Shown here in pieces: positions 1 through 64,000 of a stretch of DNA of 64,000 nt. Source of the DNA: Quinella sp. 2Q5 (GTDB lineage Bacteria > Bacillota > Negativicutes > Selenomonadales > Selenomonadaceae). The stretch spans positions 48,573-112,572 of the forward strand of contig JADEZQ010000004.1 of assembly GCA_015206785.1 (NCBI GenBank), given 5' to 3'. The notes below the pieces were generated by a model. The model worked only from the letters and a program-made list of their open reading frames with translations. It was not told the origin of the DNA and searched no databases. Made by a program: the position numbers and the translations under genes. Every line of letters starts with the position of its first letter. Positions within the stretch are counted from its first letter, which is position 1.

Positions 1-836
1 TCAACTGCGCCCGCAAAATCTTTGTGGTAGCCGAGCTTCTTCATCATGGGGATCGTCAGTGAGCCGGTGCCAACGACGTTAGCGACGGACGAGCCGCTGA
101 CCGTGCCCATCAATCCACTCGACAGCACAGCGACTTTTGCAGGACCGCCGCTTGCCCAGCCCGCGATTGAGTTCGCCACGTCGATGAAAAATTTTCCGAG
201 CCCCGTGCCTTCCAGATACGCGCCGAACAGAATGAACAGGAAGATGAACGTCGACGAGACGCCCAGCGGTATGCCGAAGATGCCTTCGGTGGTGAAGTAG
301 ACATGGCTGACGAAGTGATCGACTGTGAGCCCGCGGTGAGCCAAAAGCCCCGGCATGTATGGTCCGGCGAACGCGTAGCCGACAAAAAATAATACGACGC
401 AGACCATCGGAATTCCGACGACGCGCCGCGCAGCTTCAATCACCAAAATTATTCCGAGCCCGCCGATGAAAACGTCCGTTGAGGTCGGCAGAGCCGCACG
501 CAGAATCAGTTCGCGATAGTTGATGACGATGTAGGCGGGAGCCGCCGCGCCTGCGATTGCCAGAATCAAATCCGGCGGGTGAATTTTGTCGCGCCGCCAA
601 GATTTTTTTGCCGGATACAGCAGGAACGACAGGCACAGCCCGAAGCCCAGATGAATCGCCCGCTGAATCTGCGCGTCGAGCAAACCGAAGCTTGCCGTGT
701 AGATTTGGAAGACGGAGAACGTTATCGCCAGCGCGGAAATAATTTTCGCCATCGCGCCGGTGTATTCCATCGTGTTGGATTCGGTGTCGTACTTCTTGAG
801 AACTTCTTGGGCAGTCATTTCCTTTCGGTCGATCAA
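1..836 (-). CDS. TRAP transporter fused permease (4TM/12TM, TAXI type), N-terminal part, runs off window edge
   Basis: Reverse-strand translation from TTG at 836: LIDRKEMTAQEVLKKYDTESNTMEYTGAMAKIISALAITFSVFQIYTASFGLLDAQIQRAIHLGFGL...; GGAG upstream. Missed in the ORF track (TTG start, open at edge). Confidence 0.8.
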   Translation of the reverse strand, partial: MIDRKEMTAQEVLKKYDTESNTMEYTGAMAKIISALAITFSVFQIYTASFGLLDAQIQRAIHLGFGLCLSFLLYPAKKSWRRDKIHPPDLILAIAGAAAPAYIVINYRELILRAALPTSTDVFIGGLGIILVIEAARRVVGIPMVCVVLFFVGYAFAGPYMPGLLAHRGLTVDHFVSHVYFTTEGIFGIPLGVSSTFIFLFILFGAYLEGTGLGKFFIDVANSIAGWASGGPAKVAVLSSGLMGTVSGSSVANVVGTGSLTIPMMKKLGYHKDFAGAV

Positions 837-854
837 GTTGTTCACTCCTCAGGG

Positions 855-2282
855 TCAGCGCAGATAGTCGCCGCGGATGTTTTCGGTCGGCGGTGCAATG
901 GGGTAGTCGCCGCTGAAGCACGCCGTGCAAATCCGTCTGCCGCCGGACATTTCGCTCAGGGCGTCGAGCGGCAGATAAGCCAGGGAGTCTGCGCCGATGA
1001 TGCGACCGATCTCTTCGACGGAATGATTGTGTGCGATGAGCTGTTCCTCGTCGGGGATATCGATGCCGAAGTAACACGGGTGGCAGAACGGCGGGCTGGA
1101 TATGCGCACGTGAACTTCAGCCGCGCCCGCGTCCTTGAGCATGGTGACGATCTTGTTGCTCGTGGTGCCGCGGACGATTGAATCGTCGATCATGATGAGC
1201 CGCTTGCCGCGCACGACGTCGCGCAGGACGTTGAGCTTGACCTTGACGCTCTGCATGCGGCTGGATTGTTGCGGCTTGATGAACGTTCTGCCGACGTAGG
1301 TGTTCTTCGTGAAGGCGATGCCGTAGGGAATGCCGGAAGCCATTGAGTAACCGACGGCCGCCATGTTGCCGGACTCCGGAACGCCGACGACCATATCCGC
1401 CGCGACGGGGTGAACCTGCGCCAAAAGTTTGCCCGCGATGATTCGGGACTTGGTGACGCTCATGCCGTCAAACGTCGTGTCGGGTCTGCAGAAGTAAATG
1501 TATTCGAAGACGCAACGAGCCGACTCCTCAGCGGGCAGTGCGAGTTCCATGTTGGATTCGATTCTGCCGTTGTGGTGAACGGTGACGACTTCGCCGGGCA
1601 AAACGTCACGGATAAATTCCGCGTCGATGGTCTCCAGTGCGCAAGTCTCGCTGGTTATGATGTAGGCGTTGTCGAGCTTGCCGATGACCAACGGACGGAA
1701 GCCCCAGGGGTCGCGGGCACCGATGAGTTTGCGCGGACTTGCCACGACGAGCGAATACGAGCCTTTGACCTTGCGCAGGGCACGGACGGTCGCCTCTTGC
1801 ACGGAACGGGACTTGACGCGTTCGCGGGCGATGTGATAGGCGATGGTCTCTGAATCGGTCGTGGTCTGGAAGATTGCGCCGCCCATTGCAAGTTGCCGAC
1901 GAAGTTGCGGGGCGTTGACCAGGTTGCCGTTGTGCGCAAGCATGAGCGTGCCCTTGATGTACGCCAGAACGAGCGGTTGAGAATTCTCGCGCGTGGAAGC
2001 TCCCGCCGTGGAATAGCGCACGTGACCGACGCCGAGGTTGCCCGTCAATGCGGAAAGATTCTGCGCGTTGAAAACTTCGTTGACGCGTCCGAGATCTTTG
2101 TGGCAGAAGACTTTGTCGGCGCGGTTGGAAGTGTCAGTCACCGCAATACCCGCGCTCTCTTGCCCACGGTGTTGTAAGGCATAAAGCCCGTAGTAAATCG
2201 CTTGAGCCACGTCGCCACCGCTCAAATCGTACATGCCGAAGACGCCACACGCCTCGCCTGCCGAAGTCATATCAAAATCCAT
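855..2282 (-). CDS. purF: amidophosphoribosyltransferase
   Basis: MDFDMTSAGEACGVFGMYDLSGGDVAQAIYYGLYALQHRGQESAGIAV...; C-terminal PRTase loop MIDDSIVRGTTSNKIV. Confidence 0.97.
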   Translation of the reverse strand: MDFDMTSAGEACGVFGMYDLSGGDVAQAIYYGLYALQHRGQESAGIAVTDTSNRADKVFCHKDLGRVNEVFNAQNLSALTGNLGVGHVRYSTAGASTRENSQPLVLAYIKGTLMLAHNGNLVNAPQLRRQLAMGGAIFQTTTDSETIAYHIARERVKSRSVQEATVRALRKVKGSYSLVVASPRKLIGARDPWGFRPLVIGKLDNAYIITSETCALETIDAEFIRDVLPGEVVTVHHNGRIESNMELALPAEESARCVFEYIYFCRPDTTFDGMSVTKSRIIAGKLLAQVHPVAADMVVGVPESGNMAAVGYSMASGIPYGIAFTKNTYVGRTFIKPQQSSRMQSVKVKLNVLRDVVRGKRLIMIDDSIVRGTTSNKIVTMLKDAGAAEVHVRISSPPFCHPCYFGIDIPDEEQLIAHNHSVEEIGRIIGADSLAYLPLDALSEMSGGRRICTACFSGDYPIAPPTENIRGDYLR

Positions 2283-2339
2283 TGCTGCCACCCCTTTGCA
2301 AATTTGTTGAGACTAAGAGCCAAAAGCTTTTGCGCGTCA

Positions 2340-2368
2340 ATTATATGCAAGCCGCCTGCCGTTGTCAA
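2340..2368 (-). promoter_or_regulatory. sigma-A-type promoter for purF
   Basis: Reverse strand TTGACA-17 bp-TATAAT. Confidence 0.7.
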
Positions 2369-2381
2369 AAGACCGTCCGCT

Positions 2382-3335
2382 TCAGACTGCGTCGGTGCGA
2401 AAGTCCCGATAACGCTCCATCACCTGCGCCAGAGATTGAACGCCCGTCGTCGCGCCGACATGTTCAACCGAACACGAGGCTGCCGAGCAGGCAAAGCGTG
2501 CGCATTCTATAAGCGGAATGTTTTCCGAAAGAGCCCAAAGAAAACCCGCAACGAAGCAATCTCCCGCGCCCGTGGTGTCGACGACCTTCTCGACGGAATA
2601 GGCGTGGATTTTGGTCAGCTCGTCACCGTGAGCAACGATGCAACCTTTCGGACCGCGCTTGACGACAGCGCACTTGACGCCGATAGCCATCAACGCCGCG
2701 ATGTTTGCGTAGGTGTCGTCGTTGCCGGTCAATGTCGCAAGCTCGAATTCGTTTGGCATGAAGTAATCGACGTAGTGCCACAGCCCCGCCAAATCGTCGG
2801 GAGTCTCGCCGTTCTTGGCGTGCGTGGTGTCGACAATCAGCGTGCGCTCGCCGGCTTTGATTCGTTTGAACAGTTGCGCCATCGTCGGGATATCCAGCAA
2901 CGGCGAAACGAACATGCTCGCGAACGAAACGATTGGTGCCATCTCTTCCAGGTGGGGAAGGATGTCGGTCTCGGTCAAGCGTCGCAAACTCGAACGCGGA
3001 TTGGTCAGGAAGTGTCGTTCGCCGCTGTGATCGACCAGCACGACGTTGACGGCGGTTTCAAGCCCCTCTTGCACCTTCACGCCGCTGACATCAAGCCCGT
3101 TCTCCTCGGCGTAGCTCAAAATCCTGCGCCCCGCCGTGTCGTCGCCGACCTTGCTGATCCATTGCACGCGCTTTCCCAACCGACTCAGGACAACCGCTTC
3201 GTTGAGAGCGTCGCCACCGAAAGAAACCTTGACGAAATCCATCGGCGTGGAGTTGCGCGACAGAATCTTCTTGTCCACCGCGCCAACCAAAACATCAACC
3301 ACGCCCGCACCAATCACGGTGATATCGTAATCCAT
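2382..3335 (-). CDS. PfkB-family carbohydrate kinase
   Basis: MDYDITVIGAGVVDVLVG...; DTTGAGDCFVAGFLWAL signature; GAGGTG RBS. Confidence 0.9.
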   Translation of the reverse strand: MDYDITVIGAGVVDVLVGAVDKKILSRNSTPMDFVKVSFGGDALNEAVVLSRLGKRVQWISKVGDDTAGRRILSYAEENGLDVSGVKVQEGLETAVNVVLVDHSGERHFLTNPRSSLRRLTETDILPHLEEMAPIVSFASMFVSPLLDIPTMAQLFKRIKAGERTLIVDTTHAKNGETPDDLAGLWHYVDYFMPNEFELATLTGNDDTYANIAALMAIGVKCAVVKRGPKGCIVAHGDELTKIHAYSVEKVVDTTGAGDCFVAGFLWALSENIPLIECARFACSAASCSVEHVGATTGVQSLAQVMERYRDFRTDAV

Positions 3336-3408
3336 GTAAATCACCTCGGCGAAAATTTTAGCAAGCACGCCGCACAGCGTCAATCGCGCAGGAAATTTTA
3401 TCGGGACG

Positions 3409-3437
3409 TTGTGACAAATGTAACCGTGTGATAAAAT
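3409..3437 (+). promoter_or_regulatory. candidate promoter for Crp-ccm operon
   Basis: TTGTGA-17 bp-TAAAAT upstream of the regulator. Confidence 0.5.
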
Positions 3438-3471
3438 TCGGCGGAAAAATTTTTATCGGGAGGTGAGCGCG

Positions 3472-4137
3472 ATGTCCGGCGAAGAGTTGCGGGGCGTGCC
3501 GCTCTTCAAAGACCTGCAACCGCGTGAGATCGAACAGTTCATGAAGTTTACGGGAACGACCGTCAGAAATTATCCGCGCGGCGAACGCGTGCTTGAAGCT
3601 TTCGTGCCCAACGCGAACATCGGCGTCATCGTCAGCGGCGAAGCCCAATTGCTGACGCTCGACAGGCAAGGCAACGAAAACGTCGGTCATGCGCTTGAGA
3701 GCGGGGCAATGTTCGGCTCGGTCAGCGCAATTCTCGGCGAAGACGTCGTGGCGGTCAGCGTGCAGTTGACGACCGACGCCGCGATAATGTGGGTGCCGTA
3801 TCGTGCGCTGCTGATTGCCGGACCGAAGCTCGGACGCATGCACGGCATCGTGATGAAAAATCTGCTGGAGACCTTCGCGCTCAAGAACGTGCTGATGATG
3901 CAGAAGGTTGAGTTGCTCTCGCAAAAGAATCTGCGCGAACGAATTATCCTGTACCTTCTGCAACGCGAACGCCGTCAGCAAACCGAGCGCGTGAAAGTTC
4001 CACGGCGTCTGCAGCTGGCGAAGGAGCTTGAATGTAATCGCTCGTCGTTGACGCGGGAAATCTCGCTGATGGAGGCGGAAGGTCTCGTCGTGTGCGGAGA
4101 TCATTGGATGCGGCTCAACAAGGATCGGTTGACGTGA
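3472..4137 (+). CDS. Crp/Fnr-family transcriptional regulator
   Basis: cNMP-binding-like N-terminus and HTH QLAKELECNRSSLTREISLMEAEGLV; GGGAGGTG RBS. Confidence 0.85.
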   Translation: MSGEELRGVPLFKDLQPREIEQFMKFTGTTVRNYPRGERVLEAFVPNANIGVIVSGEAQLLTLDRQGNENVGHALESGAMFGSVSAILGEDVVAVSVQLTTDAAIMWVPYRALLIAGPKLGRMHGIVMKNLLETFALKNVLMMQKVELLSQKNLRERIILYLLQRERRQQTERVKVPRRLQLAKELECNRSSLTREISLMEAEGLVVCGDHWMRLNKDRLT

Positions 4138-4724
4138 CGGCGATTGAATTTCGCGACGTGAGCTTGAGCTTCGGGCGGCGGGAAATTTTTCGGCACGCGA
4201 CGCTGAATCTGCGCGGCGGGCGAGTTATCGGCGTGGTCGGGGCAAATGGCGCGGGCAAGTCGACACTGCTCAAGCTCGCGGGAAAAATCATTGCACCCGA
4301 CGCGGGGACGGTTGCCCTGCCCGAAGGTTTGACGATCGGAGCCGTCACGCCGGAGATGAAACTTTACGGCGCGTTGACCGGAGCCGAGAACCTGGCGTTC
4401 TTTGCGCGGCTGCGTGGAAAAGTTTTGTCGCCCGAAAAAATTTTTGAACTCGGTCGGCGTGTCGGGCTGGAGGCTCAAGCTTTCGACGTGCTCGCGGAAA
4501 ATTTTTCGACGGGCATGCGCCAACGGCTCAAGTTCGCGGTTTTGCTGGCAGTCGACGCGGATATCTGGTTGCTCGACGAACCGACGGCGAACCTTGACGA
4601 CGACGGGCGGGAAAAATTTTTCACCGAGATCCGTGACGCCGCGCCCGACAAAATTATTTTGCTCGCCACAAACGACGCGACGGAGGTTGGAATTTGCGAT
4701 GAAGTCATTCGTCTGCCGCTGTGA
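4134..4724 (+). CDS. ccmA: heme exporter ABC ATP-binding protein CcmA
   Basis: GANGAGKSTLLKL Walker A, FSTGMRQRLKFA signature, LLDEPTANLD; followed by ccmB/ccmC; GTGA start/stop overlap. Confidence 0.8.
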   Translation: MTAIEFRDVSLSFGRREIFRHATLNLRGGRVIGVVGANGAGKSTLLKLAGKIIAPDAGTVALPEGLTIGAVTPEMKLYGALTGAENLAFFARLRGKVLSPEKIFELGRRVGLEAQAFDVLAENFSTGMRQRLKFAVLLAVDADIWLLDEPTANLDDDGREKFFTEIRDAAPDKIILLATNDATEVGICDEVIRLPL

Positions 4725-5361
4725 ACAAGTCGTCGCCATAGTGCGCAAAGATTTCGTCGTGAGCTTGCGGCGGCGGGCGGCTTTGGCGGCGATGATGATG
4801 TTCGCGTTGACAGCAACGGCGGCTTTGAGCTTGTCGACGAGCGGCGTCGTTGAGCCGAAAATTTTATCCGCGTTGTTGTGGGTGATAATTTTCTTCGCGG
4901 CGGGCGCGGGCGTTGCCGGCACCTTCGACGACGAAGCGCAGGCGGGAACTTTGCCGACGCTCAAACTTTATGCCGACGCTCAAGCCGTGCTCTTCGGCAA
5001 AATGATTCACGTGCTCGCGTCGCTGATATCGTTGACGGTGTTCATCGTGCCGACGTTCCTGATTCTGTTCGACGCGGACGTTGCCGACGGTCTGTTGATG
5101 GTCGCGACGTTGCTGCTCGGATTGATCGGTTTGTCGGCGGCGGGAACGTTGACGGCGGCTCTGACGACATCTGCCGTGGCGAAGGGCGGGCTCTTCCCGA
5201 TACTGCTCTTCCCCGTGACGCTGCCGATATTTCTGCCGGCAATCTCCCTGACCGAAGCGGCGTTGACGGGCGCGGCGTTCGATGGCGGCTCGCTCGTGAT
5301 GATGATGATGTTCGACGCAATGTTGGTGACGGCGGCGTCGATTCTGTATGACTACTTGTGA
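4699..5361 (+). CDS. ccmB: heme exporter permease CcmB
   Basis: MKSFVCRCEQVVAIVRKDFVVSLRRRAALAAMMMF... multi-TM, overlaps ccmA end. Confidence 0.8.
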   Translation: MKSFVCRCEQVVAIVRKDFVVSLRRRAALAAMMMFALTATAALSLSTSGVVEPKILSALLWVIIFFAAGAGVAGTFDDEAQAGTLPTLKLYADAQAVLFGKMIHVLASLISLTVFIVPTFLILFDADVADGLLMVATLLLGLIGLSAAGTLTAALTTSAVAKGGLFPILLFPVTLPIFLPAISLTEAALTGAAFDGGSLVMMMMFDAMLVTAASILYDYL

Positions 5362-5367
5362 GGAATC

Positions 5368-5970
5368 ATGAACAAAATTTTAATCGTGCTGACGGCGGCT
5401 ATCGTCGCGGCGATAATTTTTTTTGTGCCACCGATTCGCGGGCTCGGTGAGCTGGCGAAAATAATTTTCTTCCACGTGCCGACGGCTTGGGTCGCGGTGA
5501 TTGCCTTCTTCACCGGCGCATGGTATGCCGCGAAATTTTTGCGCACGAACGACTTCACGGCAGACGAACTTTCTGCGCGGGCGGCAAAGTTGGGCTTCGT
5601 GTTCGTGTTGCTGTCGACGGCGAGCGGCGCAATCTTCAGCAAGCTGACATGGGGGGCGTATTGGAATTGGGATCCTCGGCAGACGACAATCTTCGTGCTG
5701 ATTCTGATTTACGGCGCGTACCTGACGCTGCGCAGTGCCGTCGCCGACGAAAAAGTCCGCGCAAAGGTCTCGGCGGTCTATTCGCTGTTTAGCGTGCTGA
5801 CGGTGCCGTTTCTCGTGTTCATCGTGCCGCGAATGTTTTTCTCGTTGCACCCTGAGCCCGTGCTCAATTCGTCCGGTCGCGTGCAAATGGATACCGTCGT
5901 GTTAATCGTGCTCATAGCGTCCGTCATCGACGCAACGTTGCTGTTCGTGCAGTTGATGAGGAGGTCTTGA
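5368..5970 (+). CDS. ccmC: cytochrome c biogenesis / heme export protein CcmC
   Basis: Trp-rich WGAYWNWDPRQTT motif, multi-TM. Confidence 0.88.
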   Translation: MNKILIVLTAAIVAAIIFFVPPIRGLGELAKIIFFHVPTAWVAVIAFFTGAWYAAKFLRTNDFTADELSARAAKLGFVFVLLSTASGAIFSKLTWGAYWNWDPRQTTIFVLILIYGAYLTLRSAVADEKVRAKVSAVYSLFSVLTVPFLVFIVPRMFFSLHPEPVLNSSGRVQMDTVVLIVLIASVIDATLLFVQLMRRS

Positions 5971-5973
5971 TTG

Positions 5974-6819
5974 ATGCTGCGGGCTTTGGCAGCGATATGG
6001 CTGATTTGGGGCTTGAACTGGGTCGTGATGAAGACGGCGAACACTTACTTCCCGCCGATACTGTTCGTGACGTGGCGATTCGGTTCGGGTGCGCTGATAT
6101 TGTTGGCAGTCGCGCTGTGGAGACGAATCCCCTTGCCCGACAAAAAATTTTTGCCGTGGATAATTTTGACGGGTCTGTTGCAGTTGACATTGAACAACGT
6201 GACCGCGCAGGTCGGCATGATGTCCGTGAGCGCGGGCATGGCGGCTGTCTTGAATTACACCGCGCCGCTGTGGACGGCAATCCTGGCGCACTTCGCCTTG
6301 AACGAGAGATTGACGCGCGTGAAACTCTTCGGCGTCGTGCTGGCAATCGTCGGCTTGTATGTGCTGATGGGTCTGCAGGGCGTGGAGGATTTGTCCGCGG
6401 CGTTCATAATCATCGCGGGGGCAATGTGCATGGCGTGTTCAAACATCGTCGTGAAATTGCGGCTGACCCGTTGCGACATGGTGCAGTTGACCACGTGGCA
6501 GATGGTCTTCGGAGCTTTGGCTCTGGTGATTTACACGACGCTGTTCCCGCAAGGCGAAATCAATTGGTGCTTGCCGGCAATTTTATGCGTGGTCTATAAC
6601 GGGGCGTTGGCGTCAGCTCTGGCGTTCTATCTGTGGAACTACGTCCTGACCCACATCGAAGCCTCCACGGCATCAATCGCGACGCTGGTCGCGCCGGTCG
6701 TGGGAGTGCTCGGCGGCATGATGATTTTGGGCGAACCCTTCACCGCTTACATCGTGCTGGGCATCGCGCTGATCTTCGCGGGAATATTAATCGTCGTCAA
6801 GAAGAGAGGAGCAAATTAA
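5974..6819 (+). CDS. EamA/DMT-family transporter
   Basis: Ten hydrophobic segments, MLRALAAIWLIWGLNWVVMKTANTYFPPILF... Confidence 0.85.
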   Translation: MLRALAAIWLIWGLNWVVMKTANTYFPPILFVTWRFGSGALILLAVALWRRIPLPDKKFLPWIILTGLLQLTLNNVTAQVGMMSVSAGMAAVLNYTAPLWTAILAHFALNERLTRVKLFGVVLAIVGLYVLMGLQGVEDLSAAFIIIAGAMCMACSNIVVKLRLTRCDMVQLTTWQMVFGALALVIYTTLFPQGEINWCLPAILCVVYNGALASALAFYLWNYVLTHIEASTASIATLVAPVVGVLGGMMILGEPFTAYIVLGIALIFAGILIVVKKRGAN

Positions 6820-8424
6820 TTGACACTGACTGAAGAAATCAACAAGCGACGCACGTTCGCAATCATATCCCACCCCGACGCCGGCAAGACCACGCTGACG
6901 GAAAAACTTCTGCTTTACGGCGGCGCGATTCATCTGGCGGGCTCAATCAAGTCTCGCAAGACTCAACGCCACGCCGTCAGCGACTGGATGGAAATCGAAA
7001 AGCAACGCGGCATTTCCGTCACCAGCTCGGTTTTGCAATTCGACTACGGCGGCTGCAGGATAAACATTCTCGACACGCCCGGTCACCAAGATTTTTCCGA
7101 GGACACCTACCGCACGTTGATGGCTGTCGACAGCGCGGTCATGATTCTCGACGCGGCTAAGGGTGTCGAAGCGCAGACCAAGAAGCTGTTCAAAGTCTGC
7201 CGCGAACGCCGCATTCCAATCTTCACGTTCATCAACAAGCTCGACCGCTACGGCAAAGTTCCGCTCGACCTGATGGACGAACTCGAAAACGTTTTGGGCA
7301 TTCGCGCCTACCCGATGAACTGGCCAATCGGCGTGGACGGCAAATATCTCGGCGTCTTTGACCGGCAAAAGAACGTCGTCGAACTCTTCGCTGAAGACAC
7401 CACTCACGGACAAACTGCTCGCGCGTCGGAAGTTTTTTCAGCGGACGACCCCGAAGTCATCAACCGTATCGGGCAGGAAAATTTTGACGCACTGCAGGAG
7501 GATTTGCTGTTGCTCGACGAGGCGGGCGAAGCCTTCGACAAGACACGCATCGACGCGGGCGACCTGACCCCGACGTTTTTCGGCTCGGCAATGACGAACT
7601 TCGGCGTGCAAAATTTTTTGGAGGAGTATCTGCGTCTGGCTCCGCCGCCCGCACCGCGTCTGTCCAGTGATGGCGTCATCGAACCTGACGACGAAAATTT
7701 TTCCGCGTTCGTCTTCAAAATCCAAGCCAACATGAATCCCGCGCACCGAGACCGTCTGGCGTTCATCAGAATTTGTTCGGGCAAGTTCGCCCGCAACATG
7801 AACGTCTGGCACGCGGCAAGCGACAAGCTCATCAAACTTTCGCAACCGCAACAGTTCCTGGCGCAGGACAGACAGATCATCGACGAGGCTTTTCCCGGTG
7901 ACATCGTCGGCTTGTTTGACCCCGGCGTCTTCGGCATCGGCGACACCTTGACTGACCCCGCGCACAAATTTAAGTTCGAGGACTTTCCGACATTCCCGCC
8001 GGAAAAATTTGCTCGTGTGCAAGCTAAAGACACCATGAAGCGCAAACAGTTCGCCAAGGGCATTGATCAGCTCACGCAGGAAGGCGCGATTCAGCTGTTC
8101 AACCAAGTGGGCGCGGGCACCGAGTCTTACGTCGTCGGAACCGTCGGCACGCTGCAGTTCGAGGTTTTGCAGTACCGCCTGAAGTCTGAATACGGCGTGG
8201 ACGTTTTGCTGACGATGTTGCCGTTTGAAGTGGCTCGCTGGCTGAAATTTTCCGACGGCACCAAAGTCACCCCGACCGGTCTGCGCGGCGCAGATCGCGG
8301 CATGTTCGTCCTGGATCGCAACGAAAACCCCGTGTTGCTCGTCGAGAACGAATGGTCGCTCGGCTGGATCTCCGACAACAATCCAAAGCTCACCATGAAC
8401 CCGACGCCCTTCGACGCCGAATGA
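6820..8424 (+). CDS. prfC: peptide chain release factor 3
   Basis: SHPDAGKTTLTEKLLLYGGAIHLAGSIKSRK, DTPGHQDFSEDTYRTL; TTG start. Confidence 0.96.
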   Translation: MTLTEEINKRRTFAIISHPDAGKTTLTEKLLLYGGAIHLAGSIKSRKTQRHAVSDWMEIEKQRGISVTSSVLQFDYGGCRINILDTPGHQDFSEDTYRTLMAVDSAVMILDAAKGVEAQTKKLFKVCRERRIPIFTFINKLDRYGKVPLDLMDELENVLGIRAYPMNWPIGVDGKYLGVFDRQKNVVELFAEDTTHGQTARASEVFSADDPEVINRIGQENFDALQEDLLLLDEAGEAFDKTRIDAGDLTPTFFGSAMTNFGVQNFLEEYLRLAPPPAPRLSSDGVIEPDDENFSAFVFKIQANMNPAHRDRLAFIRICSGKFARNMNVWHAASDKLIKLSQPQQFLAQDRQIIDEAFPGDIVGLFDPGVFGIGDTLTDPAHKFKFEDFPTFPPEKFARVQAKDTMKRKQFAKGIDQLTQEGAIQLFNQVGAGTESYVVGTVGTLQFEVLQYRLKSEYGVDVLLTMLPFEVARWLKFSDGTKVTPTGLRGADRGMFVLDRNENPVLLVENEWSLGWISDNNPKLTMNPTPFDAE

Positions 8425-8442
8425 TTTGCTTGACGTCACCTT

Positions 8443-8469
8443 TAAGTTGCCTTAGAAAATTTTCGATAT
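8443..8469 (+). promoter_or_regulatory. candidate sigma-28 (FliA/SigD) promoter for flgM operon
   Basis: TAAG-15 bp-TTCGATAT, close to TAAA-N15-GCCGATAT. Confidence 0.45.
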
Positions 8470-8536
8470 ATAGGCAGGCAGGGAGGGTGCACAGAAAAAA
8501 TTTGCAAGGAAAGCAACCAACAGGTGGTGAAAGATC

Positions 8537-8818
8537 ATGTTTATAAACAATGTGAACTCGTCCGCGAAGTACTACCCGAATTCCGTGGCAGCGTCTCGTT
8601 ATGCCAACGCGATAAACAACGTTCGCGACACGCAAAAAAGCGACGCGTTCACCCCGTCGCGGGCGGCACAGAGTTTCAGCGAGATGCTCGGCAAACTGCG
8701 CGATTCTTCCGAAGTGCGCCAAGACAAAGTTCTGGAATTCCAACAGCGGATATCTTCGGGGCAATATTTCGTTTCGTCGACGGACATCGCGTCCGCCATA
8801 ATGACGAATCGTTTTTGA
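8537..8818 (+). CDS. flgM: anti-sigma-28 factor FlgM
   Basis: C-terminal RDSSEVRQDKVLEFQQRISSGQYFVSSTDIASAIM; first gene of flagellar block. Confidence 0.85.
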   Translation: MFINNVNSSAKYYPNSVAASRYANAINNVRDTQKSDAFTPSRAAQSFSEMLGKLRDSSEVRQDKVLEFQQRISSGQYFVSSTDIASAIMTNRF

Positions 8819-8828
8819 GGCAACTGCC

Positions 8829-9314
8829 ATGTGGGAGGATCTGACAAATACGCTCGACAAGCTCGGCGAGGTTTACGACAAACTTGCCAACCTGGGCGAA
8901 AGGAAACGCAATGCGCTCGTCGGCATCGATATGACGGGGCTAAGCAACATTCTCGACGAGGAACAGCTCCTTACAGCCAAACTGCAAAAGCTTGAACAGC
9001 GGCGCGTCGAAATTCTCAACGGCTTGTCGAAGTCAAATAAAACCGTAACCGAATCGACGCGGGCGGAAGAATTTTATCGGGCGGCTCCTTCGCCGGAGAT
9101 GACGAAGAGGCTGCTTGAATTGCATGAGCGGCTAAATCGCAACGTCGCCCGCACACTGCAGATCCGCGACAACAACCGCGTCCTGGCGCAATGTGCATTG
9201 GACGCCGTGCGCAATCAGCTCAACAAGCTAAGCGGCGCGGCAGTGGAACCGACTTATTCGGGCAAGGGCGGCGACATCGTCACCCACCAAAAAAAATTCG
9301 ACTTAAAGGCGTGA
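8829..9314 (+). CDS. FlgN-like flagellar chaperone
   Basis: Coiled-coil LVGIDMTGLSNILDEEQLLTAKLQKLEQRR; position between flgM and flgK. Confidence 0.7.
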   Translation: MWEDLTNTLDKLGEVYDKLANLGERKRNALVGIDMTGLSNILDEEQLLTAKLQKLEQRRVEILNGLSKSNKTVTESTRAEEFYRAAPSPEMTKRLLELHERLNRNVARTLQIRDNNRVLAQCALDAVRNQLNKLSGAAVEPTYSGKGGDIVTHQKKFDLKA

Positions 9315-9320
9315 TGAGCA

Positions 9321-9779
9321 ATGGACGAAGCTATCAAAATCCTGCGCGAACAAACGGTGCTCTGTGCCCGATTGCCCGAACTGCTCGACGAACTTATCGG
9401 CGTGATGCAAAGCAATTCGCCCGACGTGCAAGAAATTATCCGTAAGATTGAAACGACGACGCGTGCCCTGGATGACAACCAACAGCGCGCGCAAAACTTT
9501 CTGGCACGGGTCAAGGCTCCGTCGTTTGCAGATTACCTTGCCGCGCAGGAAAAGAACCTTCAGCGGGACGTGGCGGAAAAGCTCCTCGGCAAGTCGGCGA
9601 ATTCTCAACAGCAACTCAAACGTCAGACCGACAAGCTCAAGCTCCTGTTGCAACGCGGCAAAGATTACGTCGCGTTCAACCTGAACATTCTGGCGAACAT
9701 CTCGGCAAGCGACACCTATGGCGCGGCGGCTCAAACCGGCTCGCAAAGGTCGCGGCGAATGTTCGAAGCCAACATCTGA
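9321..9779 (+). CDS. second FlgN-like / flagellar helper protein
   Basis: Similar size, coiled-coil helical pattern; immediately upstream of flgK. Confidence 0.5.
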   Translation: MDEAIKILREQTVLCARLPELLDELIGVMQSNSPDVQEIIRKIETTTRALDDNQQRAQNFLARVKAPSFADYLAAQEKNLQRDVAEKLLGKSANSQQQLKRQTDKLKLLLQRGKDYVAFNLNILANISASDTYGAAAQTGSQRSRRMFEANI

Positions 9780-9800
9780 ATTCCCCAAGGGGTGATGACT

Positions 9801-11552
9801 ATGAGATCAACTTTCGCGGGACTCAACACGATGGTGCGCGGTATTATGGCAAACCAAATGTCGCTCGATACCACCGGTCACAACATAACCAACGCAGGCA
9901 CCGAAGGCTATTCGCGCCAAACCGTCACGCTCGCGACGACCTACAGCGAAGAGCGCGGCTCATTGCACGGCACCGTTCGCGTAGGCACCGGCGTCGATGC
10001 CCTAAGCGTCGAGAGGGCACGCGATGTCTATGCCGATATTCAATACCGCAACGAAAATCCCACGCAACAATACTACTACACCAAATCCATCAACTACGAC
10101 AAGCTCGAAACCATCTTCGACGACAGCAAAAACCTCGGCGTGGAAGAGGCAATCAACAAGTTCTATCGTTCGTGGGTGGATTTGTCTACCACGGCTTCAA
10201 CGTCCTCAAGCCGCGTCAATGTCATTGAACAGGGCAGAAACTTGAGCGATATCATTCAGACCGTGACATCCGAGCTTCAAGACCAAATCCGCTCCGAATA
10301 CGACGACATTCGCTCCGAAGTCTTGCAAGTCGATCAGCTTTTGGAAGATATCCTGCAACTCAATCGCGAAGTCCTCTCGCAGGAAGTCACCGGTGCCAGT
10401 GCCAACGACCTGCGCGACCGCCGCGACCTGCTCGTCGACAAGCTGAGCAATTACGTCAACGTCAACGTCACCGAACTCGAAGGCGGTGCCTACCAAATCA
10501 ATTCCGGCGGCGTCACTTTGGTCAACGGCGTTTCCCGCGCACATCTGGCAATGGGCGACGGCGTCTCCTCCAGCTGGTACGGCGTCGATTACGGCGTGAC
10601 CGACTACAACATCAAAATCGTCGAAAGCAATATCGTCTACCTTCCGCAGAACGGCAGCCTCAAGGCTCGCTTTGATGCCATTGCCGAGAACAAAACCTAC
10701 ATCGACAGGATGGCGGACATTGCCAACTTCCTCCTGTCGACTTTTAACGAACAGAACAAGCAGGGTTGGGATATCGACGGGCACAGCAAAGTTAATGACG
10801 ACGGCGACCTTGTCCCCGACACGATAAACTTCTATGGCAGGGAAAACGTCACCTATCAATACCGCTACGATGTCGAGAACGACAAAAATTATCTCTACAA
10901 GAACGATACCGACCTTCCCGAAAGCGAACGGCTCCTCAGCGGCGTGCGCATCATTGCCGAACTGGAAGTCAACAGCAGGTTCAACGAGATCGAAGGCGAC
11001 CGCTACATTGCCGCGGCGACAAGCAAACAATACGTCGAGACTGCGCCGGGCGTCGGCACGTGGGAAAATCTCGAATGGGGCGACCGTACAGGCGACGGCA
11101 CCAACGCCGTCTACATGAGCGAGCTGTTCAACATTCCCTTCGACACGATTCTGAGCGAAAACCGCGCCAGTGCTGACGTCCTGCGTGCCAATTGCATACT
11201 GCGCAATCTTGACGGCAACACAATCAACGAGGCGGGCACCGTCGTCACAGATCCCGCCAATTACGTCTACACCACGTCGCTCACCAAGCTCAGCATAAAC
11301 TCGTTCTATCAGAAGTCCGTCTCGTCGCTCGGTCTTGACGCTTACTCAACCGACGTCAACTATGAGGCGATGCAGGCGATTATGACGCAGGTGACCAATT
11401 GGCGCGATTCAACTTCGGGCGTCGATTGGAACGAAGAGCTGACCAACATGATCAAGTTCCAGAAGGGCTTCGCGTCGTGTTCCCGCTGCTTGAACGCCAT
11501 GGACGAATGTTTGGATCGCCTGGTTAATTCCACCGGCGTCGTTGGGAGGTAA
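9801..11552 (+). CDS. flgK: flagellar hook-associated protein FlgK
   Basis: MRSTFAGLNTMVRGIMANQMSLDTTGHNITNAGTEGYSRQTV...; C-terminal NEELTNMIKFQKGFASCSRCLNAMDECLDRLVN. Confidence 0.95.
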   Translation: MRSTFAGLNTMVRGIMANQMSLDTTGHNITNAGTEGYSRQTVTLATTYSEERGSLHGTVRVGTGVDALSVERARDVYADIQYRNENPTQQYYYTKSINYDKLETIFDDSKNLGVEEAINKFYRSWVDLSTTASTSSSRVNVIEQGRNLSDIIQTVTSELQDQIRSEYDDIRSEVLQVDQLLEDILQLNREVLSQEVTGASANDLRDRRDLLVDKLSNYVNVNVTELEGGAYQINSGGVTLVNGVSRAHLAMGDGVSSSWYGVDYGVTDYNIKIVESNIVYLPQNGSLKARFDAIAENKTYIDRMADIANFLLSTFNEQNKQGWDIDGHSKVNDDGDLVPDTINFYGRENVTYQYRYDVENDKNYLYKNDTDLPESERLLSGVRIIAELEVNSRFNEIEGDRYIAAATSKQYVETAPGVGTWENLEWGDRTGDGTNAVYMSELFNIPFDTILSENRASADVLRANCILRNLDGNTINEAGTVVTDPANYVYTTSLTKLSINSFYQKSVSSLGLDAYSTDVNYEAMQAIMTQVTNWRDSTSGVDWNEELTNMIKFQKGFASCSRCLNAMDECLDRLVNSTGVVGR

Positions 11553-11557
11553 TTGAT

Positions 11558-12883
11558 ATGGGCGTTAGAATAGGCAGTTCCCACTTCATGTACAACTACC
11601 AAATTTCGCTCAACCATGCCTACGAGAAGCAAGCGAAACTCTTTGAGCAGTCGGACGGCTCGTCATTGCACCGCGCCAGCGATAACCCCATCAACTACGC
11701 CAAATACCTGCGCTACAACGTCAGCGACAGCGAGAATCAGCAGTACCAAGACAACCTGAAGACCGCCTCGTCGTGGATGAAGAATTCCGATGACGTTATG
11801 GTTCATATGACCGAGATTATGCAGACGCTCAAGGAAAAGTCAGTTCACGCCGCAAACTCCGACAACGCCGAGGACGATTACGCCGCTATCTATAAAGAAA
11901 TGTTCGCCTGCATGCAAGAGATGGTTTCCACCGCGAACACCCAGGTCGGCGACAGATATCTCTTCAGCGGGCAGAAGGATTTGACCAAGCCGTTCACCTT
12001 GAGCGACGAGATGTACTATCGCGGCATGCCGAAGAATCTTGATACCACGCAATCAGCTTTCTTCAAGGGCACAAGCTCCGACTACAACACCGAGCTTTTC
12101 CAGCTCCTTGAACTCACTAAGGACGGCGAAACCTACTACCTCGACAACGAGAACGGCAACATCTACACCAAAGATTTCGTCGACGAAGGCTACAGCGAAC
12201 TGAGTGCAATGGGCTTCCAGACCATAGACGAGGCGCAAGCTTCCACGAATACCCGCGTGCAGGCACTCCTTGCCGCGGGAATTGATGACAACGTCGGTGC
12301 CGTCAACGTCGCGACTTACTTCACCAATCAGGGGCTTCTGCGTGACGGGCAGGACGGAACCTTCGGCGATTATAACTTCGTGACGATCCGCCAGAATATC
12401 GTTACCTACCACGGCGACGAAAATCTGATCTCGATGGTCAAGCTCAACGGCGCGACCGATCCTTCCGCCGATACCGTCAACTCCACCGGCGCACGCATGT
12501 TCGGGCGCGATATCTTCGACAACGCCGCCTCCGGCAACGAGCCTTCGGGCACGGCAATGTTGAACGAGCTTTTGTGCATGTGCGAGAAGGTCAACACCTG
12601 CGACACCCTGTGGATGAGCTCCGACGGCGTCACCACAACCGACGTCGCCCACGCCACGCTCGTTCTGGAAGAGACCCGCGTCGGCGCACGCCAACAGCTC
12701 TACAACAGCGTAGAGACCATGCTCCTCAACCAATCCGACAACATCACCGAAGACATCACCAACGTCAGCGGCACCGACATCGCCGAGCTGGCAACCAAGC
12801 TCATGCAAATGACAACGCTCTACAACCTGTCGCTGTCAATGGGCGGGCGAATCCTTCCGCAGTCGTTGGCTGATTACCTCTGA
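11558..12883 (+). CDS. flgL: flagellar hook-associated protein FlgL
   Basis: SDGSSLHRASDNPINYAKYLRYN...; follows flgK. Confidence 0.92.
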   Translation: MGVRIGSSHFMYNYQISLNHAYEKQAKLFEQSDGSSLHRASDNPINYAKYLRYNVSDSENQQYQDNLKTASSWMKNSDDVMVHMTEIMQTLKEKSVHAANSDNAEDDYAAIYKEMFACMQEMVSTANTQVGDRYLFSGQKDLTKPFTLSDEMYYRGMPKNLDTTQSAFFKGTSSDYNTELFQLLELTKDGETYYLDNENGNIYTKDFVDEGYSELSAMGFQTIDEAQASTNTRVQALLAAGIDDNVGAVNVATYFTNQGLLRDGQDGTFGDYNFVTIRQNIVTYHGDENLISMVKLNGATDPSADTVNSTGARMFGRDIFDNAASGNEPSGTAMLNELLCMCEKVNTCDTLWMSSDGVTTTDVAHATLVLEETRVGARQQLYNSVETMLLNQSDNITEDITNVSGTDIAELATKLMQMTTLYNLSLSMGGRILPQSLADYL

Positions 12884-13021
12884 TCCTTGACACACTGAAA
12901 AATTTTTTTACCTGCAGGCGTCAACGAATTCACTCGTTGCCGTCTATTGCTGTTTTCGGGATTTGGCGTCAAAATTTTCCGCGGCAAGGCAGGAAATTCC
13001 AACGAAGGGAGGGAAATAGCC

Positions 13022-13609
13022 ATGATGATGGTGAGGCTAAATACTCGACACCAATTGCCGCAGATAGGCATCCGTCAGACACAGGGGCGTCTCGACGAAG
13101 CGGCAATCATTCAACCGCAGACACGCGGCGGCAACAATCGGCAGGCACGCTCCAATCAGGGCGTCACTCAGCCCGGCTTGAGCATAGACAACTACCCCAG
13201 CCGCCGAGCTTACGGTTTTCGCACGATGGGCGACTTGATGACCGAGCAAGGGCGGCGCGGTCTTTCCGACGTGCAAGCTGCAATAGGTCGCCACGCCCAA
13301 GAGAACTGGACGATTGCTACCACTGCGGCACAGCGCGGCAACGATATCACCCAAAAGATTCGGGCGGAAATTTTTTCCGACTACGAGGCACGCGCGGTCT
13401 TCAAGATAGATGCCATACCCGATCCGACCGTGCAGGGTCACCCCAACGAAGTCGTCGGCGAACCCGATACCGGCGACTCAACCGTCGATATTCAGACCGC
13501 GCCAAATGCAAGGATCCACTATACCCCGGGCAGTGTGCAAACTTATCTGCAAAACGAAGGCTTCATCCACAGTTGGGTTTCGTACAACCAATACGATATC
13601 TACGCTTGA
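13022..13609 (+). CDS. DUF6470 / YviE-like flagellar-cluster protein
   Basis: LNTRHQLPQIGIRQTQGRLDEA...; position between flgL and fliW as yviE in Bacillus. Confidence 0.7.
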   Translation: MMMVRLNTRHQLPQIGIRQTQGRLDEAAIIQPQTRGGNNRQARSNQGVTQPGLSIDNYPSRRAYGFRTMGDLMTEQGRRGLSDVQAAIGRHAQENWTIATTAAQRGNDITQKIRAEIFSDYEARAVFKIDAIPDPTVQGHPNEVVGEPDTGDSTVDIQTAPNARIHYTPGSVQTYLQNEGFIHSWVSYNQYDIYA

Positions 13610-13639
13610 ACCTTCGGCAAGTCAAAGGAGGAAAGCAGT

Positions 13640-14092
13640 ATGCGCAAAGTCAATACCAGCAGATTCGGTGAGATTGAGGTCGACGAAAAGAAAATTGTTC
13701 ATTTCAAGGACGGCATTCCCGCCTTCGAGGACGAACACGAATTCATAATCCTGCCCTACGAGGACGACAGCCCGTATTACTTCATGCAGTCGCTCAAGTC
13801 CCCGGATTTGGCGTTCCTGCTGACGATCCCCTTCCTGTTCTTCCAAGACTACACCTTCGAAATCGACGACGAGACCGTCAAAGAATTGGGCATCAGCGAT
13901 CAGGACAAAGTCTTCTATTATTCCATGATTACCATTCCAAACGGCTCCGTTCGCTATATGACGGCAAACCTGGTGGCTCCCATCGTCCTAAACGCCCTCA
14001 ATATGCAGGCAAAGCAGGTCGTCTTGGAAAAGAGCAATTACACGACCAAGCATCGCCTCTTCCCCGAATCTGCCAAAAAGAAGGAGGGATAA
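13640..14092 (+). CDS. fliW: flagellar assembly factor FliW
   Basis: FGEIEVDEKKIVHFKDGIPAFEDEHEFIILPYEDDSPYYFMQSLKSPDLAFLL. Confidence 0.95.
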   Translation: MRKVNTSRFGEIEVDEKKIVHFKDGIPAFEDEHEFIILPYEDDSPYYFMQSLKSPDLAFLLTIPFLFFQDYTFEIDDETVKELGISDQDKVFYYSMITIPNGSVRYMTANLVAPIVLNALNMQAKQVVLEKSNYTTKHRLFPESAKKKEG

Positions 14093-14096
14093 CGGT

Positions 14097-14324
14097 ATGC
14101 TGGTCTTGACGAGAAAGCCTCGTCAGCAAATAATGATTGGAGACAACATCGTCATCAATGTGGTGGAAGTGCAGGGCGAAAACGTGCGCATAGCCATTGA
14201 CGCCCCGCGCGATATCAAAATCTACCGCGGCGAAATATACAGGGCGATTCAAGAGGAAAACCAAAAGGCGGCTCAAAAACTGGACGTCGACTTGCACGGC
14301 GCGTTGCCGCTGAAAGGAAATTAG
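14097..14324 (+). CDS. csrA: carbon storage regulator CsrA
   Basis: MLVLTRKPRQQIMIGDNIVINVVEVQGENVRIAIDAPRDIKIYRGEIY. Confidence 0.97.
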   Translation: MLVLTRKPRQQIMIGDNIVINVVEVQGENVRIAIDAPRDIKIYRGEIYRAIQEENQKAAQKLDVDLHGALPLKGN

Positions 14325-14369
14325 CGGAAGGTACAAAACCAAGCCCGCAAAACAAAGGAGTGTTCTACT

Positions 14370-14807
14370 ATGGTAGGGAAACTGAACGATATGGTGACGG
14401 CGGCGGTCGTTGTAGATTCGACCCCCAAGACAAATTCGGGCGAGGCGCAGAGCCTTTCGCAGATTAAGCCCGTCGACACAACGTCGGCAAGCACAATCAA
14501 ACCGCAGGACGCGCAGGTACCCGAAATCTTCAAACCCGGCGAAGAGGAGAAGAAGGAAGGTCACCTGCAACCCGGCACCATGAGCGAAGAGGCCGTCCAA
14601 AACATGACGGAGACTTTCAACAAGCTCATGAGCAAAATCAACGTCAACCTCGAATTCAAGTACAACAAGGAAATCGACATGTTCAACGTCAAGATGATCG
14701 ACAAGGAAACAAAAGAAGTCATCAAAGAATTCCCGCCCGAAGAAATGATCGAGAACATGATTAAAGCTAAGGATTGGCTGGGCGCGTTCATCGACAGGGC
14801 AATTTGA
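14370..14807 (+). CDS. flaG: flagellar protein FlaG
   Basis: C-terminal LEFKYNKEIDMFNVKMIDKETKEVIKEFPPEEMIE. Confidence 0.9.
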   Translation: MVGKLNDMVTAAVVVDSTPKTNSGEAQSLSQIKPVDTTSASTIKPQDAQVPEIFKPGEEEKKEGHLQPGTMSEEAVQNMTETFNKLMSKINVNLEFKYNKEIDMFNVKMIDKETKEVIKEFPPEEMIENMIKAKDWLGAFIDRAI

Positions 14808-14834
14808 CGCGTCCTTCCTAAGGAGGGATTCACT

Positions 14835-16562
14835 ATGGGTGTCAACGGAATTTACGGCTTGTCGGGCTCCGGCATTGACGTCGAGTCGATGGTTAAAGTC
14901 GGCATGATGAGCAAGCAGAAAGAATACGACAAGATGGCGCAGAAGTTCACCAAGAACGAGTGGACTAAGGCGGAATACCTCAAGCTCAACAGCTCCATCA
15001 CCACGTTCAATATGTCGACGCTGTCGCAGTACAAGATGTCTGCCACCATGAACGCCAAGACCGCTGAGAGTACGTCGTCCGCGATAAAGGTCACGGCAAA
15101 CGCTTCGGCACCGGTGATGAATCATTTGGTTGAAGTCACAGACCTGAGCTCCGCAGCCTATCTCATCGGCACGGGCACAATCAATCGCGCGGCCGACGCT
15201 TCCAAGAACAGCATTAACCTCAAGGATATTCTGTTCGACAGCATAAGCGTCGACGACAACGATATCGTCAGCGGCTCATTGACGGGCGGCAACAACGAAC
15301 AGTACGACTTCGACAACGTCAGCCTCAACAACAAGGCGATAAGTTTCTTCGTCGGCGACGGCACCAAGAACGACAGCGGTTCGCTCAAAAGCGTGGAAAT
15401 CAGCTTCACCTACGAAGAAGTTCTTAACGGCAACGCCACGCTCAACGACCTGGTCAGCAAGATCAACAACACGGGTCTCAATATCAAAGCCAACTATGAC
15501 ACCGTCAACGACCAAATCACGTTGCACAATCCCAACGGCGGCACAGAAAACGGAATCATCTTGACGACGGGTGCCGATTCCGACAACGACGCGGGCGGGC
15601 GCGTCTATGCAGGCTCGGCGGCGGCGGGCTTCCTTACTCGGTTGGGGCTCAAGCAATCCACCAACGGTACATTGAACCCGACGGCAATGACCTTCAACGG
15701 CACGGATACCAAGCAGGAGCAGTTCGGCACGAACGGTCACATCAAGGTTGACGGCGTAACCTATGACACGACCGACAACAAAGCGACCGTCGGCGGAATA
15801 ACCTACACTGCCGTAACGAAGACCGAATCTCCCACAACCGTCACCGTTTCGCAGGACGTGGACGCCATCGTCGACAGGGTTAAAAGCTTCGTCGCGGACT
15901 ACAACAAACTGCTTTCGGGTCTGTACGAGAAATACGACGAGAAGCCCGAAACCGGTTACGCGCCGCTCACGCAGTCCCAAAAGGACGCCATGAAGGAAGA
16001 TCAGATCACCAAGTGGGAGGAGAAGGCGCAAAAAGGTTTGCTCTACCACGACAAGACGCTCGGCAATATCATCAGCGAAATGCGCGACTCCATTGCCACG
16101 CCGATTGAGAATCTGGAAGGCAAATACAATTCGGCATACGCCATCGGCATATCGACCACGGGCATCAAAGGTCAGCTCACGCTCAACGAAGACAAACTGC
16201 GCGCGGCTCTTGCCGACGACTCCGACGCCGTCTACAACGTCTTTGCCAAGCTCGACGGCAGCCAGAAGGACAAGAAGGGCAACGTCATCGACAACCCCGA
16301 AGGCAACGGCATAGCTCAAAGGCTCGGCGACATCTTGACCACGGCGACAAAGAACATCAGATCCCGCGCGGGCTCATCGACGGAAATCACCGAGGACAGC
16401 GACTTAAACACGCTCTTGCGCCAACTGCAGACGAAGATGAGCAACTTCAAAAAGATGATGAATTCCTTCGAAACCGCGCTGTACAAAAAGTATGACGCTA
16501 TGGAATCGACGCTCGCCAAGCTCGGCACGCAGTTGAACTTCGTCATGGGCGGCAACCAGTAA
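14835..16562 (+). CDS. fliD: flagellar filament cap protein FliD
   Basis: IYGLSGSGIDVESMVKVGMMSKQKEYDKM...; C-terminal LNTLLRQLQTKMSNFKKMMNSFETALYKKYDAMESTLAKLGTQLNFV. Confidence 0.95.
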   Translation: MGVNGIYGLSGSGIDVESMVKVGMMSKQKEYDKMAQKFTKNEWTKAEYLKLNSSITTFNMSTLSQYKMSATMNAKTAESTSSAIKVTANASAPVMNHLVEVTDLSSAAYLIGTGTINRAADASKNSINLKDILFDSISVDDNDIVSGSLTGGNNEQYDFDNVSLNNKAISFFVGDGTKNDSGSLKSVEISFTYEEVLNGNATLNDLVSKINNTGLNIKANYDTVNDQITLHNPNGGTENGIILTTGADSDNDAGGRVYAGSAAAGFLTRLGLKQSTNGTLNPTAMTFNGTDTKQEQFGTNGHIKVDGVTYDTTDNKATVGGITYTAVTKTESPTTVTVSQDVDAIVDRVKSFVADYNKLLSGLYEKYDEKPETGYAPLTQSQKDAMKEDQITKWEEKAQKGLLYHDKTLGNIISEMRDSIATPIENLEGKYNSAYAIGISTTGIKGQLTLNEDKLRAALADDSDAVYNVFAKLDGSQKDKKGNVIDNPEGNGIAQRLGDILTTATKNIRSRAGSSTEITEDSDLNTLLRQLQTKMSNFKKMMNSFETALYKKYDAMESTLAKLGTQLNFVMGGNQ

Positions 16563-16583
16563 AATTTTTTCGGAGGTTAGGAC

Positions 16584-16988
16584 ATGGTAAATGCGGCAGA
16601 AGCATACAGGCGACAGCAAGTTTTGAATGCACCGCCGGAACAATTGACGCTAATGCTGTATAACGGATGCCTCAGGTTCATCGACGAGGGAACAAATTCG
16701 CTCGCGGAGAAGAACTACGAGGCGGCAAACAACTCATTGCAGAAAGCGCAGAGAATCATTTCGGAATTTCGCCTTACGCTGAACATGGACTACGAAATCT
16801 CCAATCAGCTGCTTGTGCTGTACAACTATGTTTACGACCGACTTGTTGAAGGCAACATCCGCAGCGACACGTCCAAGCTCGACGAGGCGAAAGGCATCAT
16901 CACCGAACTGCGCGACGCATGGGCAGAGGCAATGAAGAAGGCGCGTGCCGAAAAGGGTGCGGGCGTCGGGGGCAACGGATATGCTTAA
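16584..16988 (+). CDS. fliS: flagellar export chaperone FliS
   Basis: AAEAYRRQQVLNAPPEQLTLMLYNGCLRFIDEG. Confidence 0.95.
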   Translation: MVNAAEAYRRQQVLNAPPEQLTLMLYNGCLRFIDEGTNSLAEKNYEAANNSLQKAQRIISEFRLTLNMDYEISNQLLVLYNYVYDRLVEGNIRSDTSKLDEAKGIITELRDAWAEAMKKARAEKGAGVGGNGYA

Positions 16989-17334
16989 CGAGACGGACGT
17001 CATCGGGCAAGCGCGCGAGCTCTGGCAGAAATATTTCGCGCTGACCAAAGAACTGCTCAAGTTCAGCGACCAGAAGGACAGCGAACTTTTCATGCAGCTG
17101 GTTGATCAGCGCGGACAGCTCATCGAAATGATTCAGGCACTGCCGCCCAACGATTACCGCCAGTCTGACGAGTGCAAGGCATTGATTGAGCAGATCATCC
17201 CGCTGGATCGGCAGATAATTTATCGGGCGCGGGCGTGGCTGAACAAATCGCGGCGGCAAAACTCAACGGTGCGTTCCTACGACGTGGCAAGCTCCCTGGG
17301 CACGCGCGGCACCGTCTTCAATCGGCAATACTGA
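16981..17334 (+). CDS. FliT-like flagellar helper protein
   Basis: Short helical protein overlapping fliS end; positional. Confidence 0.55.
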   Translation: MLNETDVIGQARELWQKYFALTKELLKFSDQKDSELFMQLVDQRGQLIEMIQALPPNDYRQSDECKALIEQIIPLDRQIIYRARAWLNKSRRQNSTVRSYDVASSLGTRGTVFNRQY

Positions 17335-17341
17335 CGCAAAC

Positions 17342-17377
17342 AAAAAAACCGACTTCACATCGAAGCCGGTTTTTTTT
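17342..17377. terminator. bidirectional rho-independent terminator
   Basis: AAAACCGaCTTC-acatc-GAAGcCGGTTTTTTTT between convergent genes. Confidence 0.85.
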
Positions 17378-17852
17378 ATGTGAGCGGCGCGACGGTGGCG
17401 TTGACTGCCCGAATCAAATCCTGCGGGGCAAGGACGATTTGCATGCCGCGTTGACCTGCGCTGACGGAAATTTTCTCCAAGGTGACGGCGCGTTCGTCGA
17501 TGTACACGGGAAAATTTTTCTTCGCGCCAAGTGGTGAACAGCCGCCGCGCACGTAGCCCGTCAACGGCAAAAGTTCCTTGAGCGCAATCATCTCGACGGA
17601 CTTGTTGCCGCTGGCTCGCGCCAAAGCTTTCAGGTTGAGCTCGTCGCCGCCGCCAATGACCGCCATAATGACGCCCGACTTGTCGCCGCGGGCAACGAGG
17701 GTCTTGAAGATTGTGGCGATATCCAGCCCCGAAACCTCCGCCACATGCACCGCGGACAAATCCGACTCGTCCACGGCGTAGGTCTTGATCTCGTAGCTTA
17801 TGCCCAGCCCGTCGAGGATTCGGGCGGCGTTTGTCTTCTTGACCTTGCTCAT
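17376..17852 (-). CDS. ybaK: Cys-tRNA(Pro)/YbaK-family deacylase
   Basis: VGGGDELNLKALARASGNKSVEMIALKELLPLTGYVRGGCSPLGAKK. Confidence 0.93.
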   Translation of the reverse strand: MSKVKKTNAARILDGLGISYEIKTYAVDESDLSAVHVAEVSGLDIATIFKTLVARGDKSGVIMAVIGGGDELNLKALARASGNKSVEMIALKELLPLTGYVRGGCSPLGAKKNFPVYIDERAVTLEKISVSAGQRGMQIVLAPQDLIRAVNATVAPLT

Positions 17853-18592
17853 CGGATAATCGTCTCCAGCGCGATTCGAATCATGTCGTTGAAGGAAGAT
17901 TCGCGTTCGGACGTCGTGCAATGTTCGCCGCGCCAAAGGTCGTCGCTGACCGTGAAAATCCCCAGAGCTTGGACGTTAGCCGCCGCCGTGTGCAGATACA
18001 GAGCCGCGCTTTCCATCTCGACAGCAAGAACTCCGTGGCGGCGCAGTTTGTCGTTGAGGGTGCGCTTGCCGTCGCCGAAGGTGCCGTTGGGGTCGTCGTA
18101 GTCATTGTAGAACAGATCGACGCAGATGACGTTGCCGACTTTGACGGGCAGCTTGAGTTCGTCGGCGACATTGGCGGCGGTGCGCAGCAGATTGAAATCC
18201 GGCAACAGCGAAAAGTTCACCGCGCCGTTGAAAACCTGATTGACGATGGACGAATCCGTCGACGAGCCTTGAGCGATGATCACGTCGCGAAGATTGACGC
18301 TCTCGCTCATGCCGCCGCAGGTGCCGACGCGAATCAATTTCCGCGCGCCGAAGACTTCAATCAGCTCGTGCAGGTAAATCGATATCGAAGGCACGCCCAT
18401 GCCCGTCGCCTGAACGGAAACGCGTTCGCCCTTGTAAAAGCCGGTGAAGCCGAAAATATTTCTGATGGCGGTGTATTGATGGACGTCCGTCAAAAAATTT
18501 TCAGCGATGATCTTGGCACGGACGGGGTCGCCGGGCAACAAGACGCGTTCGGAAATTTCGCCGACCTCCGCCGCGATGTGAATGCTTGTCAT
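17849..18592 (-). CDS. deoD: purine-nucleoside phosphorylase DeoD-type
   Basis: RVLLPGDPVRAKIIAENFL...; LIRVGTCGGMSESVNLRDVIIAQGSSTDS. Confidence 0.95.
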   Translation of the reverse strand: MTSIHIAAEVGEISERVLLPGDPVRAKIIAENFLTDVHQYTAIRNIFGFTGFYKGERVSVQATGMGVPSISIYLHELIEVFGARKLIRVGTCGGMSESVNLRDVIIAQGSSTDSSIVNQVFNGAVNFSLLPDFNLLRTAANVADELKLPVKVGNVICVDLFYNDYDDPNGTFGDGKRTLNDKLRRHGVLAVEMESAALYLHTAAANVQALGIFTVSDDLWRGEHCTTSERESSFNDMIRIALETIIR

Positions 18593-18604
18593 AATTTTTC
18601 CTCC

Positions 18605-19573
18605 TCATAATGCGTTGAACAGTTCGTCGCGGCTGACAGCGTAGGTGCCGACCTTTGCGACGACGACGCCCGCCGCAGTGTTGGCGAGATAAGCCGCCGC
18701 CGAAGACTCGACGCCGCCTGCCAATGCCGCCGCGAACACCGCGATGACCGTGTCGCCCGCGCCCGAAACGTCGAAGACATCTTGAGCACGCGCCGTGATG
18801 TGGGAAATTTTTTCGCCGTCAATGAGCGTGAGACCCTTTGCCGAACGAGTGACGACCAGCCCGCGCAGATTGAATTCGTCGATGACGTGATGAGCGGCGT
18901 CCTCGATTGCGCTGTCGTCGTTGGGAATTTTCTTCGGCAACACGGCGTTGAGTTCCTTGAGATTCGGCGTGATGAAGCTCGCGTCGAAATATTTTTGCCA
19001 GCTGTCGCCTTTGGGGTCGACGACGACGACTTTGCGTTGAGCACGGCACGCGCCGATAATCTCGCGGCAAATCTTCTTCGTGCAGACGCCCTTGCCGTAG
19101 TCGGAGACAATCACGGCGTCGGCTTCGGGCAGTCGCGCGGAAAAATTTTTCAGCAACTCGTCGGCGGCTTCAGCATCAAGTTCGCCGGCGTCCTCAAAGT
19201 CCAGACGAATCATTTGCTGATGACCGCTGATGACGCGAATCTTCGTCGTGGTCGGTTTGGCTGATTCAATCACGCCCGAACAGTCGACGCCGAGAGCTTT
19301 GAGCTTGCCGAGAAAAATTTCGCCGTGATTGTCGCGACCGACCTGCCCGATAATCGACGTACGGCAGCCCAAGAGTGCAAGGTTGTGCACGACGTTCGCC
19401 GCGCCGCCGAGAGTTTCTTTGACGCTAAGCACGCGGGCGACGGGAACGGGTGCTTCGGGCGAGATGCGCGTGACTTCGCCGAAATAATATTTGTCGAGCA
19501 TAACGTCGCCGACGACGAGAACTTTGCACGAGCCCATCCCGTCCGCGACAAAATCTTTCAGCCGCGCAATCAT
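18605..19573 (-). CDS. D-glycero-beta-D-manno-heptose-7-phosphate kinase (RfaE1/HldE kinase domain)
   Basis: [69 protein letters not shown]. Confidence 0.92.
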
Positions 19574-20856
19574 CTGCACACCTCGAACGCCTCTGAAGCC
19601 GCCGCAATCGTCCGCGCAATGTCCTCGTCCGTGTGAGCCGCCGACATGAACAGCGTCTCGAACTGCGACGGCGCAAGGTAGATGCCGCGTTCCAACATCG
19701 CCGCGAAAAATTTTCGGAAGCGCGATTGATCTGCCGCCGCCGCCTCGTCAAAGTTCGTCACGGGTCGTGCGCTGAAGAAGATGCCGAACATTGAGCCCGC
19801 CCGCGGTGTTTGAATGTCGACGTGCGACTTGATTGCGGCGTTGCGAATGCCGTCGACGAGCTTTGATGTTTGCGCGGAAATTTTTTCGACGACGCCTTGA
19901 GCCTGCAACATCGTCAACGTCTCAATGCCAGCCGTCATTGCCAACGGATTGCCGCTCAATGTGCCCGCCTGATAAATCCTGCCGTCGGGCGAAACGTTGC
20001 GCATGATGTCTTCGCGCCCGCCGTATGCCGCGCAGGGCAGACCGCCGCCGATAATTTTGCCGAGGCACGTGATGTCGGGGGCGACGGAAAATTTTTCCTG
20101 AGCACCGCCGAGCGCAACTCGAAAGCCGCACATGACTTCATCGAAGATCAGCAACGCGCCGAAGCGTTTGGTGATGTCGCGCAGTCCGCGCAGAAAATTT
20201 TCTTTCGGCAGGACCAGACCCATATTGCCCGCGACGGGTTCGACAATGACCGCGGCAATCTCCTCGCCGCACTGACCGAAGACGTTTTCGACGGCGGCAA
20301 GGTCGTTGTAGGGCAGGGCAATCGTGTCGCGTGCCGTGCCGACTGTGACGCCGGGGCTCGACGGTTCGCCGAAAGTCGCCGCGCCTGAGCCCGCCTTGAC
20401 CAGAAGACTGTCGCTGTGCCCGTGGTAACAGCCGACGAACTTGACGATTTTCTCGCGGCGAGTGAATCCTCTGGCGACACGCAACGCACTCATCGTCGCT
20501 TCCGTGCCGCTGTTGACCATGCGCATAACTTCCATCGTCGGGAAAATTTTGTTGACCAGCTTCGCCAAAGCCGTCTCCAATTGAGTCGGCGCACCGTAGC
20601 TCGTGCCGCGTTCGACAGCCCGTTTCAGCGCGGCGACAATCCGCTCGTGAGCGTGCCCGAAGATCAAAGGTCCCCAGCTCATCACGTAATCGATGTACTC
20701 GTTGCCGTCGATGTCGAAAATTTTTGAGCCCGCGCCGCGTGCAATGAACGGCGGGTTTGCGTCGACATTGCCGAACGAACGAACGGGGCTGTTCACTCCG
20801 CCGGGCATGAAACGTTTCGCCTCGTTGAAGGCGTCCAGAGATTTGCTCAAGTTCAC
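19570..20856 (-). CDS. hemL: glutamate-1-semialdehyde 2,1-aminomutase
   Basis: GTG start; [61 protein letters not shown]. Confidence 0.96.
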
Positions 20857-21809
20857 GTTGTTACCTCCTCGAAAATTTTTTGCAGGTTCATCAGCCGCCG
20901 ATACAGTTCCTGCAGCGCAAGAAACATCTGCTCTTCGCTCATGCCCCGCGGGAAATCGTAAGCCTCCATAACCGCGCGGTCGTTGGCTTCGTGAGCACGC
21001 CGCAAATCTTTCGGCATCGTCAGCGGGTCGTAAAGGTCGGCATAGCTCGCGTCGGGATAGTTCGCGCGCGCCGTGAGGATCGCCATCGCCGTGCGCTCGA
21101 CCTCGCGGCTGAATGGCGGCCACGCAAAATTATTGTAGACCACCGTCGCCGAGTAGCGGTAGCGGCTCGTCAGTCGCCCGCAGACCACGCGCATCCACGC
21201 CATATGCGGCAGGCTCGTCAAAACGCCGAAGTGCCACAGCTTCGCGCCGGGGATCATCAGATTTGCGTCGCTGCAGATAATTTCGCTCGGCATGTAGCCA
21301 ATCGGAATGTAGTCGCGGCGTTCGGAGCTGACGCGCGGCACGAGAAGATACTCCGTCTTCGGTTGGCGTCGTTCCCCGAAAAGCCACGGCGTATCAGCAA
21401 GGTTGCGCGTTGCCTCGCGTTTGCTCATTAGACGATATTTGCGAACGTCTTGCACACGCTGATAGACGAGCGGCATGCGTCGCAGTTCATTCGGCGGACA
21501 ATCCACGAGCCACAGACAATATCGCGGCAGGTTGTTGATAAATTCGTTTGCGCCGACGAATTGACGGACGTACTTGGCGGCAAGCGGGTTCTTTGCAACA
21601 AGTTCGTCGCGTTCGGCAGGAGACAAGAGCAATCCGCCACCGTCATTGGGCATGCTGCCGAAGATCATTCGCGGCACGTTGTAGAACGGTTCGCTGTCGT
21701 GCAGATAAGTTCGGCGAGCCGTCCGCGCAAAAAAAATCGGCAGGTCGTTGCAATAGAATTCGCTGACTTCGGCTTCGATGTGACCGCCGCCGATGAAGAG
21801 CTTGACCAC
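20853..21809 (-). CDS. stand-alone C-terminal (TRD + C-terminal) part of an MmeI-type DNA methyltransferase/RM protein
   Basis: [23 protein letters not shown]...[37 protein letters not shown]...[28 protein letters not shown]...[41 protein letters not shown]; no SAM-binding or NPPY methyltransferase motifs. Confidence 0.8.
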
Positions 21810-21833
21810 GTCATCACCTCCGAAATTTTTTCG

Positions 21834-21862
21834 ATTGTATCACGGCGGCGAACGGTTGCCAA
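21834..21862 (-). promoter_or_regulatory. promoter for MmeI-fragment-hemL operon
   Basis: Reverse strand TTGGCA-17 bp-TACAAT. Confidence 0.65.
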
Positions 21863-21883
21863 TAAAATTTTCGGCGGTAGAAT
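21856..21883 (+). promoter_or_regulatory. divergent promoter for EamA gene, -35 overlapping the opposite promoter
   Basis: TTGCCA-16 bp-TAGAAT. Confidence 0.55.
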
Positions 21884-21903
21884 GTGTAGCCGAGGTGACG
21901 ATA

Positions 21904-22827
21904 TTGAGCAGGACATTGGCATTGATCTTCGTGGGTGCGGCGGGAATTTTCTGGGCGAGTTCGGGCGTGGCGGTGCAAGATTTTTTCGCGCACTCGGAAA
22001 AATCCGCGATGGAGCTGACGAACGTTCGCATGTGCACGGCGGGCGCGTTGTTGATAGCGATTGCGGCGCGGCGTCGGAATTTTTGGCGGTCGCTCGGCTT
22101 GCTGAATCGGCACGGGCGGCTTTGGCTGGACGTTGTGGTTTACGGGGTAATCGGCGTGATGTTCATGCAGTTCACGTACTTTCAAGCGATATCAATCGGC
22201 GGGGCGGCGGCCACGACAGTCATCACCTACGCTTGTCCGGCGATGGTCGTGCTGTGGGAATCGGCGTATCACAGAAAATTTCCCAAGCGCGGCGAAGTGT
22301 TGGCGGTCGTCCTGGCGATGAGCGGCGTCTTCCTGCTCGTGACCGGCGGCAACCCGACGAAGATGTTGGTGCCGATAGGCTGCGTGGTGTGGAGCTTGTT
22401 GAGCGGCGCGGCGTTCGCGTTCAGCGCAATCTTCCCGAAGCACCTGTTCGCAAAAAAAATAGACCCGTACTTTTTGACGGGCGTTGGAATGTTTATCGGC
22501 GGGCTCACGACGTTCGCGCTGATTGACGATTGGAGCTGGGCTCCGTTCGCGGCGGCGGACGTGTTCTTTGACGTGACGTGGATAATCGTCTTCGGGACGG
22601 TGGCGGCGTTCCTGAGCTTCAACGCGGGCTTGCGATTCCTCACGCCCGAAGAAGCGTCGATCACCGCCACGACAGAGCCCGCCGCGTCAGTCGTCATCAG
22701 CCGGATAATTTTCGGCACGGCGTTCGGCGTCGTCGAGTCCGTCGGAATTGTGCTGGTGATGTTGGCGATAGTCGCGCCGTCGATAATCAAGAGCGTTCCC
22801 AAATCAGCGCAACAGTCACGCCTTTGA
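21904..22827 (+). CDS. EamA/DMT-family transporter
   Basis: LSRTLALIFVGAAGIFWASSGVAVQDFFAHS...; ten TM pattern; TTG start. Confidence 0.85.
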   Translation: MSRTLALIFVGAAGIFWASSGVAVQDFFAHSEKSAMELTNVRMCTAGALLIAIAARRRNFWRSLGLLNRHGRLWLDVVVYGVIGVMFMQFTYFQAISIGGAAATTVITYACPAMVVLWESAYHRKFPKRGEVLAVVLAMSGVFLLVTGGNPTKMLVPIGCVVWSLLSGAAFAFSAIFPKHLFAKKIDPYFLTGVGMFIGGLTTFALIDDWSWAPFAAADVFFDVTWIIVFGTVAAFLSFNAGLRFLTPEEASITATTEPAASVVISRIIFGTAFGVVESVGIVLVMLAIVAPSIIKSVPKSAQQSRL

Positions 22828-23680
22828 ACACGGTCTTGGGCAGGGCGAAGCGTCCGTCTTTCACGCAACACAGTGCCGCCGCCTCACAGACGTTGCTCAC
22901 GCCGACGGAACGCAGGACGAACTTCGACTCCGCCAACTTGTATTCGGCGATCTTCTTCTGCAGTTCGATGGCGGAAAAAAATTTTATCTCAAGCCCCATC
23001 ACTTCCGCCAACGACAGCAAACCCGGTTCCTCACGCTTGGCGTCCGCGCTCGCCAAAAGTTTCACGCGCTCTATCGGCTGATGAATCATGGCGCAGGCTC
23101 GTTGCAGTGCCTCAAAAATTTTCAGCGACGAAGTGCCGCGTCTGCAACCGATGCCCGCGATTAAGTTCTGCGGGACGAGATTCAGCCGGACGTCGCCCGC
23201 CGTGACGAAAACATCTTCGCCGCGCAGGATAGCCGTGTTGATGACCTTGATTGCCTCCTTCGGTTCGGGCAGCAGTCCGAGCTTTGAGGCGATGGCGTCG
23301 ATGGAAATTTTCCCCGCCACGTCCGTCGCGGTGGTGATGACGGGATTCGCCTCAAGTGCCTTGGCAATTTCAATCGTGAGATCGTTTGCCCGCCCGACGT
23401 GCCCGCTGAGAAGGCTGATGACGTTTTGCCCGCGCTCGTCCACGACGATGACTGCGGGGTCGCTCAGCTTGCTGACGATGTGCGGGGCAATCATGCGCAC
23501 GGCAATTCCCGCCGCGCAAACAAATATAAGTCCGTCAAACCTGCCGAACAGATCCGCGACGAGCTCGGCAAGGTTGGTGAAATTTTTTCCGCGGGCGAAC
23601 GTTTGACCGCCGACCTTCGCGGAAATTTTTGCGGCAACGTGTGCGCCGCTCGATGTTAGGGAAATTATTGCGGTTCTCAA
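22787..23680 (-). CDS. cbiG: cobalt-precorrin-5A hydrolase CbiG
   Basis: LIFVCAAGIAVRMIAPHIVSKLSDPAVIVVDERGQNVISLLSGHVGRANDLT; IAGIGCRRGT. Confidence 0.93.
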   Translation of the reverse strand: MRTAIISLTSSGAHVAAKISAKVGGQTFARGKNFTNLAELVADLFGRFDGLIFVCAAGIAVRMIAPHIVSKLSDPAVIVVDERGQNVISLLSGHVGRANDLTIEIAKALEANPVITTATDVAGKISIDAIASKLGLLPEPKEAIKVINTAILRGEDVFVTAGDVRLNLVPQNLIAGIGCRRGTSSLKIFEALQRACAMIHQPIERVKLLASADAKREEPGLLSLAEVMGLEIKFFSAIELQKKIAEYKLAESKFVLRSVGVSNVCEAAALCCVKDGRFALPKTVFKGVTVALIWERS

Positions 23681-23681
23681 T

Positions 23682-24449
23682 TTAATCTCTCGCCTGCCTG
23701 AAAATGTGACTGAACTTTGGGGAATACAGCTGCGACATTTCGTAATGCTCACGTTTGGCGTTGAGGCAGTGCCCCACGACGATCATTGCGGTGCGGTCGA
23801 TATTGGCGTCTCTGACCTGCTGGACGATGGTGTCGAGTCTGCCGCGGATAATTTTCTCTTCGCCCGGCCAAGAAGCTTTGTAGACGACGGCAATCGGCGT
23901 TGAGGACTTGAAGCCCGCGCTCAAAAGATCCTGCTTGACTTCCGCCAGCAGATTGACCGACAGGAAGATACACAGCGTCGTTTTGTGTTGAGCGAGTTTC
24001 TTGAGGGATTCGGTGTCGGGGACGGGCGTCTTGCCGCCGCGGCGCGTGATGATGACCGTCTGCGTGATGCCCGGCAAGGTGTATTCCTGCTTGAGAGCCG
24101 CCGCCGCCGCCAGGAACGAGCTGACACCGGGCGTAACGTCGAAGTCAATGCCGCGCTCTTGCATGGCGTCCATCTGCTCTTGAATCGCGCCGTAAATCGA
24201 CGGGTCGCCCGTGTGCAGGCGGACGGTCGTCTTGCCGGCCTTCTCTGCAAGCGAAATGACGTGGAGGATTTCCTCGTGCATCATCTGCGCGGAGTTGTAG
24301 ATTTGTGCTTCGGGCTTGCAAAATTTCAGCAGGTCGGGATTGACCAGCGAGCCCGCATAAATCACAACGTCCGCCGCGCTAAGCAGTCTGTGACCTTTGA
24401 GGGTGAGGAGCTCTGGATCGCCCGGACCTGCGCCTACTATGTGAACCAT
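23682..24449 (-). CDS. cbiF: precorrin-4 C11-methyltransferase (CbiF/CobM)
   Basis: MVHIVGAGPGDPELLTLKGHRLLSAADVVIYAGSLVNPDLL. Confidence 0.95.
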   Translation of the reverse strand: MVHIVGAGPGDPELLTLKGHRLLSAADVVIYAGSLVNPDLLKFCKPEAQIYNSAQMMHEEILHVISLAEKAGKTTVRLHTGDPSIYGAIQEQMDAMQERGIDFDVTPGVSSFLAAAAALKQEYTLPGITQTVIITRRGGKTPVPDTESLKKLAQHKTTLCIFLSVNLLAEVKQDLLSAGFKSSTPIAVVYKASWPGEEKIIRGRLDTIVQQVRDANIDRTAMIVVGHCLNAKREHYEMSQLYSPKFSHIFRQARD

Positions 24450-24574
24450 TGCCGATACCACCTTCCGAATAATTTCAGATATTCTATCACGCGACGGCAG
24501 ACATTGCTACCAAAAAAATTCTTGTTCGCGAAAAAATTTTGTGCTATGATTCACTCGACACGGAGGTGATGGTT

Positions 24575-25456
24575 ATGCCAACGATCAACGGAACGAATCC
24601 TTACGTCAACCAAATCAACCGCATCAACTCTGCCGCGCAGACCACGATGCAAAGAATTTCCACGGGCTCGAACTATCCGCGTGCTGCTTACGGCGCGTCG
24701 GAATACGCCATCAACGCCCGACTGACTTCCAACATCGGCGCGACACGCCAATCAATTCAGAACACCCAAAACATCAGCGCGATGATCCGCACGGCGGCCG
24801 GTGCCACGGGCAACACAATCAACGCACTCACCGACATCAAGGCACAGCTCGTCAACGCCGCCAACGACTCCAACACCAACATTGACCGCCGCGCCATTCA
24901 GCAGAACATCACGCAGCTCGTCCGCCAAATCGACGAGAACGCTTACGTCGAATACAACGGGCAACGCATTCTCGACGGCTCGCGCGAAAGCTTGACGCTC
25001 TCCGGCATTGACGGCTACGAAAATTTTCGGCTCGGCAATCTCCGTTCGCAAGCTTTGGGCTTGACGGACGCGCAGGGCAATGTTAGAATCGACGCGTCGA
25101 CTGTCGAAGCGGCGAACAATTCCCTGGCGATTGTCGACGACGCGTTGAACGTCGCGGGCGGCAGTTTGAATTCCCTGCAGTTCGCCGAGGATTTTGTCAA
25201 CGAAGGCATTTCGCTCGACAGGGCACTGGACGAGGCAACCACGCAAGGCGCACAGCTTCAGCGGCTGGAATTCCAAGAGGCAAATTATACGACGATGGAA
25301 GAGAATCAGCTTGCCGCGCAGTCCGCCTCAGACGACGCCGACATCGCGCAACAAGTCACCAATCTTCGCAATCAGCAGGTTCAACAGCAACTGGCACTGT
25401 TCGCCACGACAATGTTCAACCAAAACCGCGCAAGCATCCTGAATCTCTTGCAATGA
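24575..25456 (+). CDS. atypical flagellin
   Basis: MPTINGTNPYVNQINRINSAAQTTMQRISTGSNYPRAAYGASEYAINARLTSNI...; C-terminal QQQLALFATTMFNQNRASILNLLQ; GGAGG RBS. Confidence 0.82.
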   Translation: MPTINGTNPYVNQINRINSAAQTTMQRISTGSNYPRAAYGASEYAINARLTSNIGATRQSIQNTQNISAMIRTAAGATGNTINALTDIKAQLVNAANDSNTNIDRRAIQQNITQLVRQIDENAYVEYNGQRILDGSRESLTLSGIDGYENFRLGNLRSQALGLTDAQGNVRIDASTVEAANNSLAIVDDALNVAGGSLNSLQFAEDFVNEGISLDRALDEATTQGAQLQRLEFQEANYTTMEENQLAAQSASDDADIAQQVTNLRNQQVQQQLALFATTMFNQNRASILNLLQ

Positions 25457-25460
25457 GCAG

Positions 25461-25534
25461 GCGGGCATGGTTCATCGGTAGAATGCGAGCTTCCCAAGCT
25501 TGAGAGGTGGGTTCGATTCCCATTGCCCGCTCCA
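25461..25534 (+). tRNA. tRNA-Gly (anticodon CCC), CCA encoded
   Basis: GCGGGCA/TGCCCGC acceptor, anticodon arm CGAGC-TTCCCAA-GCTTG, T-arm GTGGG-TTCGATT-CCCAT, 3' CCA. Confidence 0.95.
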
Positions 25535-25545
25535 ATCGAAAATTC

Positions 25546-25574
25546 AAGGGCACGTCAACGGCGTGTCCTTTTAA
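25546..25574 (+). terminator. terminator after tRNA-Gly
   Basis: AAGGgCACG-tcaacgg-CGTGtCCTTTT. Confidence 0.6.
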
Positions 25575-25674
25575 CTTGCAATTTCCGTAAAGCGTGGTAT
25601 AATTCGGGCGTATCGATTCAGGCTCAAGCCTGCGTCGGTCGACAGAATTTTTTGGTCGTAAGGAGATTTTTTTG

Positions 25675-25974
25675 ATGGCTTTTGAAGACAAAACTCTCGT
25701 GTGCAAGGACTGCGGAAAAGAATTCACCTTCAGCGCGGGCGAACAGGAATTTTATCACGAACGCGGCTTCGAGAATGAACCCGTGCGTTGCCGTGACTGC
25801 CGCGACAAACGCAGACGTAACCGCGACGGCGGCGAAGGTCGCCAGATGTTTACCGTGACATGCGCCGACTGCGGCAAGGAAACTGAAGTCCCGTTCGAAC
25901 CCAAGAACGATCGCCCCGTGTATTGTCGCGATTGCTTCAGCAGACACCGCCCCGAACGTCGCGCGCAATTCTGA
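25675..25974 (+). CDS. zinc-ribbon domain protein with two CxxC pairs per module
   Basis: TLVCKDCGKEFTFSAGEQEFYHERGFENEPVRCRDCRDKRR ... VTCADCGKETEVPFEPKNDRPVYCRDC. Confidence 0.85.
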   Translation: MAFEDKTLVCKDCGKEFTFSAGEQEFYHERGFENEPVRCRDCRDKRRRNRDGGEGRQMFTVTCADCGKETEVPFEPKNDRPVYCRDCFSRHRPERRAQF

Positions 25975-26010
25975 TTCCGCACTGCGCGAGAAATTCATAT
26001 CGGCAAAAGC

Positions 26011-26042
26011 AAAAGCCCGAAGGTCGTCTTCGGGCTTTTTTG
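26011..26042. terminator. bidirectional terminator (zinc-ribbon gene / uvrA)
   Basis: AAAAGCCCGAAG-gtcgt-CTTCGGGCTTTTTT. Confidence 0.9.
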
Positions 26043-26049
26043 TGTGATG

Positions 26050-28539
26050 TCACGGCAGAATTTTTCGCAGAGCCTGACCGGTGTAGGACGTGTCGACGCG
26101 GGCGACGTCTTCGGGCGTGCCGCAAGCGACGAGCTGACCGCCGCGGTCGCCGCCTTCGGGACCGAGGTCGATGATGTAGTCGGCGCACTTGATGACGTCG
26201 AGGTTGTGTTCGATGATGATGACAGTGTCGCCGCGGTCGACGAGCCGCTGAATCACGTCGATGAGTTTGCTCACGTCGTCGAAGTGCAAACCCGTCGTCG
26301 GTTCGTCCATGATGTAGATGTTCGCCGCACGACCGAGAGGCCGCGCCAGTTCGTAAGCGAGCTTGACGCGTTGAGCCTCGCCGCCGCTGAAGGTGTTCGC
26401 AGATTGACCCAGCTCAATGTAACCGAGCCCGACGTCGTGAAGGACTTGCAACATGCGCCGAATGGTCGGCACGTTCGCGAAAAATTCCAGCGCGTCGTCG
26501 ACGGGCATGCTCAAGACGTCGGCAATGTTCGCGCCTTTGTAGGTGACTTCAAGCGTCTCGGCGTTGAAGCGTTTGCCGCCGCAGACGTCGCACGTGACGA
26601 AGACATCGGGCAGGAAGTTCATCGGGATGCGCAGGACGCCGTTGCCGCCGCAGCTCTCGCACCTGCCGCCCTTGACGTTGAAGCTGAATCGTCCCGCCTT
26701 GTAGCCGCGAACCTTCGCGCCGTTGGTCTCGGCAAAAAGTTTTCGGATGTGGTCAGCGACGCCGGTATAGGTCGCGATGTTCGAGCGCGGCGTCCGTCCG
26801 ATTGGATCCTGGTCGATCATCGTGACTTTGCTCACGCCGTCGGGCAGTGTCTCTTGCAGGTGCGGGAAAATAATTTCTTCGACGAGCGTCGACTTGCCCG
26901 AACCCGATACGCCCGTCACCAGAGTCAGCGCGTTGAGCGGGACGTTGACCGTGATGTTCTTTAGGTTGTTCTTGCAGGCGTCGGCGAACGTCAGCATTCG
27001 GTCGATTGGTCGGCGCGTTGATGGCACGAGAATTTTTTTGCGCCCGCTCAAATAATCGCCCGTCAAAGAATTTTTCGCGCGAGCAATTGCATCAGCTGTG
27101 CCCTGCGCGATGACCGAGCCGCCGAATTTCCCTGCGCCGCGCCCGATGTCGACGATGTTGTCCGCCGCGCGAATGGTCTCCTCGTCGTGTTCAACGACTA
27201 TCAGCGTGTTGCCCAGGTCGCGAAGATTTTTCAGCGTCGCCAAAAGTTTTTGATTGTCGTGCTGATGAAGACCGATTGACGGTTCGTCGAGGACGTAAAG
27301 CACGCCCGTCAACGCCGAGCCGATTTGCGTCGCCAGCCTGATGCGTTGGGATTCGCCGCCGCTCAATGTCGCCGACTTGCGCGAAAGACTCAGGTAATCA
27401 AGCCCGACGTCGCACAGGAAATTCAGCCGCGAGTTGATCTCCTTGAGAACCTGCGCGGCGATTTTTTTGTCGGCACCGTCGAGGGCAAGCGTCGCGAAAA
27501 AATTTTTGCACGCGTCCACGCTCATGGCGCAGACTTCGGCAATGTTCATATCGCCCACGCGCACGCTCAACGCTTCGGGTTTAAGGCGGTGACCGTGGCA
27601 GGCGGGGCAGACGTCTTCGGGCAGGTCGGTCGTCTTGAAGTCGTGAACCGCCGCCATCCACTCATACATCGTCGACCATTCGCGCACATCGAAAATTTTT
27701 CCGAGCCCGCTGCACGTGGGGCAGGCACCCTTCGGGCTGTTGAACGAGAACAGCTGCGGCGTGATGTCGGGCAAACTTATTCCGCAATCGACGCAAGCAT
27801 TTCGTTCGCTGAAGGTCAGCGTTTCCGAATCCGTTTCCACGAAGACGATGCCGTTGCCGAACTTCAACGCAGTCTCCAACGAATCAGCCAGCCGCGAGCG
27901 AATACCGTCGCGTTTAATCAGGCGGTCGACGACGAGATCAATGGAATGCTTCTTCGTCTTGGCTAGGGAAATTTTTTCGCCGAGGTCGCGAATCACGCCG
28001 TCGACTTTGACGCGCACGAATCCCGCCGCGCTCAATCGGTCGAGAACGTCTTTGTGCGTGCCCTTGCGATGATTGACGACGGGCGCGAGCAATGTGAACC
28101 GCGTGCCCTCGTCGAGCTTGAGTATCTGCGTCAAGATTTGGTCGAGGCTCATGCTGCGGACGGGCTTGCCGCATTTTGGGCAGTGAGCTTTGCCGACACG
28201 CGCGAACAGCAGTCGCAGGTAATCATAAATCTCCGTGACGGTGCCGACAGTCGAGCGGGGATTGTTATTGGTCGTCTTCTGGTTGATGGCGATTGCCGGA
28301 CTCAAGCCTTCGATGAGTTCGACGTCGGGCTTGTCGGGCAGACCGAGAAATTGCCGCGCATAACTCGACAGCGACTCCATGTAGCGGCGTTGACCTTCGG
28401 CGTAAATGGTGTCGAAGGCGAGCGAACTTTTGCCGCTACCGCTGACGCCCGTGACGACGACGAGTTTGTCGCGCGGAATGTCGATGCTGATGTTCTTGAG
28501 GTTGTGGACGCGTGCTCCGCGAATCTTAATCGAATCCAA
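26050..28539 (-). CDS. uvrA: excinuclease ABC subunit A
   Basis: [53 protein letters not shown]; two ABC signatures; TTG start. Confidence 0.97.
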
Positions 28540-28663
28540 GCTGTTCCCTCCAAAAATTTTCCGCAACGTTCAGGCGCGGCGATTGCTTGCGTTCGTCGGA
28601 AATTTTACCGCGAACACTGGATGCAACGTCACGTTGCCGCCGCTAATCTCAATCGAATCCACG

Positions 28664-29926
28664 TCACGCCTTCCGATTCCTAAACTGATTGACCGTCGAC
28701 GAAAAATTTTCCGCGTGTGCAATGTAATAGCGTTCGTCGTCGGGCAGGTTGTCGTAATCGAAATACCACGGCAGATGTCGGGCGCGAAGGTCGCCGGCCG
28801 TGCGCATGGCAAGCCGAACGCTGTAGTGGCGAACGTTGGCATAGAGCGCGAACGTCGTATCCACCTGCGTGAAATAAAGTTCGTCGCCCACGCGCGAGCC
28901 GTCGTAGTAATCCGATTCGATCTTCTTCATGCGGTCGCTTTGGAAGAACGTGATGTCTTCCCAGACGAGACCGAGCCCAACCTTGCGAATCTCGTGGTTG
29001 TCGCCGAGAATTTCCATCAGCCGCTTGAGAAAATCTTTCGGGCAATCTTCCGCGGGCACGACGTCGGGGTCGGTGTAGACGTACGGCGTGGCGATGTTGA
29101 GCCGCTCCAAAATGTTCGACAGCCACAGAGCCTTGAAGCCGAAATTTTTTTCCAGGCGAATGATTTTGACGCGACGATCCGTTTCGAGCGCGGCATAGTA
29201 TTCGAGCAACGGCGGATAGGTCGAGGCGTTGTCGAGCACGAAAATTTTTCGGTAGCCGGCGTCGAGCAGCCAATCAATCTGCCGCCGCATGACGCCGAGC
29301 CTGTCGCGGGCGTTGATGAAAATCGGCACGTCGCGCCAGTTCGGAAAGTTCCACAGGCTTTTGACTTCGCGGGCGAGGTTTTCAATCGAACGTTGCCGCG
29401 CGAGCTTGAGGTTGCGTTTGGCTTCGGGGAAGTCGGCTTTCATCGCCAGAGCCCGTTCGTAAAACGGAATCGCCGCGTCGAAGTCGCCCGTCAACATCAA
29501 ACAGTTCGCGCGATAAAACAAACTCAGCTCGTCGGCGTCGTCCCAATGAGCGGCACGAATTTGGTCGTAGCGGTCAAAAATTTTCGCCGCCTGCGCAAAG
29601 TTGCCCGTCACGTACAAACCGCGGGCGAGCAGATACATCATGTGGAAGAACTTGTCGAAGGTGGAGACGTTGTCGCGGGCGAGAGATATCAGATAATTTT
29701 TCGCACGGACGCCGTCGCCGTCGCTCAAGAGTTTCGTCACGCGGTGAATCAGAACGTTGACGTGCTCGGCTATGCGCAAGTCCCGCGGCGGAATTTCGTT
29801 ACCGCGTCCGCTTTGAATCATAACGTTGCAGTGTTCGTTGACGGCGGCGATTATGTCGCTCATCGTGTCAAAGTCGTCGGAGGTGCGTGCGGCTTCAAAG
29901 TCCGCGTAAATTTTATCGAAGTCCAT
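28664..29926 (-). CDS. TPR domain plus glycosyltransferase-like fusion
   Basis: TPR-like [23 protein letters not shown].../[19 protein letters not shown] then [43 protein letters not shown] and [13 protein letters not shown]. Confidence 0.75.
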
Positions 29927-29933
29927 CGTGTTG

Positions 29934-29966
29934 CCTCCCAAAAAAATAATCCCGCCTGCGCGGGAA
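29934..29966 (-). terminator. terminator-like hairpin between yvyF-like gene and TPR-GT gene
   Basis: Reverse strand CCCGC-gcag-GCGGGATTATTTTTTT immediately followed by GGGAGG RBS. Confidence 0.75.
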
Positions 29967-29977
29967 ATGAGATCGGT

Positions 29978-30424
29978 TCAACGGTTGCGTGCGCTGTCCA
30001 TTGCGTCATACATCGAATCGGAAAAAGTTTTGCCCGAAGATTCTTTTTCGGCGGCACGTTTACGTTTGGAGTTCATGGCGGCGGCGAATTTTTGCGCGTT
30101 AGTCTTGAGCTTGTCGGCGCATTCGACGCAATAGGTGCCGCGCGTGATGATCTTGCCGCAGTTGGCGCAGGGATATTTTGCGTCGCGCAAGCTGGAGTTC
30201 TCGAACTGACCTTGCATAATCATGCGCCAGACGATTTTGCCGGGCACGCCCGATCCTTCGATTAGCTGATTGACCGTGATGCCGGGGTGGTCGCGGACGT
30301 AAGCTTTGACGCGCTCTTCAAGTTCAATGTCCGCGGCGCGGCAGTCGGGGCAAATCTTCTCACCGCTCACAGGCACGAAAATCCTTTTACATCGCGCGCA
30401 ATTCCTTATGTTGAGCTTTGTCAT
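29978..30424 (-). CDS. flagellar operon protein YvyF-like (zinc-ribbon plus helical tail)
   Basis: [58 protein letters not shown]. Confidence 0.75.
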
Positions 30425-30495
30425 TGAAATCACCTCCGCGAGCTCTCATGTCGTGAACGTTCTACGGGTGCGCGGAAATTTCCTGCAACGTCGGC

Positions 30496-30570
30496 TGACT
30501 GCCTTTGCGTTTAGATCTACTTTCTTTTGCCGGCAATGTGCGGTCGTGTTGTCGGCTTCGGTGACGGGTG
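30496..30570 (+). repeat. internally deleted copy of the multi-hairpin interspersed element
   Basis: GACTGCCTTTGCGTTTAGATCTACTTTCTTTTG ... CCGGCAATGTGCGG..GTTGTCGGCTTCGGTGACGGGTG; matches both ends of full copies but lacks the centre. Confidence 0.65.
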
Positions 30571-30587
30571 ACAGTTGACAGCGGCGA

Positions 30588-30747
30588 TTGCTCACTGCGT
30601 TTGCGTTTGGATCTACTTTCTTTTGCGGGTCCAAAAGAAAGTAGCAAAGAAAAGGACCTCCAGCCGGCAACGACGCATCACGTCGTCGTATGCCGGCGGC
30701 CGCCCGTCCATGGGCGGCCGGGTTTATCGCTGCCCGTACGGGTGCTG
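30588..30747 (+). repeat. multi-hairpin interspersed element, copy 1
   Basis: TTGCTCACTGCGTTTGCGTTTGGATCTACTTTCTTTTGCGGGTCCAAAAGAAAGTAG...GCCGGCAACGACGCATCACGTCGTCGTATGCCGGCGGCCGCCCGTCCATGGGCGGCC. Confidence 0.9.
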
Positions 30748-31908
30748 TTAGGTGTCGAATAGACTGACTTTCTTTTGGGCGGCGCGTGTGATGTCGAAGA
30801 GTTTGACCAGCTCCGCTACTGCCTGCGTCGGCGAAATGATTCCGCTCAACACGGCGTCGCGGATTTCCGGCATGCGCCCGTTGACCATTGCGTCGCCGAA
30901 GAACAGGTTGTGCAGGTGCTCGTCAATCATCGCGTTCATCCAGTCGAGCAGCTGAGAATCCCGCCGCCGTTGGAAGACACCGCTGGCTTGAGTCGTCTTC
31001 TTGAACAGCTGAATGACCTGCCACAGTTCCGGCAAGCCCATCTTCGTCAAGGCACTGGCAAGGTAGGCGTGGGTCGGCCAGCCGTCGGTTGCGGGGCGAA
31101 TGAATTCGGTCATGCGCTCATATTCGCCGCGGGTGACTTTGGCGCGAACGAGATTGTCGCCGTCAGCTTTGTTGACGACGATTGCGTCGGCAAGCTCCAT
31201 TATGCCCTTCTTGATGCCTTGAAGGTCGTCGCCCGCGCCGGTCAATACCACGAGCATGAAAAAATCCACCATAGAACGGACGGTCGTTTCGGATTGCCCA
31301 ACGCCGACGGTCTCAATCAAAATCACGTCGTAGCCCGCCGCTTCGCACATCAACATAGTCTCGCGACTTTTGCGTGCCACGCCGCCCAACGTCCCGCCCG
31401 CCGGCGAAGGTCTGATGAACGCTTCGGGGCGTCGGCTCAAAGTTCCCATGCGCGTCTTGTCGCCGAGGATTGAACCTTTGGTTATGGAGCTGGTCGGGTC
31501 GATTGACAGCACCGCCACGCGATGTCCGTCGTCGCAGAGCATGTTGCCGAATGCTTCAATGATTGTGGACTTGCCCGCGCCAGGTACGCCCGTTATGCCG
31601 ATTCGCAGAGCCTTGCCCGTGCGTGGAAGGAGACGTTGCAACACGCGCTGTGCCTTGGCGAAATGTTTGGGGCTGTTGCTCTCGATGAGCGTTATCGCCC
31701 GCGAAAGGATCATTCGGTCGCCGCCCGTCACGCCGTCAACCAGCTCGTCTTCCGTCAAAGTCATGCGCCGCTTCGGTTTGAATTGCCCCGATGTGAACGC
31801 GGGGTTGATGTTGCCGACGGTGGTGTCCTTTATGCCTTCGATGCCGCTCATCACCGCCGATTGATTCGACACCGCCCAATCAGGCGTCGTCGTCGTGTAA
31901 TTTGCCAT
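30748..31908 (-). CDS. meaB: MeaB / LAO-AO transport ATPase-type GTPase
   Basis: ALRIGITGVPGAGKSTIIEAFGNMLCDDGHRVAVLSIDPTSSITKGSILGDKTRM. Confidence 0.93.
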   Translation of the reverse strand: MANYTTTTPDWAVSNQSAVMSGIEGIKDTTVGNINPAFTSGQFKPKRRMTLTEDELVDGVTGGDRMILSRAITLIESNSPKHFAKAQRVLQRLLPRTGKALRIGITGVPGAGKSTIIEAFGNMLCDDGHRVAVLSIDPTSSITKGSILGDKTRMGTLSRRPEAFIRPSPAGGTLGGVARKSRETMLMCEAAGYDVILIETVGVGQSETTVRSMVDFFMLVVLTGAGDDLQGIKKGIMELADAIVVNKADGDNLVRAKVTRGEYERMTEFIRPATDGWPTHAYLASALTKMGLPELWQVIQLFKKTTQASGVFQRRRDSQLLDWMNAMIDEHLHNLFFGDAMVNGRMPEIRDAVLSGIISPTQAVAELVKLFDITRAAQKKVSLFDT

Positions 31909-32001
31909 GCGCTCAGCTCCCCTGCCGAAAATTTTCCTGCGCCGATTATAATTTACGTTAATGGCAATTGCAACTTGAAAGCAATGTGGAAAATTTTTCG
32001 G

Positions 32002-32030
32002 TTGAAAATTTTTGGTATGTGTGCTATATT
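32002..32030 (+). promoter_or_regulatory. promoter for OmpM-like porin
   Basis: TTGAAA-17 bp-TATATT. Confidence 0.7.
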
Positions 32031-32161
32031 CTGCGCGGCTTAAGACAAGGGCGGCGGAAGTCGTACGGCTTGAGGAAACACGGCCACTCAATTTCGGAAG
32101 CCTCCAAAGCCTTCGTCACGAGCCACAGCGTTCAACATTCGATTTATTGGAGGTCTTCACC

Positions 32162-33460
32162 ATGAAGAAATCAGTAGCAGCAGCTCTTGCAGCAGCAGCA
32201 GTCATCGGCGTATCGTCCACGTCTTTTGCGGCGATTGCCAACCCGTTCACCGACGTCCCCGCAGGTCACTGGGCATATCAGTCCATCGAGAAACTCCGCG
32301 TCGCCGGCGTCATTGACGGTTATACCGACGAATACGGTCGTCCGAACAGCCTGTTCCGCGGCGACAGAAACATCACCCGTTACGAAGCGGCGCAGATGAT
32401 CGCGCGTGCTTTGGCGAAGAATCCGACCGGTGCGAACAAGGCTGAACTCGACCGCCTCGTCGCTGAATTCCGTGACGAACTCGATGCTCTCGGCGTCCGC
32501 GTGAGCAATCTCGAAAAGTACGCCGACAAAGTCACTTGGGAAGGCGAAATGCGTTACCGTTACTGGAACAACCGCGAGAAGTTGCCCGGCACGTCCGAAA
32601 AGTGGAAGCGCACGACCAATAACCTGCAACTGCGTCTGTTCCCCACCGCCGAAGTCAATGACCACTGGAAGTTGAAGGCGCGTATCACGGCTTCGGGCGA
32701 CCCCAGCAAAGATACTTACGGCAACTTCAAACTTACCTACGGTTTCGCTGAAGGCAACTACGACAAGCTGACCGTCATGCTCGGCAAAATGCCCTTCTAC
32801 ACCAACGTCGACAACGGCATGGTGATGGATGACTTCTTCAGCGGCGCGGCAGTCACTTACGGTAGCAAAGTCAAGCTTGCGTTGATGGCAGGGCGTTGGG
32901 ACATGAACAATGCCGACGTCTTCCTCGCTGACGGCAAGGGCGATCTCAACGGCGACGACGCGGCGGATTATCAGGGCGGCGAACTTTCCTACGGCAGCCG
33001 CGACAACTTCTACATCGGCGCGGGCTATCATCACTTCCGCAGCGAAGGGCTTCGCAATCTCTACGGCTACGGCAACAAGAAGAACGCGGGCGTCTGGACT
33101 GTCGGCGCAAGCTACAACTTCGGCGGCAACCTGAGGTTGAAAGGTGCCTATGCTCGCAACACCAAGGCTCAGGAATTCAAGAAGGCTTACAACATCGAAC
33201 TCGCCTACAAGGGCGCGAACCGTGAAAAAGGCTCCTGGGGTGCAGGCGTCGCCTATCGTTACGTCGGGCAGAACGTCGGTCTTGCTCCCACCTACGACAG
33301 CTATTGGGACGGCCGCCCCAACAAGAAGGGCGTCGAATTCTACGCAACGTGGTCGCCGTTCAAGAACACTTTGACCGAAGTGCACTATCTCACCGGCAAG
33401 ACCCTCGACACCAAGAAAGACACTCAAACCTTCGTCGGGCGCGTCAGCTTCTTCTTCTGA
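32162..33460 (+). CDS. SLH-domain outer-membrane porin, OmpM-like
   Basis: Signal peptide, SLH NPFTDVPAGHWAYQSIEKLRVAGVIDGYTDEYGRPNSLFRGDRNITRYEAAQMIARAL, beta-rich C-terminus ending VGRVSFFF. Confidence 0.92.
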   Translation: MKKSVAAALAAAAVIGVSSTSFAAIANPFTDVPAGHWAYQSIEKLRVAGVIDGYTDEYGRPNSLFRGDRNITRYEAAQMIARALAKNPTGANKAELDRLVAEFRDELDALGVRVSNLEKYADKVTWEGEMRYRYWNNREKLPGTSEKWKRTTNNLQLRLFPTAEVNDHWKLKARITASGDPSKDTYGNFKLTYGFAEGNYDKLTVMLGKMPFYTNVDNGMVMDDFFSGAAVTYGSKVKLALMAGRWDMNNADVFLADGKGDLNGDDAADYQGGELSYGSRDNFYIGAGYHHFRSEGLRNLYGYGNKKNAGVWTVGASYNFGGNLRLKGAYARNTKAQEFKKAYNIELAYKGANREKGSWGAGVAYRYVGQNVGLAPTYDSYWDGRPNKKGVEFYATWSPFKNTLTEVHYLTGKTLDTKKDTQTFVGRVSFFF

Positions 33461-33477
33461 TAACATTTCCGACAACG

Positions 33478-33512
33478 ACAAAGCCTCCTGCTTACATGCG
33501 GGGGGCTTTTTG
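33478..33512 (+). terminator. terminator of porin gene
   Basis: AAAGCCtCCTGC-ttacat-GCGGGGGGCTTTTT. Confidence 0.85.
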
Positions 33513-33519
33513 GTATAAT
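33491..33519 (+). promoter_or_regulatory. candidate promoter for glycerate kinase gene, embedded in terminator
   Basis: CTTACA-17 bp-TATAAT. Confidence 0.5.
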
Positions 33520-33548
33520 GGCGAAAATTTTTTGGGGAGGTCATCGCA

Positions 33549-34676
33549 ATGAAAATCATCGTGGCAATCGACAGCTTGAAGGGCTCGCTGACGAGTTTGG
33601 AGGCGGGCGCGGCGGCTCGCGACGGAATTCTTTCCGCGGCACCGAATGCGGACGTGAAAATTTTTCCGCTGGCAGACGGCGGCGAAGGCACCTGCCGTTC
33701 GATAATCGCGGGGCTCGGCGGCGTGATGAAGTCGGCTGAAGTTTGCGGTCCGCTCGGCGACAAAGTCACCGCGCTCTTCGGCGAAGTCCCCGACAAAAAG
33801 CTCGCCGTCATCGAGATGGCAACCGCCGCAGGTCTGCCGCTCGTTCCCGACGACAAACGCAACCCGCTCAACACGACGACATTCGGCGTGGGCGAACTGA
33901 TTCGTTTGGCGATACTCGACGGCTGCAGAAATTTCATCATCGGCATCGGCGGCTCGGCAACCAACGACTGCGGCATCGGCATGTTGACTGCGCTCGGTTA
34001 CAAATTCATCAGCGGCGGCATTTACGGGCGCGACCTGGCGAACATCACGGCGATTGACGCGTCGGACGCTCTGCCCGCGCTGAAAGATTGCACCTTCCGC
34101 ATCGCCTGCGACGTGACTAATCCTTTGACCGGCGCGAACGGTTGCTCGGCGGTTTATGGTCCGCAGAAGGGCGCGACGCCCGAAATTATCCGCGACATGG
34201 ACGGCTGGATAAAAACTTTCGGCGAACTGTCGACGGCGTTCCTCAAGCTCGACGAAAGCTCTGTTGCCGGTGACGGCGCGGCCGGCGGGCTCGGCTTTGC
34301 ATTCAGGGCTTATCTGCGCGGCAACCTTCAGCCAGGCGTCGATATCGTGTTGGACGCGCTAAACATCGCCGAAGCGTTGAAGAATGCCGACGTCTTGATT
34401 ACCGGCGAAGGCCGCCTCGACTTCCAGACAGCGCAAGGCAAGGCTCCATCGGGCGTGGCAAAGCTCGCAAAGAAAATCAATCCGCACATCGTGACGATTG
34501 GGCTGGGAGGCTCCGTTGCGGATCTGTCCGACGAAGCGGGTCTCGACGCCGCGTTTGCAATCCTGCGCAAACCCATGACGTTAGCCGACGCCATGAATCA
34601 AAAGACCGCCACGGAAAATATCTCCGCGACGGTCAAACAAATCGTCAAGCTTATCGCGCAAGCTCGCGCACGATGA
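33549..34676 (+). CDS. glycerate kinase
   Basis: MKIIVAIDSLKGSLTSLEAGAAARDGILSAAPNADVKIFPLADGGEGT. Confidence 0.95.
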   Translation: MKIIVAIDSLKGSLTSLEAGAAARDGILSAAPNADVKIFPLADGGEGTCRSIIAGLGGVMKSAEVCGPLGDKVTALFGEVPDKKLAVIEMATAAGLPLVPDDKRNPLNTTTFGVGELIRLAILDGCRNFIIGIGGSATNDCGIGMLTALGYKFISGGIYGRDLANITAIDASDALPALKDCTFRIACDVTNPLTGANGCSAVYGPQKGATPEIIRDMDGWIKTFGELSTAFLKLDESSVAGDGAAGGLGFAFRAYLRGNLQPGVDIVLDALNIAEALKNADVLITGEGRLDFQTAQGKAPSGVAKLAKKINPHIVTIGLGGSVADLSDEAGLDAAFAILRKPMTLADAMNQKTATENISATVKQIVKLIAQARAR

Positions 34677-35364
34677 ACGTGAAGTACGTATCGGGATACG
34701 GCTCGTTCTCCAGAGTGAAATGCCACCACTCCGTTTCCAGCGGGCGGAAGCCGAACTTCATCATCGCGTTGCGCAGAAATTGCCGGTTCTTCAACTGCCG
34801 CTTGGTGAGCTTGCCCTTGTAGTCGGGGTGCGATTCAATTCCGAAGTGATCGAACGTGCCGCCCATGTCGACTTCCTTGCCGGTCTTCATGTCGAACAGC
34901 GTCAGGTCAATCGTCGAGCCGCGAGTGTGTCCGGATTTTTCCATGATGTATTCTTCGGGGAAGAGCCGCGACTTGTCGATTGTCGGGTAGAAAAATTTTT
35001 TCATGCGGGTATCCTTGACGTCCTTTGCCCAACGAACGAAGTGATCAACTGCCATCTGCGGGCGATAGGCGTCATAGACTTTGAGCCGATAGCCGCGGCG
35101 CATGACGTAATCGGAAACGTTCTTGAGGGCGGCGGCGGCCTCGCGGGTCATCAGCGCGACGGGCTGTTCGTAGCCGTCAATCCTGTCGCCGACGAAATTA
35201 TACGTCGAGTAATATCGAATCTCCTGAATGATATCGGGCACCGCCTCCGACAGCACGACGAAGCCCGACGGATCATCGGGCGCGGAAGATTTTTGTGCGG
35301 CGGCGGGCGTGACGAACATCATCACAGCAAACAGCGCACCGACGAGAATTTTACACAGCCTCAC
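34651..35364 (-). CDS. secreted D-alanyl-D-alanine dipeptidase (VanX/DdpX family)
   Basis: SGHTRGSTIDLTLFDM...DMGGTFDHFG...ETEWWHFTL; GTG start with signal peptide. Confidence 0.9.
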   Translation of the reverse strand: MRLCKILVGALFAVMMFVTPAAAQKSSAPDDPSGFVVLSEAVPDIIQEIRYYSTYNFVGDRIDGYEQPVALMTREAAAALKNVSDYVMRRGYRLKVYDAYRPQMAVDHFVRWAKDVKDTRMKKFFYPTIDKSRLFPEEYIMEKSGHTRGSTIDLTLFDMKTGKEVDMGGTFDHFGIESHPDYKGKLTKRQLKNRQFLRNAMMKFGFRPLETEWWHFTLENEPYPDTYFTFIVRELAR

Positions 35365-35469
35365 GAAAAAAACTCCTTCCGAAAAAATTTTCCGCCATTG
35401 TAGCAAAATTTCCCGCCGTTTGCAATTTCATCGCGGCTAGTATATCATTGGGCAAAACGGTCGGAGTTG

Positions 35470-36240
35470 ATGGCGTTGGTCTATGCGTTGAAGTTCGGAG
35501 CGAGTTGGATATTGCCGCCTGGAATTTTCATCGTGCTGGCGTTGGCGTTGGCAGTCAAGCTCTTCAGAATCAGCAGGAAACTTTCAGCGGCGGTTTTTGT
35601 CGGGACGCTGGTGTTCTACCTTTTGTGCACGGGTTTCGTTGCGGAACGATTCATGGGTTGGCTCGAAGAGATGCACACGCCGCCCGCTCAAGTGGAATCG
35701 TCGGGCGCGGACGTGATAATTTTGCTCGGCGGCGGCGCGATAAGTCAGGTGCCCGATGTCGACGGCGTAGGAGCCCTGTGCGCCAGCCCCGCCAATCGGT
35801 TGTTGACGGCGGTGCGCCTGCAGAAGATGTTAAACGTGCCGATACTCATCAGCGGCGGGCAGGTCTATTCCGATTCGGGAGCCGAAGCTGAAATTTCCGC
35901 GCGCGTGCTAAAGTCTCTGGGCGTGCCCGAAGACAAAATCATCACCGAAACCAAAAGCGTCAACACTTCGCAGAACGCCCGATACTGTGTCCCCATTCTG
36001 CGCGAAAAAAATTTCACCAAGCCGCTCCTGGTCACAAGTGCCTTCCACATGAACCGCGCCATGCTCAACTTCAACCTGCGCCGCGTCAATCCGATTGCCT
36101 ACCCGACGGACTTCACCGTTGCGCACAACCCAACCTTCCACTACACGAAGCTGCGCCCGCAAGCCGAAGCTCTGTTGCTCAACGTCACGGTCATGCAGGA
36201 GCTTTTGCGCACGGGCGTGACGGAAATTTTCGGCATATGA
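35470..36240 (+). CDS. YdcF/ElyC family (DUF218) membrane protein
   Basis: DVIILLGGGAI...ANRLLTAVRLQKMLNVPILISGGQVYSDSGAEAEISARVLKSLGVPEDKIITETKSVNTSQNA. Confidence 0.9.
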   Translation: MALVYALKFGASWILPPGIFIVLALALAVKLFRISRKLSAAVFVGTLVFYLLCTGFVAERFMGWLEEMHTPPAQVESSGADVIILLGGGAISQVPDVDGVGALCASPANRLLTAVRLQKMLNVPILISGGQVYSDSGAEAEISARVLKSLGVPEDKIITETKSVNTSQNARYCVPILREKNFTKPLLVTSAFHMNRAMLNFNLRRVNPIAYPTDFTVAHNPTFHYTKLRPQAEALLLNVTVMQELLRTGVTEIFGI

Positions 36241-36249
36241 GGTGACTGC

Positions 36250-36621
36250 ATGAAGAAGTTCCTGCTGCTTTTGGCGGCGACGATTTTTCTGAGCGGCTCG
36301 ACCTGCGCGGCGGAGGATCTGCGCTTCATCGACGCGGCTCAAGACACCGGTTACTACTACGACGCCGACAGCGTCAAGTTCCACACGGAAAGCGAAATTC
36401 TCGTGCGCATGGCGATCATCAAGGCGAACCTCAACCGCATGTACGCCTACGAAGTCGTCATCAACCACGCCGAGCAGACTTACAGAATCCTTGGCACGCA
36501 AATCCTTTCCTACGACACGCGAGCCGTCCTTGAAATCGACAATTCTCCGCGACCGACGCGAAAGTACGCGCCCTATTCCGAGATGGGGCAGATGGTGCAA
36601 ATGATTTTATACAGCAGATAG
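36250..36621 (+). CDS. small secreted protein of unknown function
   Basis: Signal peptide MKKFLLLLAATIFLSGSTCAA; intact ORF with own RBS. Confidence 0.65.
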   Translation: MKKFLLLLAATIFLSGSTCAAEDLRFIDAAQDTGYYYDADSVKFHTESEILVRMAIIKANLNRMYAYEVVINHAEQTYRILGTQILSYDTRAVLEIDNSPRPTRKYAPYSEMGQMVQMILYSR

Positions 36622-36624
36622 ACG

Positions 36625-36662
36625 AAAGCCCTCGACGATTTGTCGGGGGCTGAAATTTTTTT
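36625..36662 (+). terminator. rho-independent terminator
   Basis: AGCCCtCGAC-gattt-GTCGgGGGCT followed by T-run. Confidence 0.7.
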
Positions 36663-37371
36663 ACGGGCACAGGTCGTCGCGGATTCGTCGCAAAAATTCT
36701 TCGGCGAAGTCCGGCGCGTCCGAGTACATGCCGCCCAAACTCTTCGGCGCAAACGATTCGTCAGCAAGCGCGAGCATCGGCAGGTCGATTGTGCTGTCAC
36801 CCGCCGCGAAAATTTTTGTCGGGGAAAATTTTTCCGCCAGCTTCGTCAGCGCGTTGCCCTTCGTCAGCGCGGGCGGGAACAGATAAATTTTTTTGCCGGT
36901 GTGCTGAACTGTCAGTTCCGTGTCGAACGTCAATGCGTCGGCGTCAATGTCGTCAGCGGCTCGCAGGAACAGAAAGCTTTCGTCAACAATGCGGCAGATG
37001 TCAAAGCGCGCGTCGTCGGAAAAATTTTTGCACGCCGTCAGCAGGTCGTCAACGTGCGGCTCGACGGTCTCACGCAGAAAATTTTCTTGACGGTCGCCGT
37101 CGAGAAGGTACGCTCCGTTGGCGACGACTGCCATGCGCGGGCGAAAGTCTTCCGCCCAAAAAATTCGACGGTACTGCGCGATTGAACGGGTCGTCACCGG
37201 CACGAACGTCACTTGCGCGGCAATTTCCTTGAGCAGGTCGAATGCCCGCGGCGCGATGAAACTTTGCTCGTGCCCGTCGTAATGTTCGACGCAGATGTCG
37301 CCGTCACGTTTGCGTTTGTGCGAATGGATCAGCGTGCCGTCCAGGTCGCAGGCAAATAATTTCGTCGTCAA
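36661..37371 (-). CDS. HAD-superfamily phosphatase (Ter-module associated type)
   Basis: TTG start; LTTKLFACDLDGTLIHSHKRKRDG...VPVTTRSIAQYRRI...KIFAAGDSTIDLPML. Confidence 0.85.
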   Translation of the reverse strand: MTTKLFACDLDGTLIHSHKRKRDGDICVEHYDGHEQSFIAPRAFDLLKEIAAQVTFVPVTTRSIAQYRRIFWAEDFRPRMAVVANGAYLLDGDRQENFLRETVEPHVDDLLTACKNFSDDARFDICRIVDESFLFLRAADDIDADALTFDTELTVQHTGKKIYLFPPALTKGNALTKLAEKFSPTKIFAAGDSTIDLPMLALADESFAPKSLGGMYSDAPDFAEEFLRRIRDDLCP

Positions 37372-38414
37372 TTGTCCGCAAGCCTCCGAATCAGACCGCA
37401 CGCCCGATAATTTTTCAGCGGGTAGACTTCCAACGGCGCACCCTTCTCCTCCGCCAAGCGATAGAGATGTCCCAGGTGCTCGTCGTCGTGCAGGCTGTGC
37501 ACCAAAATCTTCCACGGCAGACGTCGCAGGAGAACTCGCGTCGCCTCACCGATGCCGGGCTTAATCAGGTTGATGTCGGCGATGGCGAAGTCCGCGGCGA
37601 TGCGTTTGACTTCGGCAAGCCCGCTGTCGATGACGTCGGCGGTTTCAATCGGCGGGGCGTCGTCGAAGCGGTCTTCAATCGCGCCGATGAATTGGTAGGT
37701 CAAATCTCTGTCGGCAAGCTCGCGATAGAATGCCGCGCCGTGAAAGTCTTCGGCACCGATGATGTCGCTGCGCAGGAACGTTCGGCTCAACAGACCGGAG
37801 ACCGTCGAGTTCAGGCAGGAGCTTGCAATCAGGAAGTCCTCGTGCGTGCCGCAAAGTTCAGCCACACCCGCAGGGTCGCTCAACACCGCAAGCCCCGCGT
37901 CGACGTCGGGGAAGTCAGCCATAGCCGCGGACAGTTCGCGCTGAATGGCACCCTTGCCCGTCCAGCCGTCGACGAACTGAATCGCGTCGGGTTGGTGCCG
38001 TGCCAAAATGTAGTTGATGGCGTTTTTGTCGATGCCGACGCCGCGAATGATTGAGATGGTGTAATGAGCCGCGTCGATGTGGAAGCGACGTTGCAGGCAG
38101 TGCTTGATGAGGATGCCGATTGGCGTGCCGGCGCGAGCCAAAGATACCAGCGCGACGTTGGAACCTTTGGCACGGAAAATTTTTTCGGCGACGGCGACGA
38201 CTGCCGCGGCTGTGATTCCGGCGTAACGGGTCAGCGCGTCGAAGTAGGCTTGCAAATATTTCGGCGACGGCTCGTACTCAATCGGCAACATCTCCGAATA
38301 ATGTCGCCCAGCTTGAATCTGCGCTTCACGTTCGCGCGTGCCGAGCGGCTCCACCAATCCGCTGATGTCCTTGAGCAAAATCGTCACGTCGTCTGGTTTG
38401 TATGTTCCGAACAC
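37368..38414 (-). CDS. StiP-like (predicted cysteine protease) protein with C-terminal PELOTA RNA-binding domain
   Basis: LVSLARAGTPIGILIKHCLQRRF...HYTISIIRGVGIDKNAINYIL...SSCLNSTVSGLLSRTFLR; C-terminal DINLIKPGIGEATRVLLRRLPWKILVHS; GTG start. Confidence 0.8.
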   Translation of the reverse strand: MFGTYKPDDVTILLKDISGLVEPLGTREREAQIQAGRHYSEMLPIEYEPSPKYLQAYFDALTRYAGITAAAVVAVAEKIFRAKGSNVALVSLARAGTPIGILIKHCLQRRFHIDAAHYTISIIRGVGIDKNAINYILARHQPDAIQFVDGWTGKGAIQRELSAAMADFPDVDAGLAVLSDPAGVAELCGTHEDFLIASSCLNSTVSGLLSRTFLRSDIIGAEDFHGAAFYRELADRDLTYQFIGAIEDRFDDAPPIETADVIDSGLAEVKRIAADFAIADINLIKPGIGEATRVLLRRLPWKILVHSLHDDEHLGHLYRLAEEKGAPLEVYPLKNYRACGLIRRLADN

Positions 38415-38415
38415 G

Positions 38416-39492
38416 TCAGCACCTCACCAAGAAAATTTTTTCGACGCCGTGAACTTTCAGAGCACCGAGCAAATCCGCCAGCCCGTCCGAAAAATTTTTC
38501 GCGTCGGTGACGATGACGGCGGCGTCGTAATGTTGCAGGTTATAGATGAACGTCGTGCGCGTGGCGTCATAAAAACTGCGGAGCTTGAAGCCGGAGCGGA
38601 TGGGATAATCTTCGCCGCCGATGCCGATGGGACTGCGCGTGGTTGAATGCGTGACGACCGAAAAATTTTTTTCCAGCCGACGACCGATGACTATGGCGGG
38701 CAACATAAATTCTTCGGTGCCGAGGACGACGAGCGAGCTTGCGCCGTCAACGATGCCGCTGACGATTGAGGCCGCCGCGTCGCATTGACGGAAGTATTCG
38801 CCGATGACGACGCCGCGCCGAGCGTCCGCAACATCAATCGCGCGGACCGTGACCGATTCGTTGATGGGCGTGACGGTTTGCGCCGCAGTGACCGAAAATT
38901 TTTCCGCGTCGAAAGTTTCGTTGAGCCTGACGAGACTGACGCATTCGATGTTCTCCGCCGCGAGTGTCGCGAGATTTTCCGCCGACAGCCGATTGATGAT
39001 TGACGCCGCGCAGATTCGTTTGCCGATGAGCGCGGGGAATTGCCGCTTGAGTTGACGCACGATGTTGAGCAACGTCCGCCCCGTAGAAAGTTCGTCGTCG
39101 ACGAAGACCACTGCCGCCGTCGAATCGATCAGCGCGTCGAGCCCTTCGGCGAAAAGTTTTTGTTCGGGCGCGTGGCTGTGCTCCTCCATGAATTCGACGA
39201 AGGTGCCGCTGAAGTCTTCGCGCGTCGTCTGCAGATAGAAACACTCGCCGGAAATTTTTTTCGCCACCACCGCGCCGACAGCCGTCGCCGTCTCCGCGAA
39301 GCCGATGACCAATCGCGCGTCGGAAAATTTTTCCGCGACAAGATTTCCCAGCGCGTCCATCATGTTGAGCGCGGCGGTCGGGCTGACGGGCAGGTGCTTG
39401 CCTTGCAGAGGATTGACCAGCAGATAATTTCGGCGGGCGTTGTTGAAACGTTTGGCGACGCGCAGGACGTCCGGGGCTGTGTAAGTTGTCAT
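38416..39492 (-). CDS. phosphoribosyltransferase plus TRSP-type domain protein
   Basis: RLVIGFAETATAVGAVVAKKI...AAVVFVDDELSTGRTLLNIVRQL; C-terminal IGIGGEDYPIRSGFKLRSFYDATRTTFIYNL. Confidence 0.82.
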   Translation of the reverse strand: MTTYTAPDVLRVAKRFNNARRNYLLVNPLQGKHLPVSPTAALNMMDALGNLVAEKFSDARLVIGFAETATAVGAVVAKKISGECFYLQTTREDFSGTFVEFMEEHSHAPEQKLFAEGLDALIDSTAAVVFVDDELSTGRTLLNIVRQLKRQFPALIGKRICAASIINRLSAENLATLAAENIECVSLVRLNETFDAEKFSVTAAQTVTPINESVTVRAIDVADARRGVVIGEYFRQCDAAASIVSGIVDGASSLVVLGTEEFMLPAIVIGRRLEKNFSVVTHSTTRSPIGIGGEDYPIRSGFKLRSFYDATRTTFIYNLQHYDAAVIVTDAKNFSDGLADLLGALKVHGVEKIFLVRC

Positions 39493-40430
39493 TGCCGCAC
39501 CCCGTAAATGTCGCCGAGAATTTTTATCCGCCGAGCCCAGCGCATGTGGCACTTGACCTCGTTCATGCGTGCGCCGTCGGAACTTTTTGCCACGCCGTGC
39601 GTCGTCGATTGCCAGCCGAGCAATTGATTGGCGTCGTCCAAATCGGTGCGGCTGACTTTCATGGCGTCGAAGATGATGGGCAACTGCGCGGGGTGAATGG
39701 CACTTTTGCCGACGAAGCCGTTTGCGCGGTCAAGGTCGAGTTCGCGCTTGAGCCCGCGAGCCCACGCTCCGCCGTTGTCGCCGTTGAAATAATTCCACAC
39801 AGAGCCCGCCACGACGTAATCCTTCGCGAAGATGTTGACGATGTCGCTGAGGACGTCGCGCACGACGCCGATATCGTAAATCGTCTGGTCGATGTTGCGG
39901 CGCAGACCGTAGAGCTTGCACAAATCATTGACGCCGACGCGAATGTTCAGGACGATTGGCGCAACCTCGTCGAGTGCCTGCTTCAATGAGATGAGTTCCG
40001 TCCGCCGTGTCAAAAGACTTGCAACGCGTTCGCTCTCCAGCGTCGGCATTATCGGCAGAGAGATTGCTTTGGCGACGGCGATGAAGCCGCCCACGTTGCT
40101 CATGTCCACCTTCGGCAGGATGTAGCCCGTCAGAATTTTTGAGCGCGAGCCGATCTCCTCGTGGAAGGTTTCCAGGTGCCGCGGCGAACGAATCCTAACG
40201 AACACCAGCGGCAACGGTCGGTCGAGCCCTTCGAGTTCGCGCAAAATTTTTTTCAGCACCGCCTGTGCCTCGTCGAGCGACGCGTCTTGAATCGAATCCT
40301 CCAAACAAAAAGCCAACGACGTCACGTGCGGCAGTTCATTGGCTGAAAGTTTTCGGACGATGTTGGATTGGAAGGCGGGCATATACAGCAGGCCGCCGAC
40401 CTTGTACTGCAGAACTTCTTTGTCGAACAT
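39489..40430 (-). CDS. HpcH/HpaI aldolase / citrate lyase-like protein
   Basis: LYMPAFQSNIVRKL...SLAFCLEDSIQDASLDEAQAVL...VFVRIRSPRHLETF...GFVGKSAIHPAQLPIIFDAM. Confidence 0.85.
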   Translation of the reverse strand: MFDKEVLQYKVGGLLYMPAFQSNIVRKLSANELPHVTSLAFCLEDSIQDASLDEAQAVLKKILRELEGLDRPLPLVFVRIRSPRHLETFHEEIGSRSKILTGYILPKVDMSNVGGFIAVAKAISLPIMPTLESERVASLLTRRTELISLKQALDEVAPIVLNIRVGVNDLCKLYGLRRNIDQTIYDIGVVRDVLSDIVNIFAKDYVVAGSVWNYFNGDNGGAWARGLKRELDLDRANGFVGKSAIHPAQLPIIFDAMKVSRTDLDDANQLLGWQSTTHGVAKSSDGARMNEVKCHMRWARRIKILGDIYGVRQ

Positions 40431-40476
40431 TTGATACCTCCGCGAAAATTTTTCTGCGGAAATTTTACACGCGCCG

Positions 40477-41286
40477 TTAATTGATGTCAATGACGCCGAA
40501 GGCAACGGAGCTGTACCTGCCGCCTTCAACGACGCTGAAGCCGAGCCGAGCGAACTCCGCGCTGCCGGAATGCTCCTTCATCACAACGCGGCGACATGCA
40601 ACGCGGCAAGCCTCTTGCACAACATCAACCGTCAAAGCTCTGTCGTCGGCAAGCGGGCGGATGGGATTGATGCCCGAACTTTTTTCGACGGGTCTTCTGA
40701 ACATCGGATCGAAGTAAACGGCGTCGAAGGAATTGTCCGCGCAGGTTCGCAGGTAATCGGCGCAATCGGCGGTGACGACCTCGACGCGGCGCATTGCCTC
40801 GACGACGGGTTGGGTGTCGGCTGAAAAATTTTTCATGCCGTGGCGAACGATTTCAGCGACGAGCGGATTGACTTCCGTGGCGACGACCCGACCGCTTGAG
40901 CCGACGACGTAAGCGGCAACCAGCGCGTCCGAGCCGAGACCGAGCGTGCAATCCAAAACCTTCGCGCCCGCCGAAATTTTCAGCGCGTTGATGAGCCTGT
41001 CGCCTTCGCCGCCGCGCAGATTTTTGATTCGCAGATGAGCGGTGTTCGGGTGGAAAAAAAATTCACCCGCCGCCGTGACGACCGCGAGCGAATTTTTCTT
41101 GACGAGCAAAATATTTTCCACTCCGTGAATTTTCCGCAGCACATCAAACGAAAAATCTTCCCGCGCGACGAATTGACCGCCGAGTTCGACCGCCAGCTCC
41201 CGTGCAAAATTTTCGTTCGCGACGTCCGGTCTGCGTGCCGTCGTCACGATGAAGTTCTCTGCCAAAGTTGAACGCCCCTTCGTCAT
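40477..41286 (-). CDS. class I SAM-dependent methyltransferase (RsmJ/YhiQ-like)
   Basis: AKVLDCTLGLGSDALVAAYVVGSSGRVVATEVNPLVAEIVRHG...FDAVYFDPMFRRPVEKS. Confidence 0.78.
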   Translation of the reverse strand: MTKGRSTLAENFIVTTARRPDVANENFARELAVELGGQFVAREDFSFDVLRKIHGVENILLVKKNSLAVVTAAGEFFFHPNTAHLRIKNLRGGEGDRLINALKISAGAKVLDCTLGLGSDALVAAYVVGSSGRVVATEVNPLVAEIVRHGMKNFSADTQPVVEAMRRVEVVTADCADYLRTCADNSFDAVYFDPMFRRPVEKSSGINPIRPLADDRALTVDVVQEACRVACRRVVMKEHSGSAEFARLGFSVVEGGRYSSVAFGVIDIN

Positions 41287-42830
41287 TTCGCCTCGTGATA
41301 TTCTTTCTCGGTGTTGACGCTCCAGATGTTGGATTTGTCGGCGACGCCCGCCAAAATATTTTTGACCGCCTCGAACGACGTGCACATCGAATGATCCAGG
41401 TTGTTGTAGCGGTGCTGACCGTTGCGCCCGACGCAATAGAGATTGCTCACGGTGTCCAGATAATTGCGCAGCGTGTCGATCTCGGCGTAGGTGTCGAAGT
41501 AGGCGGGGTAAGCTTTGCGGACGCGCTCGACGTGGAAATCGGTGACCTTTGCCGCGTCGTCAATCAGATTCATCGTGACCATCTCATTGACGGCGAAGGT
41601 AGCGAAGGCGTCGTCGGACATGCTCCAAAGCTCGTCGCCCTCGTTGCAGAAATATTCCAGCCCCATCCACACGAAACGATTATCGCGCACCATATACGGC
41701 GACCAATTGTTGTAGACTTGGAAGCGACCCATCTTGACGTTGCGGTTGTGGACGTAGACCCAGTCGTCGGGAATGATGTTGCCCGCGGTTTTGATGTCGG
41801 TTTCGTTGCGAAGGTTGAGCTTGCTGACGAGCACGCCGACCGTCATGTAATCGCGATAGGGCAGACCGTTTGCGATGCGGCGGATGTCGTCGGGCACGTC
41901 GTTCATTGCGCCGACCAAATCTTTCAGCGGCATGGACGATATCAGAACGTCGCAGTCAATGCGAAACTCTCTGCCGCCTTTGACGTAGGTGACCGCGTCA
42001 ATCAGATTGTCGGTGCTCTTGCGGATTCGGACAGCCTTCGCGCCCGTGATGATGTTCGCGCCTGAGACCGCCACCTCATGAGCCGTGAGCTCCCACAGCT
42101 GACCGGGACCGAGCTTTGGATAGGCGAACTCTTCAATCAGCGACGTCTCGACCTTGCGCGGCGTGCGGTGAAAAAATTTTTCCAGCATCGTGCGCAAGAT
42201 GACGAGTATCGACAGACCTTTGACGCGCTGCTTGCCCCATTCGGGCGAGATATTGCGCGGGTGTCGTCCCCAAAGATTTTCCGTGTAGTTCTCGAAGAAC
42301 ATCGAGTAAAGTTTTTTGCCGAAGCGATTGACGTAAAAATCTTCCAGCGAATTTTCCTGCCGCTTGAACAGTGTGCTCCACAGGTAGCTGCAACCGACCG
42401 CGAACGTCGTGCCCAAGCCCATGTTGCGGATTGTTGCCGCGCTCAACTTTATCGGATAGTCGAAGAATTTATCGCGGAAAAAAATTCGCGACAGACGGTT
42501 GCGCCTGAGCATAACCCTATCGGTTTGTTCGGGATCGGGTCCGCCGTCTTTGACTGTGCACGCCCTGCCCAGCGCGACGTAATCTTTGGCGGGCTTACCC
42601 TGCGTCGGCATCATCCGTTCCCACCAGTCGTTGACGGCCGGCACCTTCGAGAAAAACCTGTGACCGCCCATGTCCATACGATTGCCGTTGTGTTCGACGG
42701 TGCGAGCAATGCCGCCGAAGCAATTGCTCTCCTCCAGCACAGTCACGGAAAATTTTTCGGGGAACTTGCTCAGTTCATAAGCCGCCGTCAAACCCGCGGG
42801 ACCCGCACCAATAATCACCACACGCCTCAA
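41283..42830 (-). CDS. FAD/NAD(P)-dependent oxidoreductase (protoporphyrinogen oxidase/UDP-galactopyranose mutase-like)
   Basis: VVIIGAGPAGLTAAYELSKFPEKFSVTVLEESNCFGGIARTVEHNGNRMDMGGHRFFSK. Confidence 0.85.
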   Translation of the reverse strand: MRRVVIIGAGPAGLTAAYELSKFPEKFSVTVLEESNCFGGIARTVEHNGNRMDMGGHRFFSKVPAVNDWWERMMPTQGKPAKDYVALGRACTVKDGGPDPEQTDRVMLRRNRLSRIFFRDKFFDYPIKLSAATIRNMGLGTTFAVGCSYLWSTLFKRQENSLEDFYVNRFGKKLYSMFFENYTENLWGRHPRNISPEWGKQRVKGLSILVILRTMLEKFFHRTPRKVETSLIEEFAYPKLGPGQLWELTAHEVAVSGANIITGAKAVRIRKSTDNLIDAVTYVKGGREFRIDCDVLISSMPLKDLVGAMNDVPDDIRRIANGLPYRDYMTVGVLVSKLNLRNETDIKTAGNIIPDDWVYVHNRNVKMGRFQVYNNWSPYMVRDNRFVWMGLEYFCNEGDELWSMSDDAFATFAVNEMVTMNLIDDAAKVTDFHVERVRKAYPAYFDTYAEIDTLRNYLDTVSNLYCVGRNGQHRYNNLDHSMCTSFEAVKNILAGVADKSNIWSVNTEKEYHEAK

Positions 42831-42841
42831 AAAGTTTCACC

Positions 42842-42875
42842 TCAATAAAATCGCGCGAAAGTTATCCAAATCGTC
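42842..42875 (-). repeat. 34-bp direct duplication, distal copy
   Basis: TCAATAAAATCGCGCGAAAGTTATCCAAATCGTC; one mismatch to 43039..43072. Confidence 0.85.
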
Positions 42876-43038
42876 ACCGCACCCGTCACCGAAGCCGACA
42901 ACGAGGCCGCCCATGGACGGGCGGCCGCCGGCATACGACGACGTGATGCGTCGTTGCCGGCTCGGAGGTCCTTTCTTTTGCTTACTTTTCTTTGGACCAG
43001 CAAAGAAAAGTAAGAGCCGACCGCCTAGCGGTCAACAG
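42876..43038 (-). repeat. multi-hairpin interspersed element, copy 2 (inverted)
   Basis: Reverse complement carries CTTACTTTTCTTTGCTGGTCCAAAGAAAAGTAAG...GCCGGCAACGACGCATCACGTCGTCGTATGCCGGCGGCCGCCCGTCCATGGGCGGCC. Confidence 0.9.
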
Positions 43039-43072
43039 TCAATAAAATCGCGCGAAAGTTATCCAAACCGTC
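43039..43072 (-). repeat. 34-bp direct duplication, proximal copy (3' end of DUF2142 ORF)
   Basis: TCAATAAAATCGCGCGAAAGTTATCCAAACCGTC. Confidence 0.85.
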
Positions 43073-44496
43073 GCCGCCGCGCTGAAAATTCCAACCGCTA
43101 ACGCAAACGCCGCGGCAAACTTCGGCGGCTCGACTGCCGACAAAGATGCCAGAGCCATCAGCGCAATCGGCAGGAAGTAACGCCCTTGCACGCCGCTGAT
43201 GATGTTCGCGCCAACGGATGACCAGACCAGATATTCCACGCCGAAGACGCCCGCGACCGTCACTGCAACCGCGACGAAAATTATCAGCCGCTCCGTCCAA
43301 CGCAACTGCAACCTGCCGAACGACGCGACGACCATCAACGCAATCAGCAAGCCGACGTAAAAAATTTTCGGGAAGTAGACGTTGACGATGCCGAGCACGC
43401 CGAAGAATGTTTTCGGGAACCAGACGGCTTGATTCATCAGCGACGACACGAGCGCGGCGAGAAACTCCGTCGGGTGCGCGAGGACAAAATTTTTCTGCGC
43501 GGCGGGGTCAATGCCTTCGAGCCCCATGTAAAAACCCGTGAACAACGGCACGCGCCCGAAGTCCCCCGAAAATGTCAGCCACGCCAGCGACGTCGCCAGC
43601 TCCAACAAAATCAGCGCGACACCCACGCCGACGAATTGCGCCATTGATTTGAAACGCCGCCGCGGAATCAGCCAGTACAGCAACAGAATCGCGCCGTAGA
43701 CTTGTTTGAGCAGACCGAGCGTCACCGCAAACATCATCAGCGCGAAAATTTCCGCCGTCGACAATTGCTCCGAACTTCGCCGCAACGACAACAGCCACGC
43801 CGTCCCCAACAGGCACGCCGCGTAAATCACAGCGTCCGCCGAAGACGACGCCGCCTCCGTCAAAAACATCGGCAACGACGCCAGCACGAAGATCAGAAAT
43901 TTTTTTTCGGGCAACAGTTTCATCGCCGCGAAGGTGCAAGCCGTCACGAACAGCAACGCGGACATCGACATCGCGTAATAAATCGCGCCAGCCGACCAAT
44001 TCATCAGCCGCCCGACGAACGTCGCCGTTGCCTGCGGAAAATATGCCGGCGGTGCGTAGGAACCCGTGTTCGGGATTAAATGTCGTTCTGTATCGTCGAC
44101 GTTGAGCGGCGTCGCCAAAAATTTTCGTTGCATGCCGAAGTTCACCGCGTGGAACTTGTTGACGACGTCGATCGCGAATTCCGAGGGCATGAGCGAACGG
44201 GGAACTTCCGCCGCGAAAAATTCTTCGTCCTCGGCTTTGAGCGTCACTCGTCCGCCGCGACACGACCATCGAATTTGATCGCGCGTCGTGGGATTGTCGC
44301 CGCGTTCAATCGCCCGAACTTCTATCGTCGGCGACAGAAACTTTCCCTGCGAGATTTGCCACGCCCGCGCGAAATGGTTTATCTCGTCCGCCAGCTGATA
44401 CGGCGGCGTCACGATTCGCACGAGCAAGCCGAACGTCATCAGCAACACGGCGGCGAGAACTTCAAACTTCGGCACGGGCAGTCTCCTTCCAATCAC
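43039..44496 (-). CDS. DUF2142-like multi-pass membrane protein
   Basis: LLVRIVTPPYQLADEINHFARAWQISQGKFLSP... plus about 10 TM segments. Confidence 0.75.
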   Translation of the reverse strand: MIGRRLPVPKFEVLAAVLLMTFGLLVRIVTPPYQLADEINHFARAWQISQGKFLSPTIEVRAIERGDNPTTRDQIRWSCRGGRVTLKAEDEEFFAAEVPRSLMPSEFAIDVVNKFHAVNFGMQRKFLATPLNVDDTERHLIPNTGSYAPPAYFPQATATFVGRLMNWSAGAIYYAMSMSALLFVTACTFAAMKLLPEKKFLIFVLASLPMFLTEAASSSADAVIYAACLLGTAWLLSLRRSSEQLSTAEIFALMMFAVTLGLLKQVYGAILLLYWLIPRRRFKSMAQFVGVGVALILLELATSLAWLTFSGDFGRVPLFTGFYMGLEGIDPAAQKNFVLAHPTEFLAALVSSLMNQAVWFPKTFFGVLGIVNVYFPKIFYVGLLIALMVVASFGRLQLRWTERLIIFVAVAVTVAGVFGVEYLVWSSVGANIISGVQGRYFLPIALMALASLSAVEPPKFAAAFALAVGIFSAAATVWITFARFY

Positions 44497-44538
44497 AATC
44501 GCCGAAATTATATCAGCGCGGAAAATTTTTGCAACCGC

Positions 44539-44575
44539 AAAAAAAATGACGCCCCGCTTCGGACGGGACGCCGCG
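44539..44575 (-). terminator. terminator of TAXI SBP gene
   Basis: Reverse strand GGCGTCCCG-tccgaag-CGGGGCGTCATTTTTTTT. Confidence 0.7.
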
Positions 44576-44593
44576 TAAAATTTTTCGTTCGGA

Positions 44594-45550
44594 TTATTTG
44601 AGTGCCTTGAGTGCGCCGTCGTTCATCTTGATGAAGTCCATGCCGGTGAGCGCGCTGTCTTTGTTGATGCTCTTGCCGGCGGAGTGAGCAGCGGCGATCT
44701 TGTCGAGGTTGTCGAAGATTGCCTTGGTGAGCTTTTCGCCGAGCGCGGCGTCAATCTTGTCGTTGGCGACGAGAATTGCCATGACGCTGACGGTGGTGAC
44801 GTCCTCGTTAAAGTTCTGGTAAACGCCCGCGGGAATGACGGTTCTGGTGTAGAACGGGTATTTCTCGGTGAGGATTTTGATTTGCTCTTCGGCGACGGGC
44901 AACAGGCGAATCTTGTTCTGCGAGGCGACGTCCTGCACGGAAGCGGTCGGATAGCCCGCAGTCACAAACGCCGCGTCGACGGTGCCGTCTTTGAGCGCGT
45001 AGGAACCTTCAGCGAACGAGAGGAACTGTTCTTCCACGTTGTCATAGGTGATGCCGTAAGCTTCCAAAATTTGGCGAGCGTTGGCTTCAGCACCGGAGCC
45101 TGCCGCACCGACAGCAACGCGCTTGCCCTTGAGGTCGGCGATTGAACGGATGCCGCTGTCTTCGCGCACGATGAACTGACACGTTTCAGGATACAGCGAG
45201 GCGATGCCGAAGATGTTTTCAACCTTGCCGCCTTCCTTGAACATTTCCAGACCGTTGACGGCGTAATAAGTTATGTCGTTCTGAACGATTGCGAGTTCGA
45301 CTTGCTTGTCCTTGAGCATGTTGATATTGGCAACGGACGCACCGGTCGATTGCGCCGAAGCGTTCATGCCGTTCTTGTTGAGGACTTCAGCAATGGCGCC
45401 GCCGATAGGATAATAAGTGCCTGCCGTGCCACCCGTGGCGATGTTGATGAACTGCTCCTTCTCGCCGCCGCCGCAGCCGACTGCCCCGATTGCCAATGCC
45501 ACAGCGCATAGGGCAACCATTACACGCCTAAAAATTTTGGGCAACTTCAT
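44594..45550 (-). CDS. TAXI-family TRAP transporter solute-binding lipoprotein
   Basis: Lipobox AVGCGGG; FINIATGGTAGTYYPIGGAIAEVLNK; LKGKRVAVGAAGSGAEANARQIL. Confidence 0.95.
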   Translation of the reverse strand: MKLPKIFRRVMVALCAVALAIGAVGCGGGEKEQFINIATGGTAGTYYPIGGAIAEVLNKNGMNASAQSTGASVANINMLKDKQVELAIVQNDITYYAVNGLEMFKEGGKVENIFGIASLYPETCQFIVREDSGIRSIADLKGKRVAVGAAGSGAEANARQILEAYGITYDNVEEQFLSFAEGSYALKDGTVDAAFVTAGYPTASVQDVASQNKIRLLPVAEEQIKILTEKYPFYTRTVIPAGVYQNFNEDVTTVSVMAILVANDKIDAALGEKLTKAIFDNLDKIAAAHSAGKSINKDSALTGMDFIKMNDGALKALK

Positions 45551-45756
45551 GATAAACACTCCTCTCAAAAGACGGGGGGAAATTTTTTCCTGCGAATTAT
45601 ATCACACACGCCGCAACCACGACAAGATTCGCCGCCACCATTCCTGAAAATTTTTGCAAACGCCTTGAAACTGCGCACGCAATGAAATAAAATTTTCCCG
45701 CGAGATTAAAGCGCAACTAATCACGGGCAAATACAATCTCGGCGAGGTGAGTAGCC

Positions 45757-46227
45757 ATGAAGAAATTCTTATCGATAATCGCGTTGACGATTCTTTTGGC
45801 GGCGGTGAACGTCGCAATAGTTCACGCGGCACGCTGGAACCCGCAAGAGGACGCGCGAAATTTTCCGCAAGAGGTCGTTCGCCTGGTCAACATTGAGCGG
45901 GCAAAGGTCGGCGCGGCACCGTTGAAGTTCGCCCACGATTTGGAAGCGAGCGCATACGTTCGAGCGACGGAGCTGCCAACGAAGTTTTCACACACGCGCC
46001 CGAACGGATCAAAATGTTTCACGGCAATGCCGCAGCGCGGGCATGTCCTCGGAGAAAATTTGGCGGGCGGACAGACTTCCCCCAAGCAGGTCGTTCAGGC
46101 GTGGATGGATTCAAAAACTCACCGCGAAAACATGCTCAGCAAGAAGTACACCGAAATAGGCGTCGTCTATTATTACCAGTCGAAGTCGCGCTACAAGCAT
46201 TATTGGGTTCAGCATTTCCGCGGATAA
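45757..46227 (+). CDS. secreted CAP/SCP (YkwD-like) domain protein
   Basis: [35 protein letters not shown]...GENLAGG...[29 protein letters not shown]. Confidence 0.92.
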
Positions 46228-46261
46228 TCGTCGTGCGAAAAACTTTCTAGGAGGAACTTTA

Positions 46262-47947
46262 GTGAGCATCAGAAGCAAATCAATCTTGGCAGTGAACGCA
46301 GTTGTTATCCTCGCTTGCCTGGCAATGGGCATCGTCAGCTATCTGCGCGCGGAAGAAGATTTTGTTCAGGCTCTGCAGACCAAAGCCGCCGCCGACGTTC
46401 ATTCGCTGGCGGAGATTTTGAACAACCGATATGTCGGCGACTGGCATATTCAAGACGGCATTCTGTACAAGGGTCATCAGCAGATGGACGGCGTCAACGA
46501 GATTGCCGACTACCTTAGCAACGTCTGCGACAGCAAGGTCACGATCTTCAACGGGGACACGCGCGTCGCCACCACCGTCAAGGACGCGGCGGGCACCCGT
46601 CAAACCGGCACGAAGGCTTCCGCCGCCGTCATCAATACCGTCATCACGCAGGGAAAATTTTTCGTCGGCAAGGCGTCAGTCATGGGCGAAGACCACTACG
46701 CCGCCTATCAACCCATCAAAGACACGACGGGCGCGACGATTGGCATGCTCTTCGTCGGCGTCAGTGCTCACGACATGAACGAGGTCATCCACGAAATGAT
46801 TCTTTCCATTGCGCTGGAAATCGTTGTGATTGTGATTGTCTGCGCCGTGGCGTCGAATTTTTTTGTCGGCAAAGTCATCGAGCGGCTCAACGAGGTCGTC
46901 GGGTCGGTGAAGAAAATTTCTGCCGGCAACCTGCGCGTTGACGATGTGCCCGTTCATTCTGACGACGAGCTGGGAAATTTGGCGGACAACGTCAACGAGA
47001 TGAAGCACCGCCTGAGAAATTTGCTGACGAAGATTGCCGAAAGTTCCGAGCGCGTCGCCGCTTCGAGTCAGGAGCTGACGGCAGGCACTCAACAGACGAA
47101 CGAATCAATCAACATAGTCGCGCACAACATGGAGACTTTGGCGAACGGCACCGCCGAGCAACAGTCAACCGTTCAGACGCTGGAGACCGAGATCAACGAC
47201 ATGCGCACGAAGATTGACGGCTTGCGCGACAGTGCTGCGCAGATGGAGGCCGTTGCCCACGAGAGCGCGAGCAACGCGTCCGTCGGCAAGGCGAAGGTCA
47301 ACGCCGCAATCGACATGATGGAGAGCATCGCCGCGCAGGTCAATTCGTCCGCGAAGATTGTCGGCGAGCTCGGCAGACGTTCCCAGGAGATCGGGCAGAT
47401 TGTCGAGACCATCAGCGGCATTGCGGGGCAGACGAATCTTTTGGCGTTGAACGCGGCGATTGAAGCGGCACGTGCGGGCGAGCAAGGTCGCGGGTTTGCG
47501 GTCGTGGCTGAGGAAGTTCGCAAGCTTGCCGAGCAATCGGGCAACGCCGCCGAGACGATTACAAAGCTCATCGCCACCGTTCAACACGACACTGCCGACG
47601 CCGTCGACTCAATCGAACGCAGCACCCGCGATGTCCGCGAAGGTCGCGAGGCAGTTGCACAGACGGGCGAGGCTTTCCGCGGCATAGAAAACGAGATCGA
47701 CAAGCTCAATGTCAACGTCGCCGCGAGCATTGAACACATTGCCACCGTCGACAGGAGCAGCGCACAAATTTTGTCGGACGTCGTCCGCGTCAGAGATATA
47801 GCCCGCCGTTCGGATGAAAACGCTTCGTCTATCAGTGCCGCCACTCAACAGCAGACTGCGATGATGCAGGAGATTGCTGACGCGGGCAACGCGCTTGCCG
47901 AGTTTGCCAACGAGATGCAGGGCGAGGTCGCGCAGTTCAAGCTGTGA
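46262..47947 (+). CDS. methyl-accepting chemotaxis protein with Cache-type sensor
   Basis: Two TM segments, [48 protein letters not shown]-type hairpin tip. Confidence 0.96.
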
Positions 47948-47971
47948 GCTGACGGGTATCGGTTCCGGCTG

Positions 47972-48129
47972 TTGCTCACTGCGTTTGCGTTTGGATCTAC
48001 TTTTCTTTGCTGGTCCAAAGAAAAGTAGCAAAAGAAAGGACCTCCGAGCCGGCAACGACGCATCACGTCGTCGTATGCCGGCGGCCGCCCGTCCATGGGC
48101 GGCCTCGTTGTCGCTGACTTCGACGGGTG
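47972..48129 (+). repeat. multi-hairpin interspersed element, copy 3
   Basis: Hairpins at 47997-48028, 48048-48082, 48083-48104; near-identical core to copies 1 and 2. Confidence 0.9.
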
Positions 48130-48148
48130 CGAGTGCAATGTCTGCAAA

Positions 48149-48184
48149 TCAAAAATCCCCCGACATGAGCCGAGGGATTTTTTG
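48149..48184. terminator. terminator between MCP and ald
   Basis: AAAAATCCCcCG..acatgagc..CGAGGGATTTTTT. Confidence 0.75.
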
Positions 48185-48198
48185 TGAGGTGTTGATGT

Positions 48199-49320
48199 TT
48201 AAGCGAGGAATTGCGCGTAGTCGACGTATTCGAGATTGAGAGCTTCAGCGACAGCGCGATTGGTTAGTTTGCCGCCGATGGTGTTGAGACCTTTGGCGAG
48301 ACCGGCGTCCTCACGGCAAGCAGCCTGCCAGCCTTTGCCCGCCAGCTTCAACGCGTAGGGCAACGTGGCGTTCGTCAGGGCAAGCGTTGACGTCCGCGAG
48401 ACCGCGCCCGGAATGTTGGCAACGGAGTAATGGATCACGCCGTGCTTGACGAAGGTCGGGTTGTCGTGGGTGGTGACGTGGTCGCAGGTGGCAATTGAGC
48501 CGCCCTGGTCGATGGCGACGTCGACGATGACCGAGCCGCGCTTCATGCGTTTGACCATGTCTTCGGTGACGAGTTGCGGAGTCTTTGCGCCGGGCACGAG
48601 CACTGCGCCGACGAGCAAGTCCGCGCGTTCAACCCATTGGGTGATGTTGTAGCTGTTGCTCATCACGGTGCAAATCTTCCCGCCAAAGATGTCGTCGAGG
48701 TAACGCAGTCTTTCAATCGACAGGTCAATCACAGTGACGCGCGCGCGCATGCCGACGGCAATCTTCGCCGCGTTGGTGCCGACGACGCCGCCGCCGATAA
48801 TGACGACCTGCCCGGACGCCACGCCGCTCACGCCACTAAGCAAGACGCCGCGTCCGCCGTATTGGCTCTCCAAAAATTGTGCGCCGAGCTGAATCGACAT
48901 GCGTCCGGCAATTTCACTCATCGGTGCCAAAAGCGGCAAGCTCCGCCCATCGCGCCCGACAACCGTCTCATACGCCACGCCCGTGACTTTGCGGTCGAGC
49001 AGGGCTTTTGTCAGCGCGGGTTCGGGTGCCAGGTGCAGATACGTGAACAGAGTCTGCCCCTCGTGAAAAAGTTCATACTCAGGTTCGAGCGGCTCCTTGA
49101 CCTTGATGATCATTTCCGCCTCGTCGAAAAGTTTGCGCTTGTCCGCCACGATCGTCGCGCCGACTACCTTGTAGCCGTCGTCGTCGAAGCCGCTGCCGAC
49201 GCCCGCGCCAGCCTCAATCAGAACTGTGTGCCCCGCCTTGACGAGCGCATCTGCTCCCGCCGGCGTCAGCCCGACACGGTTCTCGTTGTTCTTGATCTCC
49301 TTTGCCACACCGATAATCAT
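48199..49320 (-). CDS. ald: alanine dehydrogenase
   Basis: [45 protein letters not shown]...[28 protein letters not shown]. Confidence 0.97.
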
Positions 49321-49382
49321 ATGGCATGCCTCCCCTAAAAAATTTTACTGTGTGTCAATGATAAACCTGCGCGGGGAATTTT

Positions 49383-50216
49383 TCAAGCGGGCTTCAGCGC
49401 GATGAGGGCGGCGATGCGTCCGGTGCGGTCGAAATTTTTTTTCTGTGCCGCACGATACGAGAAGTACCACGCGCTTTGGCAACAGGTGCATTCGCCCGCG
49501 ACGTCGATGTTGCTTTCGGGAACGCCAATCTCCGTCAGCTGCAAGACATTCGCCCGCCAAAGGTCGAGGAAAATTTTTCCGTCGCGCTCAATCAGAAGTT
49601 CGCCGTGATGATTCGGGAACGCAGCCTTGCAACGGGTGACGACTTCGCCGCCGACAGCATAGCAACACGGCCCGATTGACGGTCCGATACCGACGAGGCA
49701 ATCTTCGACGCGCGTGCCGAACTCGGAGTGCATGGTTAGCAGAGTCTTTGCGGCAATTTTTTTGAGCGTGCCCTTCCAGCCGCCGTGAGCCAGACCAACC
49801 GCGCGGTTCGTTACGTCCACGAAAAAAATCGGCACGCAGTCCGCGAAGCAAAGCATCAGCGGCAGGTCGTCAACGTTCGTAATCAGCGCGTCGGTTTCGG
49901 GAATTGAGTCGGCATAATTTTGACAGCCGCACCCGCGAAAGTTTTCATCGACGCGAAAAATTTTGTCGCCGTGAACTTGATTGGGCGTGACGATATCAGC
50001 CGGAGAGAAGCCGAGCGTCTGCACGAAGCGGCGGCGGTTGGCAATGACGTCCGCGGGATTATCGCCGACATGCAACGCAAGGTTGAGGCTGTCGAACGGC
50101 TCCGAACTGACCCCGCCGAGCCGAGTCGACACCGCGTGCGTGATGACGTCTTCGGGGAACGTAGAAAATTTCCCGTGCCAAAGATTGTTCTCCGTGCGCC
50201 GAATGAAATAGCTCAT
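49383..50216 (-). CDS. pgeF: PgeF/YfiH-family multicopper-like purine/peptidoglycan-editing enzyme
   Basis: NQVHGDKIFRVDEN...FADCVPIFFVD...GLAHGGWKGTL...GIGPSIGPCCYAVGGEV. Confidence 0.92.
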   Translation of the reverse strand: MSYFIRRTENNLWHGKFSTFPEDVITHAVSTRLGGVSSEPFDSLNLALHVGDNPADVIANRRRFVQTLGFSPADIVTPNQVHGDKIFRVDENFRGCGCQNYADSIPETDALITNVDDLPLMLCFADCVPIFFVDVTNRAVGLAHGGWKGTLKKIAAKTLLTMHSEFGTRVEDCLVGIGPSIGPCCYAVGGEVVTRCKAAFPNHHGELLIERDGKIFLDLWRANVLQLTEIGVPESNIDVAGECTCCQSAWYFSYRAAQKKNFDRTGRIAALIALKPA

Positions 50217-50356
50217 AAAAATTTCTCCTTACCTGTGAGTTGCCCGCATTATACCGCACGCGCCGCGGTTGGCAAGCACTGCGCCAAATTCTATCGTCGC
50301 CCAAGTCATTTACAAGCACGGGCGTCGGCGTTATAATCGCACGCGAAGGAGGATTG

Positions 50357-51613
50357 ATGCATTTGATTCAAGAGAACAGAGTCGTCGTCACGGGGCTGGG
50401 GGCAGTCTCACCCGTCGGCATCGGCAAGCAAAATTTTTGGCAAGCTGTCACGGCGGGCACCAACGGAATCGACAAGATCACGCTCTTCGACGCGACTGAC
50501 TACACCTGTCAAATTGCCGGCGAGGTGACGGACTTCGACCCCGCGCTCTTCATCGACAAGAAGGAAATCAAGCGCATGGATCGTTACACGCAGTTTGCGC
50601 TGGCCGCCACGAGCCTTGCCTTCGACGACGCGAAGCTTGACGCGGGCAAAATTGACGGCGACCGCGCGGGCGTCTTCGTCGGCACGGGAATCGGCGGCAT
50701 GAGCACCTTGCACAACCAATACGAAAAACTTTTTGCCAAAGGTCCGAGCCGAATCAGCCCGTTCTTTATCCCGATGATGATTGCCAACATGGCTGCGGGC
50801 AACATTGCCATTGCCTACAAATTGCACGGACCGAGCGAATGCATCGTCACGGCGTGCGCCTCCGGCACCAACGCAATCGGCGACGCCTTCCGAGTGATTC
50901 AGCGCGGCGAAGCTGACATCATGTTTGCCGGCGGCACCGAGGCGGCAATTTCACCGGCAGGCGTGGCGGGCTTTGCGCAGATGAAAGCACTTTGCTCCGA
51001 CCACAACGACGACCCCGCGCACGCGTCGCGTCCGTTCGACAAAAACCGCAGCGGCTTCGTCATGGGCGAAGGTTCGGGCATCATCGTCTTGGAAAAGCTC
51101 GAACACGCCATCAATCGCGGCGCACACATCTACGCGGAAATCGTCGGATACGGCAGAAACGACGACGCCTATCACATCACCACGCCCGCGCCCGGAGGCA
51201 TCACCCAATCCAAATGCATGAAGCTCGCGCTCGACGACGCAAACCTTCGCCCCGACGAGATTGACTACATCAACGCGCACGGCACGTCCACGCACTTCAA
51301 CGACCAAAGCGAAACCGAAGCGATCAAAATCGTTTTCGGCGACCACGCCTACAAGCTCGCGGTCTCGTCCACCAAGTCAATGACCGGTCACATGCTCGGC
51401 GCGGCGGGCGGCATTGAGGCAGTGGCTGCTGTGCTGTCGATTGAAACGGGCACCATTCACCCGACGATTAACTACGAGACGCCCGACGAAGGTCTTGACC
51501 TCAACTACGTGCCGAACGAGGCGCAGACTCGCACCGTCAATGCCGCAATGTCAAATTCGTTCGGCTTCGGCGGGCACAACGCTTGCGTCGTCTTTAAAAA
51601 GTTCGTCGGCTAA
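50357..51613 (+). CDS. fabF: beta-ketoacyl-ACP synthase II
   Basis: VVVTGLGAVSPVGIGKQNFW...ACASGTNAIGDAFRVIQRGEADIMFAGGTE...NAHGTSTHFND. Confidence 0.97.
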   Translation: MHLIQENRVVVTGLGAVSPVGIGKQNFWQAVTAGTNGIDKITLFDATDYTCQIAGEVTDFDPALFIDKKEIKRMDRYTQFALAATSLAFDDAKLDAGKIDGDRAGVFVGTGIGGMSTLHNQYEKLFAKGPSRISPFFIPMMIANMAAGNIAIAYKLHGPSECIVTACASGTNAIGDAFRVIQRGEADIMFAGGTEAAISPAGVAGFAQMKALCSDHNDDPAHASRPFDKNRSGFVMGEGSGIIVLEKLEHAINRGAHIYAEIVGYGRNDDAYHITTPAPGGITQSKCMKLALDDANLRPDEIDYINAHGTSTHFNDQSETEAIKIVFGDHAYKLAVSSTKSMTGHMLGAAGGIEAVAAVLSIETGTIHPTINYETPDEGLDLNYVPNEAQTRTVNAAMSNSFGFGGHNACVVFKKFVG

Positions 51614-51628
51614 AATTTTTCCGCAACC

Positions 51629-51660
51629 AAAAATCCCCTGCACATAGCGGGGGATTTTTC
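51629..51660 (+). terminator. fabF terminator
   Basis: AAAATCCCC-tgcacatagc-GGGGGATTTTT. Confidence 0.85.
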
Positions 51661-51672
51661 ATTCGGTGGAAA

Positions 51673-52569
51673 TTATTTCAGCGCGTCTAAAATTTCTCGA
51701 CCGCCGCGATTGAGCAGCCGACGTGCCAGCCGTTCGCCGATGTGTTTGTCATCAGCCGAGGCAGTGACCGAATCCGTGACGACGTGTCGACCGTCGGGCG
51801 CGGCGATGATTGCGCGGACGCTGACCGTGTCGCCGACCTGAGCGAAAACTCCGACGGGTATCTGACAGCTGCCGCCGACCGCCGTCAAAAATTCTCGTTC
51901 GATATCGACGGCCGCGCGAGTTGCTGAATCATTGAGCCGTTGCATCAGCTCGAAGGCGTCGTCGTCGCGGGTCTCGATTGCCAAAGCTCCTTGCCCCGCC
52001 GCGGGAATCAGCTGCGTCAAAATTTCGCGCACGCGTGCGCCGTGACCGAGCCGTTCCAATCCCGCCGCCGCCAAGATGATTGCGTCGAAGTCTCCCGCAT
52101 CCAACTTCGCCAGCCGCGTGTCGACATTGCCGCGCAGATTTTTGACGGTGATGTCCGGACGAAGCGACAGCACTTGCGCCGCGCGACGAAGGCTCGACGT
52201 CCCAACGACGGCTCCGATTGGCAAGGCGTCGAACGAGGCGAAGCGATTGCTGACGAACGCGTCGAAGGGTTGAGCCCGCTCCGTGACCGCCGCGATTCGG
52301 AAACCTTCGGGCAATTCGGTTGGGACGTCCTTCATGCTGTGAACCGCCGCGTCGATTTGCCCGCGAGCCATCTGCAGTTCGAGTTCCTTGGTGAACAGAC
52401 CTTTGCCGCCGATTTTCGCCAGCGGCGCGTCCAAAATTTTGTCGCCGGTCGTGTGCACGGCAACGAGTTCGACTTCGACGTCGGGAAAAAATTTTTTCAG
52501 CCGAGCCGCCACGAAGTTCGCTTGCCAAAGTGCCAGCCGACTGGTGCGCGTTCCAATTTTAATTCGCAA
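51673..52569 (-). CDS. hemC: porphobilinogen deaminase
   Basis: MRIKIGTRTSRLALWQANFVAARLKKFFPDVEVELVAVHTTGDKILDAPLAKIGGKGLFTKELE. Confidence 0.97.
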   Translation of the reverse strand: MRIKIGTRTSRLALWQANFVAARLKKFFPDVEVELVAVHTTGDKILDAPLAKIGGKGLFTKELELQMARGQIDAAVHSMKDVPTELPEGFRIAAVTERAQPFDAFVSNRFASFDALPIGAVVGTSSLRRAAQVLSLRPDITVKNLRGNVDTRLAKLDAGDFDAIILAAAGLERLGHGARVREILTQLIPAAGQGALAIETRDDDAFELMQRLNDSATRAAVDIEREFLTAVGGSCQIPVGVFAQVGDTVSVRAIIAAPDGRHVVTDSVTASADDKHIGERLARRLLNRGGREILDALK

Positions 52570-52578
52570 GATTATCCC

Positions 52579-52989
52579 TCACCCGTTGAAAAAGTTTATG
52601 CCATAAGCCGCTTTGAACAGCGCATTTGCAATACTTTTTCGTGCATACCACTCGATGTGTTTTCTTACCTCATCTTTTCGCCAATTTCCGTAATTATCTT
52701 TATGAAAAGTTTCCTTGGTGTACCAGTTGTATCGTACAAGTTCATTGCTAATATCGTCTTTTCGGTCGTCGTCATATATTATAACGATAGTTCCAGCAAT
52801 CTGATAATGTGGAGGATTGTATTCCTGAACATCGACGCTCGGCAAGTATAAATATTCGTGTGCACCATGTCCTGAACGAACCAAAATATAATCGGAATCG
52901 TTCTTGTAGCAATCACGATATTCGGCCGAACAATGAGCCAAGAGAGCGACGACGAGCGCGACAATCGCCGCCGAGAGAAATTTTTTCAT
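52579..52989 (-). CDS. small secreted protein of unknown function
   Basis: Signal peptide MKKFLSAAIVALVVALLAHCSA shared with next ORF; AT-richer than flanks. Confidence 0.65.
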   Translation of the reverse strand: MKKFLSAAIVALVVALLAHCSAEYRDCYKNDSDYILVRSGHGAHEYLYLPSVDVQEYNPPHYQIAGTIVIIYDDDRKDDISNELVRYNWYTKETFHKDNYGNWRKDEVRKHIEWYARKSIANALFKAAYGINFFNG

Positions 52990-53027
52990 GTGAACCGCCT
53001 CCAATCAAAACTTTGGCACCGTCAATT

Positions 53028-53759
53028 TTAGAAACCGGTATCAAAAATTATGCAGTCTTGTCTAAAACTAAGACTTTCGCCGTATCCGATAATCAACCTG
53101 CGAGAGGTTTGACCTTCTCTGCCCGAATATTTGCGTTTGAAATCATCTTTTGCGTTATTCGCGGAAAGCCCCGACCAATCAAAGCGTCTGTCGTTATTTT
53201 TGTAAATCGTTATGCAATCTACAACATCAGCGGCAAATTGAACATCAAACCCGCGATATTTCCAAGTGATATGCCCCATGTTGTTATTGACGCTCGAAGG
53301 CTGTCCGTAAAGTTTAACCACGTCGTCTTTGTGCATGCCGAGATAAATTCCACCGACCGATTCAAAATAACGCGGCTCCTTCGTCCTGCGGAGTGCAGTT
53401 TTCCCGTTTAAAAAAATCATTTCGTGATAGTCCGGAGTTGACTGATAGATTGTTGGCATTGAATGATAATCCATATGAATTTCTTTGATTCCATGTCCGT
53501 CATTAATTCGACGAGTGTAAACCGCTGACGATTGATAAGCGAATATCGGCTTGTAATCATTGTTTAAATAAAGTGCAAGAACTTTACAACCGTTTATGCT
53601 GTAATCGTTGCTGATTGTAAGGACGAGATTGCCTTTGGCGTCGTACCAGTTGCCGAGAATGCGATTGAGTTCAGTGACGGAAACCGAATTCATTGCCGAA
53701 CATTGAGCCGAAACTGCGACGACGAGCGCGACAATCGCCGCAGAGAGAAATTTTTTCAT
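53028..53759 (-). CDS. secreted protein of unknown function
   Basis: Signal peptide MKKFLSAAIVALVVAVSAQCSA; GGIYLGMHKDDVVKLYGQPSSV resembles SmpA/BamE-like short repeat. Confidence 0.7.
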   Translation of the reverse strand: MKKFLSAAIVALVVAVSAQCSAMNSVSVTELNRILGNWYDAKGNLVLTISNDYSINGCKVLALYLNNDYKPIFAYQSSAVYTRRINDGHGIKEIHMDYHSMPTIYQSTPDYHEMIFLNGKTALRRTKEPRYFESVGGIYLGMHKDDVVKLYGQPSSVNNNMGHITWKYRGFDVQFAADVVDCITIYKNNDRRFDWSGLSANNAKDDFKRKYSGREGQTSRRLIIGYGESLSFRQDCIIFDTGF

Positions 53760-53782
53760 GACAACTACCTCCAAAAATTTTT

Positions 53783-55024
53783 TCACGGGCTGAAGAGTGC
53801 CTGCATTGCCTGGGCGTAAAAATTTTCGGCGTCGGTGCCGGCGGAAGCGTTGAGGTTCATCATCGGCAGGCGCAAGAGCTTGCGGACGATTCGCCGCGTC
53901 AATCGGTCGACATTGCGTCGTTCGTCGTCGGTGAGGTTGCAAAGTTTGCCGGACACGCGGCGGATTTCCCGTTCGCGAATTTTTTCGGCGCGTTCGGAAA
54001 GATTTGCCATGAGCGGTTGGAGCTTGAGATACTTGAAGCGTTCGGTGAGGGCGGAGACGTCTTCGGCGATAATTTTTTCTGCGAGGCGGGCTTCACGTCG
54101 GCGAGCCTGAAAATTTTTTTCGACGACGGATTCAAGATCGTCGATGTTGAAGAGCGTGACGCCGCAGATGTTGCCGACTTCGGGGTCGACGTCGCGGGGG
54201 ACGGCGATATCGATGAACAGGATGCCGCGCCCTTGACGGCGAGCCATGAGCTGCTGAGTTTGCCAGGGCTTAACGACGTAGTGGGGTGCGCCCGTGGACG
54301 TGATGATTATGTCGACGTGCGCCGCGGCGGTGAAGGCTTCGTTCCAGGCGACGGCTTGAGCACCGATTTGGTTTGCCATGTCGATAGCGCGTTCGATGTG
54401 ATGATTGGCGACGAAAATTTTTCCGACGCCGCGGCTGATGAGATGTTGAGCCGTGAGCCGAGCCATTTTGCCCGCGCCGAAGATCAGAACATTTCTGCCG
54501 ACGAGCGTGCCGAGTTCACGAGCCGCAAGTTCAACAGCCGCCGACGAAACCGAAACCGAGTTGCAAGCGATGCGGGTCTCCGTGCGGACGCGTTTGCCCG
54601 AAGCGATTGCGCGATTGAACAGCGTGTTCAAGATGGTGTCGGTGGCGTGAGCTGCCTTAGCGACGGCGTAAGCTTCCTTGACCTGCGAGAGGATTTGCCC
54701 TTCGCCGAGAATGAGTGAATCGAGACCCGCGGCGACTGCGAACAGATGATTGGTGCAGTCCTCGTCGTCGAAGGCGTACAAAAATTTTTCGTCGACGGTC
54801 GCGCCAATGAGATCGTTTAGGAATTCGCGGACGCCGGCGTCGTCGTCAGTCACGGCATAAATTTCCGTTCGGTTGCACGTGACCAAGACGACCGCCTCGC
54901 TCAAGCCGCCATAGTCGTCGAGATTGTCGAGCCCGCGGCGCACGGCGTCCTTGCCGATGGAAAACCGTTCGCGCACGTCAACGGGTGCCGTCGTGTGATT
55001 GAGCCCCAAAACTTTCAAGTGCAT
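53783..55024 (-). CDS. hemA: glutamyl-tRNA reductase
   Basis: LGLNHTTAPVDVRERFSI...VLVTCNRTEIYAV...GAGKMARLTAQHLISRGV. Confidence 0.97.
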   Translation of the reverse strand: MHLKVLGLNHTTAPVDVRERFSIGKDAVRRGLDNLDDYGGLSEAVVLVTCNRTEIYAVTDDDAGVREFLNDLIGATVDEKFLYAFDDEDCTNHLFAVAAGLDSLILGEGQILSQVKEAYAVAKAAHATDTILNTLFNRAIASGKRVRTETRIACNSVSVSSAAVELAARELGTLVGRNVLIFGAGKMARLTAQHLISRGVGKIFVANHHIERAIDMANQIGAQAVAWNEAFTAAAHVDIIITSTGAPHYVVKPWQTQQLMARRQGRGILFIDIAVPRDVDPEVGNICGVTLFNIDDLESVVEKNFQARRREARLAEKIIAEDVSALTERFKYLKLQPLMANLSERAEKIREREIRRVSGKLCNLTDDERRNVDRLTRRIVRKLLRLPMMNLNASAGTDAENFYAQAMQALFSP

Positions 55025-55634
55025 GATTGATGATTGCCTCCAGCTCGTCGAGTTGCCCCGACTTCAAAAGTTGCCAAGCCTCTTGCGTGAGAATCTGTTG
55101 CCAAAAAATTTTTCGTGCCTGCGGATTCGGCAGACGGTGTTTGACTTCGCGGCGATATCGGGCGATGATGTCGAGCCCCGCGGAAAAACTTTCGCCGAGT
55201 TCCGCCTCCAACATCTGCCGCAGAAATTTCGCGAAGGCGGGGGAATTTCCTTCGGTCGAGACGGTCAACAGCAGGTCGCCGCGTCGAATGCCGGACGGCA
55301 CAAAAAAATTTCCGCCCGCGCCGTTGACGACGTTCGCCAAAATTTTTCGGGACTGCGCGGCGTCCGCGACGTGACGATTGACTTCGGGGCTGTCGGTGGC
55401 GGCGATGACCAACAGCTCGTCGTTCAACATGTCGGGCGAAAAATTTTCCCGCGTCCAAAAAATTTCTCCGCCGTCGACGAGTTTGCTGACGCCCGCGCAG
55501 ATTTCCGGCGCAATGACTCGGACGAGGGCTCCCGCTTCCAACAGACCGCGAATTTTGCGAAGAGCCACGTTCCCGCCGCCGACGACTGCGCAACGTTTGC
55601 CCGCTACGTCCAGGTTCAGCGGATAAAGCTTCAT
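54978..55634 (-). CDS. precorrin-2 dehydrogenase/sirohydrochlorin ferrochelatase-like (Met8/CysG-N)
   Basis: MKLYPLNLDVAGKRCAVVGGGNVALRKIRGLLEAGALVRVIAPE. Confidence 0.92.
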   Translation of the reverse strand: MKLYPLNLDVAGKRCAVVGGGNVALRKIRGLLEAGALVRVIAPEICAGVSKLVDGGEIFWTRENFSPDMLNDELLVIAATDSPEVNRHVADAAQSRKILANVVNGAGGNFFVPSGIRRGDLLLTVSTEGNSPAFAKFLRQMLEAELGESFSAGLDIIARYRREVKHRLPNPQARKIFWQQILTQEAWQLLKSGQLDELEAIINHALESFGAQSHDGTR

Positions 55635-56968
55635 CGGTCAATCACCCGCGCCGTCAAGAAGATGATGAGTTCGGATTCGGATTTGCTCTTGCGGTGGTTG
55701 CGGAAGAGTGCGCCGAGGATTGGCAGGTCGCCGAGGAAGGGAATTTTGCTGACGGAACGTTCCTCCTCCGCGCCGATGAGACCGCCGATAATCATTGGCT
55801 CGCCGTCGCGCACGGTCACGGTCGTCTCCGCCGAACGCGTGTTGAATCGGTAAGCCCCCATATCCTCAACGTATTGCGGCGTGCTGACTTCCGTGTGAAT
55901 CGTCGCGGTGATTGTGCCGTCGGAATTGACGCGCGGCGTGTACTTCAAAATAATTCCCGCGTCACGATATTCAATCGACGTAGTGACGGTGGAGTTTGTG
56001 GTCTGCGTGGTGGGCACGGGCACGGAGCTTCCGACGTTGATGACGGCTTCGCGCCCCTGAATCGTCGTGACATTCGGGCGGGAAAGAATCTTCGCCTTGC
56101 CGTCGGTGACGAGCGCATTTATCTTCGCGCCGTAATAAAATTCGTAGGGATAGCCCGTGTACGTCCGCCCAAACCTGATGATACCGTAGCCGTCGCTGTC
56201 GCCGTAATTTTCGTGGCGGGTGATTGTGCCGTCGTAGTGGTCGGGATATTGCGGGATGGCTGACCACGACCACTCCACGCCGAGATTTTTAGATTCGCTC
56301 TTGTCCACGGCAAGCAACTGCGCTTCAACGGAAACCTGCTTGAGTTCAACGTCGAGTTCGGTCAAAAGATTTTTGACGCGCTGATATTCCGTGGGCGTGG
56401 CGAACAGGACGAGCGCATTGACTTCGGGGTTGACGTAGACGCGTTTGGCGCGGGGATCTTTCTCGTCGTCCTCTTCGGTCTGCCAGTCGCTTGAGGAACG
56501 TTCGCGGAATTTGTAAGTGTACGTGCGTTCAATGCCGTCGGCGTCCTTAACGCGCATGGTCTCGCTCAAAGGTTTGTCGGGCTCCACGTCGAGCACCTTG
56601 AAGACCGCCTTGCGCAAGATGTTTGCGTCGCCGAACTTGACGGGCAGAACGTAGCTCTGCATCGGCTCGGCGGGCTGAAGTTCCGCGGTTAAGATGTAAA
56701 CGTTGCCTTCGTGCAGCAGCCGCAGATTTTTGACGCGGGCAATCAGTTCCAACACGCGCACGGCGTCGACGTCGGTCACCGAGATTGACACGGTGCCTTT
56801 GACCGAATCGTCCGCCATGACGTTGAGCCCGCCCGTCTTGCCGACCAGGACGATTGTCGAACGCAGGTCGGCGTCGTGCACGCTCAATGTCATCGGCGCG
56901 GCGTTTGCATTCGACGCCACAAAAAAAGCCGCCGACATCACGAGCGGCAGAAATTTTTTCCGCATCAA
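55631..56968 (-). CDS. secretin (type IV pilus PilQ / T2SS GspD-like)
   Basis: STN-like N-terminus; KILSRPNVTTIQGREAVINVGSSVPVP; MIIGGLIGAEEERSVSKIPFLGDLPILGALFRNHRKSKSESELIIFLTARVI. Confidence 0.93.
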   Translation of the reverse strand: MMRKKFLPLVMSAAFFVASNANAAPMTLSVHDADLRSTIVLVGKTGGLNVMADDSVKGTVSISVTDVDAVRVLELIARVKNLRLLHEGNVYILTAELQPAEPMQSYVLPVKFGDANILRKAVFKVLDVEPDKPLSETMRVKDADGIERTYTYKFRERSSSDWQTEEDDEKDPRAKRVYVNPEVNALVLFATPTEYQRVKNLLTELDVELKQVSVEAQLLAVDKSESKNLGVEWSWSAIPQYPDHYDGTITRHENYGDSDGYGIIRFGRTYTGYPYEFYYGAKINALVTDGKAKILSRPNVTTIQGREAVINVGSSVPVPTTQTTNSTVTTSIEYRDAGIILKYTPRVNSDGTITATIHTEVSTPQYVEDMGAYRFNTRSAETTVTVRDGEPMIIGGLIGAEEERSVSKIPFLGDLPILGALFRNHRKSKSESELIIFLTARVIDR

Positions 56969-57520
56969 TCAGTTCATCTCCTTCTGCAGGTAGACGCGCG
57001 TGCCGTCGCTGAACGTGACGAAGTCCGCGCCGATATCGACGATACGCCGCCCGTTCACCTCGTCGCCCACGGTCAGGAAGAGCGTTTCCTTGCCGCGCAG
57101 GAACATCGCCGTCTTGCGTGCGCCGCTGATTGCCGTGCCCGTGAGCAAAATTTTTTCGCGGGGCTGAAGTTGCGGCGGCTCAATCGGAATCGACGGCGGC
57201 GGAATTTTTTTCGGCAAGGGCTTGGGCTTGACGGCACCCGCAAACGGATCGGCAACTATGAGCGCGTCCGCTGTGGCTCCGACGATTGGCACGACGCCAT
57301 CAAGATTTTTCGGAGCGGGCAGCTGTTTGACGGGCAGGTCGCGCGTCACGGGTTGAGTCGTCGGCTGTTCGGTCAGGTTGATGTTTTCGTTTGAAGTGTC
57401 GTCGTTCGCCCAAAAGACCATCAGCACAACGGCGCACACTCCCAGGGCAATTGCGCGGACTTTGTTGCGCTTGAGCTCGTCGAGTTCGTGCGCCAAAAAT
57501 TTTTTCAGCTCGTCGGACAT
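56969..57520 (-). CDS. PilP/GspC-like inner-membrane partner of the secretin
   Basis: Single TM then ADPFAGAVKPKPLPKK...LTGTAISGARKTAMFLRGKETLFLTVGDEVNGRRIVDIGADFVTFSDGTRVYL. Confidence 0.65.
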   Translation of the reverse strand: MSDELKKFLAHELDELKRNKVRAIALGVCAVVLMVFWANDDTSNENINLTEQPTTQPVTRDLPVKQLPAPKNLDGVVPIVGATADALIVADPFAGAVKPKPLPKKIPPPSIPIEPPQLQPREKILLTGTAISGARKTAMFLRGKETLFLTVGDEVNGRRIVDIGADFVTFSDGTRVYLQKEMN

Positions 57521-57656
57521 CTCGCGCCTCCGAAAAATTTTTTCGGCGATAATTTATCACACGCCCGCGCAGTTTTCAACGGGCGCAAAGATTTTGTGGA
57601 CACGGCGGCGGTTTTGAATTACACTGCGACTGATAACGTTGAGAGGAAGATGACAC

Positions 57657-59249
57657 GTGTTTAACCGAAAACTTTCACGCAGGGAGTTCATAAAGATGAC
57701 CACACTCACGACGCTGGCGTTTGCCGCGACGAACTTCATCAGCGACGAAAATCTTTCCGCCGCAAAAATCTGCTCGGCACGCACGCGTTACGGCACGTAC
57801 AACGGCTTCATGAAAGGCGGCGTGCGCACGTGGCTGGGCATTGCCTATGCCAAACCGCCCGTGGGAAATTTGCGCTGGCGTGCGCCCGAAAAGCTTGAGC
57901 CGTCCACTGCGGAGTTTGACGCCAAGAAGTTGGGTGCCAGCCCCATTCAAGACCGCGACGAACTTGAGCCCACCAGCCTCCTGCCGCAGAGCGAAGATTG
58001 TCTGACGCTAAACATCTGGGCGCACAACTCCACGACCCGCAAGCCCGTCATGGTCTTCATTCCCGGCGGCGGCTTCGTCAACGGCGGCAACGGCGACCCG
58101 GCATACAACGGCGCGAACCTCGCCAAAGCTCACGACGTCGTTGTCGTCACGATTAACTATCGGCTAAACATCTTCGGCTTCATGAACTTTGCGGAGATTG
58201 ATCCCGCCTTCGAAGACAGCGGCTACCTGGGGCTCAAGGATCAGGCGATTGCCCTTGCGTGGGTCAAAGAGAACATCGAACACTTCGGCGGCGACCCCGA
58301 CAACATCACGGTCTTCGGCGAGAGCGCGGGTTCCATCTCGACCATGTTGCTGATGACTGCGCCCGCGGTCAACGGTCTTTTCACCAAGGCGATAGCTCAA
58401 TCGGGTCACGCGGCGTTTTATCAGGAGCCCGACGACTCAGCCAAGCTTGCCCGCCTGTTCATGGACGTCAACGGCTACAGCGACATGCGCGAGCTGATGA
58501 CTATGCCCGCGACCGAGCTGGAGGCGGCGTACGAGAAACTTGCTTACACGCGCGCTTGGGAAACCGAATTCGATTACATGCCGACGGCCGACGGAAAGTT
58601 CCTGCCCAAGTCTCCGATGTACGAACTTAGTTACGGCGCGGGCAAGGGCGTCAAACTCTTGACAGGCACCACCGCCGAGGAGTATCGCTATTGGTTGTTG
58701 TATTTCAAAGATTTCTTGAAGATCGTTCCGAAAGTTCACCCGACGCTCAATCCGCTGTTCTATGCCGACGAATTTACCGAGGGCAAAGAACTTTACGCGG
58801 CGTGGCAAAAAAATCACATGGACTTGCCCGCGGACGAACGCTACCTGGAATTTGCCGACCAGCTCGATTGGCGCGTGGGTCAGGAGCTGTGCGCCGAGTA
58901 TCATTCCGCCTTCGACACGACGTACTACTATCTGTTCAGCCAGACGTCGCCGGTTGAGGGTTTGGGTTCGTGCCACGCGATTGACCTGCCGTTTGTCTTC
59001 GGCAATCCCGCTCACGACATCGAGGCGAAACCCTCCGCCAAGCTCATCAAGCAGGTTCAGGCGACGTGGACAGCTTTCGCGGCGACGGGCGACCCGAAAA
59101 ACGAGCTGATTCCCCAATGGCACCGCTACACTGCAGACGACCGCCGGACGATGGAGATCAATTCCAAAGCTTGGGTCTGCCGAAAGGACTTGAACACCGC
59201 CAACCTGAACGAACTGCGCGTTGCCTACGAAAACCACTTGCCCCAATGA
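57657..59249 (+). CDS. type B carboxylesterase, Tat-like signal
   Basis: SRREFIK; GIAYAKPPVGNLRWRAPEK; EDCLTLNIWAH; FGESAGSISTMLL. Confidence 0.92.
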   Translation: MFNRKLSRREFIKMTTLTTLAFAATNFISDENLSAAKICSARTRYGTYNGFMKGGVRTWLGIAYAKPPVGNLRWRAPEKLEPSTAEFDAKKLGASPIQDRDELEPTSLLPQSEDCLTLNIWAHNSTTRKPVMVFIPGGGFVNGGNGDPAYNGANLAKAHDVVVVTINYRLNIFGFMNFAEIDPAFEDSGYLGLKDQAIALAWVKENIEHFGGDPDNITVFGESAGSISTMLLMTAPAVNGLFTKAIAQSGHAAFYQEPDDSAKLARLFMDVNGYSDMRELMTMPATELEAAYEKLAYTRAWETEFDYMPTADGKFLPKSPMYELSYGAGKGVKLLTGTTAEEYRYWLLYFKDFLKIVPKVHPTLNPLFYADEFTEGKELYAAWQKNHMDLPADERYLEFADQLDWRVGQELCAEYHSAFDTTYYYLFSQTSPVEGLGSCHAIDLPFVFGNPAHDIEAKPSAKLIKQVQATWTAFAATGDPKNELIPQWHRYTADDRRTMEINSKAWVCRKDLNTANLNELRVAYENHLPQ

Positions 59250-59377
59250 AAGCTCGCGTCCGAAAATTTTTTCACCGCGGCAGGTAAAAGCCGTCGCGGC
59301 GTGGAAATTCCCCTAAACACCTTTGAAGACTTGCCTCAGGCTTGACATAAAAATTTTTGCGGAAGGAGTTTGATATC

Positions 59378-59839
59378 GTGGATGCAAAGCTCGTCAACCC
59401 GATAGTCAACGCATTCATTGAAGTGATGCCGCAGATTGGCTTCCCTGCCCCGCGGCGGATCAGAATTTATCGACAGGGCAATATCGTCCTTACCAATGGC
59501 GTGACGGTGACCGTCAGCTTTACGCGCAAGGTGTGCGGCAGCGTTATCTATAACATGACGGAGGAGACCGCCAAGTTCGTTGCTTCGACGATGATGATGG
59601 GCGTGCCCGTCACTCAACTGAGCGACATGGTTCAAAGTTCGATTCGCGAGGTTGGCAACATGCTTGCCGCCCGCGCTGCCACAAATTTTTCGCAACTGGA
59701 GCTTGACTGCGACATCACCCCGCCGGAGCTGTCAATAAACCAAGACCCCGCTACCCGCGCTAACGACGATTACTACACCGTGGAGATGGAGCTTGGCGAA
59801 CACCGTATCGACATTGCCATTCGTGTCGAGAGCGATTGA
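59378..59839 (+). CDS. cheX: chemotaxis phosphatase CheX-like
   Basis: KLVNPIVNAFIEVMPQIGF...DMVQSSIREVGNMLAARAATNFSQL; GTG start. Confidence 0.85.
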   Translation: MDAKLVNPIVNAFIEVMPQIGFPAPRRIRIYRQGNIVLTNGVTVTVSFTRKVCGSVIYNMTEETAKFVASTMMMGVPVTQLSDMVQSSIREVGNMLAARAATNFSQLELDCDITPPELSINQDPATRANDDYYTVEMELGEHRIDIAIRVESD

Positions 59840-59868
59840 CACATTACGGCTTGGAACTTGAACGACCG

Positions 59869-59892
59869 TCCCGCTTAGGCGGGATTTTTTTT
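59869..59892 (+). terminator. terminator after cheX
   Basis: CCCGC-ttag-GCGGGATTTTTTTT. Confidence 0.8.
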
Positions 59893-59982
59893 CGCGCACG
59901 ATTCTTCCCTTCCACGCGACAAACGGATATAATGTCTCCATGTATGAAGGCCGTTAACTTTTCGGACAGTGAGGTTTTGGCG

Positions 59983-61299
59983 ATGAAGAAGATTCTTATC
60001 GTTGACGACATGGAAGTTCTGCGCGAGATGACCGCGTTTATCTTGCAGGATAGATACGAAATCTTTTGCGCGTCCTCTGCTCAAGAGGCGATGGAAGTTT
60101 ATCGCGACAAGAGACCCGATATGATTCTGTCGGACTTCCGAATGCCGGGCATGACGGGCTACGAATTGCAGATTGCCCTTCAGAACGAATTCCACACGAA
60201 GATTCCGTTCATGTTCATGACGGCGGACAGGAGCGACGAGGTCGAGAGCCGCGGCTTCGACAACGGCGCGATGGATTTCATTCGCAAACCGATTCAGCCT
60301 GAGGTTCTGCTGAAACGCGTGGCGAACATCTTGCAGACCGTCGGCGAGATTCAAGACTTGAAGAAAGTTTCCACCACCGACGCCTTGACCGGACTGTTCA
60401 ACAAGGGTTCGTCGGAAACGGAGCTCAAGAAGATTTGCAAGAAGTCTCACGGCGCGCTGATGATGATTGACCTGGACAGCTTCAAACTCGTCAACGACAT
60501 TCACGGGCACGCGATGGGCGACAAGGTTCTGATTGCCTTCGCGGACATTTTGCGGGCGGCGATGCGTTCGACGGATTTGATTGGGCGCATGGGCGGCGAT
60601 GAGTTCGTTGCCTTCTGCGACGGCGTGCACGAGGACAGTGCCATTGCCACGAAGACCCGCTTCATCAACGAGAAGATCACCGACGCCGCCAAACGTCTCA
60701 TGGGCGAGGACATGAACATTCCCCTCGGCGCGTCAATCGGCTGCGTGCTCGTCCCCAACGAAGGCACGGACTTCGTCGACCTGTACAAGAAGGCGGACAA
60801 AGCTCTCTACATCGTCAAGCAGAACGGAAAGCACGGCTACAACATCTACAGCGACGACGCCCCCGAAGAGAAGGTTGAAACCGTCGTCACGCTCGCGCAG
60901 ATTGAAATGATCCTCAGCGAACGCAACAAGGAGCCCGGCGCATACGTCATTCCGTTCGAGAGTTTCCGCATAATTTACCGTTTCCTAAAGCGTACCCGCG
61001 CAGGTTACGGCAAGACGATTTGCATTGTGCTGTTGGCGTTGAAAAGGACTAACGACGACGACGGCACCATCCCGCTCAAATATGCGGGCGAACAGTTCAT
61101 CGAATGTCTGCACAAAACTCTGCGGCGCGGCGATGTCGTCTCGCAGAACGGTTCCAATCAGTTCCTCGTCCTGCTCACCAACACTGACGGTCATCACGAC
61201 GTGACCCGCGCAATGGCTCGCGTCGTTGAGAACTGGGGCAAGTTCCCCGAAAGCCGAAACTTCTACTTCAGCCACGAATGGTCGGTGCTCGACGCCTGA
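59983..61299 (+). CDS. response regulator REC-GGDEF with degenerate C-terminal GGDEF-like domain
   Basis: KKILIVDDMEVLREM...SDFRMPGMTG; RMGGDEFVAFCDG; second RRGDVVSQNGSNQFLVLL. Confidence 0.92.
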   Translation: MKKILIVDDMEVLREMTAFILQDRYEIFCASSAQEAMEVYRDKRPDMILSDFRMPGMTGYELQIALQNEFHTKIPFMFMTADRSDEVESRGFDNGAMDFIRKPIQPEVLLKRVANILQTVGEIQDLKKVSTTDALTGLFNKGSSETELKKICKKSHGALMMIDLDSFKLVNDIHGHAMGDKVLIAFADILRAAMRSTDLIGRMGGDEFVAFCDGVHEDSAIATKTRFINEKITDAAKRLMGEDMNIPLGASIGCVLVPNEGTDFVDLYKKADKALYIVKQNGKHGYNIYSDDAPEEKVETVVTLAQIEMILSERNKEPGAYVIPFESFRIIYRFLKRTRAGYGKTICIVLLALKRTNDDDGTIPLKYAGEQFIECLHKTLRRGDVVSQNGSNQFLVLLTNTDGHHDVTRAMARVVENWGKFPESRNFYFSHEWSVLDA

Positions 61300-61315
61300 A
61301 TCAATCGCAAACTAA

Positions 61316-61353
61316 AAGCGGCTCACTCCAACACGGAGCGGGTCGCTTTTTTC
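61316..61353 (+). terminator. terminator after GGDEF gene
   Basis: AAAGCGgctCACTCC-aaca-CGGAGcgggtCGCTTTTTT. Confidence 0.7.
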
Positions 61354-61359
61354 TTGTCG

Positions 61360-61388
61360 TTGAAAGCTTTATGAACGCGTGATATACT
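61360..61388 (+). promoter_or_regulatory. promoter for small toxin-like ORF
   Basis: TTGAAA-17 bp-TATACT. Confidence 0.75.
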
Positions 61389-61447
61389 GCTCGCGAGGCA
61401 GTTCGATGTGTCGGCTTTCTTCCCTCGAAGGAAGGGGGTGACGCGGA

Positions 61448-61534
61448 ATGGATTTCTTCGACTGGCTGGACGTGGTCTGCAAGGTCGGGACGTTCGTCTT
61501 CGCTATCCTCAGTTACTTCAACGGAAAAAAATAA
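61448..61534 (+). CDS. 28-aa hydrophobic holin-like / type I toxin-like peptide
   Basis: MDFFDWLDVVCKVGTFVFAILSYFNGKK; GGAAGGGGGTG RBS; absent from ORF track because of size. Confidence 0.7.
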   Translation: MDFFDWLDVVCKVGTFVFAILSYFNGKK

Positions 61535-61640
61535 GCCGTATGCGACACGGCTCGTAAAACCTTAGCATCTGTATCAACGAGGTGAAGGAGTCGACGCGCT
61601 ACCATCGGGCTGCCTCACCGTTTTTGTTTGTTCAACTGCG
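61534..61640 (-). ncRNA. candidate antisense antitoxin RNA
   Basis: Reverse-strand TTGAAA-17 bp-TACCAT promoter (at 61644..61672), terminator AGCCGT-gtcgcat-ACGGCT then TTATTTTTTT at 61552-61526. Confidence 0.6.
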
Positions 61641-61673
61641 CGAATGGTATCACATTCGGCGAAAAGTTTCAAG

Positions 61674-63329
61674 TCACAGCAGGCGGTTGGAAATTTCGTC
61701 GAGGGTGACGGCTTCGGAGTAGAAGTTGCCCTGCACGTTGGTCACGGGGAAATTTTTCACGGTGTCGCGAATCGAAACGTCCTCAACGCCTTTGAGGCAG
61801 ACCTTCGTGCCGAGCTCCGACGCCAGCTCCGACAGGTGGCGGACGATTTGCAGGTTGCCGGGCTTGCTGTTGATTTGCGTGATGTAGTCGCGTTCAAGCT
61901 TGATGAAGTTCGGTGCCAAGTCGCGCAGGAAGTCAATCGACGCGACGCCGCTGCCGAAGTCGTCAATCAGGCAGAGGATGCCTTTGTCCTTCAAGGCGTG
62001 GACGATTCGGCGCAGGATATCCGGTTCAATCAGTCGGCAACTCTGCGTCAGCTCGAAGCAAAGATTTTTCAGCGGGAAACCGACGGCGCGGGAAATTTTG
62101 TCTATCTCCTCAAACAGCAGGTCGTCGACGATTTGTGCGGGCGAGATGTTGACGTTCAGCATAAGGTCTGGCTTGCGGCGCAGGAGCTTGAGACCGTCTT
62201 CCATCGCGCGGCGCAGAATCCAATAACCCAGCTCCTCGAACAGGTAATCGTTCTCCAGCACGGGCACATATGCCGAAGGCGGCACGTCCCCGAAGCGATT
62301 GCTGCGCCAACACAGCAGAGCCTCAATCGCTGTCAACTGTTCGGTCGCGGCGTCGAACACGGGCTGATAGCGCAGGGAAAAATTTTTGCAGTCCATTAAT
62401 ATGCAGTCGCGCACCTCGTCGACAAGCTCAAGCGAATCGTGCGTGTTCATGCCGATTGCGCCGTTGTAGTTGACGAGCTTGCCGTTGTGATAGAACTTCG
62501 AATCGTTGTAGGCGAAGCTCAGGCAGGCGTGAATGGTGCGTTCGTTGACGCCCGCGCCGTCGAAGTGAATCATGCCGCCGTTAATCGACAGAACTTGGCG
62601 GACGTTCTCCACGGGCAGACCGGCTTGCGCCGCGCGGCGAATCTTGTCATACTTTGCGGCGACTTCTTCGGGAGTGAGCGTCTCGGTCAGGAAGGCGAAC
62701 TTCGCGCCATTCATACGATAGACCGTGCCGTCCTTCCCCATCGTCCCCTGCAAAAGCCACGCCGTCTGTTGCAAGACCGAATTGCCGAACGTGTAGCCGT
62801 GCTCGTCGTTGATCTTGTTCATCTTGTTGATGCCGCAGAGCATGACGACGCAACTGCGCTTGAGCTCAATGGCGGCAACCATGTCGCGGAAAAATCCGTA
62901 ACGGTTCCTCAAAAGCGTGACGGGGTCGGTGCTCTCGGTCAGGGCTTCGTTAATCATTATGCCACCGACAACTTCGGGTTTGCCGTCCTCGCCGCCGATT
63001 GCCGCGCCGATATAACGAATCGTGGCGTAGGTTCCGTCCTTTAGCCGCGTGCGATACGTCAGGTCATAGCTTCGCGTCTCGCCGTTCAGCAGAGCCTTCA
63101 TCGTGCGCGTATATACAAAACGATCTTCGGGGTGAATGTAGTCCGCCCAGTCGAGCCCGTCCGCGGGAATGTTTTCGCACGGCAGACCAAAAAGTTCCAC
63201 GGCGGCCGCGCTAAAGGTCAGCAGGTTGCATTTCACGTCCAACAACGCAACGTAATTGCCACGCCCAAGGACGGTAAACGCGTTGAACACGTCGTCGAGC
63301 AATTGCCTGCGTTCGGTTTCTTTAGCCAT
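61674..63329 (-). CDS. PAS-GGDEF(degenerate)-EAL signalling protein
   Basis: PAS WADYIHPEDRFVYTRTMKALLNGETRSYDLTYRTRLKDGTYATIRYIG; RMNGAKFAF in place of GGDEF; EALLCW, LNVNISPAQ, IDDFGSG, KGVED. Confidence 0.88.
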   Translation of the reverse strand: MAKETERRQLLDDVFNAFTVLGRGNYVALLDVKCNLLTFSAAAVELFGLPCENIPADGLDWADYIHPEDRFVYTRTMKALLNGETRSYDLTYRTRLKDGTYATIRYIGAAIGGEDGKPEVVGGIMINEALTESTDPVTLLRNRYGFFRDMVAAIELKRSCVVMLCGINKMNKINDEHGYTFGNSVLQQTAWLLQGTMGKDGTVYRMNGAKFAFLTETLTPEEVAAKYDKIRRAAQAGLPVENVRQVLSINGGMIHFDGAGVNERTIHACLSFAYNDSKFYHNGKLVNYNGAIGMNTHDSLELVDEVRDCILMDCKNFSLRYQPVFDAATEQLTAIEALLCWRSNRFGDVPPSAYVPVLENDYLFEELGYWILRRAMEDGLKLLRRKPDLMLNVNISPAQIVDDLLFEEIDKISRAVGFPLKNLCFELTQSCRLIEPDILRRIVHALKDKGILCLIDDFGSGVASIDFLRDLAPNFIKLERDYITQINSKPGNLQIVRHLSELASELGTKVCLKGVEDVSIRDTVKNFPVTNVQGNFYSEAVTLDEISNRLL

Positions 63330-63463
63330 AATCTCAACTCCTTCGGGCTTTTCGCTCAATATAACACAGAAAAATTTTTTGGCAACAGCGGGCTACAAAC
63401 GGCGTCACGGCGGGAAGTTTAGATGGTCGGCAAAAAAAGTTGAAAAAAATTTTTGCGAAGGGG

Positions 63464-63492
63464 TTGACAAAAGTCGGGTTCGGTTGTATATT
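63464..63492 (+). promoter_or_regulatory. rRNA operon promoter
   Basis: TTGACA-17 bp-TATATT upstream of 16S leader. Confidence 0.8.
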
Positions 63493-63604
63493 GAGCAAGC
63501 TTGATTCACGGGGCTCCTTGAAAACTGAACAGTGCAATTACCAGATGTGCGGTCGAGAGAAATCTCGATCCCTTAAAGCAATTCGAGTCAGACAACTCAA
63601 AGAT

Positions 63605-64000
<396 letters not shown>

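What the first reader, a model, noticed from the sequence alone, without database searches (positions are those of the whole stretch)
61360..61672. Unannotated type I toxin-antitoxin-like locus between two c-di-GMP signalling genes
Seen directly: a 28-aa ORF (MDFFDWLDVVCKVGTFVFAILSYFNGKK, 61448-61534) with a strong RBS; a plus promoter TTGAAA-17-TATACT (61360-61388); a convergent minus promoter TTGAAA-17-TACCAT (61644-61672); and a hairpin AGCCGT/ACGGCT just after the stop codon, followed on the minus strand by TTATTTTTTT, i.e. a terminator for an antisense RNA of about 100 nt. A plus-strand hairpin ending CCTCACCGTTTTTG (about 61580-61626) could end the toxin mRNA, so the two RNAs would overlap at their 3' parts. 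The 5' UTR has CTTCC/GGAAG pairing that could mask the SD. This layout matches TxpA/RatA, BsrG/SR4 and holin-like (Hol_Tox) type I systems of Firmicutes. Toxin function is inferred.
Basis: partly seen in the sequence, partly recalled or inferred. Interest (0 to 1): 0.82.

Follow-up and report, generated by a model that had tools for sequence, protein, structure and literature searches.

The report
Rumen bacterium antisense-RNA-controlled toxin cassette
A 300-base cassette makes a 28-residue membrane peptide that is probably toxic to its own cell and, from the other strand, a short RNA that silences it; it is a new, divergent branch of a known bacterial toxin-antitoxin family, copied many times in uncultured rumen bacteria.

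Summary
Members have up to ten copies per genome, often in tandem. The reading frame is under purifying selection. The antisense promoter (44/50) and antisense terminator (38/50) are conserved far above shuffled controls. This pairing covaries (17 of 32 pairs change on both sides), lies where the antisense RNA binds, and is also predicted for Negativicutes Hol_Tox loci and for Bacillus SPbeta bsrG. The window peptide scores below every Pfam and NCBIfam cut-off, but profile-profile comparison and intermediate sequences link it to Hol_Tox (PF16935). So the type I toxin-antitoxin interpretation is supported: a new divergent subfamily of the Hol_Tox, txpA/RatA and bsrG/SR4 kind. The c-di-GMP neighbours are probably incidental: one relative has the slot empty and another carries a different cassette there. 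Transcription, toxicity and antisense action remain untested.

The parts
61360..61388 (+). toxin mRNA promoter TTGAAA-17-TATACT with extended -10 TG; predicted start about 61395
   Evidence: conserved, score >=10/14 in 49/51 copies
61395..61426 (+). 5' arm of the long-distance 5'-3' helix of the toxin mRNA; also holds the anti-SD CUUUCUUCC
   Evidence: fold z -3.5; covariation 17/32 pairs with both sides changed, 0/500 shuffles
61407..61445 (+). local hairpin sequestering the Shine-Dalgarno sequence (CUUUCUUCC with GGAAGGGGG)
   Evidence: nascent 5'UTR fold, SD core unpaired about 0.02 here and 0.09 family mean; conserved
61448..61534 (+). 28-aa predicted membrane peptide (putative toxin) MDFFDWLDVVCKVGTFVFAILSYFNGKK
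   Evidence: purifying selection; hydropathy; homology to Hol_Tox
61525..61553 (-). intrinsic terminator of the antisense RNA; its U-run is read from the toxin's Lys-Lys-stop codons
   Evidence: 38/50 copies against 3% of shuffles
61578..61616 (+). 3' arm of the long-distance helix; contains GAAGGAGUCGACG (61584-61596), a mimic of the SD arm
61617..61629 (+). T-rich tract, probable 3' end of the toxin mRNA (weak terminator)
   Evidence: 51% T against 27% background; no simple terminator found
61526..61637 (-). predicted antisense RNA (antitoxin), about 110 nt, complementary to the toxin mRNA 3' part; also carries an anti-SD stretch
61644..61672 (-). antisense promoter TTGAAA-17-TACCAT with extended -10 TG
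   Evidence: conserved as TTGACA-17-TGATAAATT, 44/50 copies

Best explanation
This is a chromosomal type I toxin-antitoxin cassette, a divergent Hol_Tox / bsrG-SR4-like subfamily. The plus-strand mRNA (about 61395-61625) encodes a 28-aa single-helix membrane peptide whose overproduction should damage the cell's own membrane. Translation is held off in two ways: a 5'UTR hairpin hides the SD, and the mRNA's two ends close into a 30-bp helix. A convergent antisense RNA of about 110 nt (61637 to about 61526) pairs with the mRNA's 3' third. It should promote mRNA decay (RNase III) and, in many copies, displace the 5'-3' helix so that the SD hairpin locks shut; its CUCCUUC stretch can also cover the SD directly. 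Shown by sequence and comparison: the ORF under selection, both promoters, the antisense terminator, the covarying helix, multicopy spread and homology to Hol_Tox. Inferred: transcription, toxicity, RNase III, and the SD switch. For this particular copy the fold predicts an occluded SD in every state, so decay is the likelier antisense action here.
For: Observed parts confirmed. 3 copies in this genome; 34/189 family genomes, up to 10 copies, tandem. Purifying selection. Antisense promoter 44/50 and terminator 38/50. 5'-3' helix covariation 17/32 pairs, 91.6% cells paired against 30-51% when slid; own pairs stronger than swapped, z -7.7 in 19 non-redundant loci. Hol_Tox is the most frequent Pfam match among members (11/28, best E 0.0023, below cut-off); profile-profile 93% with 0/120 shuffled controls as good; intermediates MDKFDWL... 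and MSKYEII.... Negativicutes Hol_Tox loci 32/32 share the 5'-3' pairing, swap z -12.5. SPbeta bsrG folds the same way, and masking the SR4 site lengthens its SD stem from 5 to 9 bp in silico, in line with the published 4 to 8 bp (PMC6562991).
Against: No expression or toxicity data. The window peptide itself has no Pfam or NCBIfam hit. Its antisense -10 (TACCAT) is weaker than the family's. One paralogue is frameshifted (L002), so some copies decay. No ordinary plus-strand terminator. The predicted SD switch holds for the family average (0.28 to 0.14, p 5e-10) but not for the window copy (0.06 to 0.05) nor on average for 32 Negativicutes Hol_Tox loci.
Confidence: 0.87

Rival explanations
1. 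An antisense-regulated small membrane protein that is not a toxin: a signalling or membrane-stress peptide with the same layout, perhaps tied to the neighbouring c-di-GMP genes.
For: Not every small hydrophobic peptide under antisense control is toxic, and the two neighbours are c-di-GMP enzymes.
Against: Multicopy, tandem and patchy distribution, homology to Hol_Tox. The c-di-GMP slot is empty in G046 and carries another cassette in G044.
Confidence: 0.08
2. A mobile repeat element (MITE- or REP-like) whose inverted ends explain the 5'-3' complementarity; the ORF is incidental.
For: Inverted copies at the two ends, multicopy and tandem; an empty site in a relative.
Against: In-frame purifying selection, SD and start conserved, divergent peptides with the same hydrophobic pattern, promoters and a terminator at fixed places, the same layout with a different Hol_Tox peptide across Negativicutes.
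Confidence: 0.03
3. A variant of the best explanation: a par/Fst-like mode of action in which the antisense RNA acts mainly by pairing with the SD through repeats, not by 3'-end pairing and decay.
For: The 3' element mimics the SD arm, so the antisense can pair with the SD: mean -22.0 against -14.5 kcal/mol for shuffles, 34/50 below the 5th percentile.
Against: The terminator is not shared (no U-run on the plus strand); the main repeat is inverted; the peptide lacks the Fst tryptophan/charged C-terminal signature described in PMC7472228 and is linked to Hol_Tox instead.
Confidence: 0.12

Closest known systems
Hol_Tox family (PF16935) loci of Negativicutes
   Same: Peptide length and ungapped profile match; 5'UTR (..GTTCGATGT.TCGG.TTTCCTC.. 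hairpin ..GGAGGTGA); antisense terminator after the stop; covarying 5'-3' helix
   Different: Window peptide has an acidic N-terminus (MDFFDWLD, family MD..DW) in place of M(T/S)xYEALSLMI and no match at the Pfam cut-off; found almost only in one genus
bsrG/SR4 of B. subtilis prophage SPbeta
   Same: Convergent antisense at the mRNA 3' end, SD in a short stem, long 5'-3' helix that the antisense would open
   Different: 38-aa toxin on a prophage; a strong mRNA terminator beyond the helix; no peptide similarity beyond the Hol_Tox pattern; Rfam BsrG model only 12 bits, E 2.2
txpA/RatA
   Same: Antisense pairing at the 3' ends, RNase III decay proposed as the main action (PMC6562991)
   Different: Longer toxin (own knowledge); no conformational change reported; sequences not compared here
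aapA/IsoA and hok/Sok
   Same: 5'-3' long-distance interaction in the toxin mRNA (PMC6733600)
   Different: There the interaction hides the SD until 3' trimming; here folding predicts that it competes with the SD-hiding hairpin
Fst/Ldr par systems
   Same: Convergent promoters; antisense able to pair with the translation start
   Different: No shared bidirectional terminator, inverted rather than direct main repeats, no Fst signature (PMC7472228)

Membership tests
type I toxin-antitoxin system | small hydrophobic peptide under selection, with its own promoter and RBS | tested here: met
type I toxin-antitoxin system | antisense RNA gene overlapping the toxin mRNA, with promoter and terminator | tested here: met
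   sequence only: 44/50 and 38/50 copies against 7.5% and 3% of shuffles
type I toxin-antitoxin system | peptide toxic, toxicity cancelled by the RNA | not testable with these tools
   needs expression in a host
Hol_Tox (PF16935) | match at the curated Pfam cut-off | tested here: not met
   window peptide no hit; best of 28 members E 0.0023, below cut-off
Hol_Tox (PF16935) | homology by profile and intermediate sequences | tested here: met
   hhalign 93%, score 25-27 against at most 14.4 in 120 shuffles; intermediates E 1.1e-4 and 2.6e-4
Hol_Tox (PF16935) | same RNA and gene layout as accepted Hol_Tox loci | tested here: met
   32 Negativicutes loci
[quoted passage not shown]
   predicted overlap about 61526-61625, about 100 nt; range from PMC6562991
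bsrG/SR4-like | SD sequestered, stem extended when the antisense binds | tested here: inconclusive
   bsrG reproduced in silico; family average yes, window copy no
bsrG/SR4-like | RNase III-dependent decay | not testable with these tools
   no experiment possible
hok or aapA-like | 5'-3' interaction hides the SD and 3' trimming activates | tested here: not met
   predicted SD opening is lower after 3' truncation (0.16) than full length (0.28), 50 copies; thermodynamic prediction only
Fst/Ldr par | shared bidirectional terminator | tested here: not met
   no plus-strand U-run after the hairpin
Fst/Ldr par | tryptophan between TM helix and charged C-terminus | tested here: not met
   only W is near the N-terminus (W6); alignment A1

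The most novel reading that the evidence does not exclude
The 3' end of these mRNAs carries a copy of the SD arm that competes with the real SD for the same anti-SD strand. Finishing the transcript would then open the SD, and the antisense RNA, by covering the copy, would close it again: a translational switch in which the long-distance helix activates rather than silences, the reverse of hok and aapA, kept across a whole genus-wide toxin family.
Probability: 0.2. Interest if true: 0.55.

Novelty: new member of a known kind. Interest (0 to 1): 0.45.

Why it matters
It adds a multicopy type I toxin-antitoxin subfamily, absent from Pfam and NCBIfam, to uncultured rumen Selenomonadaceae. A literature search for type I toxin-antitoxin systems together with Negativicutes returned one paper, on thioredoxin systems of Clostridia, which names each term once. 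It links the family to Hol_Tox through intermediates and shows that the bsrG-type 5'-3' helix is a covarying feature of such loci in Negativicutes, so bsrG mechanics can be tested in a natural series of variants.

Tried and rejected
Rfam: nothing significant; BsrG at 12 bits on the right strand and place, E 2.2, is not evidence. PADLOC none, NCBIfam and PHROGs only weak hits. Phage records and IMG/VR: no match; plasmids: one spurious hit inside a WD-40 gene. SPbeta under AF020713 is not held; found as NC_001884. A MITE explanation was rejected on coding evidence. A hok-like reading was set aside on SD-accessibility predictions. A c-di-GMP link was rejected on slot polymorphism. Structure prediction was not run: 28 aa is below the tool's 30-aa minimum.

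Full report
Observation. The region was read directly and scanned. The flanking genes are a response-regulator GGDEF protein and, convergent to it, a PAS-GGDEF-EAL protein. The proposed plus-strand terminator is only an imperfect hairpin: a simple scan finds no terminator there in any of 50 copies, but the following 15 nt are 51% T against 27% background, so the mRNA probably ends near 61617-61629, weakly supported.

Conservation. The peptide has two further copies in the same genome. In a search of 100 genomes (its own and relatives) it occurs in 23, all of one genus. With a 28-member profile it occurs in 34 of 189 genomes of the family, nearly all of one genus (one marginal hit, E 0.006, in another genus), with up to ten matches per genome and many tandem pairs about 320-400 bp apart. 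A 22-base UTR pattern hits 25 named contigs, all Selenomonadaceae/Selenomonadales MAGs (most of them labelled as ruminant gut), including Quinella sp. 1Q7. The family is absent from the phage records and, by UTR pattern, from IMG/VR; the only plasmid hit is spurious.

Is it a gene? Across 39 distinct 28-codon copies, variation concentrates at third positions (entropy 1.13 against 0.83 and 0.45 at first and second) and pN/pS is 0.56 in frame against 0.88 and 1.49 in the other frames. The peptide has one hydrophobic stretch and a charged C-terminus.

Is there an antisense gene? Below the 3' element a minus promoter scoring at least 10 of 14 is found in 44 of 50 copies, against 7.5% of shuffled sequences. 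A minus terminator at the toxin's 3' end is found in 38 of 50, against 3%. The predicted antisense RNA is about 110 nt and overlaps the mRNA's 3' part by about 100 nt.

The mRNA's 5' end (61395-61426) is complementary to its 3' region (61578-61616). The window mRNA folds with z -3.5, with this helix as its outer stem. RNAalifold recovers its inner part from 42 sequences unprompted. Counting the named helix, 91.6% of cells pair (30-51% when slid), 17 of 32 pairs have changes on both sides, and no shuffle reaches these values. Relatedness can inflate such counts, but a swap test on 19 non-redundant loci agrees: own pairs -48.7 kcal/mol against -40.9 for swaps, z -7.7. The 3' arm also resembles the SD arm (GAAGGAG..GACG), so the antisense RNA can pair with the SD too: -22.0 against -14.5 kcal/mol for shuffles.

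Relation to known families. The window peptide alone hits nothing in Pfam or NCBIfam. Among 28 members, Hol_Tox is the most frequent Pfam match (11 members, best E 0.0023, below cut-off). Profile-profile comparison with Negativicutes Hol_Tox gives 93%, end to end without gaps. In a repeat run the score was 25.2, against at most 14.4 in 120 column-shuffled controls. Intermediates exist in the same genus: MDKFDWLMLVLSLIQTVLALLTFLK-type peptides (the A4 profile matches in 36 of 66 genomes) and MSKYEIISLAIQFANLVLTLLTYLD (Hol_Tox E 1.1e-4), sitting in tandem in L122 and sharing nearly identical 5'UTRs there. Hol_Tox proper is in 90 of 301 Negativicutes genomes. Thirty-two of those loci have the same UTR layout and 5'-3' complementarity, swap z -12.5. 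The Bacillus SPbeta bsrG mRNA, taken from a phage record, folds with the same 5'-3' helix.

Mechanism. For bsrG, masking the antisense target in silico lengthens the SD stem from 5 to 9 bp, close to the published 4 to 8 bp caused by SR4 (PMC6562991). In the window's family the same masking lowers SD opening from 0.28 to 0.14 on average (p 5e-10), but the window's own SD is predicted closed throughout (0.06 to 0.05), and 32 Negativicutes Hol_Tox loci show no mean change. So a switch is possible for the family and unproven; for this copy, decay triggered by pairing at the 3' end, as for txpA/RatA, is the safer inference. These are thermodynamic predictions only.

Context. The slot between the two c-di-GMP genes is polymorphic. 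In G046 it is empty, with only a shared terminator. In G044, whose neighbours are 83-87% identical, it holds a different Hol_Tox-like cassette in the same orientation (peptide MTKYEIISLVLQGATLVVTLLNWLS, E 2.6e-4). In G032 an Fst-like looking cassette lies downstream of the EAL gene. This argues against a function tied to c-di-GMP.

Verdict. It is filed as a new, divergent member of the Hol_Tox / bsrG-SR4 kind by homology and layout; it does not meet the Pfam cut-off, and toxicity is untested.

Noticed in passing
L147 (G044:C44), between the GGDEF and EAL genes: The orthologous slot holds a different Hol_Tox-like cassette (MTKYEIISLVLQGATLVVTLLNWLS) in the same orientation; in L151 (G046) the slot is empty.
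   Followed up: partly
L156 (G032:C180), downstream of the EAL gene: Cassette encoding MFAIFVTTVAADVVAGVSLYFICKWLDRHFR with direct repeats (GGTAGTCT, CATGTTCGCAAT) on either side of a terminator: looks like an Fst/Ldr par system but has no Pfam or NCBIfam match.
   Followed up: partly
L106, L110-L125, L122: A second peptide subfamily (MDKFDWLMLVLSLIQTVLALLTFLK) with similar UTRs; its profile matches in 36 of 66 genomes of the genus, sometimes in tandem with the 28-aa type.
   Followed up: partly
L002 around 1572-1435, minus strand: Paralogue in the window's own genome with a frameshifted C-terminus (45 aa), probably decaying.
   Followed up: no
L143 (G287:C24:25600-30400): At least six Hol_Tox cassettes lie in one 4.8-kb stretch of a genome of another genus of the same family.
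   Followed up: no
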